Shown here in pieces: positions 1 to 64,000 of a DNA stretch of 64,000 nucleotides. Each line of letters begins with the position of its first letter. Position 1 is the stretch's first letter. Made by a program: the position numbers and the translations under genes. The stretch comes from Microbacterium telephonicum (GTDB lineage Bacteria; Actinomycetota; Actinomycetes; Actinomycetales; Microbacteriaceae), in assembly GCF_003651225.1 (NCBI RefSeq), contig NZ_RCDB01000001.1, positions 1 to 64,000 of the forward strand, written 5' to 3'. The notes beneath the pieces were generated by a model that made no database searches, was not told where the DNA came from, and saw only the letters and a program-made list of their open reading frames with translations.

Positions 1-1
1 T

Positions 2-1000
2 GGCCGGATCACGAAGGGCCAGGTTCAGGTCATCACGGATGCCGGTGACGTCGTCCCCACTCATCGTCGGGCCGAGTTCGAGGCTGAAGCGATCGTCCAG
101 TGTGAGGGGCGCACCCCGAACCGGCTCCGCCCGATCCTGCAGCTCCTCGCGGAACGATTCACCGACCGCACGTTCACCGAACGTCACCAAGACGCCGCCG
201 CGGCCCGGTGCGTGCGGGTGTTTCCGGGACGGGATGGGATGTGCGACGTGGTCGCGACCGTCCCGACGGTGATCGGCGACGGGATCCTCGACCGCCTCAC
301 CCAGCAAGCACAGACCGTGATCGACGCCCGCGACCCGGAAGACGGGGATGAGCGCGGGATCGACGCGGTCCGCGCCGACGTGCTCACCGACCTGCTCCTC
401 GCCGGGACGCCCGCCCTCGATCCGACTGCGACCGGTGACCAGCCCGGGACGTTGGGTGCGATTCGCGCGCAGGTGCAGGTGGTCGTCCCGGCGCTCACGC
501 TGGTGGGTGCGGAGGAGGGTCCCGCGGATCTGGTGGGGCGTTCTCCGATCGATGCCGACACGGCTCGGTGTCTTGCCGCACAGTCCCCGTCGTTGACGAG
601 GTTGTTGACGGACCCGGTGCGTGGGTCGGTGATCGCGATCGACGCGTACCGTCCCGCTTGGTCGCAGCGCCGGTTCCTGCGGGCGAGGGATCAGCATTGC
701 CGGTTCCCGGGATGCCGGAGGGCGGCGATCCGGTGCGAGATCGACCACGCCCTCGGCGGCCCCACCACCCTCGGCAACCTCGCTCACCTGTGCCAACGGC
801 ATCACTCGATGAAGCAATTCACCCGCTGGCGGGTCCGACAACACCCGGGTGGTGTCCTGGAATGGACCTCACCCCTCGGCAGAACCTACCGCGAAGACGC
901 ACCCATGCCTCCCGTGACCTTCACCCCTGCCACCCCACCCGCCAGCACCCGCGGCGTCCTTCGAACCCGCCCCGTTCTGACCCCTCCGGGGGTTGAGTAG
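2..1000 (+). CDS. DUF222/HNH endonuclease, 5' end outside window
   Basis: The reading frame is open from base 2 and ends in TAG at 998-1000, so only the C-terminal 332 residues are here; an internal GTG at 212 is not the start. The last third holds an HNH nuclease module. It shows a C-x4-C zinc knuckle (CRFPGC), the CEIDH histidine-acid core, GGPT, GNLAHLC, and the terminal RHH pair. This arrangement, after a long DUF222-type helical region, is the multicopy HNH family common in Microbacteriaceae and mycobacteria. Members are presumed metal-dependent DNases but have no settled role. The stop codon lies inside a dispersed repeat (GGTTGAGTAG), so the repeat may have replaced the native 3' end. 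The family is clear; the substrate is unknown. Confidence 0.85.
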   Translation, partial: GRITKGQVQVITDAGDVVPTHRRAEFEAEAIVQCEGRTPNRLRPILQLLAERFTDRTFTERHQDAAAARCVRVFPGRDGMCDVVATVPTVIGDGILDRLTQQAQTVIDARDPEDGDERGIDAVRADVLTDLLLAGTPALDPTATGDQPGTLGAIRAQVQVVVPALTLVGAEEGPADLVGRSPIDADTARCLAAQSPSLTRLLTDPVRGSVIAIDAYRPAWSQRRFLRARDQHCRFPGCRRAAIRCEIDHALGGPTTLGNLAHLCQRHHSMKQFTRWRVRQHPGGVLEWTSPLGRTYREDAPMPPVTFTPATPPASTRGVLRTRPVLTPPGVE

Positions 1001-1227
1001 CCGGCGCAGCCGGCGTATCGAAACCCGCGCACCCACCCGCCCCGCCGAGGTCCGGGGCGTTTCGACTCGTCGCTACGCTCCTCGCTCAACGACCGGGAGC
1101 CGCCGCACCGCACCCACCGGTGGTTGAGTAGCGCGCGACGCGCGCGTATCGAAACCCGCGCACCCACCCGCCCCGCCGAGGTCCAACGCGTTTCGACTCG
1201 TCGCTACGCTCCTCACTCAACGACCGG
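991..1227. repeat. 131-bp tandem duplication of dispersed repeats A and B
   Basis: Two units lie 131 bp apart. Each has a 35-bp element A (991-1025 and 1122-1156; GGTTGAGTAG, a GC palindromic centre, then TATCGAAACC), a near-identical spacer, and a 39-bp element B (1058-1096 and 1189-1227; starts CGTTTCGACTCG, ends CTCAACGACCGG). The centres of A differ (CCGGCG-type versus GCGCGC-type) but remain self-complementary, which indicates hairpin conservation. B recurs at 32.8 kb and 63.2 kb. No gene lies between 1001 and 1284. Confidence 0.85.
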
Positions 1228-1284
1228 AAGCGGGCGGCGCGGCGCGGGGTTTCGTCGGCGCGGGGCGACGAGCAGGGTAGGGGG

Positions 1285-1698
1285 ATGAGAAGCATCCACG
1301 TCAGCCGAGTGATCACGGCTACTCCCGAAGCGGTCTACTCGTACGCCTCCGACCCGAGCAACCTGCCGAAATGGGCGTCGGAGCTGGCCCAGTCCGACGT
1401 CGTCCTCGACGGCGACACGCTCCTCGTCGACTCACCCATGGGACACGTCCGCGTGCGATTCGTCCCCCGCAACGACTTCGGCGTGCTCGACCACGGCGTC
1501 ATACTGCCGTCGGGCGACGTTGTGACGAACCCGTTCCGCGTCGTCGCGCATCCCGAGGGATCGGAGGTCGTCTTCACCGTGCGCCAACTCGAGCTCACCG
1601 ACGACGAATTCGACCGCGACGCCGCGACGGTCCGCGCCGACCTCGACACGCTCGCCGCCGCACTCAAAGACGAACCCGGAGACGAACCCGGGCGGTGA
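1285..1698 (+). CDS. SRPBCC-fold (polyketide cyclase/dehydrase-like) protein
   Basis: This 137-residue protein opens like the START/SRPBCC fold, a beta strand (IHVSRVITA) followed by TPEAVYSYASDPSNLPKWA, the usual helix that closes the hydrophobic pocket. A purine-rich AGGGGG stretch lies directly before the ATG. The family binds small hydrophobic ligands, and nothing here identifies the ligand. The gene stands alone between a repeat block and a convergent transporter. The charged C-terminal tail (EPGDEPGR) is probably disordered. The fold assignment is good; the function is unknown. Confidence 0.75.
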   Translation: MRSIHVSRVITATPEAVYSYASDPSNLPKWASELAQSDVVLDGDTLLVDSPMGHVRVRFVPRNDFGVLDHGVILPSGDVVTNPFRVVAHPEGSEVVFTVRQLELTDDEFDRDAATVRADLDTLAAALKDEPGDEPGR

Positions 1699-1710
1699 CA
1701 GGCTCGACCG

Positions 1711-2487
1711 CTACGACACCTCGTGCAACACGAACGCCGCGAGGAACCCGAGCGTCGCCCACAAGCCGGTGAGCATCCGCTGCTTCTCGAAAGCCTCCGG
1801 GATCATCGTGTTGCACACCATGGCGAGCAGTCCGCCCGCGGCGATCGTCGTGACGACGGCGGTCAGCTCCGCCGGCGCGGACTGGAACAGGAGGTAGCCC
1901 GCGCACGCGGCAACCACCGTGATCACCGCGATCCCACCCCACAGGCCGAACACGGCACCTGCGCCGCTGCCCTGACGTTTGAGCGCAGCCGTCGACCCGA
2001 GCCCTTCGGGGATGTTGCTGATCGCGACCGCGGCGACGATCGGCACACTGAGCCCACCGCCCCCGACGACCGACAGACCCATCACGATCGACTCGGGGAT
2101 GCCGTCGATGAGCGCGCCGGCCGCGATCGCGATTCCGCTCCCTCCGGCGAGCCCCGCCGCCGCGCGACGCGGGACGATGCCGGCCGGCCGCTCGGTCGTG
2201 CCTGCGGCTCCGCTCCGCGCGCGACGCGGCCGTGAGACCAGCGCGTCCGCGACGATGTAGAGCACCGCCCCCACGACGAATCCGACCACCGTCGCGACGA
2301 GCCCGCCGTCCGCACTCGCCTCCTCGACGAGCTCGAACGCCAGCGTCGAGATGAGCACACCGGCACCGATCGCCATGATCGCGGCGACGACCACCTGCGG
2401 GATACGCACGAACCACGCGGCGGCCGCGCCGAGCAGAAGCGCGCCGCCACCGATGATGCCGCTCAGCGCGGCGAGCCACAGACCCAC
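1711..2487 (-). CDS. ZIP-family divalent metal transporter
   Basis: A 258-residue polytopic membrane protein with about eight hydrophobic segments. Two family signatures are visible in the transmembrane metal path: an H/DGIPES-type motif (LIDGIPESIVMG) and SNIPEGLGST, the equivalents of the conserved HN.PEG and HE.PH helices of ZIP carriers (zinc/iron uptake). The loop between helices 3 and 4 is basic rather than His-rich. The GTG start at 2487 sits just downstream of a duplicated TAGGGT promoter-like element, so the mRNA may be leaderless. Metal specificity cannot be read from the sequence. Confidence 0.8.
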   Translation of the reverse strand: MGLWLAALSGIIGGGALLLGAAAAWFVRIPQVVVAAIMAIGAGVLISTLAFELVEEASADGGLVATVVGFVVGAVLYIVADALVSRPRRARSGAAGTTERPAGIVPRRAAAGLAGGSGIAIAAGALIDGIPESIVMGLSVVGGGGLSVPIVAAVAISNIPEGLGSTAALKRQGSGAGAVFGLWGGIAVITVVAACAGYLLFQSAPAELTAVVTTIAAGGLLAMVCNTMIPEAFEKQRMLTGLWATLGFLAAFVLHEVS

Positions 2488-2523
2488 GGCGCCACCCTAG
2501 ACCTCGGCGCCACCCTAGACCTC
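2488..2523 (-). promoter_or_regulatory. 18-bp tandem duplication carrying two -10-like boxes
   Basis: Two exact copies of GGCGCCACCCTAGACCTC (2488-2505 and 2506-2523) abut the GTG of the ZIP transporter. Read on the minus strand each contains TAGGGT, a plausible -10. From the proximal copy, transcription would begin at about the GTG. The promoter role is inferred. Confidence 0.4.
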
Positions 2524-2538
2524 AGCGCCGCGCGCCGC

Positions 2539-3480
2539 TCAGCGGCGTCGTGACACGCGGGTCCCACCCGAACGTTCGCGGCTCCATCGAGCCGCCGACG
2601 CGCTCAAACCGGGCGCGCGCGACGGTGCACGCCGCACGGCCGGCCGACCGGTCGCACGCGCGTCGACGGTCGGGCGCGAGACGATCGCAGGACGGCGGCG
2701 AGGCGCGCGCGCGACGTGCGCGACCAGCGCCGACGGCCGGTGCTCGACCACCGCGACACGCGGCTCGGCCGCCACGACGGCAGCAGCCGCCGGCGCGGGA
2801 GCGGTCACCTCCGCGTGCACGGTGTGCGACAGCGTCGCCAGCCAGGCGAAGAAAAGCCCGAACATCACGAGTTCCATCAGCGCGAGCGTGACGACCTCGG
2901 CCACGAGCAGACCGACGAACGCCACGAAGACGACGGCGCACACGATCGTGAACATGCGGATGCGGGCGAAGACGACGCGCAGCATCCGCGGGGCGGTCGA
3001 CATGAGGCCGGCGAACGCGGCCGTCATCATCATCGCGGCCGCGTCGTGCAGCGGCTTGATCGTGTTCTCGGGAACGAGGCCGACCATCATGATGCCGACG
3101 CTCGCGAACACGCACAGCGCCGGGATCACCACGGCCGCGCGACGCCGCACACCCCGCGCACGCAACCGGAAGAGGTCGAGCCACAACCGGACCGCGAACG
3201 CCGACGACGCGGTCCCCGCGACGATCAGCCCGCCGTTGAACGCGAGCGACGAGAAGTCGCCGAACACCCCCAGCCGGCTGAACGCCTGCGTCCACCACAT
3301 GCGATCCTGCGTCGTCAGCGCGGAGATGACGACGCTCGTCGACAGCACCGTCATCGACAGCAGGATGAGGCGCAACGACGTCGCTCGAGAGGCGAACGAG
3401 CGGGCCAAGACCTCGATGCTTCCCCACCCTCCCGAAGGCGCGGCGAGGGCAGGGGTCGCAGAAGAGAAGGGGGGAAGCAT
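2539..3480 (-). CDS. DUF998 family integral membrane protein
   Basis: 313 residues. After a short N-terminus come about six hydrophobic helices (roughly residues 38-225) in the DUF998 pattern. A long low-complexity tail follows (about residues 230-313), rich in Ala, Arg and Pro and probably cytoplasmic. The biochemical role of DUF998 is unknown. A TATACA box on the minus strand at 3503-3498 places transcription about 10 nt before the ATG at 3480. A later internal start near the first helix is possible, because the first 25 residues look atypical. Confidence 0.7.
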   Translation of the reverse strand: MLPPFSSATPALAAPSGGWGSIEVLARSFASRATSLRLILLSMTVLSTSVVISALTTQDRMWWTQAFSRLGVFGDFSSLAFNGGLIVAGTASSAFAVRLWLDLFRLRARGVRRRAAVVIPALCVFASVGIMMVGLVPENTIKPLHDAAAMMMTAAFAGLMSTAPRMLRVVFARIRMFTIVCAVVFVAFVGLLVAEVVTLALMELVMFGLFFAWLATLSHTVHAEVTAPAPAAAAVVAAEPRVAVVEHRPSALVAHVARAPRRRPAIVSRPTVDARATGRPAVRRAPSRAPGLSASAARWSRERSGGTRVSRRR

Positions 3481-3532
3481 AGCCGAAAGCTACCGGATGT
3501 ATATGTCCTTATGCACACAGAGGCATTTCCGG

Positions 3533-4165
3533 TCAGCGGCACGCCCCAGCCGAAAGGTCGGCGACGACGCCCTCGGCGACCGTCCAGTAGCGGGCGTAGT
3601 GCTGTGGATCCTTGTTCACTTGCGTCCGATGCGCGACGAGCGTCGGCTCCAGCTGCGACCGCTCGGGCTCCGGAACCCGCACGACCATCGCGTGATAGAA
3701 CAGCGACGCCGCCGTGTACGGATCGAGCCGCTGCTCCCGCGTACCCCACCCGTCCTGCTGCTGGAACAGCCCGATCGACGTCGTCCGACTGCCGTCGGGG
3801 TTCGTGACGCCGTCCGTCTCCCAGTCGCCATAGTCGATGTTGCGCAGGCTCGACTCCCCCATCGCCGTCATCACCGCGATGGTCTGATCGCGCACCGGGA
3901 GCCCGGCATCCGCGCCCGCGGCGACGATGGTCTGCGCGTTCGCGAGCTGCTCGTCGCTGAATCGCACGAGCGACGACGTGCACACCGGCGCGACCTCGAG
4001 GTCGAGGGAGGCGGCCTGCACAACGGCGAATCCGCCGAGCGCGAGCGCCGGCGCCCACACGCCCGCCACCGCCGCACCCACGCCCCACCGCCGCAGCCGC
4101 GCGAGCTGCGCACGACGCGACCTGCCGCGCGAACGTCGGCGGGAGGAGGATGCCGGACGCGCCAT
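3533..4165 (-). CDS. membrane-anchored lysozyme-like/transglycosylase-like protein
   Basis: From ATG 4165 the protein is 210 residues; starts at ATG 4177 or GTG 4210 (abutting the tetR stop) are alternatives. A very basic N-terminus (RRRSRGRSRRAQ) precedes one hydrophobic segment. The exported domain carries IVAAGADAGLP, AVMTAMGESSLRN, DYGDWETDG and SIGLFQQQDGWGT. This pattern (catalytic-type Glu in MGES, then SxGLFQQ) is typical of small actinobacterial lysozyme-superfamily proteins that act on or bind peptidoglycan. Such proteins are often mislabelled as heavy-metal transporters. Activity has not been shown for the group; the fold assignment is an inference from these motifs. Confidence 0.65.
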   Translation of the reverse strand: MARPASSSRRRSRGRSRRAQLARLRRWGVGAAVAGVWAPALALGGFAVVQAASLDLEVAPVCTSSLVRFSDEQLANAQTIVAAGADAGLPVRDQTIAVMTAMGESSLRNIDYGDWETDGVTNPDGSRTTSIGLFQQQDGWGTREQRLDPYTAASLFYHAMVVRVPEPERSQLEPTLVAHRTQVNKDPQHYARYWTVAEGVVADLSAGACR

Positions 4166-4210
4166 GCCGGGAATCATGCCACGCCCCGCTGACCCGAACC
4201 CGTGCGCCAC

Positions 4211-4855
4211 CTATCCCGTCAACTCGCCTCGCTCGAGTCCGAGCATCGCCTCGACCGCCAACGCCATCAGGGTGCGCCGCTCCCCGGTGTCGCGCCAGCG
4301 CACGAGCGCGTGCGCGTTGAGCCCGTCGATCATCCCGAGGATCTGCACCGCGACGGCCCGCGGATCGGCGACCCGGAACCGCCCCATCGACACCCCGGCC
4401 GCCACGAGCGACTCGAGATAGCCCTCCCAGTCGTCCATCGCCGCCCGCACCGCGGCGCCGAGCACCTCGCCGCCGAGCCCCCAGGACTGCACCCACACGC
4501 GGGTCACGGCGTCGTGAGTTCCGTCGAGCAGCAGGCTCAGCAGCATCCGCACCGCCGCGGTCGGGTCGGGCGCGGCGTCGGTCAGCGCCCGCAGCTCCGC
4601 CAGCTCGTCGGTGACGATGACCGTGAACGTCCGCGCGGTCAGCTCGTCCATGCTCGGCTCGTAGTGCGCCACGAGTCCGGAGGCCACCCGCATCCGCGCC
4701 GCCACCGCACGCAGCGTGACACCGCTCAACCCCTGCTCGAGCGCGAGCTCCCGCGCGGCCGCGGCGACCTCGGCGCGACGCTGACCGGCGCTGCGCCGCA
4801 CGCGGGGCGTGGCACCGCGCTCATCCGTGCCAGGGGAGGCATCCGTTGACGTCAC
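4211..4855 (-). CDS. TetR-family repressor, likely of the agmatine deiminase operon
   Basis: 214 residues. Residues about 25-70 form the TetR helix-turn-helix (VTLRAVAARMRVASGLVAHYEPSMDEL). The rest is a helical ligand-binding domain of the BetI/TetR_C_6 type. The gene is divergent from the deiminase operon, with 62 bp and a perfect inverted repeat between them. A promoter on the minus strand (TTGATC at 4889-4884, CAGAAT at 4868-4863, 17-bp spacing) puts transcription at about the ATG, so tetR looks leaderless and its -35 lies inside the operator, which suggests autoregulation. The ligand is probably a guanidino or polyamine compound, inferred only from the neighbours. Confidence 0.85.
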   Translation of the reverse strand: MTSTDASPGTDERGATPRVRRSAGQRRAEVAAAARELALEQGLSGVTLRAVAARMRVASGLVAHYEPSMDELTARTFTVIVTDELAELRALTDAAPDPTAAVRMLLSLLLDGTHDAVTRVWVQSWGLGGEVLGAAVRAAMDDWEGYLESLVAAGVSMGRFRVADPRAVAVQILGMIDGLNAHALVRWRDTGERRTLMALAVEAMLGLERGELTG

Positions 4856-4862
4856 GCCCTCG

Positions 4863-4899
4863 ATTCTGTACTGTCATCCCGAATTGATCAAGTGATCAA
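4863..4899. promoter_or_regulatory. operator TTGATCA-AG-TGATCAA with tetR promoter
   Basis: 4884-4899 is a perfect 7-bp inverted repeat with a 2-bp spacer, the size expected for a TetR dimer site. It overlaps the tetR -35 and lies 18 bp before the deiminase ATG, where the ribosome site GGAGG (4906-4910) also sits, so binding would block both directions. Operator function is inferred from position and symmetry. Confidence 0.65.
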
Positions 4900-4917
4900 C
4901 AACCATGGAGGTTCCAG

Positions 4918-5958
4918 ATGGCCTGGCGCATGCCCGCGGAGACCGCCCCGCACGAACGCACCTGGATGGCGTTCCCCCGAGAGGGCCTCACCCTCGGCGA
5001 CACCGACGCGCAGCGCACCGCCGGCTACGAGACCTGGACCGCCGTCGCGCGCGCCGTCGCCGAGTTCGAGCCCGTCACGATGCTCGTCGACCCGACCGAG
5101 ACCGCCCGCGCCCGCCGACTCCTCGGCGACCACGCCACCCTGCTCGAGACGCCCGTCGACGAGTTCTGGATGCGCGACCACGGCCCCACCTTCGTCGTCG
5201 ACGACGAGCGCCCCGGCGTGCTCGGCGCCGTCGACTGGATCTTCAACGGGTGGGGTGCCCCCGACTGGGCGCAGTGGCGGCTCTCGGCCGCCCACGCCCG
5301 CACGGTCGCTGCCCACCTCGGCGCCGAGCTCGTCAGCTCGGTGCTCGTCAACGAGGGCGGCGGCATCCACGTCGACGGCGAGGGCACCGTGCTGCTGACC
5401 GACACCGTGCAGCTCGACCCGCGCCGCAACCCCTTCGCCGACCGCTCCCGCGTCGAGGCCGAGATGGCCCGCACGCTCGGCACGACGACCGCGATCTGGC
5501 TGCCGCGCGGCCTCACCCGCGACTACGACGACATGGGCACCAACGGCCACGTCGACATCGTCGCGACCTTCGCGACCCCGGGTCGCGTCCTGCTGCACGC
5601 CCAGCAGGATGCCGGCCACCCCGACCATGCGGTCATGCCCGAGATCCGCGCCGCCCTCGCCGAGGCGACGGATGCCGCCGGTCGCCGCCTCGAGATCGTC
5701 GACCTGCCCGCTCCCGCCGCGCTGCGCGACGAGGAGGGCTTCGTCGACTGGAGCTACGTCAACCACCTCGTCGTGAACGGCGGCGTCATCGCGTGCGGCT
5801 TCGGCGACCCGGTCGCCGACGACCGCGCCCGCGGCATCCTCGCCGACGTCTACCCCGGTCGCCGCGTGGTCACCGTCGACGCGCGCGAGCTGTTCGCCCG
5901 GGGCGGCGGCATCCACTGCATCACCCAGCAGCAGCCCGTCACGGCGGTGGCCCCGTGA
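4918..5958 (+). CDS. agmatine deiminase family (peptidylarginine deiminase fold)
   Basis: A 346-residue guanidino-group-modifying hydrolase. All active-site blocks are present: WMRDHGP (substrate-guanidine Asp/Arg-His), NEGGGIHVDGEG, TNGHVDIVATF (catalytic His and Asp), and GGGIHCITQQQP with the nucleophilic Cys334 near the C-terminus. Agmatine deiminases convert agmatine to N-carbamoylputrescine plus ammonia. The length suits the bacterial family. A strong GGAGG ribosome site supports the ATG. The stop overlaps the next start (GTGA), so it is translationally coupled to the amidase. The exact guanidino substrate is inferred. Confidence 0.88.
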   Translation: MAWRMPAETAPHERTWMAFPREGLTLGDTDAQRTAGYETWTAVARAVAEFEPVTMLVDPTETARARRLLGDHATLLETPVDEFWMRDHGPTFVVDDERPGVLGAVDWIFNGWGAPDWAQWRLSAAHARTVAAHLGAELVSSVLVNEGGGIHVDGEGTVLLTDTVQLDPRRNPFADRSRVEAEMARTLGTTTAIWLPRGLTRDYDDMGTNGHVDIVATFATPGRVLLHAQQDAGHPDHAVMPEIRAALAEATDAAGRRLEIVDLPAPAALRDEEGFVDWSYVNHLVVNGGVIACGFGDPVADDRARGILADVYPGRRVVTVDARELFARGGGIHCITQQQPVTAVAP

Positions 5959-7694
5959 TCGACGTCGTCGAGGCGACGATCGCCGACCTCCGCGCCGCGC
6001 TGGAGGCGGGCACGACGACCGCCGTCGACCTCGTCCGCGCCTCCCTCGCACGCATCGACGCCTATGACGGGCCCGACAGCGACACCGCCCTCAACGCCGT
6101 CGTGGTGCGCAACCCCGGGGCCCTCGCCGAGGCGGCGGCCTCCGATGCGCGCCGCGCCGCGGGTGCGGTGCTCGGCCCACTCGACGGCATCCCGTACACG
6201 GCGAAGGACAGCTACCTCGTCCGCGACCTCACCGCCGCCGCCGGCAGCCCCGCCTTCGCGCACCTCGTCGCCCAGTGGGACGCGTTCACGATCGCGCGGC
6301 TGCGCGCGGCGGGCGCCGTCTGCCTCGGGCTCACGAACATGCCCCCGATGGCCAACGGCGGCATGCAGCGCGGCGTCTACGGGCGCGCCGAAAGCCCCTA
6401 CAACGCCGCCTTCCTCACGGCCCCGTTCGCGTCCGGCTCCTCCAACGGCTCCGGCACCGCCACCGCGGCGAGCTTCGCCGCCTTCGGCCTCGGCGAGGAG
6501 ACGTGGTCGAGCGGCCGCGGACCGGCCAGCAACAACGCCCTTTGCGCCTACACACCCTCGCGCGGCGTCATCTCCGTGCGCGGCAACTGGCCGCTCGTGC
6601 CCACGATGGACGTCGTCGTGCCGCACACGCGCACGATGGCCGACCTCCTCGAGGTGCTCGACGTGATCGTCGCCGACGATCCCGAGACCCGCGGCGACTT
6701 CTGGCGCGCGCAGACCTGGGTGCCGCTGCCCCGCGCCGGCGACGTGCGCCCCGCGTCCTACCCCGCCCTCGCCGTCGGCGCGTCGCTGCAGGGGCTGCGC
6801 ATCGGCATCCCGGCGATGTACCTCGGGCAGGACCCGGATGCCGGCACCGCCGCCCCCGGCGAGACACCCGGTATCGGCGGCCCGACGGGGCAGCGCATCA
6901 CGCCGCGGCCGTCATCACTCGCCCTGTGGGAGCACGCCCGGGCCGACCTCGAGGCCGCCGGCGCGGAGGTCGTCGTCACCGACTTCCCCGTCGTCTCGCG
7001 CTACGAGAACGATCGGCCCGGCGCCGGCTCGATCGCGACGAACGGGCGCGTCACCCCCGAGTTCCTCCGGCACGAGATCGTCGACCTGTCGGCGTGGGCG
7101 TGGGACGACTTCCTGCGCGCGAACGGCGACCCGGCGCTCCCCGACCTCTCCGGCGTCGACGGCGCCCGCATCTTCCCGCAGCCGCACGGCGCGCTGCCCG
7201 ACCGCTACACCGGGTTCGACGACGACATCGCCGAGTACCCCGAGTGGGTGCGCCGTCATCCGCACGTGAAGGCGATCACCGACATCCCGCACCTCGCCGA
7301 CGGCCTCGCCGGCCTCGAGCGCACCCGCCGCGAAGACCTCGAGGACTGGATGGACGCGCTGTCCCTCGACCTCGTCGTCTTCCCCGCCGTCGCCGACGTC
7401 GGGGCCGCCGACATGGATGTCGACACCGCATCCGCCGACCTCGGCTGGCGCAACGGCGTCTGGATCGCCAACGGCAACCTCGCGGTCCGCCACCTCGGCA
7501 TCCCCACCGTGACCGTCCCGATGGGCACGATGGACGACATCGGCATGCCCGTCGGCCTGACCTTCGCGGGCCGCGCCTATGACGACACCGCGCTGCTGCG
7601 GGCGGCATCCGCCTTCGAAGCCCTCCGACCGCGGCGCACCGCCCCGCCCCGCACCCCCCGACTCCCCTCGCCCGACCAGGAGCCCACCCCATGA
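5955..7694 (+). CDS. amidase-signature hydrolase in the deiminase operon
   Basis: The GTG start at 5955 overlaps the deiminase TGA. 579 residues, amidase-signature (AS) family. The Ser-cisSer-Lys triad can be placed: Lys84 in YTAKDSY, cis-Ser in the 160-163 region (ASGSSNGSG), and the nucleophile Ser186. Around Ser186 the usual GTDTGGSIRIPA block reads GEETWSSGRGPA, so the Gly-Gly oxyanion segment is Trp-Ser. Position in the operon suggests it opens the carbamoyl or another amide of the deiminase product; the known N-carbamoylputrescine amidase belongs to the nitrilase family instead. The substrate is unproven. The C-terminal 25 residues are Pro/Arg-rich and overlap the next gene's ATG. Confidence 0.85.
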   Translation: MIDVVEATIADLRAALEAGTTTAVDLVRASLARIDAYDGPDSDTALNAVVVRNPGALAEAAASDARRAAGAVLGPLDGIPYTAKDSYLVRDLTAAAGSPAFAHLVAQWDAFTIARLRAAGAVCLGLTNMPPMANGGMQRGVYGRAESPYNAAFLTAPFASGSSNGSGTATAASFAAFGLGEETWSSGRGPASNNALCAYTPSRGVISVRGNWPLVPTMDVVVPHTRTMADLLEVLDVIVADDPETRGDFWRAQTWVPLPRAGDVRPASYPALAVGASLQGLRIGIPAMYLGQDPDAGTAAPGETPGIGGPTGQRITPRPSSLALWEHARADLEAAGAEVVVTDFPVVSRYENDRPGAGSIATNGRVTPEFLRHEIVDLSAWAWDDFLRANGDPALPDLSGVDGARIFPQPHGALPDRYTGFDDDIAEYPEWVRRHPHVKAITDIPHLADGLAGLERTRREDLEDWMDALSLDLVVFPAVADVGAADMDVDTASADLGWRNGVWIANGNLAVRHLGIPTVTVPMGTMDDIGMPVGLTFAGRAYDDTALLRAASAFEALRPRRTAPPRTPRLPSPDQEPTP

Positions 7695-9064
7695 CCGCCC
7701 AGCCCTCCCGCATGCACGATGTGACCGACGAGACCCGCGCGATCGTCGACCTCGTGCTCGACTACTCCCACCGACGCCTGCTCTCCGAAGACACACCGCT
7801 CGACAAGCCGCTGCCCGCCGCCGAGCTCGCGCGCCTGGCCGGCGCGACGGTGACCGAGTCCGGCATCGGCGCGCGCAAGGCGCTCGGCCTGTTCGAGCAC
7901 GTGCTGGCCCCGTCGTGCATCACCACCGACGACCCGCGCTACCTCTCCTTCATCCCCTCCGCGCCGTCGAAGGCGGCCGCCGCGTTCGACCTGGTCGTCT
8001 CGGCGAGCGCGCTCTACGGCGGATCGTGGCTCGAGGGCGCGGGCGCGGTGCACGCCGAGAACGAGGTGCTGCGCTGGCTCGCCGGCGAGTTCGGCCTGCC
8101 GGCCGGCGCCGGCGGCGTGTTCGTGCAGGGCGGCACCCTCGGCAACCTCTCCGCTCTCGTCGCCGCGCGCGAAGCGGCCCGTGACGCGGCGGATGCCGCC
8201 GGCACCCGCCCCGACCGCTGGCGCGTGGTCTGCAGCGCCGAGGCGCACTCCTCGATCGCCTCTGCCGCCCGGGTCATGGACATCGAGGTCGTCGCGGTGC
8301 CCTCCGACGACGGCGTGTTGCGCGGCGACGCCGTGCGCACCGCACTCGAGCAGCACGGCGCGAGCGTGTTCGCGGTCGTCGCGACCGCCGGCTCGACCAA
8401 CTTCGGCATCGTCGACGACATCGCCGGCATCGCGGATGCCGCCGCCGACCACGGCGTGTGGCTGCACATCGACGGCGCCTACGGTCTGGCGGCGATGCTG
8501 TCGCCGCGCACACGGCACCTCTTCCGCGGCGTCGAGCGCGCGGACTCCGTCATCGTCGACCCGCACAAGTGGCTGTTCGCCCCGTTCGACGCCTGCGCGC
8601 TCATCTACCGCGACCCGGAGCTCGGACGCCGCGCCCACACGCAGCACGCCGAATACCTCGACACCCTCACCGAGACCGCCGACTGGAGCCCGTCCGATTT
8701 CGCCGCGCACCTCACGCGGCGCCCCCGCGGCCTGCCGCTGTGGTTCTCACTTGCCACCTACGGCGCCGGGGTCTACCGCGACGCGATCACCTCGGCGATC
8801 GACCTCGCGCAGCAGATCGCCGACGAGATCGAGCGCCGCCCCGGCTTCACGCTCGTGCGGCGCCCGCAGCTGGGGGTCGTCGTCTTCGAACGCGACGACT
8901 GGGAGAAGGCCGACTACGACCGCTGGTCGGCGCGGCTGCTCGACGACCAGCACGCGTTCGTCACGCCTTCCAGCCACGCCGGCCGCACGAACGCGCGCTT
9001 CGCGATCCTGAACCCGCGCACGTCGTTCGCGCACCTCACCGGCATCCTCGACACCATGGCCTGA
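7691..9064 (+). CDS. group II PLP-dependent amino-acid decarboxylase
   Basis: 457 residues, starting in an ATGA overlap with the amidase stop. It is a fold-type I decarboxylase of the aromatic-amino-acid/glutamate/diaminobutyrate group. It shows FVQGGTLGNLSAL (phosphate loop), AHSSI (the His that stacks on PLP), HIDGAYG (Asp to the pyridine N) and VDPHKWLF with Schiff-base Lys293. The C-terminal small domain is complete. Being last in a three-gene coupled operon, it may make the amine that feeds, or carbon that drains from, the deiminase step. The amino-acid substrate cannot be told from the sequence. Confidence 0.87.
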   Translation: MTAQPSRMHDVTDETRAIVDLVLDYSHRRLLSEDTPLDKPLPAAELARLAGATVTESGIGARKALGLFEHVLAPSCITTDDPRYLSFIPSAPSKAAAAFDLVVSASALYGGSWLEGAGAVHAENEVLRWLAGEFGLPAGAGGVFVQGGTLGNLSALVAAREAARDAADAAGTRPDRWRVVCSAEAHSSIASAARVMDIEVVAVPSDDGVLRGDAVRTALEQHGASVFAVVATAGSTNFGIVDDIAGIADAAADHGVWLHIDGAYGLAAMLSPRTRHLFRGVERADSVIVDPHKWLFAPFDACALIYRDPELGRRAHTQHAEYLDTLTETADWSPSDFAAHLTRRPRGLPLWFSLATYGAGVYRDAITSAIDLAQQIADEIERRPGFTLVRRPQLGVVVFERDDWEKADYDRWSARLLDDQHAFVTPSSHAGRTNARFAILNPRTSFAHLTGILDTMA

Positions 9065-9085
9065 GCCGGCGACGGGCGCCCGCCG

Positions 9086-9958
9086 TCAGCCCAGCGGCTC
9101 GGCGGGCGCGTCGGGCACGGCACGCGCGGCGGCGCGCACGGCACCGATCGAGGCCACGATCACGAGGCCGATGCCGACGATCTCGGCCCAGTGCAGGTGC
9201 TGGTCGAGCAGCAGGAATCCGGCGATCGCCGCGGTCGCCGGCGCCAGGCTCATCAGCACGGCGAACGCGGATGCCGCCAGCCGGCGCAGCGCGATGAGCT
9301 CCAGCGCATAGGGAATCGTCGACGACAGCACCGCGACCCCCGCCCCGATCAGCAGCACCTCGGGGCGCAGCAGCGCGGCACCGGCATCCGCGATCCCGAA
9401 CGGCAGCGACAGCAGCGCCCCCACGACCATCGCCAGCGCCAGCCCGTCGAGTTTTGCGAACGCGCCGCCCACCCGCGCCGAGGCGAGGATGTAGAACGCC
9501 CAGCTCGCGGCCGCGCCGAGCGCGAAGAGCACGCCCAGCGGGTCGAGGCGGTCCCATCCGCCGCCGCCGAGGGCGAGCACGCCGGCGAACGCCACACCCG
9601 CCCAGAGCCACGACGATGCGCGCCTGCTCGCCACGATCGACAGCACGAGCGGGCCGAGCACCTCGATGGTCACGGTGACGCCGAGGGCCAGGCGCTCGAG
9701 CGCGAGGTAGAACAGGCCGTTCATGAGCGCGAGCACGGCGCCGAAGGCGACGACCGCGCGCCAGTCGGCGGCCGCGTGACCGCGAAGCCGGGGGCGGGCG
9801 ATCGCCAGCAGCACGAGCGCCGAGAACCCCAGCCGCAGCATGACCATGCCGAGCGGCCCGGTCTCGGGGAACAGCCGCACCGCCAGCGACGCGCCGATCT
9901 CCTGGCACGCGAGTCCCGCGACGACAAGCGCGACCGCCGAGGTGGCGGGCGTCTTCAC
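9086..9958 (-). CDS. EamA/DMT-superfamily transporter
   Basis: 290 residues from the GTG at 9958, chosen because it overlaps the upstream lipoprotein stop (GTGA) and starts just before the first helix (TPATSAVALVVAGLACQEIGAS). Ten hydrophobic segments in two EamA repeats fit a drug/metabolite exporter of the RhtA type. It converges on the decarboxylase with a 21-bp gap, so it may export products of that operon, but it is co-transcribed with the lipoprotein instead. The substrate is unknown. Confidence 0.8.
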   Translation of the reverse strand: MKTPATSAVALVVAGLACQEIGASLAVRLFPETGPLGMVMLRLGFSALVLLAIARPRLRGHAAADWRAVVAFGAVLALMNGLFYLALERLALGVTVTIEVLGPLVLSIVASRRASSWLWAGVAFAGVLALGGGGWDRLDPLGVLFALGAAASWAFYILASARVGGAFAKLDGLALAMVVGALLSLPFGIADAGAALLRPEVLLIGAGVAVLSSTIPYALELIALRRLAASAFAVLMSLAPATAAIAGFLLLDQHLHWAEIVGIGLVIVASIGAVRAAARAVPDAPAEPLG

Positions 9959-11205
9959 GGGATCGGGCAGACGGCCCCGGCGACGACCTGCTGACCCTGG
10001 CCTTCTGCGTCCCACGGCAGCCCGGCCTCTGGCGCGGTCTGTCCCGACGCGGCGGGTGCCTTCGAGGCGAGCGCCGCGAGCTGCCACGCGAGCGAGCGCA
10101 CGACGGTGTCGGCGGCCAGCGAGTTGTTCAGCACGACCACGACCGACAGGCCGGTCTCCCGGTCGGCGAACGCCGCGGTGAGGTAGCCGGGCGTCGATCC
10201 GTACTGTCCGACGAGGCTGCCCGCCTGGAAGTCGCCGCCCTTGGCCGTGAACCACGACGGGTCACCGAGCGAGATCGGCGTCTCGAAGCGCCCGGCGGCG
10301 TCGTACGGCCGCGCACCGGCGGCGACCGCGCGGATGTAGCGCGACAGATCGCCGACGGTCGAGACGACACCGGACGACGTGTACCCGGTGGAGCTGGACA
10401 GGGTCGTCATGTCGGCCGGGGCGTCGCACTGCGCGGCGCCGTCGACGACCGGGGTCAGCAGCCCCGCGAGGCGGCCGTCGGTCGACGCGTCGGCATCCGG
10501 CAGCGACGAGCTCTCCATCGCGGTCGGCTCGAACACGTACCGCTCGTAGAGGTCGGCGGCCGACAGTCCCGACGCGCGCTCGAGCACGAGTCCGAGCAGG
10601 ACGTACTCCGTGTCGGAGCCGGTGTACGTCGTGCCGGGGGCGGCGGCGAGACCTCTCGAGAAGCCGTACGCCGCGAGTTCCCGCGGGTTCCAGTCCCGCT
10701 CCGGCACCGCCGAGAAGCGCGCGCCGAGCATGGGCGCGTAGGCCTGCAGTCCGCTCGTCCCGTCGCACAGCTGCGCGAGGGTGATCTCGGGGTCGGTCGG
10801 ATAGCCGGGAAGCCATTCCACGACCGCGTCGTCGAGGGCGACCTTGCCCTCGTGCACCATGCCGTAGAGCACATCGCACGTCATCGACTGCGTCACGTCG
10901 CCCGCCTTGAAGGGTGTGTCGACCGTCGCCGCGGCGCCGCCGGGGCTGACCGATCCGATCGCCTCCCGCCATCCGCCCGACCACGGCGCCTGCACGTCGA
11001 CGATCGCGCCACTCGCGCCGGTGGCGGCGACGGCGGTCTCGACGGCGGCGCGCAGCTGCCCCGTGAGCTCGTCGGGAAGGGCCGCGTCGACGACCGACGG
11101 CAGCTCGACCCCCGAGGTCGAGGTGGGCGCGCACGCGGCGAGACCCAGGGCCAGCGTCGCGGATGCCAGAGCGGCGAGCGCCCGCATCGGGCGACGGTTC
11201 GGCAT
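9955..11205 (-). CDS. beta-lactamase-fold lipoprotein lacking catalytic residues
   Basis: 416 residues. The signal peptide ends in lipobox LAAC (about residue 25), so it is a surface lipoprotein. The rest aligns with the class C beta-lactamase/serine hydrolase fold: LPGYPTDPEITLAQLCDGTSGL, an EYVLLGLVLERASG helix, and a C-terminal YGSTPGYLTA strand. The SxxK motif reads Ser107-M-T-Cys110, with no general-base Lys. The YxN motif reads Y-T-G. It is therefore probably non-hydrolytic, perhaps a peptidoglycan-binding or scaffold protein. An ATG start with an AT-rich upstream region is convincing. Confidence 0.8.
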   Translation of the reverse strand: MPNRRPMRALAALASATLALGLAACAPTSTSGVELPSVVDAALPDELTGQLRAAVETAVAATGASGAIVDVQAPWSGGWREAIGSVSPGGAAATVDTPFKAGDVTQSMTCDVLYGMVHEGKVALDDAVVEWLPGYPTDPEITLAQLCDGTSGLQAYAPMLGARFSAVPERDWNPRELAAYGFSRGLAAAPGTTYTGSDTEYVLLGLVLERASGLSAADLYERYVFEPTAMESSSLPDADASTDGRLAGLLTPVVDGAAQCDAPADMTTLSSSTGYTSSGVVSTVGDLSRYIRAVAAGARPYDAAGRFETPISLGDPSWFTAKGGDFQAGSLVGQYGSTPGYLTAAFADRETGLSVVVVLNNSLAADTVVRSLAWQLAALASKAPAASGQTAPEAGLPWDAEGQGQQVVAGAVCPIP

Positions 11206-11291
11206 TCGGTCTCCCCCCGGATTTCGTCCCTTCGATTACAGCACATCGCACCCGGTCCGCCGGGCGGCGTGACGCGTGAGAAGGTGGGCGC

Positions 11292-11603
11292 ATGCCGCAC
11301 ACCTTCGACGACGCCGCCCTGACGGGCGTGCTCGGCCACATGAACTCCGACCACTCCGACGACAACCTGCTCATCGCGCGGGCGTTCTCCCCGCTCCCCG
11401 ATGTCGTGGCCGCCGACATGGTCATCTTCGACGGCGATGCGGGCCAGTGGCACGTGGTGACGGCGGACGGCGCGGAAGACGTCATCCGCGTGCCGTGGCC
11501 CGGTGGCGCGATCAGCGAGCGGCGCGAGGTGCGACGCGAGATCGTCGCGCTCTACGACGAGGCGTGTGCACGTCTGGGCATCCCGCCTCGCCCGCACGAC
11601 TGA
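11292..11603 (+). CDS. DUF2470 protein (heme-utilisation associated)
   Basis: A 103-residue single-domain DUF2470 protein. The diagnostic N-terminus is HMNSDHSDDNLLIARAF, followed by a short beta region and VRREIVALYDEACARLG. DUF2470 is the C-terminal domain of HugZ-type heme-degrading proteins and also occurs alone. The heme oxygenase gene follows 73 bp downstream, which supports a heme-iron context. The exact role is unknown. Confidence 0.85.
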   Translation: MPHTFDDAALTGVLGHMNSDHSDDNLLIARAFSPLPDVVAADMVIFDGDAGQWHVVTADGAEDVIRVPWPGGAISERREVRREIVALYDEACARLGIPPRPHD

Positions 11604-11638
11604 CCGGATGACGGGGGTGGGGCCCCCGGACGAAACCT

Positions 11639-11670
11639 TCAGATTAGCTGTACCTAACTTGCGCTATGCT
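11639..11670 (+). promoter_or_regulatory. DtxR/IdeR-like iron box and promoter of heme oxygenase
   Basis: 11639-11657 matches the 19-bp consensus TTAGGTTAGCCTAACCTAA at 14 positions. A -10 element TATGCT follows at 11665-11670, so transcription would start at about 11677, the ATG itself. Iron-loaded DtxR bound here would block the promoter. The site identity comes from the consensus match; binding is not shown. Confidence 0.65.
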
Positions 11671-11676
11671 CGCCGC

Positions 11677-12336
11677 ATGCCCGAACTCGTCCCGTTCTCC
11701 ACGGCGCTCCGCGAGCGCTCCAGCGCCGCGCACTCCGGCAGCGAGCACGCCGGCTTCATGGCCGACCTCATGAAGGGCGAGGGCACGCGCGACGACTACG
11801 TCGCCCTCGTCGCCCAGCACTGGTTCATCTACGAAGCCCTCGAGGCTACCGCCGACCGGATGAAGGCCGACCCGGTCGCGGCGACGTTCATCACCGAGAA
11901 GCTCACCCGCCTGCCGGCGCTCGAAGCCGACCTCGCCTTCCTCATCGGCGACGACTGGCGGGAGCGCATCACGCCGCTGCCGACCACCGAGCGCTACGTC
12001 GCTCGCATCCGCGAGGTCGGAACGGTGTGGCCCGGCGGATTCGTCGCCCACCACTACACCCGCTACCTCGGCGACCTGTCGGGCGGCCTGTTCATCGGTC
12101 GCCTCATGGCCCGTCGGTTCGGGTTCGAGACGAACGGCATCGGGTTCTACCTGTTCGGCGACATCGCCGACCCGAAGGCGTTCAAAGACGTCTACCGCGA
12201 GCAGCTCGACGCCGCCCCGTGGGACGCCGCCGAGCAGGAGCGCATCATCGACGAGGTGCTGGTCGCCTACCAGTTCAACACCGACCTGTTCGCCGACCTC
12301 GCCGCCGACAAGCACGCCAAGTCGGCGGTCGCCTGA
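11677..12336 (+). CDS. biliverdin-producing heme oxygenase
   Basis: 219 residues. The ATG at 11677 starts a HO-type N-terminus, FSTALRERSSAAHSGSEHAGFM, with the likely proximal heme ligand His19 and Glu23. The distal helix YLGDLSGGLFIGRLMARRFGF holds the Gly-rich DLSGG kink that contacts heme. HmuO/HO-1 enzymes split heme to biliverdin, CO and Fe2+, giving iron from host or environmental heme. No ribosome site precedes the ATG, and the -10 lies 7 bp before it, so the mRNA is predicted to be leaderless and repressed by iron through the adjacent box. Confidence 0.92.
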   Translation: MPELVPFSTALRERSSAAHSGSEHAGFMADLMKGEGTRDDYVALVAQHWFIYEALEATADRMKADPVAATFITEKLTRLPALEADLAFLIGDDWRERITPLPTTERYVARIREVGTVWPGGFVAHHYTRYLGDLSGGLFIGRLMARRFGFETNGIGFYLFGDIADPKAFKDVYREQLDAAPWDAAEQERIIDEVLVAYQFNTDLFADLAADKHAKSAVA

Positions 12337-12342
12337 ACCGGC

Positions 12343-13728
12343 TCACATCCCGGCGGCGCGCACTCCGGCCATGAACCGCCGCACGTCCGCGTCGACGAGG
12401 ATGTCGCTGGGCCGCAGCGGCCGCGTGAGATACAGCCCGTCGAGCGAGGTCAACCGCGACAGCGCGACATAGGTCTGCCCCGGCGCGAACGCACCCGACC
12501 CGAGGTCGACGACCGCGCGGTCGTACGTCTTGCCCTGCGACTTGTGGATGGTGACGGCCCACGCCAGACGCAGTGGGAACTGCGTGAACTCCGCGACGAT
12601 GTCCCGGGTCAGCTTGCGGGTGCCGGGGTCGTACGCGTACCGGAACCTCTCCCACACCGTCGGCTCGACGTCGTGCTCTTCGCCGTCGAGCTCGACACGG
12701 ACAGTCCCGCCCGCGATGCGCGTCACCGTGCCGATCGACCCGTTGACCCAGCGCGGACCGTCGGCGTTGTAGCCGGCCGCGTCGTTGCGCAGGAACATCA
12801 CCTGCGCGCCGACCTTGAGCTGCAGCTCGGCATCCGCCGGGTACGCGTCCCCGCGCCCGAAGTCGCCCGAGACCTCGGCGCGCGCCGTCTGCACCGGGCC
12901 GGTGAGGGCGTCGAGATGACGCTGGTTGATGCGGTTGACGATGTCGTTGCGTGTGGCGAGCGTGATGATCGGCGGCTCGCCGTCGACCTGCTCGGGCACC
13001 GGACGCGCGCCGGCGCTGTTGAGCTTCTCGGCGATGTCGGCCGTGACGACGCCGTAGCGCACCGCGTTGAGCATGTGTTTGAACCCGGCGTCGGCCTGAC
13101 GGTGGATCTCGCGCAGCTCGGCGATGTGCAGCGGCGCGCCCACCCGACCGAGATCGAGCAGGCCGTCGGAGCGGATCGCCCCGGCATCCGCCTTCGGCCC
13201 CGCCCACACCTGCGCGTCGAAGAACCAGAACGAGCGGTAGTGGTCGTCGATGTAGCGCCGTTCGTCACCGCGCGGCGGCACGGGGGAGAGCTGATAGGGG
13301 TCGCCGAACATGACCACCTGCACGCCGCCGAAGGGCTCCGAGCGGCGACGACGCGCCTGGCGCAGCGACCGGTCGATGGCGTCCATGATGTCGGCGTTCA
13401 CCATCGAGATCTCGTCGATGACGAGCGTGTCGATCGCGTTCATGATCTTGCGCGCCGGCTCGGACTGCTCCAGATCGCTGTCGGCGATGAGCCCGATCGG
13501 CAGGCGGAACAGCGAGTGGATCGTCTGGCCCTCGACGTTCAGCGCCGCCACCCCCGTCGGCGCGCACACCGCGATCTGCTTGCTCGTGTTCCACGCGAGA
13601 TGCTGCAGCAGCGTCGACTTGCCGGTGCCCGCCCGCCCGGTGACGAAGACGTGGTCCCGGGTGTCCTCGATGCGCCGGAACAGCTCCTCCTGTTCGGGTG
13701 ACAACGGGGGCAGGCTCACCGGATCCAT
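12343..13728 (-). CDS. PIF1/RecD-like SF1 DNA helicase
   Basis: 461 residues. Motif I GRAGTGKST (about residues 30-38), motif II LVIDEISMV (DEIS form typical of PIF1/RecD), motif III FGDPYQLSPV, and late motifs WAVTIHKSQGKTYD and YVALSRL define an SF1B helicase of the PIF1-like bacterial group. These proteins unwind 5'-3' and resolve structured or stalled DNA. An SH3-like insertion (VNGSIGTVTRI) precedes motif V. The gene converges on heme oxygenase with a 6-bp gap and diverges from the next gene. Confidence 0.88.
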   Translation of the reverse strand: MDPVSLPPLSPEQEELFRRIEDTRDHVFVTGRAGTGKSTLLQHLAWNTSKQIAVCAPTGVAALNVEGQTIHSLFRLPIGLIADSDLEQSEPARKIMNAIDTLVIDEISMVNADIMDAIDRSLRQARRRRSEPFGGVQVVMFGDPYQLSPVPPRGDERRYIDDHYRSFWFFDAQVWAGPKADAGAIRSDGLLDLGRVGAPLHIAELREIHRQADAGFKHMLNAVRYGVVTADIAEKLNSAGARPVPEQVDGEPPIITLATRNDIVNRINQRHLDALTGPVQTARAEVSGDFGRGDAYPADAELQLKVGAQVMFLRNDAAGYNADGPRWVNGSIGTVTRIAGGTVRVELDGEEHDVEPTVWERFRYAYDPGTRKLTRDIVAEFTQFPLRLAWAVTIHKSQGKTYDRAVVDLGSGAFAPGQTYVALSRLTSLDGLYLTRPLRPSDILVDADVRRFMAGVRAAGM

Positions 13729-13762
13729 GCTAGCTATCAGGCGCGCTTCCTAGACTGGAGGC

Positions 13763-14851
13763 GTGGACGGGGTGGAGAAGTCGACGGGCGGGCGCGCGGC
13801 CGCGCACTCCGCCGACCGTCGCCGCACCCGCATCCTGGCCCTCGACATCTCCGCGCTCGTCGTCGTCGGCGCCCTGCTGGTCGGCGCGCTGGGAGCGGCC
13901 TCCGCCGTCGCCTACCAGAAGCTCTACAGCCCCGAGGCGTTCGTGCTGCACTACCTGTCGCTGCTCTCGGAAGGACGCGCCGCCGATGCCCTCGCCGTGC
14001 CCGGCGTCGCCGTCGACTCGCGCGACCTCACGGATGCCGGCCTCCCCGACACGGCGAGCGAGGCGCTGCTGCGCCAGTCCGCCCTCGCCCCCCTCGACGA
14101 CGTCGCCATCGAGTCGGTCGTCGACGGCGGCGACGCGTACGCCGTCACCGCCTCGTACGCGGCCGGCCCCCACCGCGGGAAGACGACGTTCACGGTCGGC
14201 CGGCTCGGCTCGGTCGGCCTCGCACCGACCTGGCGGTTCGTCTCGAGCCCACTCGCCGTCATCGACCTCTCGCTGCGCGGCGCGATGCAGTTCTCGGTCA
14301 ACGGCTTCGACATCGACAAGCGGCAGGTGCTGACGGCAGGCGCCGACGCCGATCCGCTCGCCGACGTGCCGCTGCTCGTGTTCTCGCCGGGCCTGTACTC
14401 GATCTCGGTCGACACCCCCGTCTCGACGAGCCCGGGCGTCGCGGTGCTCTCCGACAAGCCCCGCGCCGTCATCCCGGTCGGCGTGCAGACCGAGCCGACC
14501 GCCGAATTCGTCGGCGTCGTGCAGCAGGAGGTCGAGTCCTTCCTCGACTCCTGCACGACCCAGAAGGTGCTGCAGCCGACCGGCTGCCCGTTCGGCTTCT
14601 CCGTGCAGAACCGCATCAAGGACGAGCCGACCTGGTCGATGACGACCCAGCCGACGATCACGCTCGAGCCCGACGGCGCCGGGTGGGCGATCCCCCGCAC
14701 GGAGGCCGTCGCGCACATCCGGGTCGACATCCAGTCGATCTACGACGGATCGGTCCGCGAGGTGGACGTCGACGTGCCGTTCTTCCTCACCGGCACGATC
14801 ACGATGCTCGCCGACGGGTCGGCGTCCATCCAGGTCGCGCCCGCCGATTGA
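13763..14851 (+). CDS. single-pass membrane protein of unknown function
   Basis: 362 residues from a GTG with GGAG at 13757-13760. A short basic cytoplasmic N-terminus is followed by one transmembrane helix (about residues 30-52). A long extracytoplasmic region then holds alternating beta-rich segments. Two cysteines in DSCTTQ and PTGCPFGF may form a disulfide. Repeated phrases such as 'TWRF' after a variable domain resemble NTF2/DUF4878-like secreted modules, but I do not recognise the family with confidence. It is not obviously linked to its convergent CtaG neighbour. Confidence 0.7.
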   Translation: MDGVEKSTGGRAAAHSADRRRTRILALDISALVVVGALLVGALGAASAVAYQKLYSPEAFVLHYLSLLSEGRAADALAVPGVAVDSRDLTDAGLPDTASEALLRQSALAPLDDVAIESVVDGGDAYAVTASYAAGPHRGKTTFTVGRLGSVGLAPTWRFVSSPLAVIDLSLRGAMQFSVNGFDIDKRQVLTAGADADPLADVPLLVFSPGLYSISVDTPVSTSPGVAVLSDKPRAVIPVGVQTEPTAEFVGVVQQEVESFLDSCTTQKVLQPTGCPFGFSVQNRIKDEPTWSMTTQPTITLEPDGAGWAIPRTEAVAHIRVDIQSIYDGSVREVDVDVPFFLTGTITMLADGSASIQVAPAD

Positions 14852-14857
14852 GCCCGG

Positions 14858-16831
14858 TCAGCCGCGGCGGGCGTCGCGCTCGGCGAGGGCGGCCAGCCGC
14901 GCGTTGTACTCGGCCAGCTCGGCTTCGCCGCTGCGGTCGGCCTGACGGTCGGCGCGGCGCTGCGTGCGCTCGTCCGAGCGGCTCCACTGGATCGCGACGG
15001 TCATCGCCAGGATGAGCGTCGGGATCTCGCCGATCGACCAGGCGATGCCGCCGCCGGTGTACTGGTCCTCGAGGGGCGTCGCCCCCCAGGTGCGCCCCAT
15101 CGCCCCGAACCACTCGGCGACGAACAGACCCGACGACATCATGATCGAGATGCCGAAGAACGCGTGCATCGCCATGACGCCGATGAGGGTCAGCAAGCGG
15201 AACGGGTACGGGTAGCGCAGCGGCACGGGGTCGATGCCGACGAGGGACTGCACGAACAGATAGCCCGAGATGAGGAAGTGGGCGATCATCCACTCGTGTC
15301 CGATGTGGTCGTACAGCGACCAGCGGAACAGGTCGGTGTAGTAGAACGCCCACAGCGACCCGATGAAGATGGCGGCGGCGAACAGCGGATGGGTGACGAC
15401 GCGCGCGAACGGCGTGTGCACGGCCCACAGGATCCACTCCCGCCCGCCGCGGGTGCCGTCTTCCCGCTTGCGGATGGCGCGCGCGGCCAGCGTCACCGGA
15501 GCGCCGAAGACCAGCATCATCGGGATCGCCATCGTCAGCAGCATGTGCCCGACCATGTGCATGCTGAACAGGTAGTCCTGGTAGGCGTTGACGGGGCCGC
15601 ACGTGACCCACAGCAGCGTCAGCAGGCCCGCCACCCACAGCACCGTGCGGTACAGCGGCCAGCGGTCGCCGCGGCGGTTCATGCGCCAGACGCCCGCGAG
15701 GTAGAAGAACAGGCCGAAGGCGACCACGAACGCCCACAGCAGGTCGATGTCCCACGCCACCAGCCAGCGCTCCGGCGTCAGCTCGGGCGGCAGCGGCGCA
15801 CCGGTGAGCAGTTCGGCGGGTGTCGGGGCTTCCGGCAGGCTCGTGTCGACCGGCGGCGGCGTGCGGGCCAAGGCCGCGGCCGCGCCGCTCGCGATGCCGA
15901 GGAAGACGAGCTCGAGCAGGATGAGCCCCCAGAACGCCCGCGAGGCGGCATCCTCGCGGATGCGGCCGATGAGGCGCAGGCGGTACCAGGCGGCGATGAG
16001 GCCGATCGCCACGAGTGCGCCGATCTTGACGAACAGCAGCACGCCGTAGGGCGAGAGCAGGTACTGCCACGACACGACCCCGACGTACGCGCGGGCGACT
16101 CCCGAGACCGCCACGACGGCGAACGCCGCGAGCGCGATCGACGAGTACCGGGCGAGCACGTCGGCCAGCTGCGCCCGGGTGAGGGCGGGGCGGATGATCA
16201 CCAGCAGCACGAGACCGCCGAGCCAGACGGCCGCGCCCACGATGTGCAGCAGCAGCGCGACGACGGCGGTGTTGTGGTTCGCCTCGTCGCCCGAGTGGCC
16301 TTGCGTGGCCATCGGCACGAGGGCGGCGAGGGCCAGGATCGCGACGATGAGCGTCGACAGCCAGCCGCGCACGGCGAAGGTGAGCACCGTCAGCACGGCG
16401 GCCGCGATCGTCGTGATCAGCCACGCCTGGCCGGGGGCGGTGTCGACGAGGAATCGGCCGAGCTGGCCGCCGAATTCGGCGCCGACGCTGGGCTGCGCGT
16501 TGAAGATGCTGAGGAACGTCAGGTAGGCGACGGCGCCGCTGGCGATCGTGAGGATCGCGGCCGACACCGAGGCGACGTCCAGGGCCAGGTCGAACGGCCG
16601 CTCGCCGGCCTTGAGAGCGAACAGGGCGACCACGAGGGAGCCGATGAGCCCCGCCGCCGACAGGTTGACGAGCAGCTTCGCGATCGGGAGGCCCCAGCGC
16701 ACGACGTCACCGGGATCGGCGGCGAGCAGCGGCGCGGCACCACCCCCGTAGGAGAGGCCGAGCAGGAGGGTGAGGATCGCTGCCACCGCGAGGATCACGG
16801 GCCCGGCGACCCGGAGCGCGCGCGAGTCCAC
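14858..16831 (-). CDS. CopD-CtaG fusion, copper handling/cytochrome oxidase assembly
   Basis: 657 residues and about 14-15 transmembrane helices. The N-terminal half (to about residue 330) resembles CopD copper-resistance proteins, with periplasm-facing His (QGHSGDEANH and LLHIVGAAVWLGGL). The C-terminal half is CtaG/Caa3 (PF09678), with SMHMVGHMLL, GHEWMIAHF and MHAFFGISIMMSSG, whose histidines are thought to deliver copper to the CuB centre of cytochrome c oxidase. Fusion of the two is common in actinobacteria. The tail is a charged cytoplasmic helix (RADRQADRSGEAELAEYNARL). Confidence 0.88.
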   Translation of the reverse strand: MDSRALRVAGPVILAVAAILTLLLGLSYGGGAAPLLAADPGDVVRWGLPIAKLLVNLSAAGLIGSLVVALFALKAGERPFDLALDVASVSAAILTIASGAVAYLTFLSIFNAQPSVGAEFGGQLGRFLVDTAPGQAWLITTIAAAVLTVLTFAVRGWLSTLIVAILALAALVPMATQGHSGDEANHNTAVVALLLHIVGAAVWLGGLVLLVIIRPALTRAQLADVLARYSSIALAAFAVVAVSGVARAYVGVVSWQYLLSPYGVLLFVKIGALVAIGLIAAWYRLRLIGRIREDAASRAFWGLILLELVFLGIASGAAAALARTPPPVDTSLPEAPTPAELLTGAPLPPELTPERWLVAWDIDLLWAFVVAFGLFFYLAGVWRMNRRGDRWPLYRTVLWVAGLLTLLWVTCGPVNAYQDYLFSMHMVGHMLLTMAIPMMLVFGAPVTLAARAIRKREDGTRGGREWILWAVHTPFARVVTHPLFAAAIFIGSLWAFYYTDLFRWSLYDHIGHEWMIAHFLISGYLFVQSLVGIDPVPLRYPYPFRLLTLIGVMAMHAFFGISIMMSSGLFVAEWFGAMGRTWGATPLEDQYTGGGIAWSIGEIPTLILAMTVAIQWSRSDERTQRRADRQADRSGEAELAEYNARLAALAERDARRG

Positions 16832-16856
16832 CCCACCAGCCTACGTGGGCATGCAG

Positions 16857-16884
16857 AAGGGGGATGCCACGCGGCATCCCCCTT
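16857..16884. terminator. HU gene terminator hairpin
   Basis: AAGGGGGATGCC, a 4-nt loop (ACGC), then GGCATCCCCCTT form a perfect 12-bp stem. It lies 22 bp after the HU stop and before ctaG. There is no long U tract, as is usual in high-GC actinobacteria. Confidence 0.75.
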
Positions 16885-16905
16885 CGACGGTGCGGTTCGA
16901 GGGTC

Positions 16906-17184
16906 TTACTTGACCGCAGCCTTGAGCTTCGAGCCCGCGGTGACCTTGACGCGCTTGCCGGCGGCGATCTCGATGGTCTCACCCGTCTGCGGGTTGCGGC
17001 CGGTGCGGGCCGACGTGGCGACCTGCTCGAACGCGATCCAGCCGGGGATCGTGACCTTCTCGCCCTTGGCGACGGCGTCCGAGACGGACGAGAACAGCGC
17101 GTCGAGCACGCCCGAGACGGCGGACTGGCTCTGACCCGTCGCGGAAGCGATGCTGGCGACGAGCTCGGTCTTGGTGATGGCCAT
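16906..17184 (-). CDS. hup: HU-family nucleoid protein
   Basis: 92 residues. It shows MAITKTELVASIASATGQSQSAV, KGEKVTIPGWIAFEQVATSARTGRNPQTG and a C-terminal KVTAGSKLKAAVK. The DNA-gripping arm carries the conserved RxGRNPQTG. It is a short HU without the long Lys-rich mycobacterial tail. GGAGGA lies 7 nt before the ATG. It binds and bends DNA non-specifically as a dimer. A hairpin and a GC palindrome lie upstream, and a strong terminator follows. Confidence 0.92.
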   Translation of the reverse strand: MAITKTELVASIASATGQSQSAVSGVLDALFSSVSDAVAKGEKVTIPGWIAFEQVATSARTGRNPQTGETIEIAAGKRVKVTAGSKLKAAVK

Positions 17185-17229
17185 GGGGTTGTCCTCCAGA
17201 CGGCGAATGCCGACTTCAGTAACTTCGGA

Positions 17230-17300
17230 CCGCCGGCAGTGCCGGCGGCTGGTCGGATCGACCGCCACCCAATGTACCCATGAACCGCGGAATTCCGCGG
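17230..17300 (-). promoter_or_regulatory. HU upstream region: promoter and two palindromes
   Basis: The minus-strand -10 candidate TACATT is at 17278-17273. A perfect 16-bp palindrome CCGCGGAATTCCGCGG (17285-17300) covers the -35 region. CCGCCGGC-AGT-GCCGGCGG (17230-17248) would form an 8-bp hairpin in the 5' leader. The operator and RNA roles are inferred. Confidence 0.35.
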
Positions 17301-17375
17301 ATTTCTCGCCCTCAGCGGACAATCTCCCCGGCGTGTCGCGTGTCGGGAGTGCCTGATGTGACGGATGAGGGCGTT

Positions 17376-17878
17376 TCAGCGCCGGTGAGCCGCGATCACG
17401 CCGCGCGCGGTGCGGGCGAACGCGGGAGCCACACGGTCCTTCCCGTCGAGGTATCCGCCCACGAGCGCCGCGTCGCGCAGGAGCACGAGCGAGGCGGCGA
17501 CCTCCGCCGGCGCATCCAGCTCGGCGGCGGCCGCGAGCGCCTCGAGGGTGCCGCGGAACCATTCCCGGTGGTCGTCGGTGAGCTGCCGCACCGGCCCCGC
17601 ATCCGGGTACTCCGCGGCCGCGTTGATGAAGGGGCAGCCTCGCGTGTGCCGGTCGCGGATGTCGGCCGAGATGCCCTCCACGACGAGGTCGAGCAGCACG
17701 TCGGGATCGTCGGATGCGGTGGATGCCGCGGCGAACAACTGCCGCAGCTGCACGTCCTCGCCCTCGAGATAGGCCAGCACGAGGCCTTCCTTCCCGGCGA
17801 ACTGCTTGTACATCGTGGCGCGGGTGACTCCGGCCGCGTCGATGATGCGGTCGACCCCGACGGCGTGGATGCCCTCGC
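17376..17878 (-). pseudogene. TetR-family regulator lacking its N-terminus
   Basis: The conserved part begins abruptly at GEGIHAVGVDRIIDAAGV and runs through TRATMYKQFAGKEGLVLAYL to a normal TetR C-terminal domain (RGCPFINAAAEYP). The first helix of the HTH, and the start codon that should precede it by about 25 residues, are absent. Upstream in frame is only the antisense of another gene. The ORF stays open to GTG/ATG codons at about 17990, but those residues are not TetR-like. Its 5' end and promoter were probably removed by the deletion described for the next entry. Confidence 0.7.
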
Positions 17879-18123
17879 CGTTCGGCGTCAACGGCGCCAA
17901 GCCGCTGAGCAAGCGCCACTTCCATTTCACGTTCGGCAACGACCTCACCCGCGCCGAATCCGACCTCGAGTGGGAGCGCTCGGCGGTCAACTCCTACAAC
18001 CGGGTGTTCTTCGAGGGGGTGACACGCACGCACCGCATCGTGAGCCAGGACGGCTGGGAGGAGGTCGCCGACTACGCCCTCACCTGGGCGACGTCCCACG
18101 CCGCCGCGGCCCCCGTCGCCTGA
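17879..18123 (+). pseudogene. C-terminal fragment of a divergent gene, unknown family
   Basis: About 80 residues with normal codon use on the plus strand (FGVNGAKPLSKRHFHFTF, LEWERSAVNSYNRVFFEGV, DGWEEVADYALTWA) ending in TGA. No plausible start exists; in frame upstream is the antisense of the TetR gene. The fragment looks like the end of a cytosolic enzyme, perhaps a flavodoxin-like reductase, but I cannot name it. Together with the N-truncated TetR it indicates one deletion across a head-to-head pair. Confidence 0.6.
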
Positions 18124-18138
18124 ACCCCGCGCGAACGA

Positions 18139-18175
18139 CGAAAGCCCGGACCTCCGAGGAGGATCCGGGCTTTCG
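18139..18175. terminator. bidirectional terminator after rpsN
   Basis: The stem CGAAAGCCCGGA / TCCGGGCTTTCG (12 bp perfect) closes a loop that can pair further through CCTCC/GGAGG. It lies 14 bp beyond the rpsN stop and just after the plus-strand fragment. Confidence 0.8.
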
Positions 18176-18189
18176 CGGTGCGCGGGTGC

Positions 18190-18495
18190 TTACCAGCTGG
18201 ACTTGGTCACGCCGGGCAGCTCGCCCTTGTGCGCCATGTCGCGGAAGCGGACACGCGAGATGCCGAACTTCGACAGGTGACCACGGGGGCGACCGTCGAT
18301 GGCGTCGCGGTTGCGCAGACGCACCGGCGACGCGTTGCGCGGGAGCTTCTGCAGGCCGACGCGGGCCGCCTCGCGGGCCTCGTCGGTCGCGTTGGGGTCG
18401 ATGAGGGTCTTCTTCAGCTCGGCACGCTTCTCGGCGTAGCGGGCGACGACCTCTTCACGCTGCTTGTTGCGCGCGATCTTGCTCTTCTTGGCCAT
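18190..18495 (-). CDS. rpsN: 30S ribosomal protein S14, zinc-independent form
   Basis: 101 residues ([29 protein letters not shown] at the start, [22 protein letters not shown] at the end). This is the long S14 type without the CxxC...CxxC zinc ribbon of the 61-residue form. Third gene of an rpmB-rpmG-rpsN operon; its ATG follows the rpmG stop by 4 nt. In many actinobacteria this set is the zinc-sparing one controlled by Zur, but I find no Zur box upstream here. Confidence 0.95.
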
Positions 18496-18499
18496 GAGA

Positions 18500-18670
18500 T
18501 CAGCGCTCCTCTCGGAACTCGACGTGCTTGCGGATGACCGGGTCGTACTTCTTGAGCACGATGCGGTCGGGGTTGTTGCGACGGTTCTTGCGCGTCACGT
18601 AGGTGTACCCCGTGCCCGCGGTCGAACGCAGCTTGATGATCGGACGGACGTCCTGAGCCTTCTTCGCCAT
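18500..18670 (-). CDS. rpmG: 50S ribosomal protein L33, zinc-independent form
   Basis: 56 residues: [52 protein letters not shown]. There are no cysteines, so it is the C-minus paralogue. Its ATG shares the final A of the rpmB stop (TAATG), so the two are tightly coupled. The length matches the family exactly. Confidence 0.95.
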
Positions 18671-18906
18671 TAGAGCTTCACACCCTTCGCGAGGAGGTCC
18701 TTCACGACCGACTCGATGCCACGGGCGTCGATGACCTTGATGCCCTTAGCCGACACGTTCAGCGTGATCTTGCGACCGAGCGACGGAACGAAGTAGGTCT
18801 TCTTCTGCACGTTCGGGTCGAAGCGGCGCTTCGTCCGGCGGTGCGAGTGCGAGATGTTGTGACCGAAGCCGGGAACAGCACCGGTCACCTGGCACACTGC
18901 TGCCAT
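18670..18906 (-). CDS. rpmB: 50S ribosomal protein L28, zinc-independent form
   Basis: 78 residues, [32 protein letters not shown] in its first half. The zinc-binding version has paired cysteines near the start; here a single Cys5 is left, so this is the C-minus form. AAGGAG precedes the ATG with good spacing. First gene of the operon, with a leader of about 157 nt that can fold on its own 5' end. Confidence 0.95.
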
Positions 18907-18956
18907 AGTGATGTCTCCTTAGTACCGTGGAGCCGGACGGCCCCACCCAAGATCCC

Positions 18957-19075
18957 TTGTCTGCGCCCCACACGAGAGCACTCGCATTTCCGATCGTCGA
19001 GCGAGCGGGAGGCGAGGAGAAACGCGTGGGGTGCGAACTGCGTGCTGGAGTGCGCGCAGACAAAGGTCAATCCTA
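18957..19075 (-). promoter_or_regulatory. rpmB promoter and structured 5' leader
   Basis: TAGGAT (minus strand, 19075-19070) predicts transcription from about 19063. The RNA would then begin with TTGTCTGCGC, which is perfectly complementary to GCGCAGACAA 87 nt further on (18966-18957). An inner GTGGGG/CCCCAC pairing (19031-19026 with 18971-18966) competes or stacks with it. A closed leader just before the ribosome site suggests control, for example r-protein autoregulation. Confidence 0.5.
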
Positions 19076-19121
19076 GCACGCGACGGCGCGTCGCCTTGAC
19101 CCGGCCTAGCTCCGGCGCCGC

Positions 19122-19307
19122 ATGGCGAGCCATGCGTCGCCGTTCGACTTCACCGACACCACCCGGTGTCGCGGCTGCTTCGCACCGATCGTGCTGCCCG
19201 CCGACGGCGGCGCCGGCGGCGTGCTGCTCATCGTCATCGCGGCGCGCTACGAGAAGCAGCTGCGGGCGCTGCGCACCGCATACAGCGCCGTCACGTCGCT
19301 GCGTTAG
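19122..19307 (+). CDS. small hypothetical protein, doubtful
   Basis: 61 codons with good third-position GC. A CxxC (CRGC) lies near the start, then a hydrophobic stretch GAGGVLLIVIAARY and a charged end EKQLRALRTAYSAV. It could be a tiny membrane protein or a remnant. Its 3' end overlaps the 3' end of the glycosylase gene on the other strand by 17 bp. I know no family. Confidence 0.3.
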   Translation: MASHASPFDFTDTTRCRGCFAPIVLPADGGAGGVLLIVIAARYEKQLRALRTAYSAVTSLR

Positions 19308-19962
19308 GCCCGGCGCCGCGCCCCCAGCGGAACGCCGACACGGTGGGATCGCCGGGGATCCAGAACCGCCAGGGGAAGTCCGGCCCGCCGGCGGCGCCGG
19401 CCACCCCGACGCGCGGACCGGTCGCGACGGGTGTCACCGGCTCGGCGGGCAGCCAGAGCCGCGCCGAGGCGCCGGCCCGCAGCGCGCCGGTGACCGCGTC
19501 GATCCCGTCGTGGATCGGATGCCGCAGGCCCACGGCCCTGCCGAGGCGTCCGGGCCCGCGGGCGAGCTCGCGCGCGGCGCGGGCCGTCGGACGCCGCGCG
19601 AAGGCGGCATCCGCTCCCTCGACGACCTCGCCGGCGCGCAGCAGGATCCCGCCGGCGACCTCCTCCGGTCCGCTCACGACGTTGACGCACGAGTGGATCC
19701 CGTGGCTGAGGTACACGTAGAGGTGGCCGGGTTCGCCCCACATCGTCGCGTTGCGGGCGGTGGGCCCCATGCGCGCGTGCGACCCGGCGTCGGGCACGTC
19801 GCCGGTGCCGCGGCCGTGATACGCCTCGACCTCGGTGAGCCGCACCGCGACCTCGACGTCGTCGACCCGGACCCGCAGCACGGCTCCCAGCAGGCGCGGC
19901 GCGACCTCGGCGGGCAGTCCGGCGAGTGCGTCGCGGGTGGCCGGGATCAACGAGGTGCTCAC
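19291..19962 (-). CDS. DNA-3-methyladenine glycosylase (AAG/MPG type)
   Basis: 223 residues from the GTG at 19962, which overlaps the preceding stop (GTGA). AAG-family landmarks: LRLTEVEAYHGRGTGDVPDAGSHA (catalytic Glu in TEVEAY), RNATMWGEPGHLYVYLSHGIHSCVNVV, and GILLRAGEV. The enzyme excises alkylated purines in base-excision repair. It is last in the long minus-strand run that begins with znuA, although a separate internal promoter is possible. Confidence 0.9.
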   Translation of the reverse strand: MSTSLIPATRDALAGLPAEVAPRLLGAVLRVRVDDVEVAVRLTEVEAYHGRGTGDVPDAGSHARMGPTARNATMWGEPGHLYVYLSHGIHSCVNVVSGPEEVAGGILLRAGEVVEGADAAFARRPTARAARELARGPGRLGRAVGLRHPIHDGIDAVTGALRAGASARLWLPAEPVTPVATGPRVGVAGAAGGPDFPWRFWIPGDPTVSAFRWGRGAGPNAAT

Positions 19963-21428
19963 AGCCGTGGCGCGTTCTGGCACCAGGAGAGGTCGAACCC
20001 GCTGAGAGCGACGACCTCGTGCCCGTCGGCGATCTCGACGATGTGGGTCTGCAGGCGCTCCGGCAGCGGCAGCATGTACGGGTCGTACGGGTTGTCGACG
20101 ATGTCGGGGGCGATGGTGACGGCGGCGTAGCGGCCGCTCGGCGAGACGCAGGTGTGCACGAACGCGGCGTCGGTGGGGACGTCGAAGATGTCGCGCGCCG
20201 ACCCGTCGACGCCCACGACGTTCACCGTCGTGCCGAGCAGGGTGAAGCCGTCGTCGGCCATCCGCGACAGCACCCGCAGGCTGCCGCCCGAGCCGTCGGG
20301 CAGGCTCAGCACCGTCTGCGTCAGCCCGAGCGCGGGGTCGGTCGGCGGGATCGGCCGCTCCTCCGCGGTCGCGAGGTCGACCGTGACGAGGTCGCCGTTC
20401 GGGCGCTGCACGATCGCGACGGCCGCGCCGCGTCCGATGCCGTCGATCGCGATCGCCAGGCCCAGGGCGACGGGGACGGCATCCGGGGTCACGAGGGTGA
20501 GGGCGCCGTCGAAGGTCATCATGAGGATGCTGTCGGTGCCGGGGACGAACCGCCAGTCGTCGACGCGCGAATCGCCGCCGTCGCGGACGACCGCGGTGGG
20601 CTCGGCATCGGCCTGATCGTCGAGGAGCGACGCGGTGAACAGCTCGTTCTCGCGGGCGCCGGCCTGCCCCACCGTCTCGTCGGTGTAGGTGTACCCGACG
20701 AGGTTGCCCCTGTCGGCGCTCTGCAGGTTCGTCACCAAGCCGTCGCCCGGCAGGGGCAGCTCGCGCCGGCCGCTGCCGTCGAGGCGCGTGACGACCAGGT
20801 GGGAGCGCTCGTCGGCGTCGACCGTCGAGACGACGAGGTGACTCCCGGTCGCGCGGAAGTCCTCGATGTGCGTGTCGGTGAACACCGGCTGTGCGGCGTC
20901 GCCGGCGAGGTCGGTGCGGAAGATCGTGTCCTCGCCGTCGCCGCGGCGCAGGATGTACGCCTCGAGTGCGGGCGTGGCCAGTGTCTCGGTGATCGTCGCG
21001 GCAGGCCCCCCGCCGAGTCCCTCCACATCGCGGATCGTCACCGTGTAGGTCGTGTCGTCCCACATCGGCAGGGCGAAGCGCACGCCGACGCTGCGCCCCG
21101 ACGTGTCGACGGTGAAGTCGGCCGCGGGCTCGACGGTGACCTGGTCGGGCGACACCTCCTGCAGCGACTCGGTCGTCGTGATGATGAGGCGGGACCCGGA
21201 TGCCGACACCGCGGCCTGCGGGTCCCACGAGGTCGAGGTCACCCGAGGACCGAGCGCCGTCGTCACGGCGGCGCCGCCGAGGCCGATGACGGCGAGCACG
21301 CCGACGACGACCGCGAAGGCGCCGAGGAACGCGCGGCCCCGGCGCCGGCGGGTGCGCTCGCGGCGGGTGGGCCCCGCGGCGCGGCGGGTGGGCTCGGCCG
21401 CGCGGCGGGACGGGGTCTCGGTGCTCAT
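19959..21428 (-). CDS. membrane-anchored Ig-like/beta-propeller protein, unknown role
   Basis: 489 residues from ATG 21428; the in-frame extension to 21557 covers the end of the upstream gene and is rejected. An Arg-rich cytoplasmic tail is followed by one helix (FLGAFAVVVGVLAVIGLGGAAV). A short Ig-like domain resembles SbsA Ig domains (VRFALPMWDDTTYTVTIRDVEG). A set of WD/TolB-like beta blades follows. It starts 19 nt after the TIGR03943 stop, so it probably belongs to the zinc operon; a metal link is only by position. Confidence 0.7.
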   Translation of the reverse strand: MSTETPSRRAAEPTRRAAGPTRRERTRRRRGRAFLGAFAVVVGVLAVIGLGGAAVTTALGPRVTSTSWDPQAAVSASGSRLIITTTESLQEVSPDQVTVEPAADFTVDTSGRSVGVRFALPMWDDTTYTVTIRDVEGLGGGPAATITETLATPALEAYILRRGDGEDTIFRTDLAGDAAQPVFTDTHIEDFRATGSHLVVSTVDADERSHLVVTRLDGSGRRELPLPGDGLVTNLQSADRGNLVGYTYTDETVGQAGARENELFTASLLDDQADAEPTAVVRDGGDSRVDDWRFVPGTDSILMMTFDGALTLVTPDAVPVALGLAIAIDGIGRGAAVAIVQRPNGDLVTVDLATAEERPIPPTDPALGLTQTVLSLPDGSGGSLRVLSRMADDGFTLLGTTVNVVGVDGSARDIFDVPTDAAFVHTCVSPSGRYAAVTIAPDIVDNPYDPYMLPLPERLQTHIVEIADGHEVVALSGFDLSWCQNAPRL

Positions 21429-21447
21429 GGTCGGTCGGGGTGCGGGA

Positions 21448-22260
21448 TCAGTACTCGTAGGGGTCGGAAGGCTCGTCGACGGTCGAGACCTCGGCGGCCT
21501 GCACCTGCAGGGTTCCGTCGACGTCGCGCACCGTGCCGGTGACGGTGACCCACTCACCGGTGTCGGGGGCGTCGGACCCGGTGACGGGCACGAACGCGGG
21601 CTGCGCGTCGATGACGCAGTGGGTGATGACCAGGCGGGTGAGCTGGAAGCCGTCGCCGCCGGGTGTCGCGAACCCCGTGAGGGTCACCTGGTCGCCGTCG
21701 AAGGCCTCGGGATTGGTCGCGGTCGCGAACACGCTCGCCCACTCGCCGATGCCGAACGACGCGGTGTCGCCGGTCGCGGCCAGCGCGACGGTGTCGGCCC
21801 CCTGGAACAGCGGCGCCGATCCCGTGTCGCGCGACATCGCGATCTCGGCCGAGAGGGAGGCCGGCGGGGTGAGCACGATGACCGCGACGGTTCCGAGGGC
21901 GACGGCGCCGCCGACGCCGACGAGTACGGACCCGAGCACCGCGGTCGGGCGGCGGGGGGCGGGAGTGCCGTGATCATGCGCGTCGCCATGATCGTGCGGG
22001 TGGTCGTGGGCGTGGTCGTGGCCGTGGTCGGCCTCGGCGCCGAGCGGCAGCGCGAAACTCGTCACCGCGCCCACGAGGGCGAGCACCGCCATCGAGACGG
22101 CGAACCACGACGACTCCGGGTTGATGTACAGCCCGAGCCGACCGGTGACGGCGAGCGCGACGGTGACGGCGGCGAGGGCGGCGGCGAGCCCCACGCCGAG
22201 CACGCGGGTCGCGAGCAGCCGCGTGCGCCGGGAGACGGGCGCGGTCGAGGAGTCAGGCAA
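21448..22260 (-). CDS. TIGR03943 family putative permease subunit, His-rich
   Basis: 270 residues. Two N-terminal helices flank a metal-binding loop HGHDHAHDHPHDHGDAHDHG (about residues 79-98). A third helix leads to a C-terminal extracytoplasmic domain with an OB-like strand pattern (VTLTGFATPGG and THCVIDAQP). This family (YcgQ-like) is nearly always paired with the COG0701 permease, here overlapping its stop by 8 bp, and often lies in Zur regulons. The His loop suggests zinc or cobalt handling; transport is unproven. Confidence 0.85.
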   Translation of the reverse strand: MPDSSTAPVSRRTRLLATRVLGVGLAAALAAVTVALAVTGRLGLYINPESSWFAVSMAVLALVGAVTSFALPLGAEADHGHDHAHDHPHDHGDAHDHGTPAPRRPTAVLGSVLVGVGGAVALGTVAVIVLTPPASLSAEIAMSRDTGSAPLFQGADTVALAATGDTASFGIGEWASVFATATNPEAFDGDQVTLTGFATPGGDGFQLTRLVITHCVIDAQPAFVPVTGSDAPDTGEWVTVTGTVRDVDGTLQVQAAEVSTVDEPSDPYEY

Positions 22261-23266
22261 GGAGGTTCACCACCCCACCGATGGCGACCGCCGACAGCAC
22301 GACGATGACGACGATCCCCGCGAGGATGCGGGTGCGGAAGGTGGTGCGCAGCAGCGCGAGCATCTTCACGTCGACGAGCGGGCCGACCAGCAGGAACGCG
22401 ACGATCGAGCCGGGCGTGAACGTCGAGGCGAACGACAGCGCGAAGAACGAGTCGACGTTGGAGCAGATCGAGACGATCATCGCCAGCGCGATCATCGCGA
22501 GGATCGACAGCGCCGGGTTGGAGCCGATCGCCAGCAGCGCGTCGCGCGGCACCAGCACCTGCACGGCACCGGCGAGCGCGGATCCGACGATGAGGGCGGG
22601 CATGACGGCGCGCAGCTCGACGACGAACTGTGCGAGGCTGCGGCGCCCCTTGCCGCCCGAGGTGCCGTCTGTGATCTGGGTCTCGACGATCTCGCAGGTC
22701 GCCAGGAAGCGCTCAGTCAGCATCCCCTCGGCGTCCGGATGACGCGAGTAGAGCCACCCGATGAGGTTCGCGATGAGGTAACCGCCGACGAGGCGCGCGA
22801 TGAGGATGCCGTCGTCGAAGCCGAACGCCTGGTGAGTCGTGATGATGACGATCGGGTTCACGATCGGCGCGGCGATGAGGAACGTCAGGGTCTCGGGCAC
22901 GCCGAATCCGCGCATGAGGAGACCGCGCGCGAACGGCACATTGCCGCACTCGCACACCGGAATCAGCATGCCCAGCAGCGAGAGCACCGCGCGACGGGCC
23001 CACGCCCGGCGCGGCATCCAGCGTTCGATGACGCCCGGCGGCACCCACACCTGCACGACGATCGACAGCAGCACGCCGAGCATGACGAACGGCAGCGACT
23101 CGATGAGGACGCTGGTCGAGAGGGTCAGGCCGTCCTGCAGCCGCGTCGGCAGCGCCGGGCCGGGGCTGAGCAGCGCGAGGGCCACGAGGGCGGCCACGAC
23201 GAGCACGCCGAGGCCGATCCCGAGACCCAGCCGGGTGGGCCGGCGGGTCGCGACGTCAGAGGTCAC
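22253..23266 (-). CDS. COG0701 permease (YcgR-like)
   Basis: 337 residues and about eight transmembrane helices. The family motif PVCECGNVPFARGL in helix 3 and the pair IAAPIVNPIVI and SICSNVDSFFAL are present. Homologues next to TIGR03943 proteins are Zur-controlled in several Gram-positives, and a role in metal export or metallochaperone loading has been proposed. Its start overlaps the zur gene end by 11 bp, so it is co-translated with the regulator. Confidence 0.85.
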   Translation of the reverse strand: MTSDVATRRPTRLGLGIGLGVLVVAALVALALLSPGPALPTRLQDGLTLSTSVLIESLPFVMLGVLLSIVVQVWVPPGVIERWMPRRAWARRAVLSLLGMLIPVCECGNVPFARGLLMRGFGVPETLTFLIAAPIVNPIVIITTHQAFGFDDGILIARLVGGYLIANLIGWLYSRHPDAEGMLTERFLATCEIVETQITDGTSGGKGRRSLAQFVVELRAVMPALIVGSALAGAVQVLVPRDALLAIGSNPALSILAMIALAMIVSICSNVDSFFALSFASTFTPGSIVAFLLVGPLVDVKMLALLRTTFRTRILAGIVVIVVLSAVAIGGVVNLLA

Positions 23267-23678
23267 GGGCCGCCGGGGTGTCGGCGGCGCGCGCGGTGCA
23301 GGCTGCGCACAGTCCGAAGATGTCGACGACGTGCTCGGCCTGCGTGAAGCCGTTGGCGGCGGCGGTCGACTGCGCCCACTCCTCGACGGCGTGCGCCTCG
23401 ATCTCCACCGCCGTGCCGCACGAGCGGCAGATGAGGTGGTGGTGGTGGCCGGTGCTCGAGCAGGCGCGGTAGATCGCCTCGCCGTCGGGGCTCTGCAGCT
23501 GGTCGGCCTCGCCGGCGGCCGCGAGGGTCGCCAGGGCGCGGTACACGGTGGCCAGGCCGATGCCGGTGTTCTCCTCGCGGAGGGCGGCGTGCAGGTCCTG
23601 CGCGCTCACGAAGCCCTGCGCGTCGGAGAGGGCGCCGCGCACCCGCTCGCGCTGCCACGTGTTGCGCTGCTGAACCAT
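23256..23678 (-). CDS. zur: Fur-family zinc regulator Zur
   Basis: 140 residues. A winged-helix N-domain (QDLHAALREENTGIGLATVYRALATLAAAG) is followed by a dimerisation domain with HHHHLICRSCG and a second CxxC (CAAC) for the structural zinc. Placement between znuB and the permease pair, with a Zur-like box before znuA, points to Zur rather than Fur or PerR. With zinc it represses the uptake operon that includes its own gene. A half-site GGTTCTCA lies upstream at 23698-23705. Confidence 0.85.
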   Translation of the reverse strand: MVQQRNTWQRERVRGALSDAQGFVSAQDLHAALREENTGIGLATVYRALATLAAAGEADQLQSPDGEAIYRACSSTGHHHHLICRSCGTAVEIEAHAVEEWAQSTAAANGFTQAEHVVDIFGLCAACTARAADTPAARDL

Positions 23679-23722
23679 GGGCCCGAGTCTACCGAGCGGT
23701 TCTCATCGGCGGCTGGGAGCCC

Positions 23723-24580
23723 TCACATCGCGGTGACGCGGCCCTGACGGGCCCCGACGATGCGGCAGACGAGGTAGATGAGGAACGAGATCGTCGTGAT
23801 GTACGGACTCACCGGAAGGGTGCCCATGACGGCGAGCAGGATGCCGCCGACGGCCGAGACGACGCCGAACAGCGCGGCCAGCAGCGGCACGGCGACCGCG
23901 CCGGAGGACACCCGCATCGCGGCGGCGGCCGGCGTCACCAGCAGCGCCATCACCAGGAGCGCGCCGATGATGTGCACGGCCACGGCGACGATGAGACCCA
24001 GCAGCAGCATGAAGCCGAGCGAGACGCCGACCGTCGGAACCCCGCGGGCGGCGGCCGACTGCGGGTCGAGCGAGTCGAACGTGAGCGGGCGCCAGATCAG
24101 CAGCAGCGCGATCAGCACGACGGCGGCGATCGCGATGAGCCAGCCCAGCTGCGCGTTCTGCACCGACACGATCTGTCCCGTGAGCAGGCTGAACCGGTTG
24201 GCGCTGCGCCCGTTGTACAGAGACAGGAAGAGGATGCCCAGGCCCAGGCCGAACGGCATCAGCACGCCGATGATCGAGTTGCGGTCGCGGGCGCGGGCGC
24301 CGAGCCAGCCGATCAGGGCGGCGGCGACGAGCGACCCGAAGATCGAGCCGGTGACGACGTCGAAGCCGAACAGAAGCGCCGCGGCGGCCCCCGCGAACGA
24401 GAGCTCGCTGATGCCGTGCACGGCGAAGGCCATGTCACGGCGGATGACGAACACGCCGACGAGGCCGCCGACGAGGCCGAGCACGGCACCGGCCCACACC
24501 GAGTTCTGCACGAGGGCGAGGATGTCGCCGTAGTCGGCGAGGCCCCCGAACATGGCGTTCCAGACGTCGGACCAGTTCAT
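23723..24580 (-). CDS. znuB: zinc ABC transporter permease
   Basis: 285 residues; the ATG at 24580 lies in an ATGA overlap with the ATPase gene. It is an ABC-3 family permease (MntB/ZnuB) with about eight helices, the FVIRRDMAFAVHGISELSFAGAAAALLFG coupling region, and VHIIGALLVMALLVTPAAAA. It forms the membrane channel for metal delivered by ZnuA. The neighbours Zur and the zinc-box decide for zinc rather than manganese. Confidence 0.88.
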   Translation of the reverse strand: MNWSDVWNAMFGGLADYGDILALVQNSVWAGAVLGLVGGLVGVFVIRRDMAFAVHGISELSFAGAAAALLFGFDVVTGSIFGSLVAAALIGWLGARARDRNSIIGVLMPFGLGLGILFLSLYNGRSANRFSLLTGQIVSVQNAQLGWLIAIAAVVLIALLLIWRPLTFDSLDPQSAAARGVPTVGVSLGFMLLLGLIVAVAVHIIGALLVMALLVTPAAAAMRVSSGAVAVPLLAALFGVVSAVGGILLAVMGTLPVSPYITTISFLIYLVCRIVGARQGRVTAM

Positions 24581-25398
24581 GCGTGGTCCTCGCCGTCGTG
24601 GTGGTGGTGCGCGTCCTCGGCATCCGGTGCGCCGACGACGACGAGGCGCCCGCCGGCCTGCAACACGAAGACGGGCGCGCCGTAGAGGTCGCTGAGCACG
24701 GCGGAGGTGAGCACCTCGGCGGCGGTGCCGAGGGTGAACCGGCCGTTGGCGATGTAGAGGATGCGGTCGACCTTCTCCAGCACCGGGTTGATGTCGTGGG
24801 TGACCAGCAGCACGGCGGCGCCCGTCGCGCGGTGGTCGTCGATGAGGCGCACCACGGCCTGCTGGTTGGCGAGGTCGAGGCTCGTGAGCGGCTCGTCGCA
24901 CAGCAGCAGACGCGGGTCGTCGGCGAGGGCCTGACCGGCGCGCAGCCGCTGCTGCTCGCCGCCGGAGAGCTCCCCCACCGCGCGGTCGGCGAACGACTCC
25001 GCCCCGACCGCCCGGATCAGCTCGTCGACGCGGGCACGGTCGGCGGCGCGGCGCAGGGGCAGGCCGAAGCGGTGCCCCTCGACGCCGAGCGCGACGAGGT
25101 CGCGGCCGCGCAGCGACGTCTCCCGCGGCAGCGGTCGGGCCTGCGGGAGGTAGCCGATGCGGCGGTTGCCCTTGCGGTGCACGGGCTCGCCGAGCGCGAC
25201 GATCTCGCCGGAGCTCAGCGGCACCAGGCCGAGGATCGCCTTGAGCAGCGTCGTCTTGCCCGACCCGCTGGGGCCGAGCACCGCGATCAGCTCGCCGGGC
25301 TGCACGTCGAGGTCGAGCCCGCTCCACAGTTCGCGGTCACCGCGCCGGAGGCCGGCGCCGCGGATCTGCAGCACCGGGGATCCTGCGGGCGAACTCAC
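24577..25398 (-). CDS. znuC: zinc ABC transporter ATP-binding protein
   Basis: 273 residues. Walker A GPSGSGKTT (42-50), Q-loop YLPQARP, signature LSGGEQQRLRAGQAL, Walker B RLLLCDEPLTSLD and switch THDIN are all present. The C-terminus ends in a His-rich tail DAHHHHDGEDHA, perhaps a zinc-sensing or zinc-buffering addition. It overlaps znuA by 4 bp. Confidence 0.9.
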   Translation of the reverse strand: MSSPAGSPVLQIRGAGLRRGDRELWSGLDLDVQPGELIAVLGPSGSGKTTLLKAILGLVPLSSGEIVALGEPVHRKGNRRIGYLPQARPLPRETSLRGRDLVALGVEGHRFGLPLRRAADRARVDELIRAVGAESFADRAVGELSGGEQQRLRAGQALADDPRLLLCDEPLTSLDLANQQAVVRLIDDHRATGAAVLLVTHDINPVLEKVDRILYIANGRFTLGTAAEVLTSAVLSDLYGAPVFVLQAGGRLVVVGAPDAEDAHHHHDGEDHA

Positions 25399-26405
25399 TG
25401 CGTCAGCGTACCGGCGATGTCGTCGATGTTCTGCTGCATCCAGGAGAAGTAGTCGTCACCGTCGGGGAGGATCTCGGAGAACTCGAGCACCGGGATGGAG
25501 GCGTCGCCGGCCCAGCCGATGACCTGGTCGGTCTCGGCGCCGCCCGTCTGCGCGTTGACGATGACGCCGGCGATGTCGCCGGAGCCGAGGATGCGCTGCG
25601 CCTCGAGCAGCGTCGCCGGGGGCACGTCCCGGCCCTCTTCGACGGCCTCGCTGAACGCCTCGGGCGTCGCGTTGACCAGGCCCGCCGCCGTGAGCAGGTA
25701 CACCGGCACCGGCTCGGTGACGAAGAACTGCGCGCCGGCGTGCGCCGACTCGATGTCGGCCAGGCTCGCCTCGAGCTTCTCGATGCCGGCGGCGAAGGTC
25801 TCATAGTTCGCCTCGTACGTCGCCGCGTTGGCCGAGTCGAGCTCGCCGAGCTCGTGCGCGATCTCCTCCGCGACGTGCGCGATGGTGTGCGGGTCGTACC
25901 AGACGTGCTCGTTGAAGCCCTCGATGTGGTCGTGACCCTCGTGATCGTGGTCGTCGGCCTCGTCCGTCGGCTCGGCCGTGGCGGCATCCGTCTCGTCGGC
26001 GTGGTCGTGGTCGTCGTGGGTGTCCGCGCCCGGGTAGTCGTGCGAGTACTCCACCGCCGTGACCACGGGGGCGTCGGTGCCGGAGGCCTCGAGCAGGCTG
26101 TCGACGAACGCGTCGTAGCCGCCGCCGTTCTCGATGACGAGGTCGGCCTTCGAGAGCGTGAGCTGGTCCTGGGCGGAGGCCTCGTACTCGTGGGGGTCCT
26201 GGCTCGCGGAGGAGATGATCGAGGTCACCTCGACGAGGTCGCCGCCGATCTGCGCCGCGATGTCGCCGTACACGTTGGTCGAGGCGACGATGCTCAGCTT
26301 TCCGCCGTCGCTCGTCTCCGTGGCGGTCGAGGTGCCGGCGCAGCCGGCGAGGGCCAGGACGGAGGCGGCCAGGAGGACGGCCGGAGCGAGCACGCGGGAA
26401 GTCAT
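25395..26405 (-). CDS. znuA: zinc ABC transporter substrate-binding lipoprotein
   Basis: 336 residues. The lipobox LAGC (about residue 22) anchors it. The cluster A-I solute-binding fold has a His/Asp-rich mobile loop (about 125-165, several DHDH and DHDHEGHDH runs) and the metal ligands in EHVWYDPHTIAHVA. Such loops mark zinc rather than manganese binders. First gene of the operon, 20 bp downstream of a Zur-like palindrome. The ATG start gives a normal signal peptide. Confidence 0.9.
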   Translation of the reverse strand: MTSRVLAPAVLLAASVLALAGCAGTSTATETSDGGKLSIVASTNVYGDIAAQIGGDLVEVTSIISSASQDPHEYEASAQDQLTLSKADLVIENGGGYDAFVDSLLEASGTDAPVVTAVEYSHDYPGADTHDDHDHADETDAATAEPTDEADDHDHEGHDHIEGFNEHVWYDPHTIAHVAEEIAHELGELDSANAATYEANYETFAAGIEKLEASLADIESAHAGAQFFVTEPVPVYLLTAAGLVNATPEAFSEAVEEGRDVPPATLLEAQRILGSGDIAGVIVNAQTGGAETDQVIGWAGDASIPVLEFSEILPDGDDYFSWMQQNIDDIAGTLTQ

Positions 26406-26424
26406 GCCCTCGATCGTACGCTCG

Positions 26425-26439
26425 TGATAATCGTTCTCA
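26425..26439. promoter_or_regulatory. Zur-like operator before znuA
   Basis: TGATAATCGTTCTCA is an imperfect 15-bp palindrome (TGAtAA-nnn-TTcTCA) of the actinobacterial Zur/Fur-box form. It ends 20 bp before the znuA ATG and so overlaps the likely core promoter. The AT content is clearly above the surroundings. Confidence 0.7.
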
Positions 26440-26499
26440 AAATCGCAAAGCCGTGAGAATGCCCGGCGAACCGACCCCGCCTGCCCTACTGCTTCGCGC

Positions 26500-27864
26500 T
26501 CAGTCCAGCAGCAGCGCGGGCTCCTCCAGCACCGAGGCGACGTCGGCGATGAAGCGGCTCATGCCGTCGCCGTCGATGACGCGGTGGTCGAACGAACCCG
26601 AGACCGTGGTGACGAAGCGCGGCCTCACCTCGCCGTCGACGACCCACGGCTTCTGCCGGATCGTGCCCATCGCCACGATGCCCGATTCGCCCGGGTTGAT
26701 GATCGGGGTGCCGGCATCCATCCCGAACACGCCGATGTTGGTGATCGTGATCGTGCCGCCCTGCTGATCGGCGGGCGACGTGCGTCCCTCGCGCGCCGTC
26801 AGCGTGAGCTTCTCGAGCGCCTTCGCCAGTCCCCGCATGTTGAGGTCCTGGGCGTCCTTGATGTTCGGAACGAGCAGGCCGCGCGGCGTCGCGGCGGCGA
26901 TGCCGAGGTTCACGAAGTTGCGCACCCGGATCTCGGCCGAGCCGTCGTCGAGCTCGACCCACGCCGCGTTCACGAGCGGCGTGCGCCGAGCGGCCCAGAT
27001 GACGGCGCGGGCCATGATCAGCAGCGGCGAGACCTTGACATCGGCGAAGTCGGGCGACGCCTTCAGCCGCTTGACGAGCTCCATCGTGCGCGTCGCGTCG
27101 ACATCGGTCCACACCGACACATGCGGCGCCGTGTAGGCCGAGCGCACCATCGCCGACGAGGTCGCCTTGCGCACGCCCTTGACGGGGATCGCCTCTTCCC
27201 GGTGGTCGGCGTCGGGGCCGGCCATCGCGGGACCGGGCACCGGCGGGGCGACGGCGGATGCGGCCACGTCGGCGGTCACGGGGATGCGCTGCTCGCGCTC
27301 GAGCGGGGCGGCGGGGGTCGCGATGTTGCGGAAGACGCTCGCCTGCGACGCGTGCTGCACGACGTCGTCCCGCGTCACCTCGCCGGCCGGGCCGCTGGGG
27401 GTGACGGTCGCCAGATCGACGCCGAGATCACGGGCGAGCTTGCGCACCGGGGGCTTGGCGACGACGCCGACCGACGCCTTCACGGGACGCTCCGGGCTCT
27501 TGCGACGGCGCGAGTGCACGTGGCTGCCGGTGCCGTAGCCCACGAGCACCGCGCCTTCGCCCTCGGCCTCCGCGGGCGGCTCACCGTGGGCGGTGATGCC
27601 GGAATCGGCATCCGGGGCGCCCGCGGCCCCCGCGATCGTGATGATCGCGGCGCCGACCGTCACGGTGTCGCCCTCGGCCGCCAGCAGCTCGCCGACGGTG
27701 CCGTCGAACGGCGACGGCAGCTCGACGAGCGACTTCGCCGTCTCGATCTCGACGATCACGTCGTTGACCGCGACGCTGTCGCCGGGAGCGACGCGCCACT
27801 GCACGATCTCGGCCTCGGTGAGGCCCTCGCCGACGTCGGGCAGATGGAAGGTCTGGGTGCTCAT
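26500..27864 (-). CDS. bkdC: 2-oxoacid dehydrogenase E2 (dihydrolipoamide acyltransferase)
   Basis: 454 residues from ATG 27864. Domains in order: one lipoyl domain ([12 protein letters not shown], lipoylated Lys about residue 43), an Ala/Pro linker, a peripheral subunit-binding domain ([31 protein letters not shown]), and the catalytic acyltransferase with [16 protein letters not shown]. It moves the acyl group from E1 to CoA. The three-gene set E1alpha-E1beta-E2 without an E3 fits the branched-chain enzyme, which in actinobacteria supplies branched fatty-acid starters. Confidence 0.88.
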
Positions 27865-27895
27865 CGGTGCTCCGATTCTTGTGCGAGCGCGCGGA

Positions 27896-28915
27896 TCAGT
27901 AGGCGAGGGCGCGGTCGACGGCTTCGAGGATGCGGTCGGCGTCGGGGAGGTACTGCCCCTCGAGCTTCGCGGGTGGGAACGGCACGTCGAACCCCGACAC
28001 CCGGATGACGGGCGACTCGAGCGAGAAGAACGCCTGCTCCATGACGGTCGCCGCGATCTCCGAGCCGAGCGACGTGAACCCCGGCGCCTCCTGCGCGTAG
28101 ACCATGCGACCGGTGCGGCGCACCGAATCGAGGATCGGACCGTAATCGACCGGCGAGAGCGAACGCACGTCGACGACCTCACACGAGGTCCCCTCGCCCT
28201 CGGCGAGCGCCGCCGCCTGCAGCAGCGTCGTCACCATTGCGCCGTGGCCTACGAGCGTGACATCGGTGCCGCGGCGCACGATGCGCGACGCGTGCAACGG
28301 CAGCGCGCGCTCGGCGAGGTCGACCTCGCCCTTGTGCCAGTACTTCGCCTTCGGCTCCAGGAAGACCACGGGGTCGGGCGAGGCGATCGCGTCCTGGATC
28401 ATCCAGTACGCGTCGTTCGGCGTCGACGGCGAGACCACGCGCAGGCCCGGCGTGTGCGTGAAGTACGCCTCCGGGCTCTCCTGGTGGTGCTCGACCGCGC
28501 CGATGTGCCCGCCATACGGGATGCGGACGACGACCGGCATCTGCAGCCGGCCCTCGTGGCGGTTGGTCATCTTCGCCAGCTGAGAGGTGATCTGGTCGAA
28601 CGCGGGGAAGACGAAGCCGTCGAACTGGATCTCGCAGACGGGACGGAACCCGGCCATCGCGAGGCCGATCGCGGTGCCCAGGATGCCGGACTCGGCGAGC
28701 GGGGTGTCGAGCACGCGCTGCTCACCGAACTCGGCCTGCAGCCCCTCGGTGACGCGGAACACGCCACCGAGGCGCCCGATGTCCTCACCCATCAGCAGCA
28801 CGTGGTCGTCGGCGGCCAGCGCGGCGCGCATGCCCGCGTTGAGGGCCTTCGCGAACGCGAGGTTCTGCACCTGGGCCGTCGTCGTCGCGGCGGCGGTGGG
28901 GGCGATGTCGGTCAT
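27896..28915 (-). CDS. bkdB: 2-oxoacid dehydrogenase E1 beta subunit
   Basis: 339 residues; ATG 28915 lies in an ATGA overlap with the E1alpha stop. Transketolase-like pyrimidine domain: [18 protein letters not shown] (Glu activating TPP), [27 protein letters not shown], and [19 protein letters not shown]-terminal ferredoxin-like transketolase domain follows. It forms the alpha2beta2 E1 that decarboxylates branched-chain 2-oxoacids. Confidence 0.9.
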
Positions 28916-30042
28916 GCGCGTCCCTCCTCGAAGGATGCCTCGTAGTCGGCCAGCCAGCGCTGCTGCTGGGCGACCAGCGGATGCGGCTCGCTGTAGACGT
29001 GGTCGAACATCACGCTCGTGTCGATGCCGCCCAGCGCGTTGGTGCGCACGCGCACATCGTCGGCGTAGGCGGCGGCCGCCGCATCCACCTCGTCGAAGAA
29101 GGCCTGGGACGCGCCGCGTGACTGCAGGAACGCGCGCATGCGCGCGATCGGGTCGCGGCGCGCCCAGTACTGCTCCTCGTCGCTCGCGCGGTACTTCGTG
29201 GGGTCGTCGCTGGTCGTGTGCGCGCCCATCCGGTAGGTGAGCGCCTCGATCGCACGCGGGCCGTCGCCGGCGCGCGCCTCGTCGAGCGCACGCTTGGTGA
29301 CGGCGTAGCTGGCGAGCACATCGTTGCCGTCGACGCGGATCGACGGCATCCCGTATCCCTCGCCGCGCTTGTACAGCGGCACGCGCGACTGGGTCGCGAC
29401 GGGCACCGAGATCGCCCAGTGGTTGTTCTGCAGGAAGAACACCTGCGGCGTCTGGTAGCTCGCGGCGAACACCATCGCCTCGTGCACGTCGCCCTGGCTG
29501 GACGCGCCGTCGCCGTAGTAGACGATGAGCGCTTCGTCGCGTTCGGGGTCGCCGGTGCCGGTGCGGCCGTCGAAGACGAGCCCCATGCCGAATCCGGAGG
29601 CGTGGAGGGTCTGCGAGCCGAGAACGAGCGTGTAGATGCGCGTGTTGCCGTTGCGGGGATCGGTCGGGTCCCAGCCGCCGTGGGTGAGTCCACGCATGAG
29701 GCGGATGATGTCGATCGGATCGACGCCGCGGATCGTGCAGACGACGTGTTCGCGGTACGACGGGAAGAGGTGATCCTGCGGACGGGCGGCACGGGCCGAG
29801 CCGACCTGCGCGGCCTCCTGCCCGAACGACGGCGGCCACAGCGCGAGCTGGCCCTGACGCTGCAGGTTGGTGGCCTGCCGGTCGAAGCCGCGCACCACGA
29901 CCATGTCGCGGTAGAACGTCTCGAGTTCGGCGTCGGTCAGCGCGTCGATGAGGGGCAGATACTCCTCGGCGGCGGCGCTGGGGGCGAACGTTCCGTCGTC
30001 CGCCAGGACGCGGACCATGGCGGGATCGTCGGGCGAGGTCAT
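28912..30042 (-). CDS. bkdA: 2-oxoacid dehydrogenase E1 alpha subunit
   Basis: 376 residues. The TPP/Mg motif GDGASSQGDVHEAM...NN is complete (YYGDGASSQGD through FFLQNNHWA). Also present are GQEAAQVGSA, the phosphorylation-loop region RMGAHTTSDDPTKYR, and LFPSYREH. It is first of the E1alpha-E1beta-E2 operon. A possible promoter is at 30092-30063. The pyruvate versus branched-chain choice is by family resemblance; the acetyl-CoA type in actinobacteria is usually AceE. Confidence 0.88.
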   Translation of the reverse strand: MTSPDDPAMVRVLADDGTFAPSAAAEEYLPLIDALTDAELETFYRDMVVVRGFDRQATNLQRQGQLALWPPSFGQEAAQVGSARAARPQDHLFPSYREHVVCTIRGVDPIDIIRLMRGLTHGGWDPTDPRNGNTRIYTLVLGSQTLHASGFGMGLVFDGRTGTGDPERDEALIVYYGDGASSQGDVHEAMVFAASYQTPQVFFLQNNHWAISVPVATQSRVPLYKRGEGYGMPSIRVDGNDVLASYAVTKRALDEARAGDGPRAIEALTYRMGAHTTSDDPTKYRASDEEQYWARRDPIARMRAFLQSRGASQAFFDEVDAAAAAYADDVRVRTNALGGIDTSVMFDHVYSEPHPLVAQQQRWLADYEASFEEGRA

Positions 30043-30062
30043 CCCTTCACGCTAGCGCGCAC

Positions 30063-30092
30063 CGTATCCCCGCCACTGCATGTCTTCGACAA
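30063..30092 (-). promoter_or_regulatory. possible bkd operon promoter
   Basis: TTGTCG (30092-30087) and GATACG (30068-30063) are 18 bp apart on the minus strand, 20 bp before the E1alpha start. Weak match; no operator seen. Confidence 0.3.
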
Positions 30093-30157
30093 CGGATGCC
30101 GGAATCCCAGGTGTCCTGCTCACAAACCGCGCCGCGCAAGCCGGGGGAAATCCGCTG

Positions 30158-31223
30158 TCAGTCACGTGCGAGGTCGACGACCGCGCACCCGCACGGCTCG
30201 AGGGCGTCCAGTCGCGGGTCTTCGTGGCGGAGGGCGATCGCGGCGCGCACGAAATGCAGCAGCGAGGCGTCGTCGTGCAGCTGCGCGCCGACCGTCGGCC
30301 GGTCGCGCACTGCGCGCCTGCACGGCATCGCGGTCACCGCTGACGAGGCGCGTGAAGTCGTGGTTCGAGGTCGGCAGCCCGACGAGTCCGCGGCTTCCCG
30401 ACGCCTCGATCGGCGCGCGGGCCTCGCGCCACTGCGCCACGAAGTACCCGGCGTCGCCGCGCCCGGCGGCATCCGCCCACGCCGGCTCGTCGTCCCATGC
30501 CTCGTGCACGGTGCCGCTGCCGTTGTTCCACAGCGACTTCAGCGGCCGACCGTCGAAGTCGCCGCCGAACTGCAAGAAGAAGTCGACGTCGAACCCGGCC
30601 GGCACCGCGCGCGCCGGGTCGCCCCACTCCGAGATGAGCACGCGGCCGGGGTGGCTCTGCTCGATGCGGGCGCGCACGTCGCGCCACAGCCGCGCCGTCT
30701 CGACGTGGCCGGGGTCGTCCTTCACGAGCGACGCGGCCATGTCGACGCGGAAGCCCTGCACGCCGCGGTCGAGCCAGTGACGCATGATCTGCACGAGCGC
30801 GTCGCGGTTGCGCCGCGGGCCGGGCGCGTCGTGGAACACAAACCTGTCGTCGCCCGGGTCGGCGATCGCCTGCCGGAACCAGGGGTGCTCGTCGGAGGTG
30901 TGCCCGGCGACCAGGTCGAACAGCACGGCGATCCCGAGACGGTCGGCCTCGGCGATGAGGGTGTCGAAGGCCGCGTCACCGCCGTAGCGCGGCGCGATGT
31001 GCAGGAAGTCGGCCACGTCGTAGCCCGCGTCGCGGAACGGGGAGACGAAGCACGGGCTGATCCACACGGCATCCACCCCGAGCCAGGCGAGGTAGTCGAG
31101 ACGGGCGGCGAGACCCGCGAGGTCGCCCATACCGTCGCCGTCGGCATCCGCATAGCTCTGCGGATACACCTGGTACAGCACGGTGCGGCCGAGACGGTCG
31201 GCGAGCGGAGCGCGAGCGGACAT
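30158..31223 (-). pseudogene. GH13 alpha-glucosidase-like gene with internal deletion and frameshift
   Basis: From 31223 the frame reads a normal GH13 barrel: YQVYPQSYADADGDGMGDLAG, VDAVWISPCFVSPF, GFRVDMAASL (nucleophile Asp), ISEWGDPARA (acid/base Glu) and LPTSNHDFTRL (stabiliser Asp). Just after VSGDRDA the homology stops. In the adjacent frame a GH13 helix resumes (TVGAQLHDDASLLHFVRAAIALRHEDPRL), then a stop at 30158. The expected stretch of at least 100 residues between them is missing and the frames disagree. The C-terminal beta domain is also short. The 353-residue frame ends in Arg-rich nonsense at 30162. Confidence 0.75.
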
Positions 31224-31235
31224 GAGGGCCGAGCC

Positions 31236-32318
31236 TCAGCGCGCCGCCCGGGCGACCTCCACGATGCGCTCCACCGCCTCGGCCTCACCGACCGAGATGC
31301 GCACGCCGTCGCCGTCGAAGGGGCGCACGATGATCCCGGCGGCCTCGAACGCCGCCGCGACGGCGAGCGCACGGTTCCCGGCAGGAAGCCAGACGAAGTT
31401 GCCCTGCGCGGCCGGCACGTCCCACCCGGTCTCGCGCAGCCGCTCGGCGAGGCGGTCACGACGTTCGGCGATGACGGCGACGCGCTCGCGCAGGGCGTCT
31501 TCGGCGTCGAGGCTCGCCAGCGCCGCCTCCTCGGCGGCGGCCGTCACCGACAGCGGGATGCCGGTCGTGCGCGCGGCGTCGAGGATGCGGCTGTGCCCCA
31601 CGGCGTAGCCGACGCGCAGACCCGCCAGCCCGTACGCCTTCGAGAACGTGCGCAGCACGACGACGTTCGGTCGCCCCTCGGCGATGACGTCCTCGCCGCG
31701 CACCGCGTCGGGGTCGGTGACGAACTCGGCGTAGGCCTCGTCGAGGACGACGAGGACATCGCTCGGCACCGCGGCCACGAAGGCGTCGAAGGCCTCCTGG
31801 GTGACGACGGGTCCGGTCGGGTTGTTGGGCGTGCAGACGATCACGAGGCGGGTGCGCTCGGTGATCGCCGCCGCCATCGCGTCGAGGTCGTGCGTGCCGT
31901 CGCCGCGATTCGGGACCGGGACGGCGGTCGCCCCGGCGACCGTGGCCAGGCCCGGGTAGGCCTCGAACGAGCGCCACGAGAACAGGATCTCGTCGCCGGG
32001 CCCGGACGTCGCCTGCGCGAGCTGGTACAGGATCGACACCGACCCGGCGGCGATGTGCACGGCGTCGGGGGTGATGCCGAACCGGTCGGCGAGACGGGAG
32101 CGCAGACGGGTGGCGAGGGCATCCGGATACCGGTTGAACGACGTCGCCGACTGCACCGCGGCCACGACACCCGGCAGCGGGTCGAACGGGTTCTCGTTGC
32201 TGGATAGCTTGAACGCGTCGGCACCGGCCTGCTTGCCCTGACGGTACGGCGGAAGCCCGGCGATCTCGGGCCGGACGCGGACGGGGAAGGCAGCGGTCTC
32301 GTCGGGGGTCTCACTCAC
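31236..32318 (-). CDS. hisC: histidinol-phosphate/aromatic aminotransferase
   Basis: 360-residue fold-type I PLP enzyme of the HisC family. It has [13 protein letters not shown], the substrate loop [32 protein letters not shown], and [17 protein letters not shown] with the PLP Lys. Stand-alone HisC-like genes in actinobacteria may serve as aromatic aminotransferase (Pat) instead of histidine biosynthesis; no his genes are nearby. 12 bp separate it from the decayed GH13 gene. Confidence 0.85.
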
Positions 32319-32381
32319 ACGCCGAGTCTACGAAACCCGCTGTTCCCCGCGGGCGGGGCCACGTGCGAGACTGACCGCACT

Positions 32382-32774
32382 ATGCGCTTCTTCGTCGGCA
32401 TCATCATCAACGCCTTCGCGATCTGGGTGGTCAGTCTCATCGACCCGCTGCAGGTGGACGTGATCGCGTTCCCCCCGGGGGAGACCCTGCAGCTGGTGCT
32501 GACCCTGCTCGTGGTCGGGCTCATCTTCGCGCTGGTCAACACGATCATCGGCACCGTCATCAAGGTGCTCGCCTTCCCGCTGTACATCCTGACCCTCGGG
32601 CTGATCTCGCTCGTGATCAACGGGTTCCTGCTGTGGTTCACCGCGTGGGTGACGACCGGCTGGAGCTGGGGCCTGCGCGTCGAGGACTTCTGGCTCGGCG
32701 TCGTCGCCGCCGTCGTCATCTCGCTCATCAACTGGATCCTCGGCATCATCCTGCGCCCGCAGCGCAAGCGCTGA
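32382..32774 (+). CDS. phage-holin-family (PF04020-like) small membrane protein
   Basis: 130 residues with four hydrophobic helices: FFVGIIINAFAIWVVSL, LVLTLLVVGLIFALVNTIIGTVIKVLAF, YILTLGLISLVINGFLLWF and LGVVAAVVISLINWILGIIL. This is the YvlD/phage-holin-4-2 family, a chromosomal membrane protein despite its name, with no known function. No phage genes surround it. Confidence 0.82.
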   Translation: MRFFVGIIINAFAIWVVSLIDPLQVDVIAFPPGETLQLVLTLLVVGLIFALVNTIIGTVIKVLAFPLYILTLGLISLVINGFLLWFTAWVTTGWSWGLRVEDFWLGVVAAVVISLINWILGIILRPQRKR

Positions 32775-32794
32775 CGGTTCGGCAGAGTTCGGGG

Positions 32795-32912
32795 CGTTTC
32801 GACTCGCTGCGCTCGCTCAACGACCGGGGGGATCCCGGTCGTTGAGCGAGGAGCGCAGCGACGAGTCGAAACGCGTATGGCGATTCCTGCGTTTCGGCTC
32901 GCTCAACGGCCG
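32795..32912. repeat. head-to-head copies of repeat B plus a partial third copy
   Basis: 32795-32827 (CGTTTCGACTCG...ACGACCGG) faces its reverse complement 32835-32873 across 7 bp, a long hairpin. A third, degenerate copy (32890-32912) contains the stop codon of the hydrolase gene. The arms differ by a 6-bp insertion (GAGGAGCGCAGCGACGAG versus GAGCGCAGCGAG), the same length polymorphism as at 63.2 kb. Confidence 0.85.
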
Positions 32913-34228
32913 GGGGTGAGGGTCACGGCGGCGTAGTCGGTCGTCGTGACGGTCGTCGCGGCGCCGAGGTCGGCGAGGCGGTCGCGCACCGCGTCCATGC
33001 GCGGATCGGACGACGCATCCAGCATCCCGGCGGTCTCGGCGTAGCGGTCGAGCCCGTGGGCGCCGAGCAGCCACTCCCCCGGCGGCGCGTCGGGGGCCAG
33101 CGCGACCCGTTCGGCGACGAAGCTGCCCGGCGCACCCACGCCGCCCGCGACACCGCCGGCGGCGAGCGCCGACACCGGGTCGTCGACATGCCGCAGCGCG
33201 ACGCTGAGCGTGCCTCCCCCGACCTCGCCCTGCACGGGCGATCCGATCGTGACGAGCGTCGCCACGTCGTAGGGCGAGTCCATCGCGAGGTGCGTGGCGA
33301 CCATCGCCCCCTGCGAGTGGCCGACGAGGTGCACGCGGTCTCCCGGTGCCGCGCCGGCCAGCGCGAGCGCCTCGCGCGTCGCCGCGAGCGACGCGCTCTG
33401 CTCGTCCCGCAGGTACAGGTCGAGGTTCGAGGCGTTGTCCCACGGCTCACCCGGCTCGTCGCCCTTCGTACCGGTGACGTACGCGACGTACTGACGGGTG
33501 CCGTCCGGCATCGCGTACGTCTCCACCCTCACCCGCGCGTCGGGCGCCATCGCCATTCGGCCGACGACCTCACCGAGCGTCCCGGGGGCGACCGCCGCCG
33601 CGGCGGCCCGGGTCGGCGTGACGGAGACGGCGGGACTCGGCCCCGACAGCACGCGATCGCGCGGCACGACACCGCGCCCGGAGGCTCCGATCCCCGCGAC
33701 GATGCCGGTCGCGGCACCCGAGAGCGCGACGACGCCGTACACCGCCACCGGCGAGAACGCGGCGACGACGCCGAAGCGGGCCGCGATCATCGCGAGCCCG
33801 TCGTCGCGCCGCGCCACCCAGTCGGCCTCCTCCACCGCCGCGCGCCGGGCGAGGCCGGGATCGCCGAACGCCAGCTCGTGCGCCCGGGCCCGCAGCCGCT
33901 GCGCCGCAGCGTGATCGCCGGAGAGCAGCGCGGCGGTGGCGGCGGCATCCAGTTCGACGTACTCGTAGAGATCGGCGAGGGCGTCGAGGTCGCGCGCGAG
34001 CCGCTCGAGGTCGTCGGCGGCGGCGCCGGTCGCCTGACTCGCCGCACCGAGCGCGGCCATTGCGATCCAGCCGGATGCCGGGAGCGCGTCGGCGGCGCGG
34101 GTGAGGGCGCGTCGCGGCTCGTGCAGATCGCCCGCCAGCAGCCGCAGCCGCCCCGCCGCGCCGCGCAGTTCGCCGGTGTCGACGGCGACGACCCCGCCGC
34201 TGCGGATCTCGAGGTCGTCCGCGCTCAT
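32903..34228 (-). CDS. alpha/beta hydrolase with WXG100-like helical N-terminus
   Basis: 441 residues from ATG 34228. The first 150 residues are helical and Ala-rich (TGELRGAAGRLRLLAGDLHEP), like WXG100/DUF1023-type proteins. A hydrophobic segment lies at about 165-190. The C-terminal part is a lipase-like fold with GHSQGAMVATHLAM (nucleophile elbow GHSQG) and LVTIGSPVQG. It is coupled by an ATGA overlap to a small helical protein, the layout of secreted or ESX-linked pairs. The TGA stop lies inside a repeat B copy. The substrate is unknown. Confidence 0.75.
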   Translation of the reverse strand: MSADDLEIRSGGVVAVDTGELRGAAGRLRLLAGDLHEPRRALTRAADALPASGWIAMAALGAASQATGAAADDLERLARDLDALADLYEYVELDAAATAALLSGDHAAAQRLRARAHELAFGDPGLARRAAVEEADWVARRDDGLAMIAARFGVVAAFSPVAVYGVVALSGAATGIVAGIGASGRGVVPRDRVLSGPSPAVSVTPTRAAAAAVAPGTLGEVVGRMAMAPDARVRVETYAMPDGTRQYVAYVTGTKGDEPGEPWDNASNLDLYLRDEQSASLAATREALALAGAAPGDRVHLVGHSQGAMVATHLAMDSPYDVATLVTIGSPVQGEVGGGTLSVALRHVDDPVSALAAGGVAGGVGAPGSFVAERVALAPDAPPGEWLLGAHGLDRYAETAGMLDASSDPRMDAVRDRLADLGAATTVTTTDYAAVTLTPGR

Positions 34229-34530
34229 CCGCCCACCGGCGCGCCCGCACCCGCGCCGGTGCTCAGCGCAAGACGTCGCGCGACGGCGCGCAGCTCTCCG
34301 GCGGCGTCGTCGACGCGGATCTCGACGTCGACGAGTCGGCGCGACGTGTCGCCGAGCGCGATCTGGAAGGCGTCGGCGGCGCGGGACTGCCACGCGGTCG
34401 CCCGCCCCACCACCTGCAGCCCCACCCGCACGACGGACACCAGTTCGCGCGCCCGCACGGTGAGGCGCAGCGCGTGCGCGACGGCGTCGGCGTCGTGGAT
34501 GCCGGGCGGCGCGCTATCGGGGAAGTCCAT
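34225..34530 (-). CDS. small WXG100-like helical protein
   Basis: 101 residues from ATG 34530. Two long helices are predicted, with WQSRAADAFQ near the turn, similar to the WxG turn region of WXG100/ESAT-6 proteins though the exact W-x-G is absent. Its stop overlaps the hydrolase ATG, so the two are co-translated and may bind each other. The longer frame to 34842 is antisense to the phosphatase gene and rejected. Confidence 0.65.
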   Translation of the reverse strand: MDFPDSAPPGIHDADAVAHALRLTVRARELVSVVRVGLQVVGRATAWQSRAADAFQIALGDTSRRLVDVEIRVDDAAGELRAVARRLALSTGAGAGAPVGG

Positions 34531-34660
34531 GCCGGAAGGATGCCGCGCCGCGGACCGCCGTGGGCGACGAGCACCGGCATCCGCGGACCCGATGCGCACC
34601 GCGCACAGTGGGGAGGAAATCGCGGTCGCGTCGACGCGCGCGGCGGGCCAGAATGAACGG

Positions 34661-35167
34661 GTGCCCGAACACGACGATCCTTTCCGCGTCGTCTTCGTCT
34701 GCACCGGGAACATCTGCCGATCGCCCATGGCCGAGATCGTGTTCCGGCAGGTCGCGACGGAGTCGGGCTTCGGCGACCGTGTCACATCCTCCAGTGCCGG
34801 CACGGGCGACTGGCACGTCGGCGAACGCGCCGACGCCCGCACCCTCGAGGCCCTCGAGCGCCGTGGCTACGACGGGTCCCGGCATCGCGCGCGGCAGTTC
34901 ACGCACGACGACTTCGACCGCCACGACCTCGTGATCGCCCTGGACCGGTCGCACGAGCGCATCTTGTCGTCGTGGGCGCGCACGCCGACGGATGCCGACA
35001 AGCTCGCCCTCCTGCTGACATTCGACGCGGCCGCGCAGGGCGCGCTCGACGTGCCCGACCCGTACTACGCCGGGCCGGCGATGTTCGACGACGTGCTCGG
35101 TATGATCGAGTCTGCGAGCCGGGCGCTCTTCCGGCAGCTCGAACCCGCCATCCGTCGCGCGTTCTGA
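34661..35167 (+). CDS. low-molecular-weight protein-tyrosine phosphatase
   Basis: 168 residues from GTG 34661. The CX5R P-loop is C14-TGNIC-R20 within VVFVCTGNICRSPMAE, and the general-acid Asp is in DVPDPYYAG. Also H-x-A-RQFT (SRHRARQFTHDDFDRHDLVIALDRSH). It removes phosphate from tyrosine or related phosphoesters. The purB gene follows after 31 bp on the same strand. Confidence 0.9.
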   Translation: MPEHDDPFRVVFVCTGNICRSPMAEIVFRQVATESGFGDRVTSSSAGTGDWHVGERADARTLEALERRGYDGSRHRARQFTHDDFDRHDLVIALDRSHERILSSWARTPTDADKLALLLTFDAAAQGALDVPDPYYAGPAMFDDVLGMIESASRALFRQLEPAIRRAF

Positions 35168-35198
35168 GCCCTCGCCCCGCCGCAGCGATCGGAGCCGT

Positions 35199-36581
35199 GT
35201 GACCACTTCCCTGCCGCCCCAGCCCCTCAGCCCTCTCGACGGCCGCTACCGCCCCGCCGTCGGCGAGCTCGGCGAATACCTCTCCGAGGCCGGACTCAAC
35301 CGCGCCCGCGTCGAGGTGGAGGTCGAGTGGATCATCGCGCTCACCGCGCGCGGGCTGTTCGGGTCCGCCCCGCTGTCGGATGCCGACACGCAGGCGCTGC
35401 GGGCGCTGTACCGCGACTTCGGGCAGGCCGAGATCGACTGGCTCGCCGACAAGGAAGCCGTGACGCGCCACGACGTGAAGGCGGTCGAGTACCTCGTGCG
35501 CGACCGGCTGTCGTCGCTGGGACTGGACGCGGTCGCCGAGCTCACGCACTTCGCGTGCACGAGCGAGGACGTCAACTCCGCCTCGTACGCCCTCACCGTC
35601 AAGCGCGCCGTCGAGAACGTGTGGCTGCCCAAGCTCCGCGCGGTCATCGCCGCGCTCGGCGATCTCGCCCGAGAGCACCGCGACGCCGCGATGCTCTCAC
35701 GCACCCACGGTCAGCCGGCGACCCCGTCGACGATGGGCAAGGAGCTCGCCGTCTTCGCGTGGCGCCTCGCGCGGGTGGCCGACCAGATCGAGGGCGGCGA
35801 GTACCTCGCGAAGTTCTCGGGCGCCACCGGCACGTGGTCGGCCCACCTGTCGGCCGCGCCCGACGTGGACTGGCCCGCGCTGTCGCGCGAGTTCATCGAG
35901 GGTCTCGGCATCGACTTCAACGTGCTGACGACCCAGATCGAGTCGCACGACTGGCAGGTCGAGCTCTACGACCGCGTCCGCCACGCGGGCGGCATCCTGC
36001 ACAACCTGGCGACGGATGTCTGGACGTACATCTCGATGGGATTCTTCGCGCAGATACCCGTCGCCGGCGCGACCGGCTCGTCGACGATGCCGCACAAGAT
36101 CAACCCGATCCGGTTCGAGAACGCCGAGGCGAACCTCGAGATCGCCGGCGGCCTGCTGCAGACGCTCGCCTCGACGCTGGTGACCTCGCGCATGCAGCGC
36201 GACCTCACCGACTCGACGACGCAGCGCAACATCGGTGTCGCGTTCGGCCACTCGCTGCTCGCGCTGGACAACCTGCAGCGCGGCCTCACCGAGATCCTGC
36301 TCGCCCGCGACGTGCTGCTGGCCGACCTCGACGCGAACTGGGAAGTGCTCGCCGAGGCGATCCAGACCGTCGTGCGTGCCGAGATCACGGCGGGCCGCTC
36401 GCAGATCACCGACCCCTACGCGCTGCTGAAGGACCTCACCCGCGGGCGCCGCGTCGGGGCGCCCGAGCTCGCGGAGTTCGTGCGGGGCCTCGACATCGGC
36501 GACGCCGCGAAGGAGCGTCTGCTCGCGCTGACGCCCGCGACTTACGTGGGCCTGGCCGACGCGCTCGTCGACGAACTCTGA
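35199..36581 (+). CDS. purB: adenylosuccinate lyase
   Basis: 460 residues (GTG start). Fumarase/aspartase superfamily. It shows PLSPLDGRYRPAVGELGEYLSEAGLNRARVEVE, the catalytic His in MLSRTHGQPATPSTMGKE, and the signature GSSTMPHKINPIRFENAE with the catalytic Ser loop. It cleaves SAICAR and adenylosuccinate with release of fumarate in purine synthesis. The HGQPATP form and length fit the PurB subgroup close to E. coli. Confidence 0.95.
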   Translation: MTTSLPPQPLSPLDGRYRPAVGELGEYLSEAGLNRARVEVEVEWIIALTARGLFGSAPLSDADTQALRALYRDFGQAEIDWLADKEAVTRHDVKAVEYLVRDRLSSLGLDAVAELTHFACTSEDVNSASYALTVKRAVENVWLPKLRAVIAALGDLAREHRDAAMLSRTHGQPATPSTMGKELAVFAWRLARVADQIEGGEYLAKFSGATGTWSAHLSAAPDVDWPALSREFIEGLGIDFNVLTTQIESHDWQVELYDRVRHAGGILHNLATDVWTYISMGFFAQIPVAGATGSSTMPHKINPIRFENAEANLEIAGGLLQTLASTLVTSRMQRDLTDSTTQRNIGVAFGHSLLALDNLQRGLTEILLARDVLLADLDANWEVLAEAIQTVVRAEITAGRSQITDPYALLKDLTRGRRVGAPELAEFVRGLDIGDAAKERLLALTPATYVGLADALVDEL

Positions 36582-36622
36582 GCCGCGCCCGGCGTCCCGC
36601 CCCTCGCGAAGCGCGCGGGGCC

Positions 36623-36946
36623 TCAGGCGTTCGGCGTCTCGTCTTCGCCCGTGCCGTGCGTCTCGTCCTCGGGCAGCAGCACCGGGCGGTCGACGGGCTT
36701 GCTGACCTGAGCGGGGTCGACGGCCAGCATCAGCAGTGCGATGCCGACGAGCGTCGAGATGAACGCGATACCGGCGATCACGAGCGAGACGACCACGACG
36801 TGCTCGCGCTCGGGGCCGGTGAGCGACTGGAAGAAGCCCATCGACATGAGGGCGATGAAGCCCGCGAACAGGGCGGCGGCGAAGGCGAAGCCCAGCAGCT
36901 GCACGGGCTTGAGGATGTCGCGGCGGGTGGGGCGCTCGTCGGTCAT
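36623..36946 (-). CDS. two-helix membrane protein, unknown
   Basis: 107 residues from ATG 36946 (RBS-like GGAAGGGACCCC upstream). Two hydrophobic helices (VQLLGFAFAAALFAGFIALMSMGFF and VVVSLVIAGIAFISTLVGIALLML) are separated by a short loop. A Pro/Glu-rich cytoplasmic tail follows. Coupled to the upstream gene by ATGA. No recognised family; probably a partner of the DUF308-like protein. Confidence 0.7.
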   Translation of the reverse strand: MTDERPTRRDILKPVQLLGFAFAAALFAGFIALMSMGFFQSLTGPEREHVVVVSLVIAGIAFISTLVGIALLMLAVDPAQVSKPVDRPVLLPEDETHGTGEDETPNA

Positions 36947-37599
36947 GGGGTCCCTTCCGGCGCTTCGACGCCCGGGGCGCTCGGCGTCGACGCGGCCTCG
37001 ACGCGACGCGGCGAGAAGCCGGCGATGCCGAGGAAGACGGCGATGATCGCGGCGTAACCGCCGAAGATCCCGACGCCGATCGTGATGCCGGTCAGGGTGA
37101 AGCTCTGCCCGGCCTCCTTGATGAAGTACTCGAGGCTGTAGGCGGGGTTGACCAGGAGCAGACCCACGCCGAGGGCGATCGTGATCGATCCGATCAGCAC
37201 GGCGTCCCTCGCGGCCGGGTCGCCGGAGCGCCGCCCGCGGATGCCGGTCACCAGTTCGATGATGCCCGACAGGAACGCCCACGCGATCACGACGACGAAG
37301 AAGAGCGTCGTCGACCGCAGCGCGGGGATACCGGATCCCATGCCGGCCAGCAGCGTCGTGACACCCAGCAGCACGACCGCGGCGCGGGCGCCGGAGGCGT
37401 AGACGAGCCAGGCGGCGACGAGTTCGACGATCGCGGCCGCGATCGCGAATCCGCTGAACACCGACAGGCCGACGGTCGCGGAATGGTCGGGCGAGAAGGT
37501 GATCATCACCGCGGCGAGCGCCGCGAACAGCGCGCGCGCGAGCTGGAGATGGCGCACCTCGAAGGTGCGGGAAGCGGCAGCTGGCACGGCGGAACTCAT
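36943..37599 (-). CDS. DUF308/HdeD-like membrane protein
   Basis: 218 residues, ATG 37599. Six hydrophobic helices in three hairpins (LARALFAALAAVMITF, GLSVFSGFAIAAAIVELVAAWLVY, GVTTLLAGMGSGIPAL, FFVVVIAWAFLSGIIELVTGI and so on) follow the HdeD pattern of short inner loops and GI.EL motifs. The function of HdeD-like proteins in actinobacteria is unknown. The charged C-terminus ends EAPEGTP. First of a two-gene unit. Confidence 0.75.
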   Translation of the reverse strand: MSSAVPAAASRTFEVRHLQLARALFAALAAVMITFSPDHSATVGLSVFSGFAIAAAIVELVAAWLVYASGARAAVVLLGVTTLLAGMGSGIPALRSTTLFFVVVIAWAFLSGIIELVTGIRGRRSGDPAARDAVLIGSITIALGVGLLLVNPAYSLEYFIKEAGQSFTLTGITIGVGIFGGYAAIIAVFLGIAGFSPRRVEAASTPSAPGVEAPEGTP

Positions 37600-37697
37600 C
37601 GGGGACGACGGACGCGGGATCCCCTCCAGTCTAGGTCGTCCCGCGCCCGCGTCCCCTTTGTCCCAGCCGCCAGGCCCCCCGGAGGTGGGGACCGCGG

Positions 37698-38144
37698 CTA
37701 CACTGCCCGCGTCACGAGGTCCCGGATGCGCGCCTCGACGGCATCCGTCACCGCGATCACGGCGAACGAGGTCGCCCACATGTCGCCGTCGTCGAGGGTC
37801 GCCGGCTCGTCGAAGTTGAGCGTCGGATACCGGGTGTCGAACTTCGACTTGGGCTGCACGAAGATGACGACCTTGCCGTCGGCGTTCGCGTAGGCCGGGA
37901 ACCCGTAGAACGTCTTCGGGTTCAGGTGCGCGGCCTGCTCGGAGACGATCCGGTGCACCGCGCGGGCGACTTCGCCGTCGATGCCCTCGAGCGCCTCGAT
38001 CGCCGCCACGCACGCCTCGAGCTCCTTCGCGAGCTTCGCGGCCCCCTTGAGTCCCTTCGTCGTGCGCAGCTCGTCGGCGCGCTGCTTCATCGCCTGCTTC
38101 TCCTCGTCGGAGAAGCCGACTCCCTCGCTGGTCTTGCCCGCCAT
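37698..38144 (-). CDS. DUF1801/YdhG-type iron-chaperone-like protein
   Basis: 148 residues. An N-terminal Lys-rich helix (EEKQAMKQRADELRTT) precedes a frataxin-like alpha-beta domain: NPKTFYGFPAYANADGKVVIFVQPKSKFDTRYPTLNF, then DDGDMWATSFAVIAVTD. The family is annotated as iron chaperone from frataxin-fold similarity; no direct proof here. 14 bp separate it from the truncated VOC gene. Confidence 0.75.
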   Translation of the reverse strand: MAGKTSEGVGFSDEEKQAMKQRADELRTTKGLKGAAKLAKELEACVAAIEALEGIDGEVARAVHRIVSEQAAHLNPKTFYGFPAYANADGKVVIFVQPKSKFDTRYPTLNFDEPATLDDGDMWATSFAVIAVTDAVEARIRDLVTRAV

Positions 38145-38158
38145 GGTGATTCCTTTCC

Positions 38159-38335
38159 TCAGGCCCGCTGCTGCAGGCGGATGGTGTTGCCGGCGGGGTC
38201 GCGGAACGCGCAGTCGCGCACCCCGTAGTCCTGGTCGATCGGTTCCTGCGAGATGTCGGCGCCGCTGGCCTCGATCGCGGCGAAGGCCGCATCCACGTCG
38301 TCGGTGAGGAAGCTCGACTGAATCGTGATGTCCAT
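38159..38335 (-). pseudogene. VOC (glyoxalase-like) gene with in-frame internal deletion
   Basis: Only about 58 codons remain. The start MDITIQSSFL is the usual first strand of actinobacterial VOC proteins. It is joined directly to TDDVDAAFAAIEASGADISQEPIDQDYGVRDCAFRDPAGNTIRLQQ, the last beta-alpha-beta-beta unit. The middle, normally about 70-80 residues with the second metal ligand, is missing. A VOC domain needs two such units, so the product is at most half a domain. It follows an AraC-type gene, a common pair. A GTG at 38344 is an alternative start. Confidence 0.65.
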
Positions 38336-38345
38336 GCCGGTCACG

Positions 38346-38777
38346 CTACGCGCGGGACGGATGCGGCGCTTCTCGATTCCTGATCGGTCTGGTGATCTGC
38401 CGCACGATGCACCCGGGCATCCCCGGCAGGGGGACGGCGCCGTCGTCGCGGTAGACGCTCGGGGCGACGCCCACGAGCTCGCAGAAGCGCGTGCTGAAGG
38501 TGCCGAGTGAGCCGTAGCCGACCGCGAAGCACATCTCGGTCACCGACAGCGCGGTGGTGCGCAGCAGCAGCATCGCGCGTTCGATGCGCCGGGTCATGAG
38601 GTACTGGTACGGCGATTCGCCGTACGCCCGCACGAACTGGCGGCTGAGGTGCCCGGCAGAGAGGTGCACGCCGCGGGCGAACGCGTCGACGTCGAGCGGC
38701 TGCGCGAACTCGCGGTCGATGCGGTCGCGCACCTTGCGCACCCGCACGAGCGTGTCGAGGTCGACTCCGGAAGCCAC
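38346..38777 (-). CDS. AraC-family helix-turn-helix regulator
   Basis: 143 residues from a GTG. Two HTH motifs cover residues about 20-105: DAFARGVHLSAGHLSRQFVRAYGESPYQYLMTRRIERAMLLL and SVTEMCFAVGYGSLGTFSTRFCELVGVAPS. There is no N-terminal sensor domain, so it is a short AraC type that may bind DNA without ligand or act with the VOC partner, which is damaged here. The stop is 2 nt before the VOC GTG. Confidence 0.85.
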   Translation of the reverse strand: MASGVDLDTLVRVRKVRDRIDREFAQPLDVDAFARGVHLSAGHLSRQFVRAYGESPYQYLMTRRIERAMLLLRTTALSVTEMCFAVGYGSLGTFSTRFCELVGVAPSVYRDDGAVPLPGMPGCIVRQITRPIRNREAPHPSRA

Positions 38778-38822
38778 GTGCTGATCCTGGCACGTGCGCC
38801 GGTCGGTCGTGACGACAGCGCG

Positions 38823-39791
38823 TCAGATCAGGCGCATGCCTTCGCGGATGCGCTCCAGGGTGCGCAGCACGCCGCCGGTGCGGGACTGGTCGGATGCGGC
38901 ATCCGCCCCGCCGATGAGCTCCGCGAACCGCGAGACCTCGTAGCGCATGTTGTTCTCGGCGGCCTCGACGGTGCGCTCTTCGACGGTGCCGTCCAGGAGC
39001 GTGAGGCGCAGGCGGCGCGGCTGGGCGATGTGGTCGATCTCGAGCGAGCCGAGTTCGCCCTCGATCTCGCTGGGCACGTCGCTGCGGGTGATCTTGGAGA
39101 AGGTCACCTCGCCGACCATGCCGGGGTAGGCCAGCAGCGCGGTGCCGGTGCCGTCGACGCCGGTCGCGATGCGCGCGGCGAACGCCGCGATGTCGGTCGG
39201 CTCGCCGAACAGGGCGATCATCGCGCTGAGCGGGTAGACCCCGAGGTCCATGAGGGCGCCGCCGCCCAGGGCGGGGTCGAAGATGTTGGGGGTCTCGCCG
39301 GCGAGCACGAGGTCGTAGCGGGCCGAGCGCTGGCAGTAGGCGAACGCGGCGCGGCGGAGCACGCCGAGCCGCGGCAGCAGCTCGCGGACGGCGGCGAACC
39401 CCGGGTCGTAGACGTTGCGCTGACCCTCGAACACGACGACGCCGGCGGCGCGCGCCTCGGTGACGAGCTGCTCCCACTCGGCCGAGGTCGGGGTCGCGGG
39501 CTTCTCGACGAACACGTGGGCGCCGGCGGCGATCGCCTCGCGCGCCTGCGCGGCGTGGGCGCCGTTGGGCGATCCGACGTAGACGGCGTCGACCTCGCCG
39601 GCGGCGATGAGGCCGGGCAGGTCATCGGATGCCGTGGCCACCCCGGTCTTGTCGGCGAACGCGCGGGCGCGGTCGGCGGTGCGCGAGGTGACCGCCGTGA
39701 CGGCGATCGACCCGTCGGGGCCGGCCTGCCGGACAGCGTCGATGAAGTGCTCGGTGATGACACTGGTCCCGATGGTGGCGATGCGGATCAC
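38823..39791 (-). CDS. Gfo/Idh/MocA family NAD(P)-dependent oxidoreductase
   Basis: 322 residues from GTG 39791. The Rossmann fold starts at once (IRIATIGTSVITEHFIDAV; the GxGxxA-like turn is GTSVI). EKPATPTSAEWE carries the catalytic Lys of the EKP motif, and GGGALMDLGVYPLSAMIALFG the substrate-side His/Gly block (Asp-Leu-Gly-Val-Tyr). The family oxidises sugars, inositols and similar polyols. Divergent from the quinone-reductase-like gene. The substrate is unknown. Confidence 0.87.
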   Translation of the reverse strand: MIRIATIGTSVITEHFIDAVRQAGPDGSIAVTAVTSRTADRARAFADKTGVATASDDLPGLIAAGEVDAVYVGSPNGAHAAQAREAIAAGAHVFVEKPATPTSAEWEQLVTEARAAGVVVFEGQRNVYDPGFAAVRELLPRLGVLRRAAFAYCQRSARYDLVLAGETPNIFDPALGGGALMDLGVYPLSAMIALFGEPTDIAAFAARIATGVDGTGTALLAYPGMVGEVTFSKITRSDVPSEIEGELGSLEIDHIAQPRRLRLTLLDGTVEERTVEAAENNMRYEVSRFAELIGGADAASDQSRTGGVLRTLERIREGMRLI

Positions 39792-39848
39792 GCCTCCAGC
39801 GTACGTGCGAGGGGAATGCCGCCGCCCGGGGACGGGTTTCCGGAGGGT

Positions 39849-40772
39849 ATGAAGGCGCTTGCTTACTCCGAGTTCGGCGGTTCCGACCGCTTCACCGTCA
39901 CCGACCTGCCCGACCCGCACATCGGCCCCGACACCCTGCTGGTGCGGGTCGTCGCGGCGGGGCTGAACCCCGTCGACTACAAGCTGCGCGAGGGCTACCT
40001 GCGGGGGCTCATCGACGTCGCCTCGCCCGCCGTCCCGGGCTGGGATGTGGCCGGTATCGTCGAGAAGGTGGGGCTGGACACCCCCGAGTTCGAGGTGGGC
40101 GACCGCGTGCTCGCCTACGCCCGCGCCGACGTCGTGCAGCACGGCTCCGTCGCCGAGCTCATGCCCGTGCCGGTGCGCACCGCCGCCCACATCCCCGACG
40201 GCCTGTCGTTCGAGGATGCCGCCGCGCTGCCGCTGGCCGGTCTCACGGCGCTGCAGTCGGTGCTGCGCTCCGGTCTCGGCGAGGGCGACACCGTGCTCGT
40301 GCACAACGCCGCCGGCGGGGTGGGCTCGTTCGGCGTGCAGCTCGCGCGCTTGCGCGGCGCCCGGGTGATCGGCACCGCATCCGCGGGGAAGCACGACTAC
40401 GTGCGCGGTCTCGGGGCGGAGCCCGTCGCCTACGGCGAGGGACTCGTGGCGGCGGTCGCCGAGCTCGCTCCGGACGGCGTCGACGTCGTGCTCGACTTCG
40501 TCGGAGGTACGGCCCTGGACTCCACGCGCGAGCTGCTGCGCGACGGCGGTTTCGTCGTCTCGATCGCCGACTCACGCGCCGCGACCGAGTTCGGCGGCAT
40601 CTCGCTGTGGGTGCGCCCGGATGCGGCGCAGCTCGCCGAACTGGCCGGCCTCGCCGCCGACGGGACCCTGAAGATCGAGCGCGCCGCGAGCTACCCCCTC
40701 GCGGAGGCCGCCGAGGCATACCGCGAGCTCGAGTCGGGTCACACCCGCGGGAAGATCATCGTCACGATCTGA
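39849..40772 (+). CDS. zinc-free MDR quinone oxidoreductase-like protein
   Basis: 307 residues with a GGAGGG ribosome site. Medium-chain dehydrogenase fold: AAGLNPVDYKLREGYL, VPGWDVAGIVEKVG, LPLAGLTALQSVLRSGLGEGDTVLVHNAAGGVGSFGVQLAR (NADPH-binding AAGGVG), and HTRGKIIVTI at the end. There are no catalytic zinc Cys or structural-zinc lobe, as in QOR/zeta-crystallin enzymes that reduce quinones or enones. Two copies of a 59-bp repeat follow the stop. Confidence 0.88.
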   Translation: MKALAYSEFGGSDRFTVTDLPDPHIGPDTLLVRVVAAGLNPVDYKLREGYLRGLIDVASPAVPGWDVAGIVEKVGLDTPEFEVGDRVLAYARADVVQHGSVAELMPVPVRTAAHIPDGLSFEDAAALPLAGLTALQSVLRSGLGEGDTVLVHNAAGGVGSFGVQLARLRGARVIGTASAGKHDYVRGLGAEPVAYGEGLVAAVAELAPDGVDVVLDFVGGTALDSTRELLRDGGFVVSIADSRAATEFGGISLWVRPDAAQLAELAGLAADGTLKIERAASYPLAEAAEAYRELESGHTRGKIIVTI

Positions 40773-40783
40773 GCGCGTCTTCG

Positions 40784-40917
40784 CTCACCAGTCGGTTGTG
40801 GCGGGCGCTGCGGCGTCCGACTGTGCGGAAGCGACTGGTGAGCGAGGCGGGGGCCGCGCTCACCGGTCGGTTGCGGCGGGTTCTGCGGCGTGTGGCTGTG
40901 CGGAAGCGACTGGTGAA
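40784..40917. repeat. two copies of a 59-bp repeat with 11-bp terminal inverted repeats
   Basis: 40784-40842 and 40859-40917 are both 59 bp and 16 bp apart. Copy 1 begins CTCACCAGTCG and ends CGACTGGTGAG, perfect inverted ends. The interior CGGTTGTGGCGGG...GTGCGGAAGCGAC is shared, with about 10 changes between copies. A third copy lies at 45039-45097. No coding potential. Confidence 0.85.
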
Positions 40918-40933
40918 CGTCAGGAGACCGCGC

Positions 40934-42568
40934 TCACGCGAAGGCGAGGGCGCGGTGGACCGAGGCCACCGCGCTCGAGCCCTCGCCGACGGCGGCGGCG
41001 ACCCGCTTCATCGACCCGCGGCGCACGTCACCGGCGGCGAAGATGCGGGGCGTCGACGTCTCGAACGGCAACGGCTCGCGCCCCAGCATCCCCCAGCGGG
41101 TCAGGGACTGCATCGTGAGGTCGTTGCCGGTGCGCAGGAACCCGCTCTCATCCGTCTCGAGCGAGCCGAGCCAGCCGGTGGCGGGGTCGGCGCCGATGAA
41201 GCAGAACAGCCCCCGCGCGTCGACGTCGCCGACGGTGTCGATGCGCACCCGCTCCAGCGAGCGTCCACCGTCGAGCTCGGTGACGTTCGCGCCGGTGTGC
41301 ACGGTGATGCGCGGGTCCTGCGCCAACCGGTCGACGAGGTACGTCGACATGCCGGCGGAGAGCTCGCCGCCGCGCACGACGAGGTGCACCGCAGACCCGC
41401 TCGCGGCCAGCGACAACGCCGCCTGACCCGCCGAGTTCGCTCCGCCGACGACGACGACCGGTCCCGACGCGACCTGGCGCACCTCCAGCGGGGTCGCGGC
41501 GTAGAAGATGCCGCCGCGCTCGAAGTCCTCCCAGCGGTCCAGCCGCAACCGGCGGTACGCGGCGCCGGCGGCCACGATCGCGCTGCGGGCGCGGATCGGA
41601 CGCCCGTCGGCGAGCGTGACGTCGAGCGCGTCGCCGGCCGGTTGCAGCGAGACCGCCTCGCACGGCGCGTACACGCGCACTCCGAACTTGAGAGCCTGGA
41701 GCGTCGCCTGGCCGATGAGGTCGCCGCCGCTGACGCCGAACGGGAAGCCGAGGAAGTTCTCGATGCGCGACGTCGCCGCCGCCTGACCACCCGGGGCGAC
41801 GGCATCCAGCAGCACGGTCGTGAGGCCCTCGGATGCTCCGTAGATCGAGGCCGCGAGGCCCGCCGGTCCGCCGCCGATGACGACGAGGTCGACGACGTCG
41901 GCCTCCTGGGCCTGGTAGCTCAGGCCGAGCTGCTCGGCGACGAGGCCGGGGGTGGCGTGCACGATCGGCTCGCCCTGCACGAACGCGATCGGCAGGTCGG
42001 CCTCGGTCAGCTCGTGCTTCGCGAGCATCTCGGGGTCGTCGTCGGGGCCGACCGAGTAGGCGGTGTGCACGAGGTCGAGCCGCTCGGCGAACCGCCGCAA
42101 CGCGAGGAAGTCGTTCGAGGTGTCCTCGCCGACGAACTTCAACGCCATCGCGGCCGTGCCGCGGCGCAGCGACTCCCGCCGCGCCCACAGGGCGTGCAGG
42201 ATGATGTCGCACAGCTCGTCGTCCTCGTTCATCACCTGCCGCAGCTGCGCACGCGAGACGCGGCGCATGACCCCGGGTTCCGTCGCCCGCGCCGACAGGA
42301 ACGCCGACTGCCCGTTGAGCAGCCCGAGCTCGCCGGCGAACGAGCGGGGCCCCATCGTGGACAGCACCTCCTCGCCCATCCAGCGCAGCGCGTCGCGGAC
42401 GAGCTCCAGCTCCCCCTCCTCGACGAGGATCATGTCGTACGAGCGGTCGCCGCTGCGGAACACGTGGTCGCCGGGCTGCACCTCGAACCGTTCGCCGTGA
42501 CGGAGCAGCCGCTCCCACTGGGCGTCGGTGAGCGCGGGCGCGAGCGTGGGGTCGGTCAGGCGCGTCAT
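40934..42568 (-). CDS. cNMP-domain FAD oxidoreductase, thioredoxin-reductase-like without CxxC
   Basis: 544 residues from ATG 42568 (ATGA overlap with nhaA). Residues about 20-140 are a cyclic-nucleotide-binding beta-roll (FEVQPGDHVFRSGDRSYDMILVEEGELELV). A linker leads to a thioredoxin-reductase fold: FAD-binding VVIGGGPAGLAASIYGASEG, NADPH-binding VVVVGGANSAGQAALSLA and AAGDVRRGSMKRVAAAVGEGS. Where TrxR has its redox CxxC the sequence is FYAATPLE, so it cannot reduce thioredoxin. It may respond to a nucleotide and act with the DsbA-type domain next door. Confidence 0.85.
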   Translation of the reverse strand: MTRLTDPTLAPALTDAQWERLLRHGERFEVQPGDHVFRSGDRSYDMILVEEGELELVRDALRWMGEEVLSTMGPRSFAGELGLLNGQSAFLSARATEPGVMRRVSRAQLRQVMNEDDELCDIILHALWARRESLRRGTAAMALKFVGEDTSNDFLALRRFAERLDLVHTAYSVGPDDDPEMLAKHELTEADLPIAFVQGEPIVHATPGLVAEQLGLSYQAQEADVVDLVVIGGGPAGLAASIYGASEGLTTVLLDAVAPGGQAAATSRIENFLGFPFGVSGGDLIGQATLQALKFGVRVYAPCEAVSLQPAGDALDVTLADGRPIRARSAIVAAGAAYRRLRLDRWEDFERGGIFYAATPLEVRQVASGPVVVVGGANSAGQAALSLAASGSAVHLVVRGGELSAGMSTYLVDRLAQDPRITVHTGANVTELDGGRSLERVRIDTVGDVDARGLFCFIGADPATGWLGSLETDESGFLRTGNDLTMQSLTRWGMLGREPLPFETSTPRIFAAGDVRRGSMKRVAAAVGEGSSAVASVHRALAFA

Positions 42569-44499
42569 GCGGTGGCCTCCGGGGTCGTCGGTCGGCCCGC
42601 CGGCGGAGCCGCGGTGGGTGCGGCATCCGTCTCGCGGAGCGCGCGGATGAGGCTCTGCGCGTCGTAGGGTCCGGTGTGGCGGCGGCCGTTGATGAAGAAG
42701 GTCGGCACCGAGGTGATGCCCATCGCCTCGGCGTCGAGCATGTCGTCGCGCACCCGGGCGGTGACCTCGGCGCCCTCGAGGTCCTTCTCGAAGCGCGGTA
42801 CGTCCAGACCCAGGTCCGCCGCGATGCGCACGATGTCGGAGGGCAGCTGGTTGTCCTGGTCGGCGAACAGCGCCCGCTCGAACTCGAAGAAGCGACCCTG
42901 CATCGAGGCCGCCTCCGACGCCTCGGCACCGGCGAGGGCGTTCGGATGCTGCTGCGTCAGCGGCGCGTGCCGCCACACGTACTGCAGCCGGTCGCCGAGC
43001 TCGTCGCGCACCTCTTGGATCGCCCCCGACGCCTTGAGGCAGAAGCCGCACTGGAAATCGCCGTACTCGACGATCGACAGCGGCGCGTCGGGCGAGCCGA
43101 ACACGTGGTCGCGTCGCGGGTCGACGGGACGCAGCAGCACCCGGCCGGTGTCGGGGTCGCCGGAGGCGGCATCCGAGATGCGGAACACGATCGTCGCGAC
43201 GACGAACGCGATGACGGAGGCCAGCAGCACGCCGACGCGCGCCTCGTTCTGCACGGCCTCGTCGTCGATGGCGAGGTCGACGATGAACAGTGAGATCGTG
43301 AAGCCGATGCCCGACAGGGCCGCGCCGCCCGCGATGCGGTCGAGGGTGAGCCCGGGGCCGAACTCGCCGACGCGGAACAGGCGCATGAGCGCCGTGGAGC
43401 CGAAGATGCCGAGGAACTTGCCCGCGACGAGGCCGACGACGATGCCCCACGTGACGGCCGAGCCGAACGCGGCCGCGAGGATCTCGGGGGTCACGAGCAC
43501 GCCCGCGTTGGCGAGGGCGAACAGCGGCAGGATGACGTAGGCGACATACGGCCCGTAGGCCGACTGGAGTCGCTCGTTGATCGAGATCGACTCGCGCAGG
43601 CTGTTGGCGGCGGCGCGCGCGTACTCGGTGTTCGGCGACTGCCGGAACGTGCGAGCCAGCTCCAGGGCGTGCTCGACGTCGCGGCGGTTGGGGCGGTAGA
43701 CCGGCACGAGCAGGGCGATCGCGACGCCCGCGAGCGTCGGGTGCACGCCGGAGGCGAGGAAGGCGAGCCACACGATCACGGCGAGCGTCGCGTAGACGAG
43801 ACCCCGGCCGGAGCGCAGGTAGCGCGTGGCGTAGATGCCGGCCAGCCCCACGGCGGCGACGATCAGCGGCATCGGGGTGAACGTCTCGGTGTAGACGAGC
43901 GCGATGATGCTGAGCGCGCCGATGTCGTCGACGACGGCGAGCGCGAGCAGGAACACCCGCAGGCGTCCCGGCACGCGCGGCCCGATAAGAGCGAGGGCGC
44001 CGACGAGGAACGCCGTGTCGGTGGAGATGACGACGCCCCACGCGTGCGCCTGACCGGTGGGTGCGGCGATGAGCACGTACAGCAGGGCCGGGATCGCGAG
44101 CCCCGCGATCGCGGCGATGACCGGCACCATCGCGCGGCGCCAACTGGTGAGCTCGCCGATCGCGAACTCGCGGCGCACCTCGAGGCCCACGGTGAAGAAG
44201 AAGATCGCCATCAGCGCGTCGTTGACGAGGGCGTGCAGGGTGAAGTCCAGCTGCAGATCGCCGACGCCGATCGTCATGTGCGTCTCCCAGAACGCGTGGT
44301 ACGCGCCCTCGGAGACGTTGGCCCACACGATCGCGACGACCGTGGCCAGCAGCAGGAGGAGCGCGCCGGTGCGCTGCTGCCCCATCGCGGAGATCTTCTC
44401 GGCGATCGAGCGGCGGCGGGCGGGGCGCCGGGGACGGTCCGGCCGTCGGGGCGTGCGGGGAGGCGGGGTGGTGCTGAGCTGGATCTCCGACTGCGTCAT
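42565..44499 (-). CDS. nhaA: NhaA Na+/H+ antiporter fused to a DsbA-like thioredoxin
   Basis: 644 residues from ATG 44499. Residues about 50-410 form NhaA: FFFTVGLEVRREF, VVDDIGALSIIALVY (the paired Asp of the ion site), and GIGFTISLFI. After a short linker, residues about 440-620 form a DsbA-type thioredoxin fold with EYGDFQCGFCLKA (active-site CGFC) and a cis-Pro region ITSVPTFFINGR. Such fusions occur in actinobacteria. The thioredoxin domain would face the side of the last helix and may regulate the antiporter. A low-complexity N-terminus (PPPRTPRRPDRPRRPARRR) precedes helix 1. Confidence 0.9.
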   Translation of the reverse strand: MTQSEIQLSTTPPPRTPRRPDRPRRPARRRSIAEKISAMGQQRTGALLLLLATVVAIVWANVSEGAYHAFWETHMTIGVGDLQLDFTLHALVNDALMAIFFFTVGLEVRREFAIGELTSWRRAMVPVIAAIAGLAIPALLYVLIAAPTGQAHAWGVVISTDTAFLVGALALIGPRVPGRLRVFLLALAVVDDIGALSIIALVYTETFTPMPLIVAAVGLAGIYATRYLRSGRGLVYATLAVIVWLAFLASGVHPTLAGVAIALLVPVYRPNRRDVEHALELARTFRQSPNTEYARAAANSLRESISINERLQSAYGPYVAYVILPLFALANAGVLVTPEILAAAFGSAVTWGIVVGLVAGKFLGIFGSTALMRLFRVGEFGPGLTLDRIAGGAALSGIGFTISLFIVDLAIDDEAVQNEARVGVLLASVIAFVVATIVFRISDAASGDPDTGRVLLRPVDPRRDHVFGSPDAPLSIVEYGDFQCGFCLKASGAIQEVRDELGDRLQYVWRHAPLTQQHPNALAGAEASEAASMQGRFFEFERALFADQDNQLPSDIVRIAADLGLDVPRFEKDLEGAEVTARVRDDMLDAEAMGITSVPTFFINGRRHTGPYDAQSLIRALRETDAAPTAAPPAGRPTTPEATA

Positions 44500-44622
44500 G
44501 CCACTTCCGTCCCGGGGCCATGATGGCCGCACCGATGACGGGGGTCAACTGCGCGTCTGCGGGCGGCATTCCCGCCGTGGGGGTGGACGACGGGGCCTGT
44601 CGCCCTGCGCGCCGCTCCCCTA

Positions 44623-44659
44623 AGGTGTCCCGCAGGGGTGTCCCGCAGGGGTGTCCCGC
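44623..44659. repeat. 13-bp tandem repeat upstream of the UBP-finger gene
   Basis: AGGGGTGTCCCGC occurs twice exactly (44634-44646 and 44647-44659) after a partial unit (from 44623). It ends 10 bp before the ATG and overlaps a TAAGGT -10-like box at 44621-44626. Confidence 0.6.
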
Positions 44660-44669
44660 GGAGGGTGCC

Positions 44670-45011
44670 ATGATGACCGTGATCGATCCGACCGTGCCGC
44701 CGTCCGGTGCGGGATGCGGCGACTGCGACGCGGTCGGCGGGTGGTGGGTGCACCTGCGCCGGTGCGCCGCGTGCGGACACGTCGGATGCTGCGACTCGTC
44801 GCCCGCGCAGCACGCGACGGCGCACTGGCGGGAGAGCGGGCACCCGGTGATCCAGAGCTTCGAGCCGGGCGAGGACTGGTTCTGGGACTACGCCGCCGGC
44901 GAGCTGGTGGACGGGCCGGCGCTCGCCCCGCCGACGAGCCGCCCCGCCGGGCAGCCGAGCCCCGGCCCCCGCGGCCGCGTGCCCCTCGACTGGCGCGCGC
45001 ACATCCACTGA
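44670..45011 (+). CDS. UBP-type zinc-finger protein
   Basis: 113 residues with GGAGGG before the ATG. The ZnF-UBP domain fills residues about 14-75: CGDCDAVGGWWVHLRRCAACGHVGCCDSSPAQHATAHWRESGHPVIQ in overlapping Cys/His pairs, all ligands present. In eukaryotes this finger binds ubiquitin C-termini. Bacterial stand-alone copies are common in actinobacteria, and their ligand is unknown. The Pro-rich tail is probably disordered. Divergent from nhaA. Confidence 0.88.
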   Translation: MMTVIDPTVPPSGAGCGDCDAVGGWWVHLRRCAACGHVGCCDSSPAQHATAHWRESGHPVIQSFEPGEDWFWDYAAGELVDGPALAPPTSRPAGQPSPGPRGRVPLDWRAHIH

Positions 45012-45038
45012 GGCCGCCGCATCCGCCCGCGAGCGGTG

Positions 45039-45097
45039 TTCACCCGTCGGTTGTGGCGGGTCTTACGGCCTCGGACTGTGCCGAAGCGACGGCGGAG
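45039..45097. repeat. third copy of the 59-bp repeat
   Basis: TTCACCCGTCGGTTGTGGCGGG at the start and AAGCGACGGCGGAG at the end align end to end (59 bp) with the copies at 40.8 kb. The terminal inverted repeat has decayed (GTCACC-type end lost), so this copy is more diverged. Confidence 0.7.
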
Positions 45098-45128
45098 CGT
45101 GTCGGCGGCGGCGCGTAGGGTCGCCGCC

Positions 45129-45551
45129 GTGGACGAGCGGTGCCGGTTGTGCGGGGCGGATGCCGCGGACGGGGCGGATGCCGCGGGTGAGCGGGTCTGC
45201 GCGGTGTGCGGGTGGCGGGTGGGCGACGTGCCGGACCCCGACCTGCCGCTGCCGGTGGTGGAGGTCGTCTACTACATCCGCTGGGGCGACCGCGTGAAGA
45301 TCGGCACGTCGAGGCAGCCGCGGCGGCGGCTGGCGGTGCTGTGGCACGAGGAGCTGCTCGCCTTCGAGCGGGGCGGGCGGATGCGGGAGCGCGAACGCCA
45401 CGTCGAGTTCGCCGATCTGCGGCTGGGAGGCGAGTGGTTCGCGGCCGAGCCGCGCCTGCTCGCGCACATCGCCCGTGTCGCGGAGGCGGGCGGTGCCGCC
45501 GACCCGTGGCACGTCTACGCCCGCTGGCTCGCCGACGCGCTGCGCGGCTGA
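45129..45551 (+). CDS. GIY-YIG-like protein with a two-CxxC ribbon
   Basis: 140 residues from the GTG at 45129, chosen because upstream codons are in the 59-bp repeat. Two CxxC knuckles (CRLCGAD and CAVCGWR) form a small zinc ribbon. A GIY-YIG/T5orf172-like core follows: VVYYIRWGDRVKIGTSRQPRRRL, then an acidic E in RERERHVEFADLRLGGEWF. The family (PF10544/PF13455) holds putative nucleases. Metal-site Glu and the Tyr are present, but activity is untested. Confidence 0.75.
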   Translation: MDERCRLCGADAADGADAAGERVCAVCGWRVGDVPDPDLPLPVVEVVYYIRWGDRVKIGTSRQPRRRLAVLWHEELLAFERGGRMRERERHVEFADLRLGGEWFAAEPRLLAHIARVAEAGGAADPWHVYARWLADALRG

Positions 45552-45564
45552 CCGCGCCGCGCGG

Positions 45565-46362
45565 TCAGGCGGTGAGGAAGGCCAGTGCCTCCTCGCGGAA
45601 GACGCGCGAGCCGGGCGCGTTGAAGTGGTGGCGGTCGGGGATCTCGACGAACCGGCCCTGGGGGCACGCGGCGGCGAGCGCCTTCGACCCCTCGATGATG
45701 GCGTCCTTCGACCCCGTCGCGAACAGCACCGGCTGGGCCGGAGCGTGCGCCGCATCGGGGTCGACGGTGCCGGAGCGGCGCATGCCCTCCGCGATCGCCA
45801 GCAGCGCCCGCAGGTCGTTGCCGCCCACCCGCTCGGTGAGGGCGATGTAGTTCTGCGTGACGGGATCGGTGACGGGAGTGCCGTCGTCGACGTAGGCGCG
45901 CGCCTGGGCGAGATCGAGGCGGCCGAGCGGGATCCCGTCGGGGACGCCGCCGAGCACGACACGGCCGATGCGGCCGCTGAGGTCCTGCGCCACCTCCCAG
46001 CCGACCCGCGCGCCCAGCGAGTAGCCGACGTAGAACGCCTCGTCGACGAGGTGGGTGTCGAGCACGATCTCGACATCGGCGGCCAGGCCCCTCACGGAGT
46101 AGTCCCGCGGGTCGTGGGGCTTGTCGCTCGCGCCGTGACCGAGCTGGTCGACGGCGAGCACGCGGAACCCCGCGCGCAGCAGGTCGCGCACCCACCCCGT
46201 CGACACCCAGTTGTCGCGCGCGTTCGACGCGAACCCGTGCACGCAGACGACGGTCGGCGCGTCGAGATCGCCCCACGTATAGGTCGCGATGCGGTGCCCC
46301 TCGGTCGACATCACGAACTGCGGATCGGGGAGCGAGGTGAGGGCGGGGATCGCGTCGGCCAT
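45565..46362 (-). CDS. alpha/beta-fold hydrolase
   Basis: 265 residues from ATG 46362; ATG 46371 three codons upstream is equally possible (GGAGG lies just before both). VVCVHGFASNARDNW (oxyanion HG), VDQLGHGASDKP, nucleophile in VGYSLGARVGWEV (GxSxG), acid in ATGSKDAIIEG, and base His in PDRHHFNAPGS complete a triad. It resembles esterase/haloalkane-dehalogenase-like lipases of general type. 15 bp downstream of helR and probably co-transcribed. Confidence 0.85.
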   Translation of the reverse strand: MADAIPALTSLPDPQFVMSTEGHRIATYTWGDLDAPTVVCVHGFASNARDNWVSTGWVRDLLRAGFRVLAVDQLGHGASDKPHDPRDYSVRGLAADVEIVLDTHLVDEAFYVGYSLGARVGWEVAQDLSGRIGRVVLGGVPDGIPLGRLDLAQARAYVDDGTPVTDPVTQNYIALTERVGGNDLRALLAIAEGMRRSGTVDPDAAHAPAQPVLFATGSKDAIIEGSKALAAACPQGRFVEIPDRHHFNAPGSRVFREEALAFLTA

Positions 46363-46385
46363 GCTGTCCATCTTCCTCCCGGCGC

Positions 46386-48608
46386 TCACTCGAGGATGAC
46401 GAGCTCCCGGGTGGCGCGGGTCATCGCGACGTAGCGGTCGACGGCGAGGGTGACCGGATCGTCGCCGCCCCACGATGCCGGTGCGATCAGCACGACGAGG
46501 TCGAACTCGAGGCCCTTGCTGAGTTCCGGGGTGAGCGTACGCACCCGATCGCCGTGGTCGCCGGCATCCGGCAGGCCACGGCCGATCACCGCCGCGACGC
46601 CGTCGACGTGCGCCGTCGTCCAGGCGGCGAGCACGTCGTCGAGCTCCGCGATCGCGCCGCGGCGCACCGGGATGCCGGTTCTTCGGATCGAGGTCGGCAC
46701 GTTCGCGTCCGGCAGAGCGGCGCGGATGACGGGTGCGGCGGCGGCCATGATCTCCTCGGGCGTGCGGTAGTTGACGGTGAGGGAGGCGAGCGCGACCTCG
46801 CGGAACCCGATGCCCTCGAGCCGCTCCTGCCAGGACTGCGGGAAGCCGTGGCGAGCCTGAGCGCGGTCGCCGACGATCGTGAAGCTGCGCGACGGGCAGC
46901 GGCGCAGCAGCATCCGCCATTGCGCGTCGGTGAGTTCCTGCGCCTCGTCGACGATGATGTGCGCGAACGGGCCGGCCAGTTCGTCGACGTCGAGGCTCGG
47001 CAGCTCGGCCTCGTCGACCAGGCTCACCTGCGCGTCGGCGCCGCGCAGCATCCGCACCTCGCCGTTCTCGGAGTCGTCGTTGGCGATCAGCTCGTCGACG
47101 ACGCGCTCCATCTCGTTCCGCCGACGCTCGAGGGCGGCTTCCCGGCGACGCCGCTGCCGGTTCTGGGCGGGGTCGCCGACGCGTCGCCGTGCCGCGTCGA
47201 GCAGCGGCAGGTCGGCGTCGGTCCATGCCCGGGGATCGGGGCGCTGGAGGGCGGCGATCTCGTCGGCGGTCAGCCAGGGCGCGCACCGACGAAGGTATGC
47301 CGGCACCGAGTACAGGTCGGCGACCACCACCTCGGGGCTCAGCAGGGGCCACGCCTTCGCGAACGCCGCCTGCAGCGCGCCGTCCCGGGTGAGCGCGCGG
47401 TGCAGGGCGACCGGCGCGATGTCGTCGTCCGCGTGGCGTTCGATGAGCGCGTCGATCAAGTGCGTCCACACCTCGTCGCGCGCCTCGTTGTGGCTGAGTG
47501 CCGGGTCGGCGCTTCCGAACGCGTCGGCCCAGGCGGCGGGCTCGACATCCACGTCGACCCACGGGGTCTCCACGCGGAGGGTGGATGCCGGAGGCTCCTC
47601 GTAGAGCGCGACCGCCGGGTCGACCGCATCCGCGAGTCGTGCGGTCGCCTTGACCCGCGCGGCGACCGGGTCGGTCTCGACTCCCGCCGCGCGTCCGCCG
47701 GGGACGAGGTCGCGCAGCGTGCAGGTGAGCGCCCCGTCTTCGCCGAGGCTCGGCAGCACGTCGTCGATGTAGGCGAGGTACGGCTGGTGCGGGCCCACGA
47801 ACAGCACCCCGCCGGTGCCGCCGCGCAGGCGCGGGTCGGTGGCGAGCAGATACGCGGCGCGGTGCAGGGCGACGACGGTCTTGCCGGTGCCCGGCCCGCC
47901 GTCCACGACGAGCGCGCCGCGCGAGGTGGCGCGGATGATGGCGTCCTGATCGGCCTGGATGGTCGACAGCACGTCGCGCATCCGGCTCTCGCGCGCCGTG
48001 CCGAGCGAGGCGATGAACGCCGACTGGTCGTCGAGGGCGGCGCTGTGGTCCACGCCGTCGGCGGCGAACACCTCGTCCCAGTAGTCGACCACCCGGCCGC
48101 CACCCCACCGGTAGCGGCGGCGACTCGTCAGCCCCGACGGCTGCGCGTGCGTCGCGGCGAAGAAGGGCTGCGCGGCGGGCGCCCGCCAGTCCAGCAGCAG
48201 CCGGGAGCCATCGGTGTCGGTGAGGCCGAACCGGCCGATGTACGACACCTCACCCGCGCCGTCCCCGCCCGGGGTGCCGGCCGCGGCACCGACGATCCGT
48301 CCGAGGCAGGCGTCGAGGCCGAAGCGCCGCAGCACGCGCAGGCGGGCCGACAGCCGCTGGATCTCGAGGTCGCGCTCGAGGGCGCGTTCGCCGCGTCCGG
48401 CGGGCATCCGCTTCTGGTCGGCCAGCCGCGCTTCGACGCCGGCGACTTCGGCGCGCAGCGCCGCGCCGATGCGGGCCAGGTGCCGGGCGTCGGCGGCGAT
48501 CAGCGCGGCGTCCGCCTTCCCCGGCGGCAGCGCCGCGAGATCGAACACGTCGGCGAACTCTCCGGGCTCCGACGCGACAGCGTGGACGTACTGCTTCTCG
48601 GACGGCAT
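46386..48608 (-). CDS. helR: HelD/HelR-family RNA polymerase recycling ATPase
   Basis: 740-residue SF1 UvrD-like ATPase. A coiled-coil N-arm (RHLARIGAALRAEVAGVEARLADQKR) leads into YIGRFGLTDTDGSRLLLDWRAPAAQPF, a HelD hallmark. Walker A is GGPGTGKT, motif II HIIVDEAQELTDAQW, motif III IVGDRAQA, and late motifs YRTPEEI and YVAMTRAT. HelD proteins pull nucleic acid and stalled complexes off RNA polymerase. The actinobacterial HelR branch also displaces rifamycins. The upstream rifamycin-associated element supports HelR. The ATG has GGGGGAGAG before it. Confidence 0.88.
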   Translation of the reverse strand: MPSEKQYVHAVASEPGEFADVFDLAALPPGKADAALIAADARHLARIGAALRAEVAGVEARLADQKRMPAGRGERALERDLEIQRLSARLRVLRRFGLDACLGRIVGAAAGTPGGDGAGEVSYIGRFGLTDTDGSRLLLDWRAPAAQPFFAATHAQPSGLTSRRRYRWGGGRVVDYWDEVFAADGVDHSAALDDQSAFIASLGTARESRMRDVLSTIQADQDAIIRATSRGALVVDGGPGTGKTVVALHRAAYLLATDPRLRGGTGGVLFVGPHQPYLAYIDDVLPSLGEDGALTCTLRDLVPGGRAAGVETDPVAARVKATARLADAVDPAVALYEEPPASTLRVETPWVDVDVEPAAWADAFGSADPALSHNEARDEVWTHLIDALIERHADDDIAPVALHRALTRDGALQAAFAKAWPLLSPEVVVADLYSVPAYLRRCAPWLTADEIAALQRPDPRAWTDADLPLLDAARRRVGDPAQNRQRRRREAALERRRNEMERVVDELIANDDSENGEVRMLRGADAQVSLVDEAELPSLDVDELAGPFAHIIVDEAQELTDAQWRMLLRRCPSRSFTIVGDRAQARHGFPQSWQERLEGIGFREVALASLTVNYRTPEEIMAAAAPVIRAALPDANVPTSIRRTGIPVRRGAIAELDDVLAAWTTAHVDGVAAVIGRGLPDAGDHGDRVRTLTPELSKGLEFDLVVLIAPASWGGDDPVTLAVDRYVAMTRATRELVILE

Positions 48609-48653
48609 CCGCTCTCCCCCTCGCGCGGGCTCGGATTCCCGGCGCGACCAGCG

Positions 48654-48689
48654 ATTCTGCCACGCGACGGGGGCCTTGCCGCAACCACC
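48654..48689 (-). promoter_or_regulatory. rifamycin-associated element (RAE) and helR promoter
   Basis: On the minus strand 48689-48671 reads GGTGGTTGCGGCAAGGCCC, matching the published 19-bp RAE (GGGGCTTGCGGCAAGGCCC) at 17 positions. A -10 candidate CAGAAT follows at 48659-48654, 11 bp away, so the RAE covers the -35 region. The consensus is quoted from memory of the literature; induction by rifamycin is inferred. Confidence 0.72.
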
Positions 48690-48720
48690 CCCTCATCGCG
48701 GATAATGGAAGGGGAAGAGA

Positions 48721-49023
48721 TCAGTCGGAGACGACGATCTCCTTCCAGAACGCGACGTAGCCGGAGAAGTCCTTCCCGACGCGCTCGATTCCCGAGGCGT
48801 ACGGATGCGGATAGCTCCAGGCGCGGTCGGCGAGCTGCTGCCCGTCGACGGTCACCGTGTAGTACTGGCACTCGCCCTTCCACGGACAGGTGTACGGCGT
48901 CGGGCTCTCCACGAGCACATCCGCGCGCACGCTCGACGGCGGGAAGTACCAGTTGCCCTCGATCGAGATGAGGTCGTCGCGATCGGCTTCTGCGATCACG
49001 GTGTCACCGAGTGTGGCCTTCAT
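48721..49023 (-). CDS. DUF427 protein
   Basis: 100 residues, a single DUF427 domain: KATLGDTVIAEAD, EGNWYFPPSSVR, PTPYTCPWKGECQYYTV, and YPHPYASGIERVGKDFSGYVAFWKEIVV. The CPWKGxxxY block is the family mark. DUF427 proteins are small beta-barrel-like enzymes or binders of unknown role. Close to the MATE gene upstream (19 bp) and likely in its transcript. Confidence 0.9.
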   Translation of the reverse strand: MKATLGDTVIAEADRDDLISIEGNWYFPPSSVRADVLVESPTPYTCPWKGECQYYTVTVDGQQLADRAWSYPHPYASGIERVGKDFSGYVAFWKEIVVSD

Positions 49024-49042
49024 GGCGGCCACGCTACGCCGG

Positions 49043-50569
49043 TCAGTCGCGGCCGGCACGCCCCTTGACAGCCGCGCGGGTCTCTCGCGGGCGTCGCACG
49101 GCGAACCGGCGCCGGCCCGAGCGATCGGGCGCGACGACGGGCACGGATGCGGTGACGACGCTTTCGACGCTCATCGAGCCGTCGACGGGGCCGATGACGG
49201 GGATGGCGGTGGTCTCGGTGACGACAGCCGGGCTCACCGGCGCGTGTGCGAGGCGACGGTGCTCGCGCAGGTACGCGGGGATCAGGATCACGCACGCTCC
49301 CGCCCAGGCCAGCGGATTGGACCAGGCGACGCCGACGAACCCGGCGAGCTGAGCGAGGATGACGGCGGCGCCGACGCGCATGGCGAGCTCGACGACGCCG
49401 GTGACGGTGGGGATCATGGCGTGGCCGAGGCCCTGCAGGGCGCCGCGCAGCACGTAGAGCACGCCGAGCGCCGAGTACGAGACGCCGTTGATGACGAGCA
49501 TGAGGTGCGCGAGGTCGACGACCTCGGGTGAGGCGTCGCCGACGAACAGCTGCACGGTCCAGGCGCCGAACACGATCATGAGCACACCCAGCAGGGCGGA
49601 TGCGGCGATCGTCATCCAGACGGCCTGCACGACGCCGCGGCGGATGCGGTCGGGCCGGCCGCCGCCGTGGTTCTGCGCGACGTACATCGATGCGGCGAGG
49701 CCGAGCGAGCCGAGCAGGGCGACGGCGAGTCCGTCGACCCGCGACGCCGCGGTGTAGGCGGCGACCGCCTCGGCGCCGAGCGTGTTGAGCGCGACCTGCA
49801 CGGCGAGGGTGCCGATGCCGATGATGGAGGCCTGGAAGCCCATCGGCAGACCGAGGCGCAGGTGCTCCACGACGTCGGCGCGGGCGACGCACCAGTCGGC
49901 GCGGCGCACGTGCAGCACCGGAACGCGGCGGCGCACGTAGTCCAGGCAGAGGACGACCGACACCGCCTGGGCGACGACCGTCGCCAGCGCCGCTCCCGCG
50001 ACGCCCCACTCGAACACGCCGACCATGACGAGCACGAGCCCGACGTTGAGAGCGCACGAGATGGTCAGGTAGATCAGCGGGGTGCGCGAGTCGCCGATGG
50101 CACGGATGATCGCGGCGAGGTAATTGAAGAACAGCATCGCGGCGGAGCCGAGGAAGCTCACCTGGGCGAAGACGGTCGCGTCGGCCAGCAGCTCGGGCGG
50201 CGTCTGCAGCAGGCGCAGCAGCGGCTCGGAGATGAGCGGCGCCAAGACGGTGAGCAGCACGGTCACGATGCCCGTGATGATCGTGCCGGTCGCGACCGAG
50301 CGCCGCACGGCGGCGTGGTCGCCCGCACCGAAGGCCTGCGCGGTCGGGATCGCGAAACCGCTCGTCATGCCCCAGACGAACCCGAGCAGCAGGAACATCA
50401 TGCTGCCGGTCGCGCCGACCGCGGCGAGCGCGTCGACGCCGAGGTGGCGGCCGACGACGACGGCGTCGGCGAACTGGTACAGCTGCTGCACGACATTGCC
50501 GATGAGCAGGGGGACCGAGAAGGCGAGGATGACGCGCCACGGGCTGCCGGTGGTGAGGGTGCGGGCCAT
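49043..50569 (-). CDS. MATE-family multidrug exporter
   Basis: 508 residues and twelve helices in two homologous halves. MATE marks: PLLIGNVVQQLYQFADAVVVGRHLGVDALAAVGATGS in helix 1 and the equivalent SPLAWAGA half. A Ser/Arg-rich tail of about 60 residues follows the last helix and is unusual for the family. The start ATG 50569 follows a promoter with a 12-bp palindrome. Substrates are normally cationic drugs with Na+ or H+ exchange; none can be assigned. Confidence 0.88.
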   Translation of the reverse strand: MARTLTTGSPWRVILAFSVPLLIGNVVQQLYQFADAVVVGRHLGVDALAAVGATGSMMFLLLGFVWGMTSGFAIPTAQAFGAGDHAAVRRSVATGTIITGIVTVLLTVLAPLISEPLLRLLQTPPELLADATVFAQVSFLGSAAMLFFNYLAAIIRAIGDSRTPLIYLTISCALNVGLVLVMVGVFEWGVAGAALATVVAQAVSVVLCLDYVRRRVPVLHVRRADWCVARADVVEHLRLGLPMGFQASIIGIGTLAVQVALNTLGAEAVAAYTAASRVDGLAVALLGSLGLAASMYVAQNHGGGRPDRIRRGVVQAVWMTIAASALLGVLMIVFGAWTVQLFVGDASPEVVDLAHLMLVINGVSYSALGVLYVLRGALQGLGHAMIPTVTGVVELAMRVGAAVILAQLAGFVGVAWSNPLAWAGACVILIPAYLREHRRLAHAPVSPAVVTETTAIPVIGPVDGSMSVESVVTASVPVVAPDRSGRRRFAVRRPRETRAAVKGRAGRD

Positions 50570-50628
50570 GAGGGACTTTCGTGCACAGGGGGTGGAGGGG
50601 GACCGGAGAGCGGCGGCGCGCGGCATCC

Positions 50629-50647
50629 AGTGTATCGAATCGATTCG
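50629..50647 (-). promoter_or_regulatory. MATE gene promoter with CGAATCGATTCG palindrome
   Basis: TACACT (50634-50629, minus) is a -10 candidate. Directly upstream a perfect 12-bp palindrome (50636-50647) could be a repressor site. No regulator gene is adjacent. Confidence 0.35.
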
Positions 50648-50708
50648 GCGCGCGGAATGGCGTGCCGCCGTCGAAATGCCGTCGAAGTGCGGGGGAATCC
50701 GTCGGGGA

Positions 50709-51644
50709 TCAGCCGAGTGCGTGCTCGACGACGCCGAGCAGACGCGCGCGCAGCACGGCGGCGCGGTCGGCGAAGGCGCGCTGCGCCGCCACGTACGCGG
50801 CCTTCCCGTCGGTGGTCTCGATCGCGATCGGCGTGTACCCGTGGGCCGACAGGTCGTACGGGGAGGCGCGCATGTCGACCTCCCGGATCTCGCGCGCCAG
50901 CGTGAAGGCGTCCAGCAGCAGGTCGCCGGGCGTGAGCGGTCCGAGCTTGACCGCCCATTTGTAGAGGTCCATGTTCGCGTGCAGGCAACCCGGCTGCTCG
51001 ACGGCCTCCTGGTCGGCGCGCGTCGGCGCGGTGCGGTTGCGCGGCACCGCGGCGGGGGTGAAGAAGCGGAACGCATCGTGGTGCGTGCACGTGAGGCGAT
51101 GGCCGTCGACGACGGCGTCGGTGCCGTCCTGGCCGAGTCGCAGCGGTATCGGATGCCGGTGCTCGCCCTGCCGGTAGACCATCGCCCACTCGTGCAGCCC
51201 GAAGCAGCCGTATTCGGCGCGGTGCAGCGCGGTGGCGCGCAGGATGCCGTGCACGGCGCGCAGCAGCGCCCGCTTCTCGTCGACGAAGCCGGCGACGTCG
51301 ACGGTCAGGTTGGGGCCGACGGTGCGGTATCCGCGCCAGCGGGCACGGTCGGTGGCCGCCGCATCCGCCAGGACGACGTCCGCACCCGGATGCCAGCGGC
51401 GCAGCACGGCGGGCTTGTAGCTGTAGTACGTGTAGAGGAAGTCGTCGACCGGGTGCGTCTGCCCGCGGGCGACGCGGGCGCGACGACCCGCGGTGAGTGC
51501 GTCGGCGCGGGCCGCGTGCGCGGCCTCGAGCGCGCGCCAGGCGTCGGCCGGGAGGATGCGCGGCGAGCCGGGGGCCGCCGGCGGGGTGGGGGCGAGGCCC
51601 TCGGTGGGGGCGACGGGCGCCGTGGGCGCGGCGGCGACGTGCAT
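50709..51644 (-). CDS. actinobacterial 3-methyladenine glycosylase-like protein
   Basis: 311 residues from ATG 51644, one base after the preceding stop. The family is usually annotated 3-methyladenine DNA glycosylase, but it is unrelated to AAG/AlkA and has no proven activity. Recognisable blocks are HPVDDFLYTYYSYKPAVLRRWHPG, YGCFGLHEWAMVYRQ, HHDAFRFFTP and EQPGCLHANMDLYKWAVKLGP. It has many conserved Trp, Tyr and His, typical of a metal or heme-like site. Function is uncertain. Confidence 0.75.
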   Translation of the reverse strand: MHVAAAPTAPVAPTEGLAPTPPAAPGSPRILPADAWRALEAAHAARADALTAGRRARVARGQTHPVDDFLYTYYSYKPAVLRRWHPGADVVLADAAATDRARWRGYRTVGPNLTVDVAGFVDEKRALLRAVHGILRATALHRAEYGCFGLHEWAMVYRQGEHRHPIPLRLGQDGTDAVVDGHRLTCTHHDAFRFFTPAAVPRNRTAPTRADQEAVEQPGCLHANMDLYKWAVKLGPLTPGDLLLDAFTLAREIREVDMRASPYDLSAHGYTPIAIETTDGKAAYVAAQRAFADRAAVLRARLLGVVEHALG

Positions 51645-51645
51645 G

Positions 51646-52299
51646 TCAGGGTGCGAGGGTGACGGCGATGCCGCCGCCGTCGGCGGGTGCGACCCGAATC
51701 TGCAAGGGGGTCGCGACCGTCCAGGTGGGGTGCGCGGCGGCGGCGTGCGGCCCGACCCCGATGACGCGCATCCCGGCGGCCAGGCCCGCGGCGATGCCGT
51801 TGGCGGAGTCCTCGACGACGATGCACTCGCGCGGGTCGACACCGAGTCGCTCGGCCGCCAGGAGGAACCCCTCCGGGTCGGGCTTGCTCGCCGACACGTC
51901 CTCGGCGGTGACGGCGAGGTCCGGCATCCGCACGCCCGACACCCCCATGCGCGCCGACGCGAGCGGCACGGTCGCCGACGTCACGAGCGCGTGCGGCAGA
52001 TCCTCGAGCGCCGCGAGCAGGGCGACGGCCCCGTCGAGGGCGACGACACCGTCGGTCTGGGCGGTCTCGGCAGCCAGCAGCTCGCGGTTCTCGGCGAGGT
52101 TGACCTCGCGAGGACGGTCCGGCAGCAGCAGCGCCATGCTCTCCTGACCCTGGCGGCCGTGGATGATCGCGAGGGTGCGCGCCGGGTCGATGTCGTGGTC
52201 GAGCGACCACTGCGTCCACAGCCGCTCCACGACCGCGGTGGAGTCGACGAGCGTGCCGTCCATGTCGAGCAGGAGTGCGGCGGCCGTGGTCGTCGTCAT
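51646..52299 (-). CDS. HAD-superfamily subfamily IA hydrolase
   Basis: 217 residues. Motif I LLLDMDGTLVDS (nucleophile Asp and acid/base Asp), motif II VTSATVP, motif III SASKPDPEGF and motif IV VVEDSANGI are in order, with a cap domain between I and II. This is the phosphoglycolate/beta-phosphoglucomutase-like group, and the substrate is usually a sugar phosphate. Coupled to the glycosylase-like gene. Confidence 0.88.
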   Translation of the reverse strand: MTTTTAAALLLDMDGTLVDSTAVVERLWTQWSLDHDIDPARTLAIIHGRQGQESMALLLPDRPREVNLAENRELLAAETAQTDGVVALDGAVALLAALEDLPHALVTSATVPLASARMGVSGVRMPDLAVTAEDVSASKPDPEGFLLAAERLGVDPRECIVVEDSANGIAAGLAAGMRVIGVGPHAAAAHPTWTVATPLQIRVAPADGGGIAVTLAP

Positions 52300-52351
52300 G
52301 CTTCCAGCGTAGGCGCGGCCGGGACTCCGACCGCGCCCGTCCGGATGGGGG

Positions 52352-52903
52352 TCAGGCCTGCGCGGCGCGGTGCGGCAGCACCCAGCCGGCGCGCGGGAAG
52401 TGGCAGGTGTAGCCGTTCGGGATGCGCAGCAGGTAGTCCTGGTGCTCGGGCTCGGCCTCCCAGAACGGGGCGAGCGGCTCGATCGTGGTCACCGCCGGTC
52501 CGGGCCACAGCCCGGACGCGTCGACGTCGGCGATCGTGTCGCGGGCGACGCGCTCCTGGTCGTCGGTCAGCGGGAAGATCGCGGAGCGGTAGCTCGTGCC
52601 GATGTCGTTGCCCTGGCGGTTGAGCGTAGAGGGGTCGTGGATCTGGAAGAAGAACGCGAGGATGTCGCGGTACGTCGTCTTCTCGGGGTCGAACACGATC
52701 TCGACCGCCTCGGCGTGGCCGGGGTGGTTGCGGTAGGTCGCGTCGTCGTTCTCGCCGCCGGTGTAGCCGACCCGGGTGTCGAGCACGCCGGGCTGGCGGC
52801 GGATGAGGTCTTCCATTCCCCAGAAGCACCCGCCCGCGAGGATCGCGGTCTCAGTGCCCTCGGTGCGCGTGATCTGCCCTGCGGGGAGGTTGCCGTGCGT
52901 CAT
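52352..52903 (-). CDS. msrA: peptide methionine-S-sulfoxide reductase
   Basis: 183 residues. [17 protein letters not shown] with catalytic Cys26, [28 protein letters not shown] and [16 protein letters not shown] near the end. No MsrB domain is fused, and no extra C-terminal resolving Cys pair is visible beyond C in NGYTCHF. It repairs oxidised methionine with thioredoxin. Its ATG overlaps the small ORF stop (ATGA), suggesting it is translated from the LysR transcript. Confidence 0.94.
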
Positions 52904-53016
52904 GATTCGGTGATCCGTTCTGCCGGGTTGTCCGGCTCGTCGGGTACAACAACGGGCATGTCGATTCTGGTCCCGATCGGTGCGCCGTGGGCGCGGATGC
53001 CGGAATCGGGCGTCAT
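52900..53016 (-). CDS. 38-residue ORF bridging lysR and msrA
   Basis: ATG 53016 overlaps the LysR TGA, and its own TGA overlaps the msrA ATG, both as ATGA. The product ([17 protein letters not shown], then [18 protein letters not shown]) has natural-looking acidic composition. It may be a small coupled protein or the remnant of a longer gene. No family known. Confidence 0.45.
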
Positions 53017-53945
53017 GCGACCCGGCCGGCGGTCTGGGCCACCAGCGCGTCGAGCACCGTCTGCAGGGCGGGTGAGTCGTTCTGGCTGCGACGGTGCACG
53101 GCGGCGATGTCGCGGGTGGAGGCCGGCTGCGCGGTGGGGACGGCGACGAGCCCGTCGGGAAGTGGGGGGCGCCCCATCCGCGGCACGAGCGCGATGCCGA
53201 GACCGGCCTGCACGAGGTGCACGTGGTTTTCGAACTCCATAGATTCGTGCACGATGCGCGGGGCGTTCGCGACGCCGTCGAACAGGCGCCGCAGCCACTG
53301 GCGGCAGATCGTGGAGTCGAAGGTCGCGATCCACTCCTCGTCGGCGAGATCGGTAGGGGTGAGTTCGGCGTGCGTGGCGAGCGGGTGGTGCGCGGGCAGG
53401 ATCACGTCGGCCACGTCGGTGAACAGCGGCGTCGCGACGAGATGCTCGGGCATCGCGAGCGCCACCCCGCCCCACCGGTGCACGATGCCGAGGTCGCGTT
53501 GGCCGGAGGCGACGAGGGCGACGGTCTCCCACGGCTCGCTCTCGCGCAGCGGCACGCGCAGCGCGGGATGCTCGGCACGCAGACGCGGCAGCACGTCGGT
53601 CAGGATGCCGCGCACCGCGGTCGAGAACGCACCGATGCGCACTTCGCCGGTCACCGGGCGGGCGGGGGCCTCTGCGCGCGGTCCGCCGGCGAGATGGAGG
53701 TCGGCTTCGAGACGTTCGAGGTCGGCCAGCACCGTCGCCGACGAGGTGACGAGGTGACGTCCCGCGTCGGTGAGCACGACGCCGCGGCCGGCGCGCTCGA
53801 GCAGGGCGACGCGGGTGCCGCGTTCGAGGCGCTTGATCTGCTGCGAGACGGCCGACGGCGTGAATCCGAGGGCGTCGGCGGCGGCCGCGACGCTCCCGCC
53901 GGTGGCCACGGCGCGCAGTGCGACGACGGCTTCCAGATCGATCAT
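53013..53945 (-). CDS. LysR-family regulator
   Basis: 310 residues. The N-terminal winged HTH ([43 protein letters not shown], residues about 8-60) is followed by a periplasmic-binding-like effector domain ([16 protein letters not shown] and [10 protein letters not shown]). It diverges from the DMT transporter with 72 bp between, the usual layout for LysR control of an exporter, and is coupled to the small ORF and msrA downstream. Confidence 0.9.
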
Positions 53946-54017
53946 GTACGGATGCTACCGAATCGAGCGAAGGAATGGTCGCTGGTGTTTCCGCATCCGA
54001 GGCGCTTCGCTGGACCC

Positions 54018-55010
54018 ATGACGGGACCCATGACACGACGCGACATGCTGCTGGCCGCCCTCGTGGCGACGATGTGGGGCTTCAACTTCGTCGTGATCGA
54101 CTGGGGGATGGCCGGCATCCCGCCGCTGTTCTTCGTCGCGGTGCGCTTCCTCGTCGTCGCCCTCGCCGTATTCGTCGTACCGCGCCCGCTGGCGTCGTGG
54201 AAGACGGTCGTCGGCGTCGGACTGTTCATGAGCCTCGGCCAATTCGCCCTGCTCTACACCTCGATCGCCCTGGGACTTCAGCCGGGGATCGCCGCGCTCC
54301 TCCTGCAGGCGCAGGTGGTGCTGACGATCGTGGTCGCCGCGCTCGCGCTGCGGGAGCGCCCGACCGCCCGGCAGGCCGTCGGCGTGCTGGTGGGCACCGT
54401 CGGCCTGGGTGTCGTCGCGCTCGGTCGCGGCGGCGACGCACCGGCGGTCGCGGTCGTGCTGTGCCTGCTCGCGGCGCTGTCGTGGGCGATCGGCAATGTG
54501 ATCTCGCGGCGCGCCGGCGCCGTCGCCCCGCCCAAGCGCCTCGGCGCGCTGTCGCTCACGGTGTGGTCCTCGCTGGTCGTACCGCTCCCGGCGCTCGCCC
54601 TGTCGGCGGCGATCGAGGGGCCCGAGGCGATCGCGGCGGGGATCGCGGCGTTCGGGTGGCGACCGATCCTGTCGACGCTGTACACCGCGGGGCTGTGCAC
54701 GCTCGTCGGCTACGCGATCTTCAACGCCCTGCTCGCCCGCAACCGCTCGGCATCCGTCGTCCCGTGGGTGCTGCTGGCACCCGTCGTCGCGATGGCCTCG
54801 GCCGCGGCGCTGCTCGGCCAGATTCCCAACGTGTGGGAAACCGTGGGCGGCGCCGTGCTGGTCGTCGGCGTGTTCGTCGCGAACGCGCCGACGCGGCGGC
54901 GCGTTGGCGGTGGGGGCGGGCGAGGGCAGGTGGTCGCGGCCGGCGCGGAGGTGCCCGCGCACGTCACACGAACGGCCGCCCCCGCGGATGCCGACCGGCA
55001 CAACGCGTGA
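54018..55010 (+). CDS. EamA/DMT-family exporter
   Basis: 330 residues from ATG 54018 (ATG 54030 four codons later is an alternative). Ten helices in two EamA repeats: MWGFNFVVIDWGMAG, LGLQPGIAALLLQAQVVLTIVVAALALRERP, and SASVVPWVLLAPVVAMASAAALLGQ. It resembles the RhtA/YdeD O-acetylserine/cysteine exporters. The last 15 residues (THVT-like VTRTAAPADADRHNA) are encoded by the first copy of a 64-bp repeat, including the stop codon. Divergent LysR probably regulates it. Confidence 0.87.
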   Translation: MTGPMTRRDMLLAALVATMWGFNFVVIDWGMAGIPPLFFVAVRFLVVALAVFVVPRPLASWKTVVGVGLFMSLGQFALLYTSIALGLQPGIAALLLQAQVVLTIVVAALALRERPTARQAVGVLVGTVGLGVVALGRGGDAPAVAVVLCLLAALSWAIGNVISRRAGAVAPPKRLGALSLTVWSSLVVPLPALALSAAIEGPEAIAAGIAAFGWRPILSTLYTAGLCTLVGYAIFNALLARNRSASVVPWVLLAPVVAMASAAALLGQIPNVWETVGGAVLVVGVFVANAPTRRRVGGGGGRGQVVAAGAEVPAHVTRTAAPADADRHNA

Positions 55011-55140
55011 CACGCTCCGCATCCGTGTCACACGAACGGCCGCGCCCACGGATGCCGAGCCGCAGAACGCGTGACACGACCGGCATCCGTGTCACACGAA
55101 CGGCCGCCCGGGCCGTCCCGCACGGGCGCTTCGCGTGACA
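54963..55140. repeat. three 64-bp-period palindromic units
   Basis: Cores 54963-55013, 55025-55077 and 55089-55140 begin GTGTCACACGAACGGCCGC and end CGCGTGACAC (inverted ends GTGTCAC/GTGACAC). The period is exactly 64 bp. The centre of copy 3 differs completely (CCGGGCCGTCCCGCACGGGCG) while its ends are kept. Copy 1 codes for the transporter's C-terminus and stop. Confidence 0.85.
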
Positions 55141-55176
55141 TGCCCTGGGGCGGAGCGTGCCTCCCCGTCGCGCCGA

Positions 55177-55518
55177 TCAGGCGGTGGGCACGCTGAGGAG
55201 GGTCCAGAGCAGCGCGATCATGCCGAACACGACGCCCGCGTAGAGGATTGCGACGCAATCCAGGATGACGCCGACGAGGATCGACCATCCCGGCGCGCGG
55301 CGGGCACGGTGCGCGCGCCACGCCACGACCAGCCCGACGACGCCCAGGACGACGCTCGACGCGCAGAGCAGGGTGATCGTCTCGAGCACGTTCGACGGTG
55401 CGATCCGCCAGACGAGCGCGGTCGGTGCGACGAGGCCGACGGCGGCCGCCCCGAGACCGATCACGGCGATCGCCGCCGGGGTCGCCGACCGGCGACGGTT
55501 CGAGGGTGCGAGGGTCAT
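55177..55518 (-). CDS. small DUF4190-like membrane protein
   Basis: 113 residues from ATG 55518. Three to four hydrophobic helices: IAVIGLGAAAVGLVAPTALVW, ITLLCASSVVLGVVGLVVAW and GWSILVGVILDCVAILYAGVVFGMIALLW. The pattern resembles DUF4190 small membrane proteins without its usual N-terminal Pro-rich part. Function unknown. It lies between two repeat elements. Confidence 0.65.
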   Translation of the reverse strand: MTLAPSNRRRSATPAAIAVIGLGAAAVGLVAPTALVWRIAPSNVLETITLLCASSVVLGVVGLVVAWRAHRARRAPGWSILVGVILDCVAILYAGVVFGMIALLWTLLSVPTA

Positions 55519-55585
55519 GCGGGCACGGTAGCGCCCGCCCCGCCCCCGGCACTCCGCCCCTCCACAGCCCCCACCCCTCCTGCCG

Positions 55586-55644
55586 TCGAGATGACGCGAA
55601 CGGTCCCGGATCCGCGCGATCGCGTGCGATTCGTGTGATCTCGA
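55586..55644. repeat. 59-bp imperfect palindromic element
   Basis: TCGAGATGACGCGAA (55586-55600) faces TTCGTGTGATCTCGA (55630-55644), a 15-bp stem with two mismatches. The centre GTCCCGGATCCGCG has its own symmetry. The CGAACGG core resembles the 64-bp units 450 bp away. Confidence 0.65.
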
Positions 55645-55692
55645 TCGCCGCCGACCCTGGTCGGTGTCCCCCGGGGTGTTTAGGGTGGCGGC

Positions 55693-56628
55693 ATGGACGG
55701 CATCGCAGCGACGACGGACACGATCGAGTGGCTGCTGGCAGGAGACCCGGCCGTGCGGTGGCAGGTGCTGCGCGACCTCACCGACGCCACTGACGAGCAG
55801 GTCGCCACGGAACGGGCGAAGGTCGCACACGAGGGATGGGGCGCCGCCGTGCTCGCGGCCCAGGACGACGACGGCCTGTGGCGCGCGCCCGACGAACCCG
55901 ACTGGGTGCCGAACCTCTACACGATGATGCTGCTGCGGGAGTTCGGTGTCGATCCGGCCGATCCGGCGGTCTCCCGCCGGATCGATGCGTTCGAGCGCGC
56001 CTACCGGTGGGACGAGGAGTTCGGCGCCGGCCCTTTCTTCGCAGGCGAGGTCGAACCGTGCATCAACGGGCGGGTGCTCGCGCTCGGCGCGTACTTCAAC
56101 CGGGCGGATGCCGCCATGGCTGCGCGTCTGACGGGTGACGAACTCGCCGACGGCGGCTGGAATTGCGAGGCACCGGCATCCGCCGTCAGCTCGTTCCACT
56201 CCACGATCTGCGTCTTGGAGGGACTGCGCGAGTACGAAGCGGCCGTCGGCGCAACGGAGGCGACGACGACGGCGCGGCGTCGCGGCGAGGAGTACCTGCT
56301 CGAGCGTCACCTGCACCGGCGCCGATCGACCGGCGAGACGGCGGCGCCCGGGTTCCTCGACTTCACCTTCCCACCGTCGTGGTACTTCGACGTGCTGTTC
56401 GGGCTCGACCACTTCTGGGCGGCGGACATCCGCGATCCGCGCCTCGCCGAGGCCGTCGACATCGTGCGGTCGAAGGCGCAGCCCGATGGCCGATGGCTGC
56501 TCGACGGCGACAGCGAGTACGTCGTCGAGTATCCGGGCCGCGAGCAGGTCGGCGAGCCCAGCCGGTGGAACACGCTGCGCGCGCTGCGAGTACTGCGCTG
56601 GTGGGATGCGGCACCCGGGCAGGCCTGA
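55693..56628 (+). CDS. squalene-cyclase-like alpha/alpha-toroid protein
   Basis: 311 residues of helical repeats: AGDPAVRWQVLRDL, GWGAAVLAAQDDDGLWRAPDE, LADGGWNCEAP, and SKAQPDGRWLLDGDSEYVVEYPG. The QDxDGxW-like units are the QW motifs of the terpenoid cyclase toroid, but the cyclase DxDD acid is absent. In soil actinobacteria such proteins are annotated squalene cyclase-like or prenyltransferase-like without known activity. The start follows TAGGGTGGCGGC, a possible leaderless -10. Confidence 0.75.
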   Translation: MDGIAATTDTIEWLLAGDPAVRWQVLRDLTDATDEQVATERAKVAHEGWGAAVLAAQDDDGLWRAPDEPDWVPNLYTMMLLREFGVDPADPAVSRRIDAFERAYRWDEEFGAGPFFAGEVEPCINGRVLALGAYFNRADAAMAARLTGDELADGGWNCEAPASAVSSFHSTICVLEGLREYEAAVGATEATTTARRRGEEYLLERHLHRRRSTGETAAPGFLDFTFPPSWYFDVLFGLDHFWAADIRDPRLAEAVDIVRSKAQPDGRWLLDGDSEYVVEYPGREQVGEPSRWNTLRALRVLRWWDAAPGQA

Positions 56629-56662
56629 CGCCGGCCGGCACGCGAGCAATCACCGCGCGCGG

Positions 56663-56998
56663 TTACAGGCTGCCGCCGAGCAGCGGCCCGGCCGACTCCG
56701 AGCGGCGCTCGTCTCCCCCGCGATCGCGGTACGGCGCCGCGACGTCGCCCTCCTGCGGGATGCGCTCGGCAAGCGGCACCGGATCGGCCTCTTCGCGGAG
56801 CTTCTCGGTGACGCTGTGCTCGACGACGACGGGGATGTAGTCGCGCACGTGGGCGTCGTCGAGGGTGTGGACCTCGTCGTGGACGACCTGCTCGACGTGG
56901 TCATGGTCGAGGGTCGGGAACTTGGTGGCGATCCGGTCGATGACCGCGTCGATGGCGAGCTCTTCCTGCCGGGTGTCGGCGTGCTGGGTGTTCTCCAT
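56663..56998 (-). CDS. three-helix-bundle dimerisation-domain protein
   Basis: 111 residues. AIDAVIDRIATKFPTLDHDHVEQVVHDEVHTLDDAHVRDYIPVVVEHSVTEKLRE in overlapping parts gives three amphipathic helices with regular hydrophobic heptads. The actinobacterial family carries this name from its predicted fold. The polar tail is likely disordered. Role unknown. Confidence 0.72.
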   Translation of the reverse strand: MENTQHADTRQEELAIDAVIDRIATKFPTLDHDHVEQVVHDEVHTLDDAHVRDYIPVVVEHSVTEKLREEADPVPLAERIPQEGDVAAPYRDRGGDERRSESAGPLLGGSL

Positions 56999-57061
56999 GC
57001 CGCCATCCTGGGTCGTCGTCCCGGTAGCTGCGAGCCCCGTTGCCGCCGCGCCCGCGGGCCG

Positions 57062-57721
57062 CTATCCTGCGGCGGGATCCGTGATCACGAGGGTCAGCGA
57101 GACGTCCGTGTCGACCGCGACCTCGGCCGAGACCGTCGCCCCCTTGACCGTCACCGACGGCAGCGGGACGACGGTCTCGCCGCCGGCGCGCATCTTGTCG
57201 CCGATGTCCTGTGTCAGCTGGTCGAGTTGCGCGGTCGTCCATCCCCACTCGGCGGCCATGGCCTGCAGCTGCGAGGTGACCCCGGCCCAGGTCTTCGCAC
57301 CGTCGAGCAGCAGCCGCACCTCCGTCACGCGATCACCCTCGGTCTCGAGCGAGAAGCTGTCGACGAGCTCGTACGCGAATGCCCCGTCGGGCGCGACGAT
57401 GACGGCGGTCACCGGAGTGATGGGCGCGAAGTCCTGACGCCCGTCGGCGTCGAGACCGAGCGCGGATGCGGGCGCGGCATCCTCACGCAGTTTCACCCGC
57501 ATGGTGCCCTGGCGCGTGAAGAAGTCGACGCCGGCTCGGTCGAATCGCGACATGCCGTCGGACATCTGCTGGTCGTCGCTGGCCGTGGGGTCGTCCTGAG
57601 TCCACCACGAGTTCTGCATCGCGATCGCCCCGACGACGAACCCCGCGCAGACGAGGGCGACGATCGTGATCGGCACCCACGACAGCAGCGCCTTGCGGCG
57701 TCGCTTCTCGGCGAGGGTCAT
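57062..57721 (-). CDS. single-pass membrane protein, unknown
   Basis: 219 residues. A Lys/Arg start (LAEKRRRKALLSW) and one helix (VPITIVALVCAGFVVGAIAM) precede a secreted beta-rich domain (GTMRVKLREDAAPASALGLDADG and TEVRLLLDGAKTW). The ends of the domain pair as strands (VTVKGATVSAEVAVDTDVSLTLVITD). No family recognised. 16 bp after the YciI-like gene on the same strand. Confidence 0.7.
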   Translation of the reverse strand: MTLAEKRRRKALLSWVPITIVALVCAGFVVGAIAMQNSWWTQDDPTASDDQQMSDGMSRFDRAGVDFFTRQGTMRVKLREDAAPASALGLDADGRQDFAPITPVTAVIVAPDGAFAYELVDSFSLETEGDRVTEVRLLLDGAKTWAGVTSQLQAMAAEWGWTTAQLDQLTQDIGDKMRAGGETVVPLPSVTVKGATVSAEVAVDTDVSLTLVITDPAAG

Positions 57722-57737
57722 GGCGTCGTCCGGGTGG

Positions 57738-58112
57738 TCATGAGGTCATCGCATCGAAGTCGGCCTGCGTCCACACCCGGGCCAGGCGGATGCCGCCTTC
57801 GACGGCGGCCTCGGGGAAGCGTGCGGCGATCGCGGCGGCACGCGCTTCGTCGGTCACGTCAACGAGGTAGTAGCCCGAGACGGTGATGTCGCCGGTGATC
57901 GGGGTGACCACGGCGGATCCGTCGTCGGCGCGGGTGACGGTGCTCTGCGTGTCGGCGGCGACCGCCTTGGAGTCGACGAGTTCACCGGTGTGCTCGAGGT
58001 CGCTCTCGATGTCCCAGTACAGCTGGTAGGCGGCGCCGCGCTCGTCGTCGTCCATCGCCGCGAAGAGGGCCTCGACGGCGGGGGCCACGTGGATGAGGAT
58101 GAGGTATTTCAT
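57738..58112 (-). CDS. YciI/DGPF-domain protein
   Basis: 124 residues. MKYLILIHVAP starts the ferredoxin-like fold, with the catalytic-type His in ILIH. GSAVVTPITGDITVSGYYLVDVTDEARAAAIAARFPEA is the usual second half with the DGPF-like loop changed to ITGDI. Relatives are often next to ECF sigma factors, none here. Function unknown. Confidence 0.85.
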   Translation of the reverse strand: MKYLILIHVAPAVEALFAAMDDDERGAAYQLYWDIESDLEHTGELVDSKAVAADTQSTVTRADDGSAVVTPITGDITVSGYYLVDVTDEARAAAIAARFPEAAVEGGIRLARVWTQADFDAMTS

Positions 58113-58155
58113 CGCGTGCTCCTCCGTTCGCGGCGCGGATTCCAGTGCTTCGACG

Positions 58156-58324
58156 TTACCGGAGGGGTGCGACACCCGTGCGGCCGGAGGCGCGGCGGAT
58201 GACCTCGCGGCACACGTCGAGCACATCGCCCGGGTGGGTGAAGTGCACGGCGTGCTCGGGCCTTGTCTCAGCCTCCCGGCAGCGGCAGCACCGCCGGACC
58301 GGACGACCCGACGACGCGCACCAT
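58156..58324 (-). pseudogene. alpha/beta hydrolase reduced to both termini
   Basis: Two nucleotides after the SelW stop an ATG (58324) starts VRVVGSSGPAVLPLPGG, the classic beginning of an alpha/beta hydrolase up to its oxyanion Gly pair, then meets a stop. In another frame the C-terminal piece PEHAVHFTHPGDVLDVCREVIRRASG runs to TAA at 58156, holding the expected catalytic His region. About 200 residues between them are gone. It occupies a normal place in the transcript, so it was a functional second gene. Confidence 0.7.
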
Positions 58325-58326
58325 CG

Positions 58327-58629
58327 TCAGGCTCCCGCCTCGCGGGCCGCGGCACGGTCGGCGTGCCCGAGGGAGCGGTCGGGGGCGATGACGTCGCGGA
58401 CGCGACGCTTGAGATCGACGATGTCGGGGAATCCGCCGTCGTCCTTGCGCGACCACAGCCGTACGCCGTCGGCGTGCACCTCGAAGACACCGCCCGTGGC
58501 GGGCGCGAGGCTCACGGTTCCGCCCTGCAGTTCGGCCTGGAAGGTGGTCAGCAGCTCCTGCGCGACCCAGGTCGCGCGCAGGAGCCAGTTGCACTGCGTG
58601 CAGTAGACGATCCGGACGTCGTGGGCCAT
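58327..58629 (-). CDS. SelT/SelW/SelH-family (Rdx) protein, Cys form
   Basis: 100 residues. MAHDVRIVYCTQCNWLLRATWVAQELLTTFQ holds the CxxC that replaces CxxU of selenoprotein W. GGVFEVHADGVRLWSRKDDGGFPDIVDLKRRVRDVI is the rest of the Rdx fold. A thioredoxin-like redox role is inferred from the family. The downstream hydrolase partner is decayed. Confidence 0.88.
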   Translation of the reverse strand: MAHDVRIVYCTQCNWLLRATWVAQELLTTFQAELQGGTVSLAPATGGVFEVHADGVRLWSRKDDGGFPDIVDLKRRVRDVIAPDRSLGHADRAAAREAGA

Positions 58630-58702
58630 GCCGCGATTATCGCAGGGCCTCCGTCGCCGTCGAGTCGCCGTCGCGCCGCCGTCGCGCCTCCCGGCACGTC
58701 AT

Positions 58703-58764
58703 CGGAGATCTGCACTTCTGCGGACGACCGGATGCTGCGGGGTCCGAGGTTGCGCAGATCTCCG
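58703..58764. repeat. 62-bp palindromic element
   Basis: CGGAGATCTGC (58703-58713) and GCAGATCTCCG (58754-58764) are perfect inverted ends around a 40-bp centre. It lies in a 193-bp gap without genes. Confidence 0.7.
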
Positions 58765-58822
58765 AAGAACTGCCGCACCCCGCATTCGCACGCCCGCGAG
58801 GCCGTGCCCCCGCGGCGACGAC

Positions 58823-59599
58823 TCAGTCCCAGCCGAGGAAGTCCTCGATCAGCACACCGGTCTCCCCCGGGTGCGTGACCGGGAAGAAGTGGCCGCCGCC
58901 GTCGAGGGTCGACACACTCACGAGCGCGGGCGCCGCGGCGCGCAGAGCCTCACCGTTCGCGGGGACGGTGACGCGGTCGTCCGACCCCTGGATGACGAGC
59001 ACCGGGATCGTCGGCTCCAGCACCGCCCACTCCGATTCGGGCGTCGCGGCCAGTGCCGCCTGCTGCAGCGCGGCGACGTCGGCATCCAGAGCCTGGCGCA
59101 GGATGCTCCACGTCACCGCCGCATCGCCGTCACCCGCGAGCTCGCCCATGCCGGCGAGGATCGCCGACTCGTCGGCCCCCGCGTGCAGCGTGTCGAGCGC
59201 GCGGGCCGCCTCCGCCGTCGCCGGCTGGGCGCCGTCGACGCCCAGCAGCAGCAGACCGAAGATGCGCTCGTCGTGGTCGAGGGCGACGGTGCGCGCCACC
59301 GCGCCGCCGAACGAGTGCCCGCCGACCCACGCGTCGCCGAGACCCAGGTGGTCCATGACATCGACGACGTCCTGGGCGAGGTCGTGCAGGGTGACGCCGT
59401 CGCGCGAGGCCCCGCGGAAGCCGATGCGGGTGACGCGGAAGCCCTCCTCCTCGAGCACGTGCGCGAGCGTGCCGAGGTAGGTGATGTTCAGGCGCGACCC
59501 GGGCACGAGCACGATCGAGGGGCCTTCGCCCTCGTCGACGTACGGAACGGCGCGGCCGTCAGGCTCGAAGATGCGGATCGGGCTCGGTGTCGCAGTCAT
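58823..59599 (-). CDS. alpha/beta-fold hydrolase
   Basis: 258 residues from ATG 59599 (GAGAGA upstream; ATG 59614 is an alternative). IVLVPGSRLNITYL, IGFRGAS, VGGHSFGGAVARTVAL (GHSFG nucleophile), IQGSDDRVTVP (acid Asp) and DGGGHFFPVTHPGE (base His). A complete triad of an esterase/peroxidase-like general hydrolase. The substrate is unknown. 96 bp from the amidohydrolase on the same strand. Confidence 0.86.
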   Translation of the reverse strand: MTATPSPIRIFEPDGRAVPYVDEGEGPSIVLVPGSRLNITYLGTLAHVLEEEGFRVTRIGFRGASRDGVTLHDLAQDVVDVMDHLGLGDAWVGGHSFGGAVARTVALDHDERIFGLLLLGVDGAQPATAEAARALDTLHAGADESAILAGMGELAGDGDAAVTWSILRQALDADVAALQQAALAATPESEWAVLEPTIPVLVIQGSDDRVTVPANGEALRAAAPALVSVSTLDGGGHFFPVTHPGETGVLIEDFLGWD

Positions 59600-59695
59600 G
59601 GATCTCTCTCGCACGGGGATTCGTCAGGATTCAGGGTCGGGCAGAGCGCGGCGCTCGCGCAAGTTCGCGGATGCGGGGGCCTCCCGCGTCCGGGC

Positions 59696-60943
59696 TCAGC
59701 CGAGCCAGGACGAGCGGCCGAAACGCTCCCACCGCTCGACGACGACGGGTGCGGCATCCGCGGCCGCATCGGCAGGCGGCACGAAGACGGGCCGGCCCTC
59801 GATGTAGACGCGCTCGACGCGCGAATCCACGGCCAGCGGGTCGCCCGACCACACGACGACGTCGCCGTCGCGACCCTCTTCGAGGGCGCCGACGCGTGCC
59901 TGCAGGCGCAGGATGTCGGCGGGGTTCGTCGTGAGCGCCTCGAGGGCGGTCGACGCCGGCAGGCCGTCGCGCACGGCGAGGATCGCCTGCAGACGGATCT
60001 GGTCGATCGGCACGACGGGGTGGTCGGTGGTGATCGCGACCTTCACGCCGGCTTCGGCGATGAGGGCGAGGTTGCCGATCGCGCGGTCGCGCAGCTCGAC
60101 CTTCGACCGCGACGTGAGCAGCGGGCCGAAGATCACCGGGATCCGCTTCTCGGCGAGCACGTCGGCGATCTTGTGCGCCTCGGTGCCGTGGTTGACCACG
60201 AGCGTGTAGCCGAACTCCTCGGCCAGGCGCACAGCGGTCGCGATGTCGTCGTGGCGGTGGCAGTGCTGGTCCCAGACGAGCTCGCCGTCGAGCACGGCCG
60301 CGAGCGTCTCCTTGCCGAGGTCGCGCTCGAACGGGTCGCCCTTCTCGGCGGCGGCGTCGCGCTTGGCCTGGTAGTTCTGGGCGGCCACGAACGCGTCGCG
60401 CAGCACCGACGCCACACCGAGACGCGTCGAGGGGGTCTGCTTCTTGTCGCCGTAGACGCGCTTCGGGTTCTCGCCGAGCGCCGACTTGACCGACACGTCG
60501 TGAGCGAGCACCTGCTCGTCGACGGTGCGGCCGCCCCACGTCTTGATCGCGACGGTGCGGCCGCCGATCGGGTTTCCGGAACCGGGCTTGATCACGGCGG
60601 TCGTGACGCCGCCGCGCAGCGCGTCGCGGAAGCCCACCTCTTCGATGTCGATGCCGTCCAGCGCGCGGAAGCGGGACCCGTTCGGGTCGGTCATCTCGTT
60701 GGTGTCGTTGCCCGACCAGCCCTCGCCGTCCTCGTGCACACCAAGGTGTCCGTGCGATTCCACGAAGCCGGGGACGACCCAGCGGCCGGTCGCGTCGACG
60801 ATCTCCGCGCCGTCGGGGATGACGGTGTCGGCACCTCCGACGGCGGTGATGACCCCGTCGGTGACGACGACGGTGCCGCCGTCGATCGGGTCGGAGCTGA
60901 CGGGGACGACGTAGCCGCCGGTGACGGCGAGGATGCGGGACAT
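59696..60943 (-). CDS. imidazolonepropionase-like amidohydrolase
   Basis: 415 residues. Metal-dependent hydrolase of the amidohydrolase superfamily. The composite N-domain (GGTVVVTDGVITAVGGADTVIPDGAEIVDATG) leads to HxH in VESHGHLG, a second site WDQHCHRHDD, His in VVNHGTEAH, and the metal-Asp in ITTDHPVVP. The C-terminal PxDI/LRLQARVGALEEGRDGDVVVWSGDPL is typical of this group (often annotated amidohydrolase or dipeptidase). The exact amide is unknown. Confidence 0.88.
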   Translation of the reverse strand: MSRILAVTGGYVVPVSSDPIDGGTVVVTDGVITAVGGADTVIPDGAEIVDATGRWVVPGFVESHGHLGVHEDGEGWSGNDTNEMTDPNGSRFRALDGIDIEEVGFRDALRGGVTTAVIKPGSGNPIGGRTVAIKTWGGRTVDEQVLAHDVSVKSALGENPKRVYGDKKQTPSTRLGVASVLRDAFVAAQNYQAKRDAAAEKGDPFERDLGKETLAAVLDGELVWDQHCHRHDDIATAVRLAEEFGYTLVVNHGTEAHKIADVLAEKRIPVIFGPLLTSRSKVELRDRAIGNLALIAEAGVKVAITTDHPVVPIDQIRLQAILAVRDGLPASTALEALTTNPADILRLQARVGALEEGRDGDVVVWSGDPLAVDSRVERVYIEGRPVFVPPADAAADAAPVVVERWERFGRSSWLG

Positions 60944-60996
60944 GCCTTCCACCGTACGTCGTTGACCTGTGGCGGGCCGCCGGGGAGGATCGGGCC

Positions 60997-61187
60997 ATGG
61001 CCCCGCTGTTCTTCCACGGCGCCGGCGGATACGACGACGACCTGCCGCTCGCGACCGGCATCGCGCGGGCGCTCGGCATGCCGCTGGAGTATCCGCGGCT
61101 GCCGACGGAGGACTGGGGTCTCGAGGACTGGGCGCGGCCGGTGCGGGAGGGTCTGGATGCGGCATCCGCCGACGATCTGGTCGCCGG
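60997..61187 (+). pseudogene. N-terminal fragment of an alpha/beta hydrolase
   Basis: MAPLFFHGAGGYDDDLPLATGIARALGMPL and ARPVREGLDAASADDLVAG form the first 60 or so residues of an RBBP9-like/small hydrolase. The text stops exactly where the nucleophile elbow (HSxG) should follow. The frame ends in unrelated codons at 61221, which are antisense to the KTSC gene. The remaining two thirds of the gene are missing. Confidence 0.65.
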
Positions 61188-61190
61188 ACC

Positions 61191-61409
61191 TCAGCGGTCG
61201 TACTGCTGGCGGGTGGGATAGCGGTCGCTGATGTGGCGGTTGAAGTACGCACCGGGGCTGTCGGCATCCATCAGGGCCCGATGGACGGAGGGCGGGACGG
61301 CGAAGTACCGGTAGACGTCGCCGCTGGTGAATTCGATCTCCAGCAGCGCCGTTGCCGCGTCGTAGCCGACGCTGCGCAGCACCGACGAGGTGACCGGATG
61401 CCGGCGCAC
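61191..61409 (-). CDS. KTSC-domain protein
   Basis: 72 residues from a GTG. RHPVTSSVLRSVGYDAATALLEIEFTSGDVYRYFAVPPSVHRALM, then DSPGAYFNRHISDRYP, is the complete KTSC domain, named after the lysyl-tRNA-synthetase C-terminal part. Small single-domain proteins of this type bind RNA or have no known role. 4 bp after the DUF2277 gene on the same strand. Confidence 0.88.
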   Translation of the reverse strand: MRRHPVTSSVLRSVGYDAATALLEIEFTSGDVYRYFAVPPSVHRALMDADSPGAYFNRHISDRYPTRQQYDR

Positions 61410-61413
61410 GGGC

Positions 61414-61707
61414 TCAGGAGGCCGTGCGGATGCGCACTTCGCGTTCCATCCGCTTCTCGTGACGCGCCCGCCCCTTGACCGCTTCGAGCTCGCGGTTCTT
61501 CGGCGGCGCGTTCGTCACGAGGTCATCGAGCAGCCGACGCGTCGCCGCGGCGATCTCGTCGATCGCCCGGTCGAACGGTTCCGTGTTCGCCCGCGACGGA
61601 TGCGTGGAACCGCTCACCTTGCGCACGAACTGCAGCGCGGCCTCGCGCACCTCGTCGTCGGTCGTGGGCGGCTCGAAGTTGTGGAGCACGCGGATGTTGC
61701 GGCACAT
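61414..61707 (-). CDS. DUF2277 protein
   Basis: 97 residues. MCRNIRVLHNFEPPTTDDEVREAALQFVRKVSG, NTEPFDRAIDEI and LLDDLVTNAPPKNRELE are the complete DUF2277 pattern. Conserved Cys2 and Arg3 follow the start. Function unknown. Co-directional with KTSC. Confidence 0.9.
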   Translation of the reverse strand: MCRNIRVLHNFEPPTTDDEVREAALQFVRKVSGSTHPSRANTEPFDRAIDEIAAATRRLLDDLVTNAPPKNRELEAVKGRARHEKRMEREVRIRTAS

Positions 61708-61754
61708 GCGGCGAGACTACCCGCGCCATCCGTGCGGCACACCGGGGTCGGGTC

Positions 61755-62126
61755 CTAGACGAGCTCCTGCAACTCGCGCAGCAGCGGCATCAAGGCCGGC
61801 CCCATCTCGACCTGTGTCAGGAGGATGCCGATCGTGCCGTCGGGGTCGACGAAGTAGTCGGTGCCGAGACCTCCCGACCAGCCGACGCGCCCCGCGCGGT
61901 CGCCGGTGGTCTGCACGCCGAGCCCGTAGCCCCAGCCCATGCCGTCCCAGAAGCCGCCGCCCGCGGGCTCGACCTCGACGAGCCCGGCCTCGTCGTGCCG
62001 GTAGGCGGCGGGAAGGCGGTGCGCCGCGGATGCGGGCGTGCCGTATCCGGTGTCGCCCATCCCCAGCGGCGTGAACAGGTCGTCGCGCAGGTGGTCGTCG
62101 AGCGGCCTGTCGGTGACCCGCGGGAG
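61755..62126 (-). pseudogene. serine hydrolase (beta-lactamase family) remnant with two deletions
   Basis: C-terminal half only. VTDRPLDDHLRDDLFTPLGMGDTGYGTPA and RLPAAYRHDEAGLVEVEPAGGGFW join straight to DGMGWGYGLGVQTTGDRAGRVGWSGGLGTDYFVDPDGTIGILLTQVEMGP. In intact relatives about 60-70 residues separate GGFW and FWDGMGWGYG. The join lies at shared GGCTTCTGG-like sequence, so a short-homology deletion is likely. The N-terminal half with SxxK and YxN is absent, and upstream of 62126 lies the AlkD-like gene on the other strand. Confidence 0.72.
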
Positions 62127-62135
62127 GATGGTGCG

Positions 62136-62612
62136 GTGGACTCCCCCGCCGCCGCCTTCATCGACCGCACCCTGCGCGCCGAGGCGTCCGAGTGGCGTAC
62201 CTGGGCCGACGGCGACGACTCGGTCGGCGGGATGCGGGTCTACGGGGCCTCGGTCGGGGCGATCCGCGGGACCGTGCGCGATGCCCTGCGCCGTCACCGC
62301 GGGCTCGACCACGACGATGTCACCGCTCTCGCGTCGGAACTGTGGGCGCTGCCGGTGTTCGAGCGGCGTTTCGCGGCGATCGTGCTGCTGCAGGGACAGG
62401 TGGGAGCGCTCACCGCCAACGACCTGACCCGGATCGAGGGATTCCTGCGTGACGCGCGCATCGCCGCCCTCATCGAACCCCTCGCGACGGACGTCGTGCG
62501 GCCCCTCCTCGCACGCCTCGAGGGTGCGGACGCCGAGCGGGCGGGTCGCATCGTGATGCGGTGGGCGCGGGCGGATGCCGACGGGCTGCGGCAGGCGGCG
62601 GCCCTGCTGTGA
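62136..62612 (+). CDS. DNA alkylation repair (AlkD-like) protein, short
   Basis: 158 residues from GTG 62136, with GGGAGG 9 nt upstream. HEAT-like helices: SPAAAFIDRTLRAEASEWRTW, VYGASVGAIRGTVRDALRRHRGLDHDDVTALASELWALPVFERRFAAIVLLQ and LIEPLATDVVRPLLARLEG. Typical family members run to about 220-240 residues; the last two HEAT pairs are missing after ADADGLRQAAALL. It may be C-terminally truncated. AlkD-type glycosylases excise bulky or 3/7-alkyl purines. Confidence 0.65.
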   Translation: MDSPAAAFIDRTLRAEASEWRTWADGDDSVGGMRVYGASVGAIRGTVRDALRRHRGLDHDDVTALASELWALPVFERRFAAIVLLQGQVGALTANDLTRIEGFLRDARIAALIEPLATDVVRPLLARLEGADAERAGRIVMRWARADADGLRQAAALL

Positions 62613-62662
62613 GCACCCGGCTCGTTCGGCTCGCGCACAGGCGAGCCTCCTAGGCTGTAACG

Positions 62663-63187
62663 ATGCCCGAAAACTCCCTGCTGTCCGTCGCGCCCTCGCC
62701 TGCTCGCTCCGTCGAGATCGTGGCGGTGCCGCACGACGACCCGCGGGCGGCCGGGCTGCGCGAGGTGCTCGACCTCGACCTCGACGCGCGCTACCGCGGC
62801 GCGGAGCCGGAGCCTCCCGCGGTCAGCGCCGCGCGCGCCGATGCCCTGCGCGTGCACCCCGATCAGCTCGTCGCGACCCTGCTGGCCGTCACCGCCGACG
62901 GCGAGGCGCTCGGGCACGTGATGCTGCGCCGTCTCGGCGACGAGTGGGAGCTGAAGCGGCTCGTGGTCGCGCCCGAGGCGCGTGGCGCCGGCGTCGGGCG
63001 CCGACTCGTGCAGGCCACCATCGACCTCGCGCGCACGGGCGGTGCCGCGCGCGTGATCCTGCAGACCGGTGCGGCCCAGCCGGAGTCGCTCGCCCTGTAC
63101 CGCTCGTTCGGCTTCACGCCCATCCCGGTGTACGAGCCGTACGTGGCCACGATGCCCACGTCGCTCTGCTTCACCCTGCCCCTCTGA
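62663..63187 (+). CDS. GNAT-family N-acetyltransferase
   Basis: 174 residues. The acetyl-CoA motif A is LKRLVVAPEARGAGVGRRLVQATIDLAR (R-G-A-G-V-G-R), and motif B ends in LALYRSFGFTPIPVYEPYV. TAGGCT at 62651-62656 is 7 bp before the ATG with no ribosome site, so it is probably leaderless. The acceptor is unknown. Confidence 0.87.
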   Translation: MPENSLLSVAPSPARSVEIVAVPHDDPRAAGLREVLDLDLDARYRGAEPEPPAVSAARADALRVHPDQLVATLLAVTADGEALGHVMLRRLGDEWELKRLVVAPEARGAGVGRRLVQATIDLARTGGAARVILQTGAAQPESLALYRSFGFTPIPVYEPYVATMPTSLCFTLPL

Positions 63188-63195
63188 CCTCGGGG

Positions 63196-63338
63196 CGTTT
63201 CGACTCGTCGCTCCGCTCCTCGCTCAACGACCGGGATGGGGGCACACGCCCACTCCGGTCGTTGAGCGAGCAGAGCGAGTCGACCGGGATGGGGGCACAC
63301 CTCTTCCGGTCGTTGAGCGAGCGGAGCGAGTCGAAACG
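63196..63338. repeat. three copies of repeat B with a 53-bp duplication
   Basis: Copy 63196-63234 (CGTTTCGACTCG...ACGACCGG) faces two reversed copies, 63255-63283 (short, lacking the AACG end) and 63306-63338. GACCGGGATGGGGGCACAC occurs at 63229-63247 and again at 63282-63300, a 53-bp period, showing local duplication of one arm. It fills the gap between the GNAT and the CBS/CorC genes. Confidence 0.85.
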
Positions 63339-63349
63339 CCCCGAACCGC

Positions 63350-64000
63350 TCAGTCCTCCACGGGGGTCGGGGTGACGCGCAGCCCCGCGATGCGGCGGCG
63401 GTCGAGCGCCGTAACCTGCAGGGTCGCGCCGGGCACCTCGACGGTGTCGCCGACACGCGCCAGTCGGCCGAGCTGCTCGGTGACGAACCCGGCGACGGTG
63501 TCGGACGATCCACGCGGCAGCGCGAGCCCCGTCACCTCTTCGAAGTCGCCGAGGTTGAGGCGGCCGTCGACGATGCCGCCGGCGGCATCCGCGTCTTCGG
63601 CGGTGTCGTACTCGTCGAAGATCTCGCCGACGACCTCTTCGACGAGGTCTTCGAGGGTGACGATGCCGTCGGTGCCGCCGTACTCGTCGACGACGACGGC
63701 GATCTGGTGGCCGGCGGCGCGCAGGCGCGTGAGCGTCGGCAGCACCCGCGCCGACGACGGCACATACGAGATCGGGCGCGTCAGCGCCGACAGCGGACGA
63801 TCGGCGTCCTGCGACGCCGCCTCGAACAAGTCGCGCACGTGCACGAACCCGACGATGTCGTCGATCGACTTGTCGGCGACCGGATAGCGCGAGAACGGCA
63901 GTTCGCGCACCTGCGCGACGGCCTCGCCGATCGTGCCGGTCTCATCGAGCGCGACGACCTCGGGGCGCGGGCGCATGACCTCGCTCACCTGCCGCCCGCG
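63350..64000 (-). CDS. CNNM/hemolysin-C-like CBS protein, 5' end outside window
   Basis: The reading frame is open to the window edge, so only the C-terminal 216 residues are present. VSEVMRPRPEVVALD starts the CBS pair (also PISYVPSSARVLPTL and VVDEYGGTDGIVTLEDLVEEVVGEI). The CorC_HlyC domain follows (GRLNLGDFEEVTGL and VAGFVTEQLGRL). The missing N-part should be the DUF21 membrane domain. The family is implicated in Mg/Co efflux; ordinary CorC/CNNM features, TPVED terminus. Confidence 0.88.
   Translation of the reverse strand, partial: RGRQVSEVMRPRPEVVALDETGTIGEAVAQVRELPFSRYPVADKSIDDIVGFVHVRDLFEAASQDADRPLSALTRPISYVPSSARVLPTLTRLRAAGHQIAVVVDEYGGTDGIVTLEDLVEEVVGEIFDEYDTAEDADAAGGIVDGRLNLGDFEEVTGLALPRGSSDTVAGFVTEQLGRLARVGDTVEVPGATLQVTALDRRRIAGLRVTPTPVED

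Follow-up and report, generated by a model that had tools for sequence, protein, structure and literature searches.

The EamA-family exporter gene (PF00892) at positions 54018–55010 on the forward strand of a 64,000-nucleotide stretch of Microbacterium telephonicum DNA (the window) runs at its C-terminal end into three tandem palindromic units, raising the question as to whether these are a local oddity, a REP array, or a set of sites at which a protein binds. An earlier note on this DNA had described three 64-bp palindromic units of exact period, and the description is accurate: copies begin at 54963, 55027 and 55091, with identities to the first of 100%, 88% and 69%. Each unit is composed of a 51-nt inverted repeat, reaching from an outer T to an outer A, and a 13-nt linker, such that the forward-strand palindromes occupy 54962–55012, 55026–55076 and 55090–55140 and are separated by linkers of fixed length at 55013–55025 and 55077–55089. 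The third is the top-scoring copy of the window (51.4 bits). The inverted GTGTCAC ends that were said to be present in all three are indeed kept, but not letter for letter, since the first left end is CACGTCAC and the last right end is GTGACAT; likewise, the center of the third copy has been replaced, but this is no peculiarity of that copy, as centers vary throughout the whole family described below. A predicted gene on the reverse strand (55177–55518), which has no match in Pfam or NCBIfam, makes the array site a convergent intergenic one. A candidate fourth palindrome, single, 51 nt long and of another spelling (GATGACGCGAACGG on the forward strand, GATCACACGAATCG on the reverse), lies at 55590–55640 on the forward strand, 450 nt behind the array, where a profile match extends from 55594 to 55638 (E = 8e-4 for the window). 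Palindromes of the same spacing with yet another outer arm are seen in genomes G015 and G056.

The final 15 residues of the exporter (VTRTAAPADADRHNA) and its stop codon come from the first repeat unit, the right arm of palindrome 1 giving the TGA, which bears out the earlier reading of this C-terminus. Comparison with seven exporter homologues from relatives within the genus (71.6–76.2% identity over the matched part) turned up none with the same C-terminus and no repeat: the tail that follows the last conserved stretch is 35 residues long here and 9–24 residues long and unrelated in all seven, so that the homologue tails are 11–26 residues shorter, and neither a generic palindrome nor a profile match is present in the 4.7–4.8 kb around any of the seven loci. 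A second gene of the host (locus L058) also terminates inside its own array.

A genome-wide family of fixed dimensions

The host genome (G000; 3.12 Mb in 6 contigs) contains 86 exact matches to the half-site TGTCACRCGAA, compared to one for the reversed control pattern, and by manual count these form 33 clusters, one of which is a lone half-site; no pair of them was noticed to enclose a gene in the way that terminal repeats enclose a cognate transposase. When two arms are sought together (GTCACACGAACG N{25,38} CGTGACA) there are 18 matches, with an identical gap in all of them, and none for the control; these two contrasts exclude chance or a local oddity. A profile search adds two further loci (C2:394139/394203 and C2:645803), although it scored 150 of 12,020 candidates and the count is therefore a lower bound. 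In total about 34 matching arrays, that of the window being one, are scattered over the host genome. Looking for the repeat elsewhere, as had been proposed, thus reveals a genome-wide family in the host and, as shown below, dialects in other species of the genus.

The dimensions of these arrays are nearly constant. Among 91 palindromes called in the array regions of the host, 88 are 51 nt long and three are 50 nt; they are organized into 44 runs, comprising 33 doublets, seven triplets and four singles, with a spacing between neighbors of 64 nt in 44 of 47 cases and 63 nt in the other three, and with a 13-nt linker in 46 of the 47 neighbor pairs. As a separate observation, GGATGC or GCATCC is found within the middle 25 nt of 25 of 88 host palindromes, compared to 5% of window 25-mers, although the motif is already over-represented in the window; GGATG or CATCC is found in 13 of the 47 host linkers, compared to 4% of window 13-mers.

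Conserved arms and variable centers

The conserved half-site is CRTGTCACRCGAANKGYCG. Between arrays the arms are 73.7% identical, whereas the 17-nt centers show 35.3% identity compared to 31.1% for shuffled centers; with centers near random and the 51-nt length exact, the length of the center is kept while its sequence hardly is. Units within the same array can be much more alike, and in 19 near-duplicate pairs, which were selected for similar centers, we count 39 differences in the 22-nt outer core, 58 in the 14 nt of the inner arms and 56 in the 17-nt center. Because the inner arms change at least as much as the center in these pairs, a clear constraint is seen there only on the outer core.

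If the palindromes were maintained as hairpins, the two arms of each should pair better than arms drawn at random. They pair worse. Within palindromes 75.6% of cells pair, compared to 77.5% after shuffling, and 499 of 500 shuffles equal or exceed the observed value; permutation of whole arms gives 1224 +/- 13 Watson-Crick pairs where 1173 are observed. The arms of one palindrome differ more than expected at positions 0, 11, 12–13 and 19, and given this excess any complex formed upon them may not be simply symmetric. Arm pairing is likewise not above that of permuted arms in genomes G134, G138, G179 and G203, and we find no excess of compensatory changes or co-variation between arms over shuffles in the host. 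The low pairing indicates that the arms behave as independent half-sites on duplex DNA rather than as a selected hairpin, and, as far as sequence can tell, the pattern speaks for half-sites held at a fixed helical phase. The earlier suggestions that the ends matter and that the units may bind a protein gain indirect support from the conserved arms, exact spacing, near-random centers and lack of excess co-variation.

Position of the arrays relative to genes

The arrays lie just behind genes. Of 32 host arrays, 21 lie between convergent genes, 11 between co-directional genes and none between divergent genes, compared to 42 convergent, 111 co-directional and 32 divergent pairs among adjacent genes of the same host sequence. 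A similar pattern is seen in other species, where 21 groups (sampled at 20 loci of nine genomes, among the generic-pattern matches listed) include seven convergent, 13 co-directional and no divergent sites, with one called inside a weak ORF. Where the flanking genes are co-directional, the array is nearer to the 3′ end of the upstream gene in 21 of 24 cases by manual count (8 of 11 in the host and 13 of 13 in the others; p about 1e-4 by a sign test), although p-values for gene context are approximate, as genes were called with a home-made codon-based finder and the baseline comprises the window and the array regions. Ten of the listed flanking genes were scanned, the exporter among them and nine from the 20 others, and all ten belong to ordinary Pfam families, including a class I tRNA synthetase and a cytochrome c assembly protein.

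Related palindromes in other Microbacterium genomes

The exact two-arm spelling is present in only one of 366 genomes of the genus, and a search of genome_contigs, which possibly does not include the host's own genome, returned no records. However, a profile built from nothing but the sequences of 88 palindromes has matches at E <= 0.01 (the E-values are rough) in 75 of 149 genus genomes, the host included, and the view that the family is unique to one species was dropped on this result; it holds for the exact spelling only. Several dialects are written on one frame, namely TGTCCCACAAATGG, TGTCACAGAAGTGG, TGTCGCAGAAACGG and TGTCACACGACGAG, together with a shorter TGTCGCGAANGGCCG type. Carriers identified with a narrower pattern include Microbacterium flavum DSM 18909, Microbacterium sp. 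70-16, Microbacterium sp. SYP-A9085 and M. luticocti DSM 19459.

When the gap is allowed to range over 17–29, a generic pattern matches in 61 of the 366 genomes by an eye tally, with a single match in 31 and two or more in 30; because the reversed control has one match in 24 of the 366 genomes, and never more, the single-match genomes are little above background. High copy number is sporadic, with eight or more copies in nine of the 366 genomes: G000, the host, has 59, G203 has 57 and G179 has 51, followed by G268 (28), G264 (24), G270 (21), G138 (11), G236 (9) and G134 (8). Among the matches listed, palindromes in genomes with at least two copies are 50 or 51 nt long, with the exception of one of 47 nt (G028), and other lengths occur in six single-match genomes (G068, G156, G159, G118, G055 and G009). 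A few copies are near-perfect palindromes, for example in G018 and G048. Doublets are 64 nt apart in G179, G134, G078 and G033. A spacing of 63 nt is seen in G203 and G146, where the palindromes are 50 nt long, and also in G099 and in one case in G078, where they are 51 nt long; exceptions are one G134 pair 75 nt apart and some wider spacings in G203. A different layout is found at loci L276–L281 (G138), L287–L288 (G236) and L236, in which an additional half-site in direct orientation (TGTCCCACTT..) lies 21 nt beyond the 51-nt palindrome. A search with GATGACRCGAANNG gives about one match per genome in 265 of the 366, which we read as coding background.

Inverted pairs were also sought de novo in a 400-kb segment of G099, by a method that is weak at low copy number, and nothing convincing was found, the known G099 copies lying outside that segment. 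The site orthologous to the L059 array (G099:C1 at about 1.0366 Mb, locus L169) is a convergent gap with three ACGGATGGC motifs, two of them as an inverted pair, there being six such motifs in all of the 400 kb; this gap is possibly a decayed or other-dialect array. A phage or plasmid origin was rejected, there being no match to the exact pattern in viral contigs, nor any in plasmids or phages. Literature searches on these sequences, on Microbacterium and on related repeats found no description of the array family among the papers listed.

A proposed protein-binding array

We favor the interpretation, to which we assign a probability of roughly 0.55, that the units constitute an array of duplex-DNA sites for a putative sequence-specific Microbacterium protein, positioned at the 3′ ends of genes; from the DNA we infer such a protein together with its stoichiometry and function. 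Each half-site of about 17–19 nt would take one protomer. Successive half-sites point in opposite directions, with 51 nt across each palindrome and 13 nt between palindromes, which would put their centers about 34 and about 30 nt apart. Since these distances are close to three helical turns, as that of the 21-nt variant is to two, all of the sites would lie on one face of the helix. A palindrome doublet could therefore hold four protomers along a single face, the simplest reading being that a DNA-binding protein assembles cooperatively at the 3′ ends of genes. The resulting complex would most likely mark the end of the gene or insulate it from read-through, from colliding transcription, or from supercoiling where two genes converge.

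That the same frame recurs in the genus under other spellings suggests a putative DNA-binding protein that aligns on the arrays, and on the best reading this protein would be fast-changing. More tentatively, we propose a genus-specific nucleoprotein system in which a fast-evolving protein, each protomer of which probably has two modules that read DNA, occupies four helically phased half-sites, and in which protein and sites change together to give species dialects on a nearly constant 51/13 frame. Dispersed bacterial palindromes are often explained as REP or REPIN hairpins moved by RAYT transposases. The present family combines rigid spacing with arms on which pairing places no constraint, and the host genome yielded no RAYT; it would provide a natural series in which to study the joint change of a DNA-binding protein and its tens of sites, and the 115-nt doublet offers a concrete bait for finding the putative protein. 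There are nonetheless observations that weigh against a binding array. The sporadic occurrence of high copy number fits selfish spread too, some arrays have been enlarged by local duplication, and binding alone leaves the genome-wide dispersal unexplained. The dispersal may also have a mobile origin, which would be compatible with a binding array.

Alternative explanations

It is doubtful that the units are REPIN- or MITE-like non-autonomous mobile elements and nothing more, the arms serving as ends recognized by a transposase and the copies spreading through intergenic DNA, but the resemblances are considerable. REPINs (PMC3116915) are REP doublets forming a hairpin, for which compensatory changes and RAYT association are reported, and they have in common with our arrays the inverted conserved ends, the variable spacer of conserved length (here, near-random centers in palindromes of which 88 of 91 measure 51 nt), the extragenic location, the tandem clusters and the genome-specific sequence groups. 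The arrays differ from what is described there in being built of 64-nt doublets with a 13-nt linker and arms that are not palindromic, with no RAYT found, no GTAG and no excess compensation. REPs tagged by GTAG or CGTC (PMC3733652) are short palindromic sequences mostly downstream of genes, between convergent or co-directional ORFs, a position that the arrays reproduce (0 of 32 host arrays and 0 of 21 other groups being divergent); relative to that account, the arrays have a 51-nt unit with independently varying arms, GTAG at the foot of none of 176 arms and CGTC in the outer 8 nt of only six of the 176. The sporadically high copy number, the species dialects and the faint similarity remaining between centers also agree with mobility.

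Several results speak against this reading. The host genome has no match to Y1_Tnp (PF01797) at E <= 0.001, a search that was positive in 5 of 14 control genomes, and a RAYT-driven REP is rejected for the host genome on this result. The 21-nt arms show the folding expected of shuffled letters (mean -1.54 compared to -1.55, with six of 176 at -4 or lower), and the flanks of the 44 runs show no excess identity indicative of target-site duplication at offsets 0–3 for sizes 2–6, 8 and 9 (largest z 1.9). Recent copies should, moreover, have common centers, while those of different arrays are near random, and a purely mobile reading leaves such centers of exact length unexplained. The REP array raised as an option in the earlier note consequently fails here, there being neither Y1_Tnp/RAYT nor GTAG foot, self-folding arms or excess compensatory change in the host. 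The BIMEs of E. coli are mosaics of alternating palindromic units with regular spacing at gene 3′ ends that bind host proteins, namely DNA gyrase, IHF or Pol I. The arrays are BIME-like in their alternating direction, regular spacing and location, but differ in sequence, in that no Y1_Tnp was found, and in having half-sites that are not hairpins. The family is one that works as a dispersed intergenic palindrome family, and we do not file it as REP/REPIN.

RNA hairpins at transcript 3′ ends, acting as bidirectional terminators or mRNA stabilizers, are an unlikely explanation. Inverted arms behind genes and between convergent genes are what such hairpins would look like, and there are the few near-perfect palindromes noted above in other genomes; in the window, copy 3 folds better than its shuffles (z -2.89, DNA parameters), but copies 1 and 2 do not stand out in this way (z 0.49 and -1.46). 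Arm pairing falls below that of shuffled arms and the changes are uncompensated beyond chance. No terminator-like site, sought as a GC-rich stem followed by a T run, is present in positions 53900–55760 of the window, a scan of this array only, and Rfam has no match to window positions 54000–56700 or to loci L059, L271, L274, L276 and L285. A hairpin would also need no exact lengths of 51 and 13 nt. A hairpin or other RNA element is thus disfavored by the pairing statistics, Rfam and the terminator scan.

The MIRUs of Mycobacterium tuberculosis are actinobacterial tandem units of 50–100 nt found at tens of intergenic loci. It is very improbable that our arrays are a neutral interspersed tandem repeat of this kind, copied by slippage and with arms similar by recent descent only: the runs of two to three 64-nt tandem units and the adjacent near duplicates with inner arms as variable as the center fit such an origin, but arms and lengths are kept between arrays despite near-random centers, the outer core changes least even among near duplicates, and the geometry is constant across species of different spelling. 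Tandem scattered units are common to both, and the arrays differ from MIRUs in their inverted conserved ends, unconserved interior and genus dialects.

Other repeats

Several further repeats were encountered. A locus in a Clostridia MAG (L237:6533–6602) contains nested TGTCRCACAA half-sites, but lies in AT-rich DNA with GGGACAG-type repeats and was not counted as a family member; it may be an unrelated repeat having the 10-mer in common. Locus L214 (G361:C5:35093, 35314 and 35533) has a related palindrome within three tandem copies that are spaced by about 220 nt, and GATGACGCGAACGG is found within a tandem repeat of 109 nt at L140 (G100:C11, about 11.4 kb). The window also contains inverted pairs of a second dispersed repeat, CTCGCTCAACGACCGGG / CCCGGTCGTTGAGCGAG, at 32812–32850, 32898–32914, 63216–63273 and about 1115–1133, and 10-mers related to it (CTCGCTCAAC, GGGTCGTTGA and AGACGAAACG) are over-represented in the 400 kb of G099.
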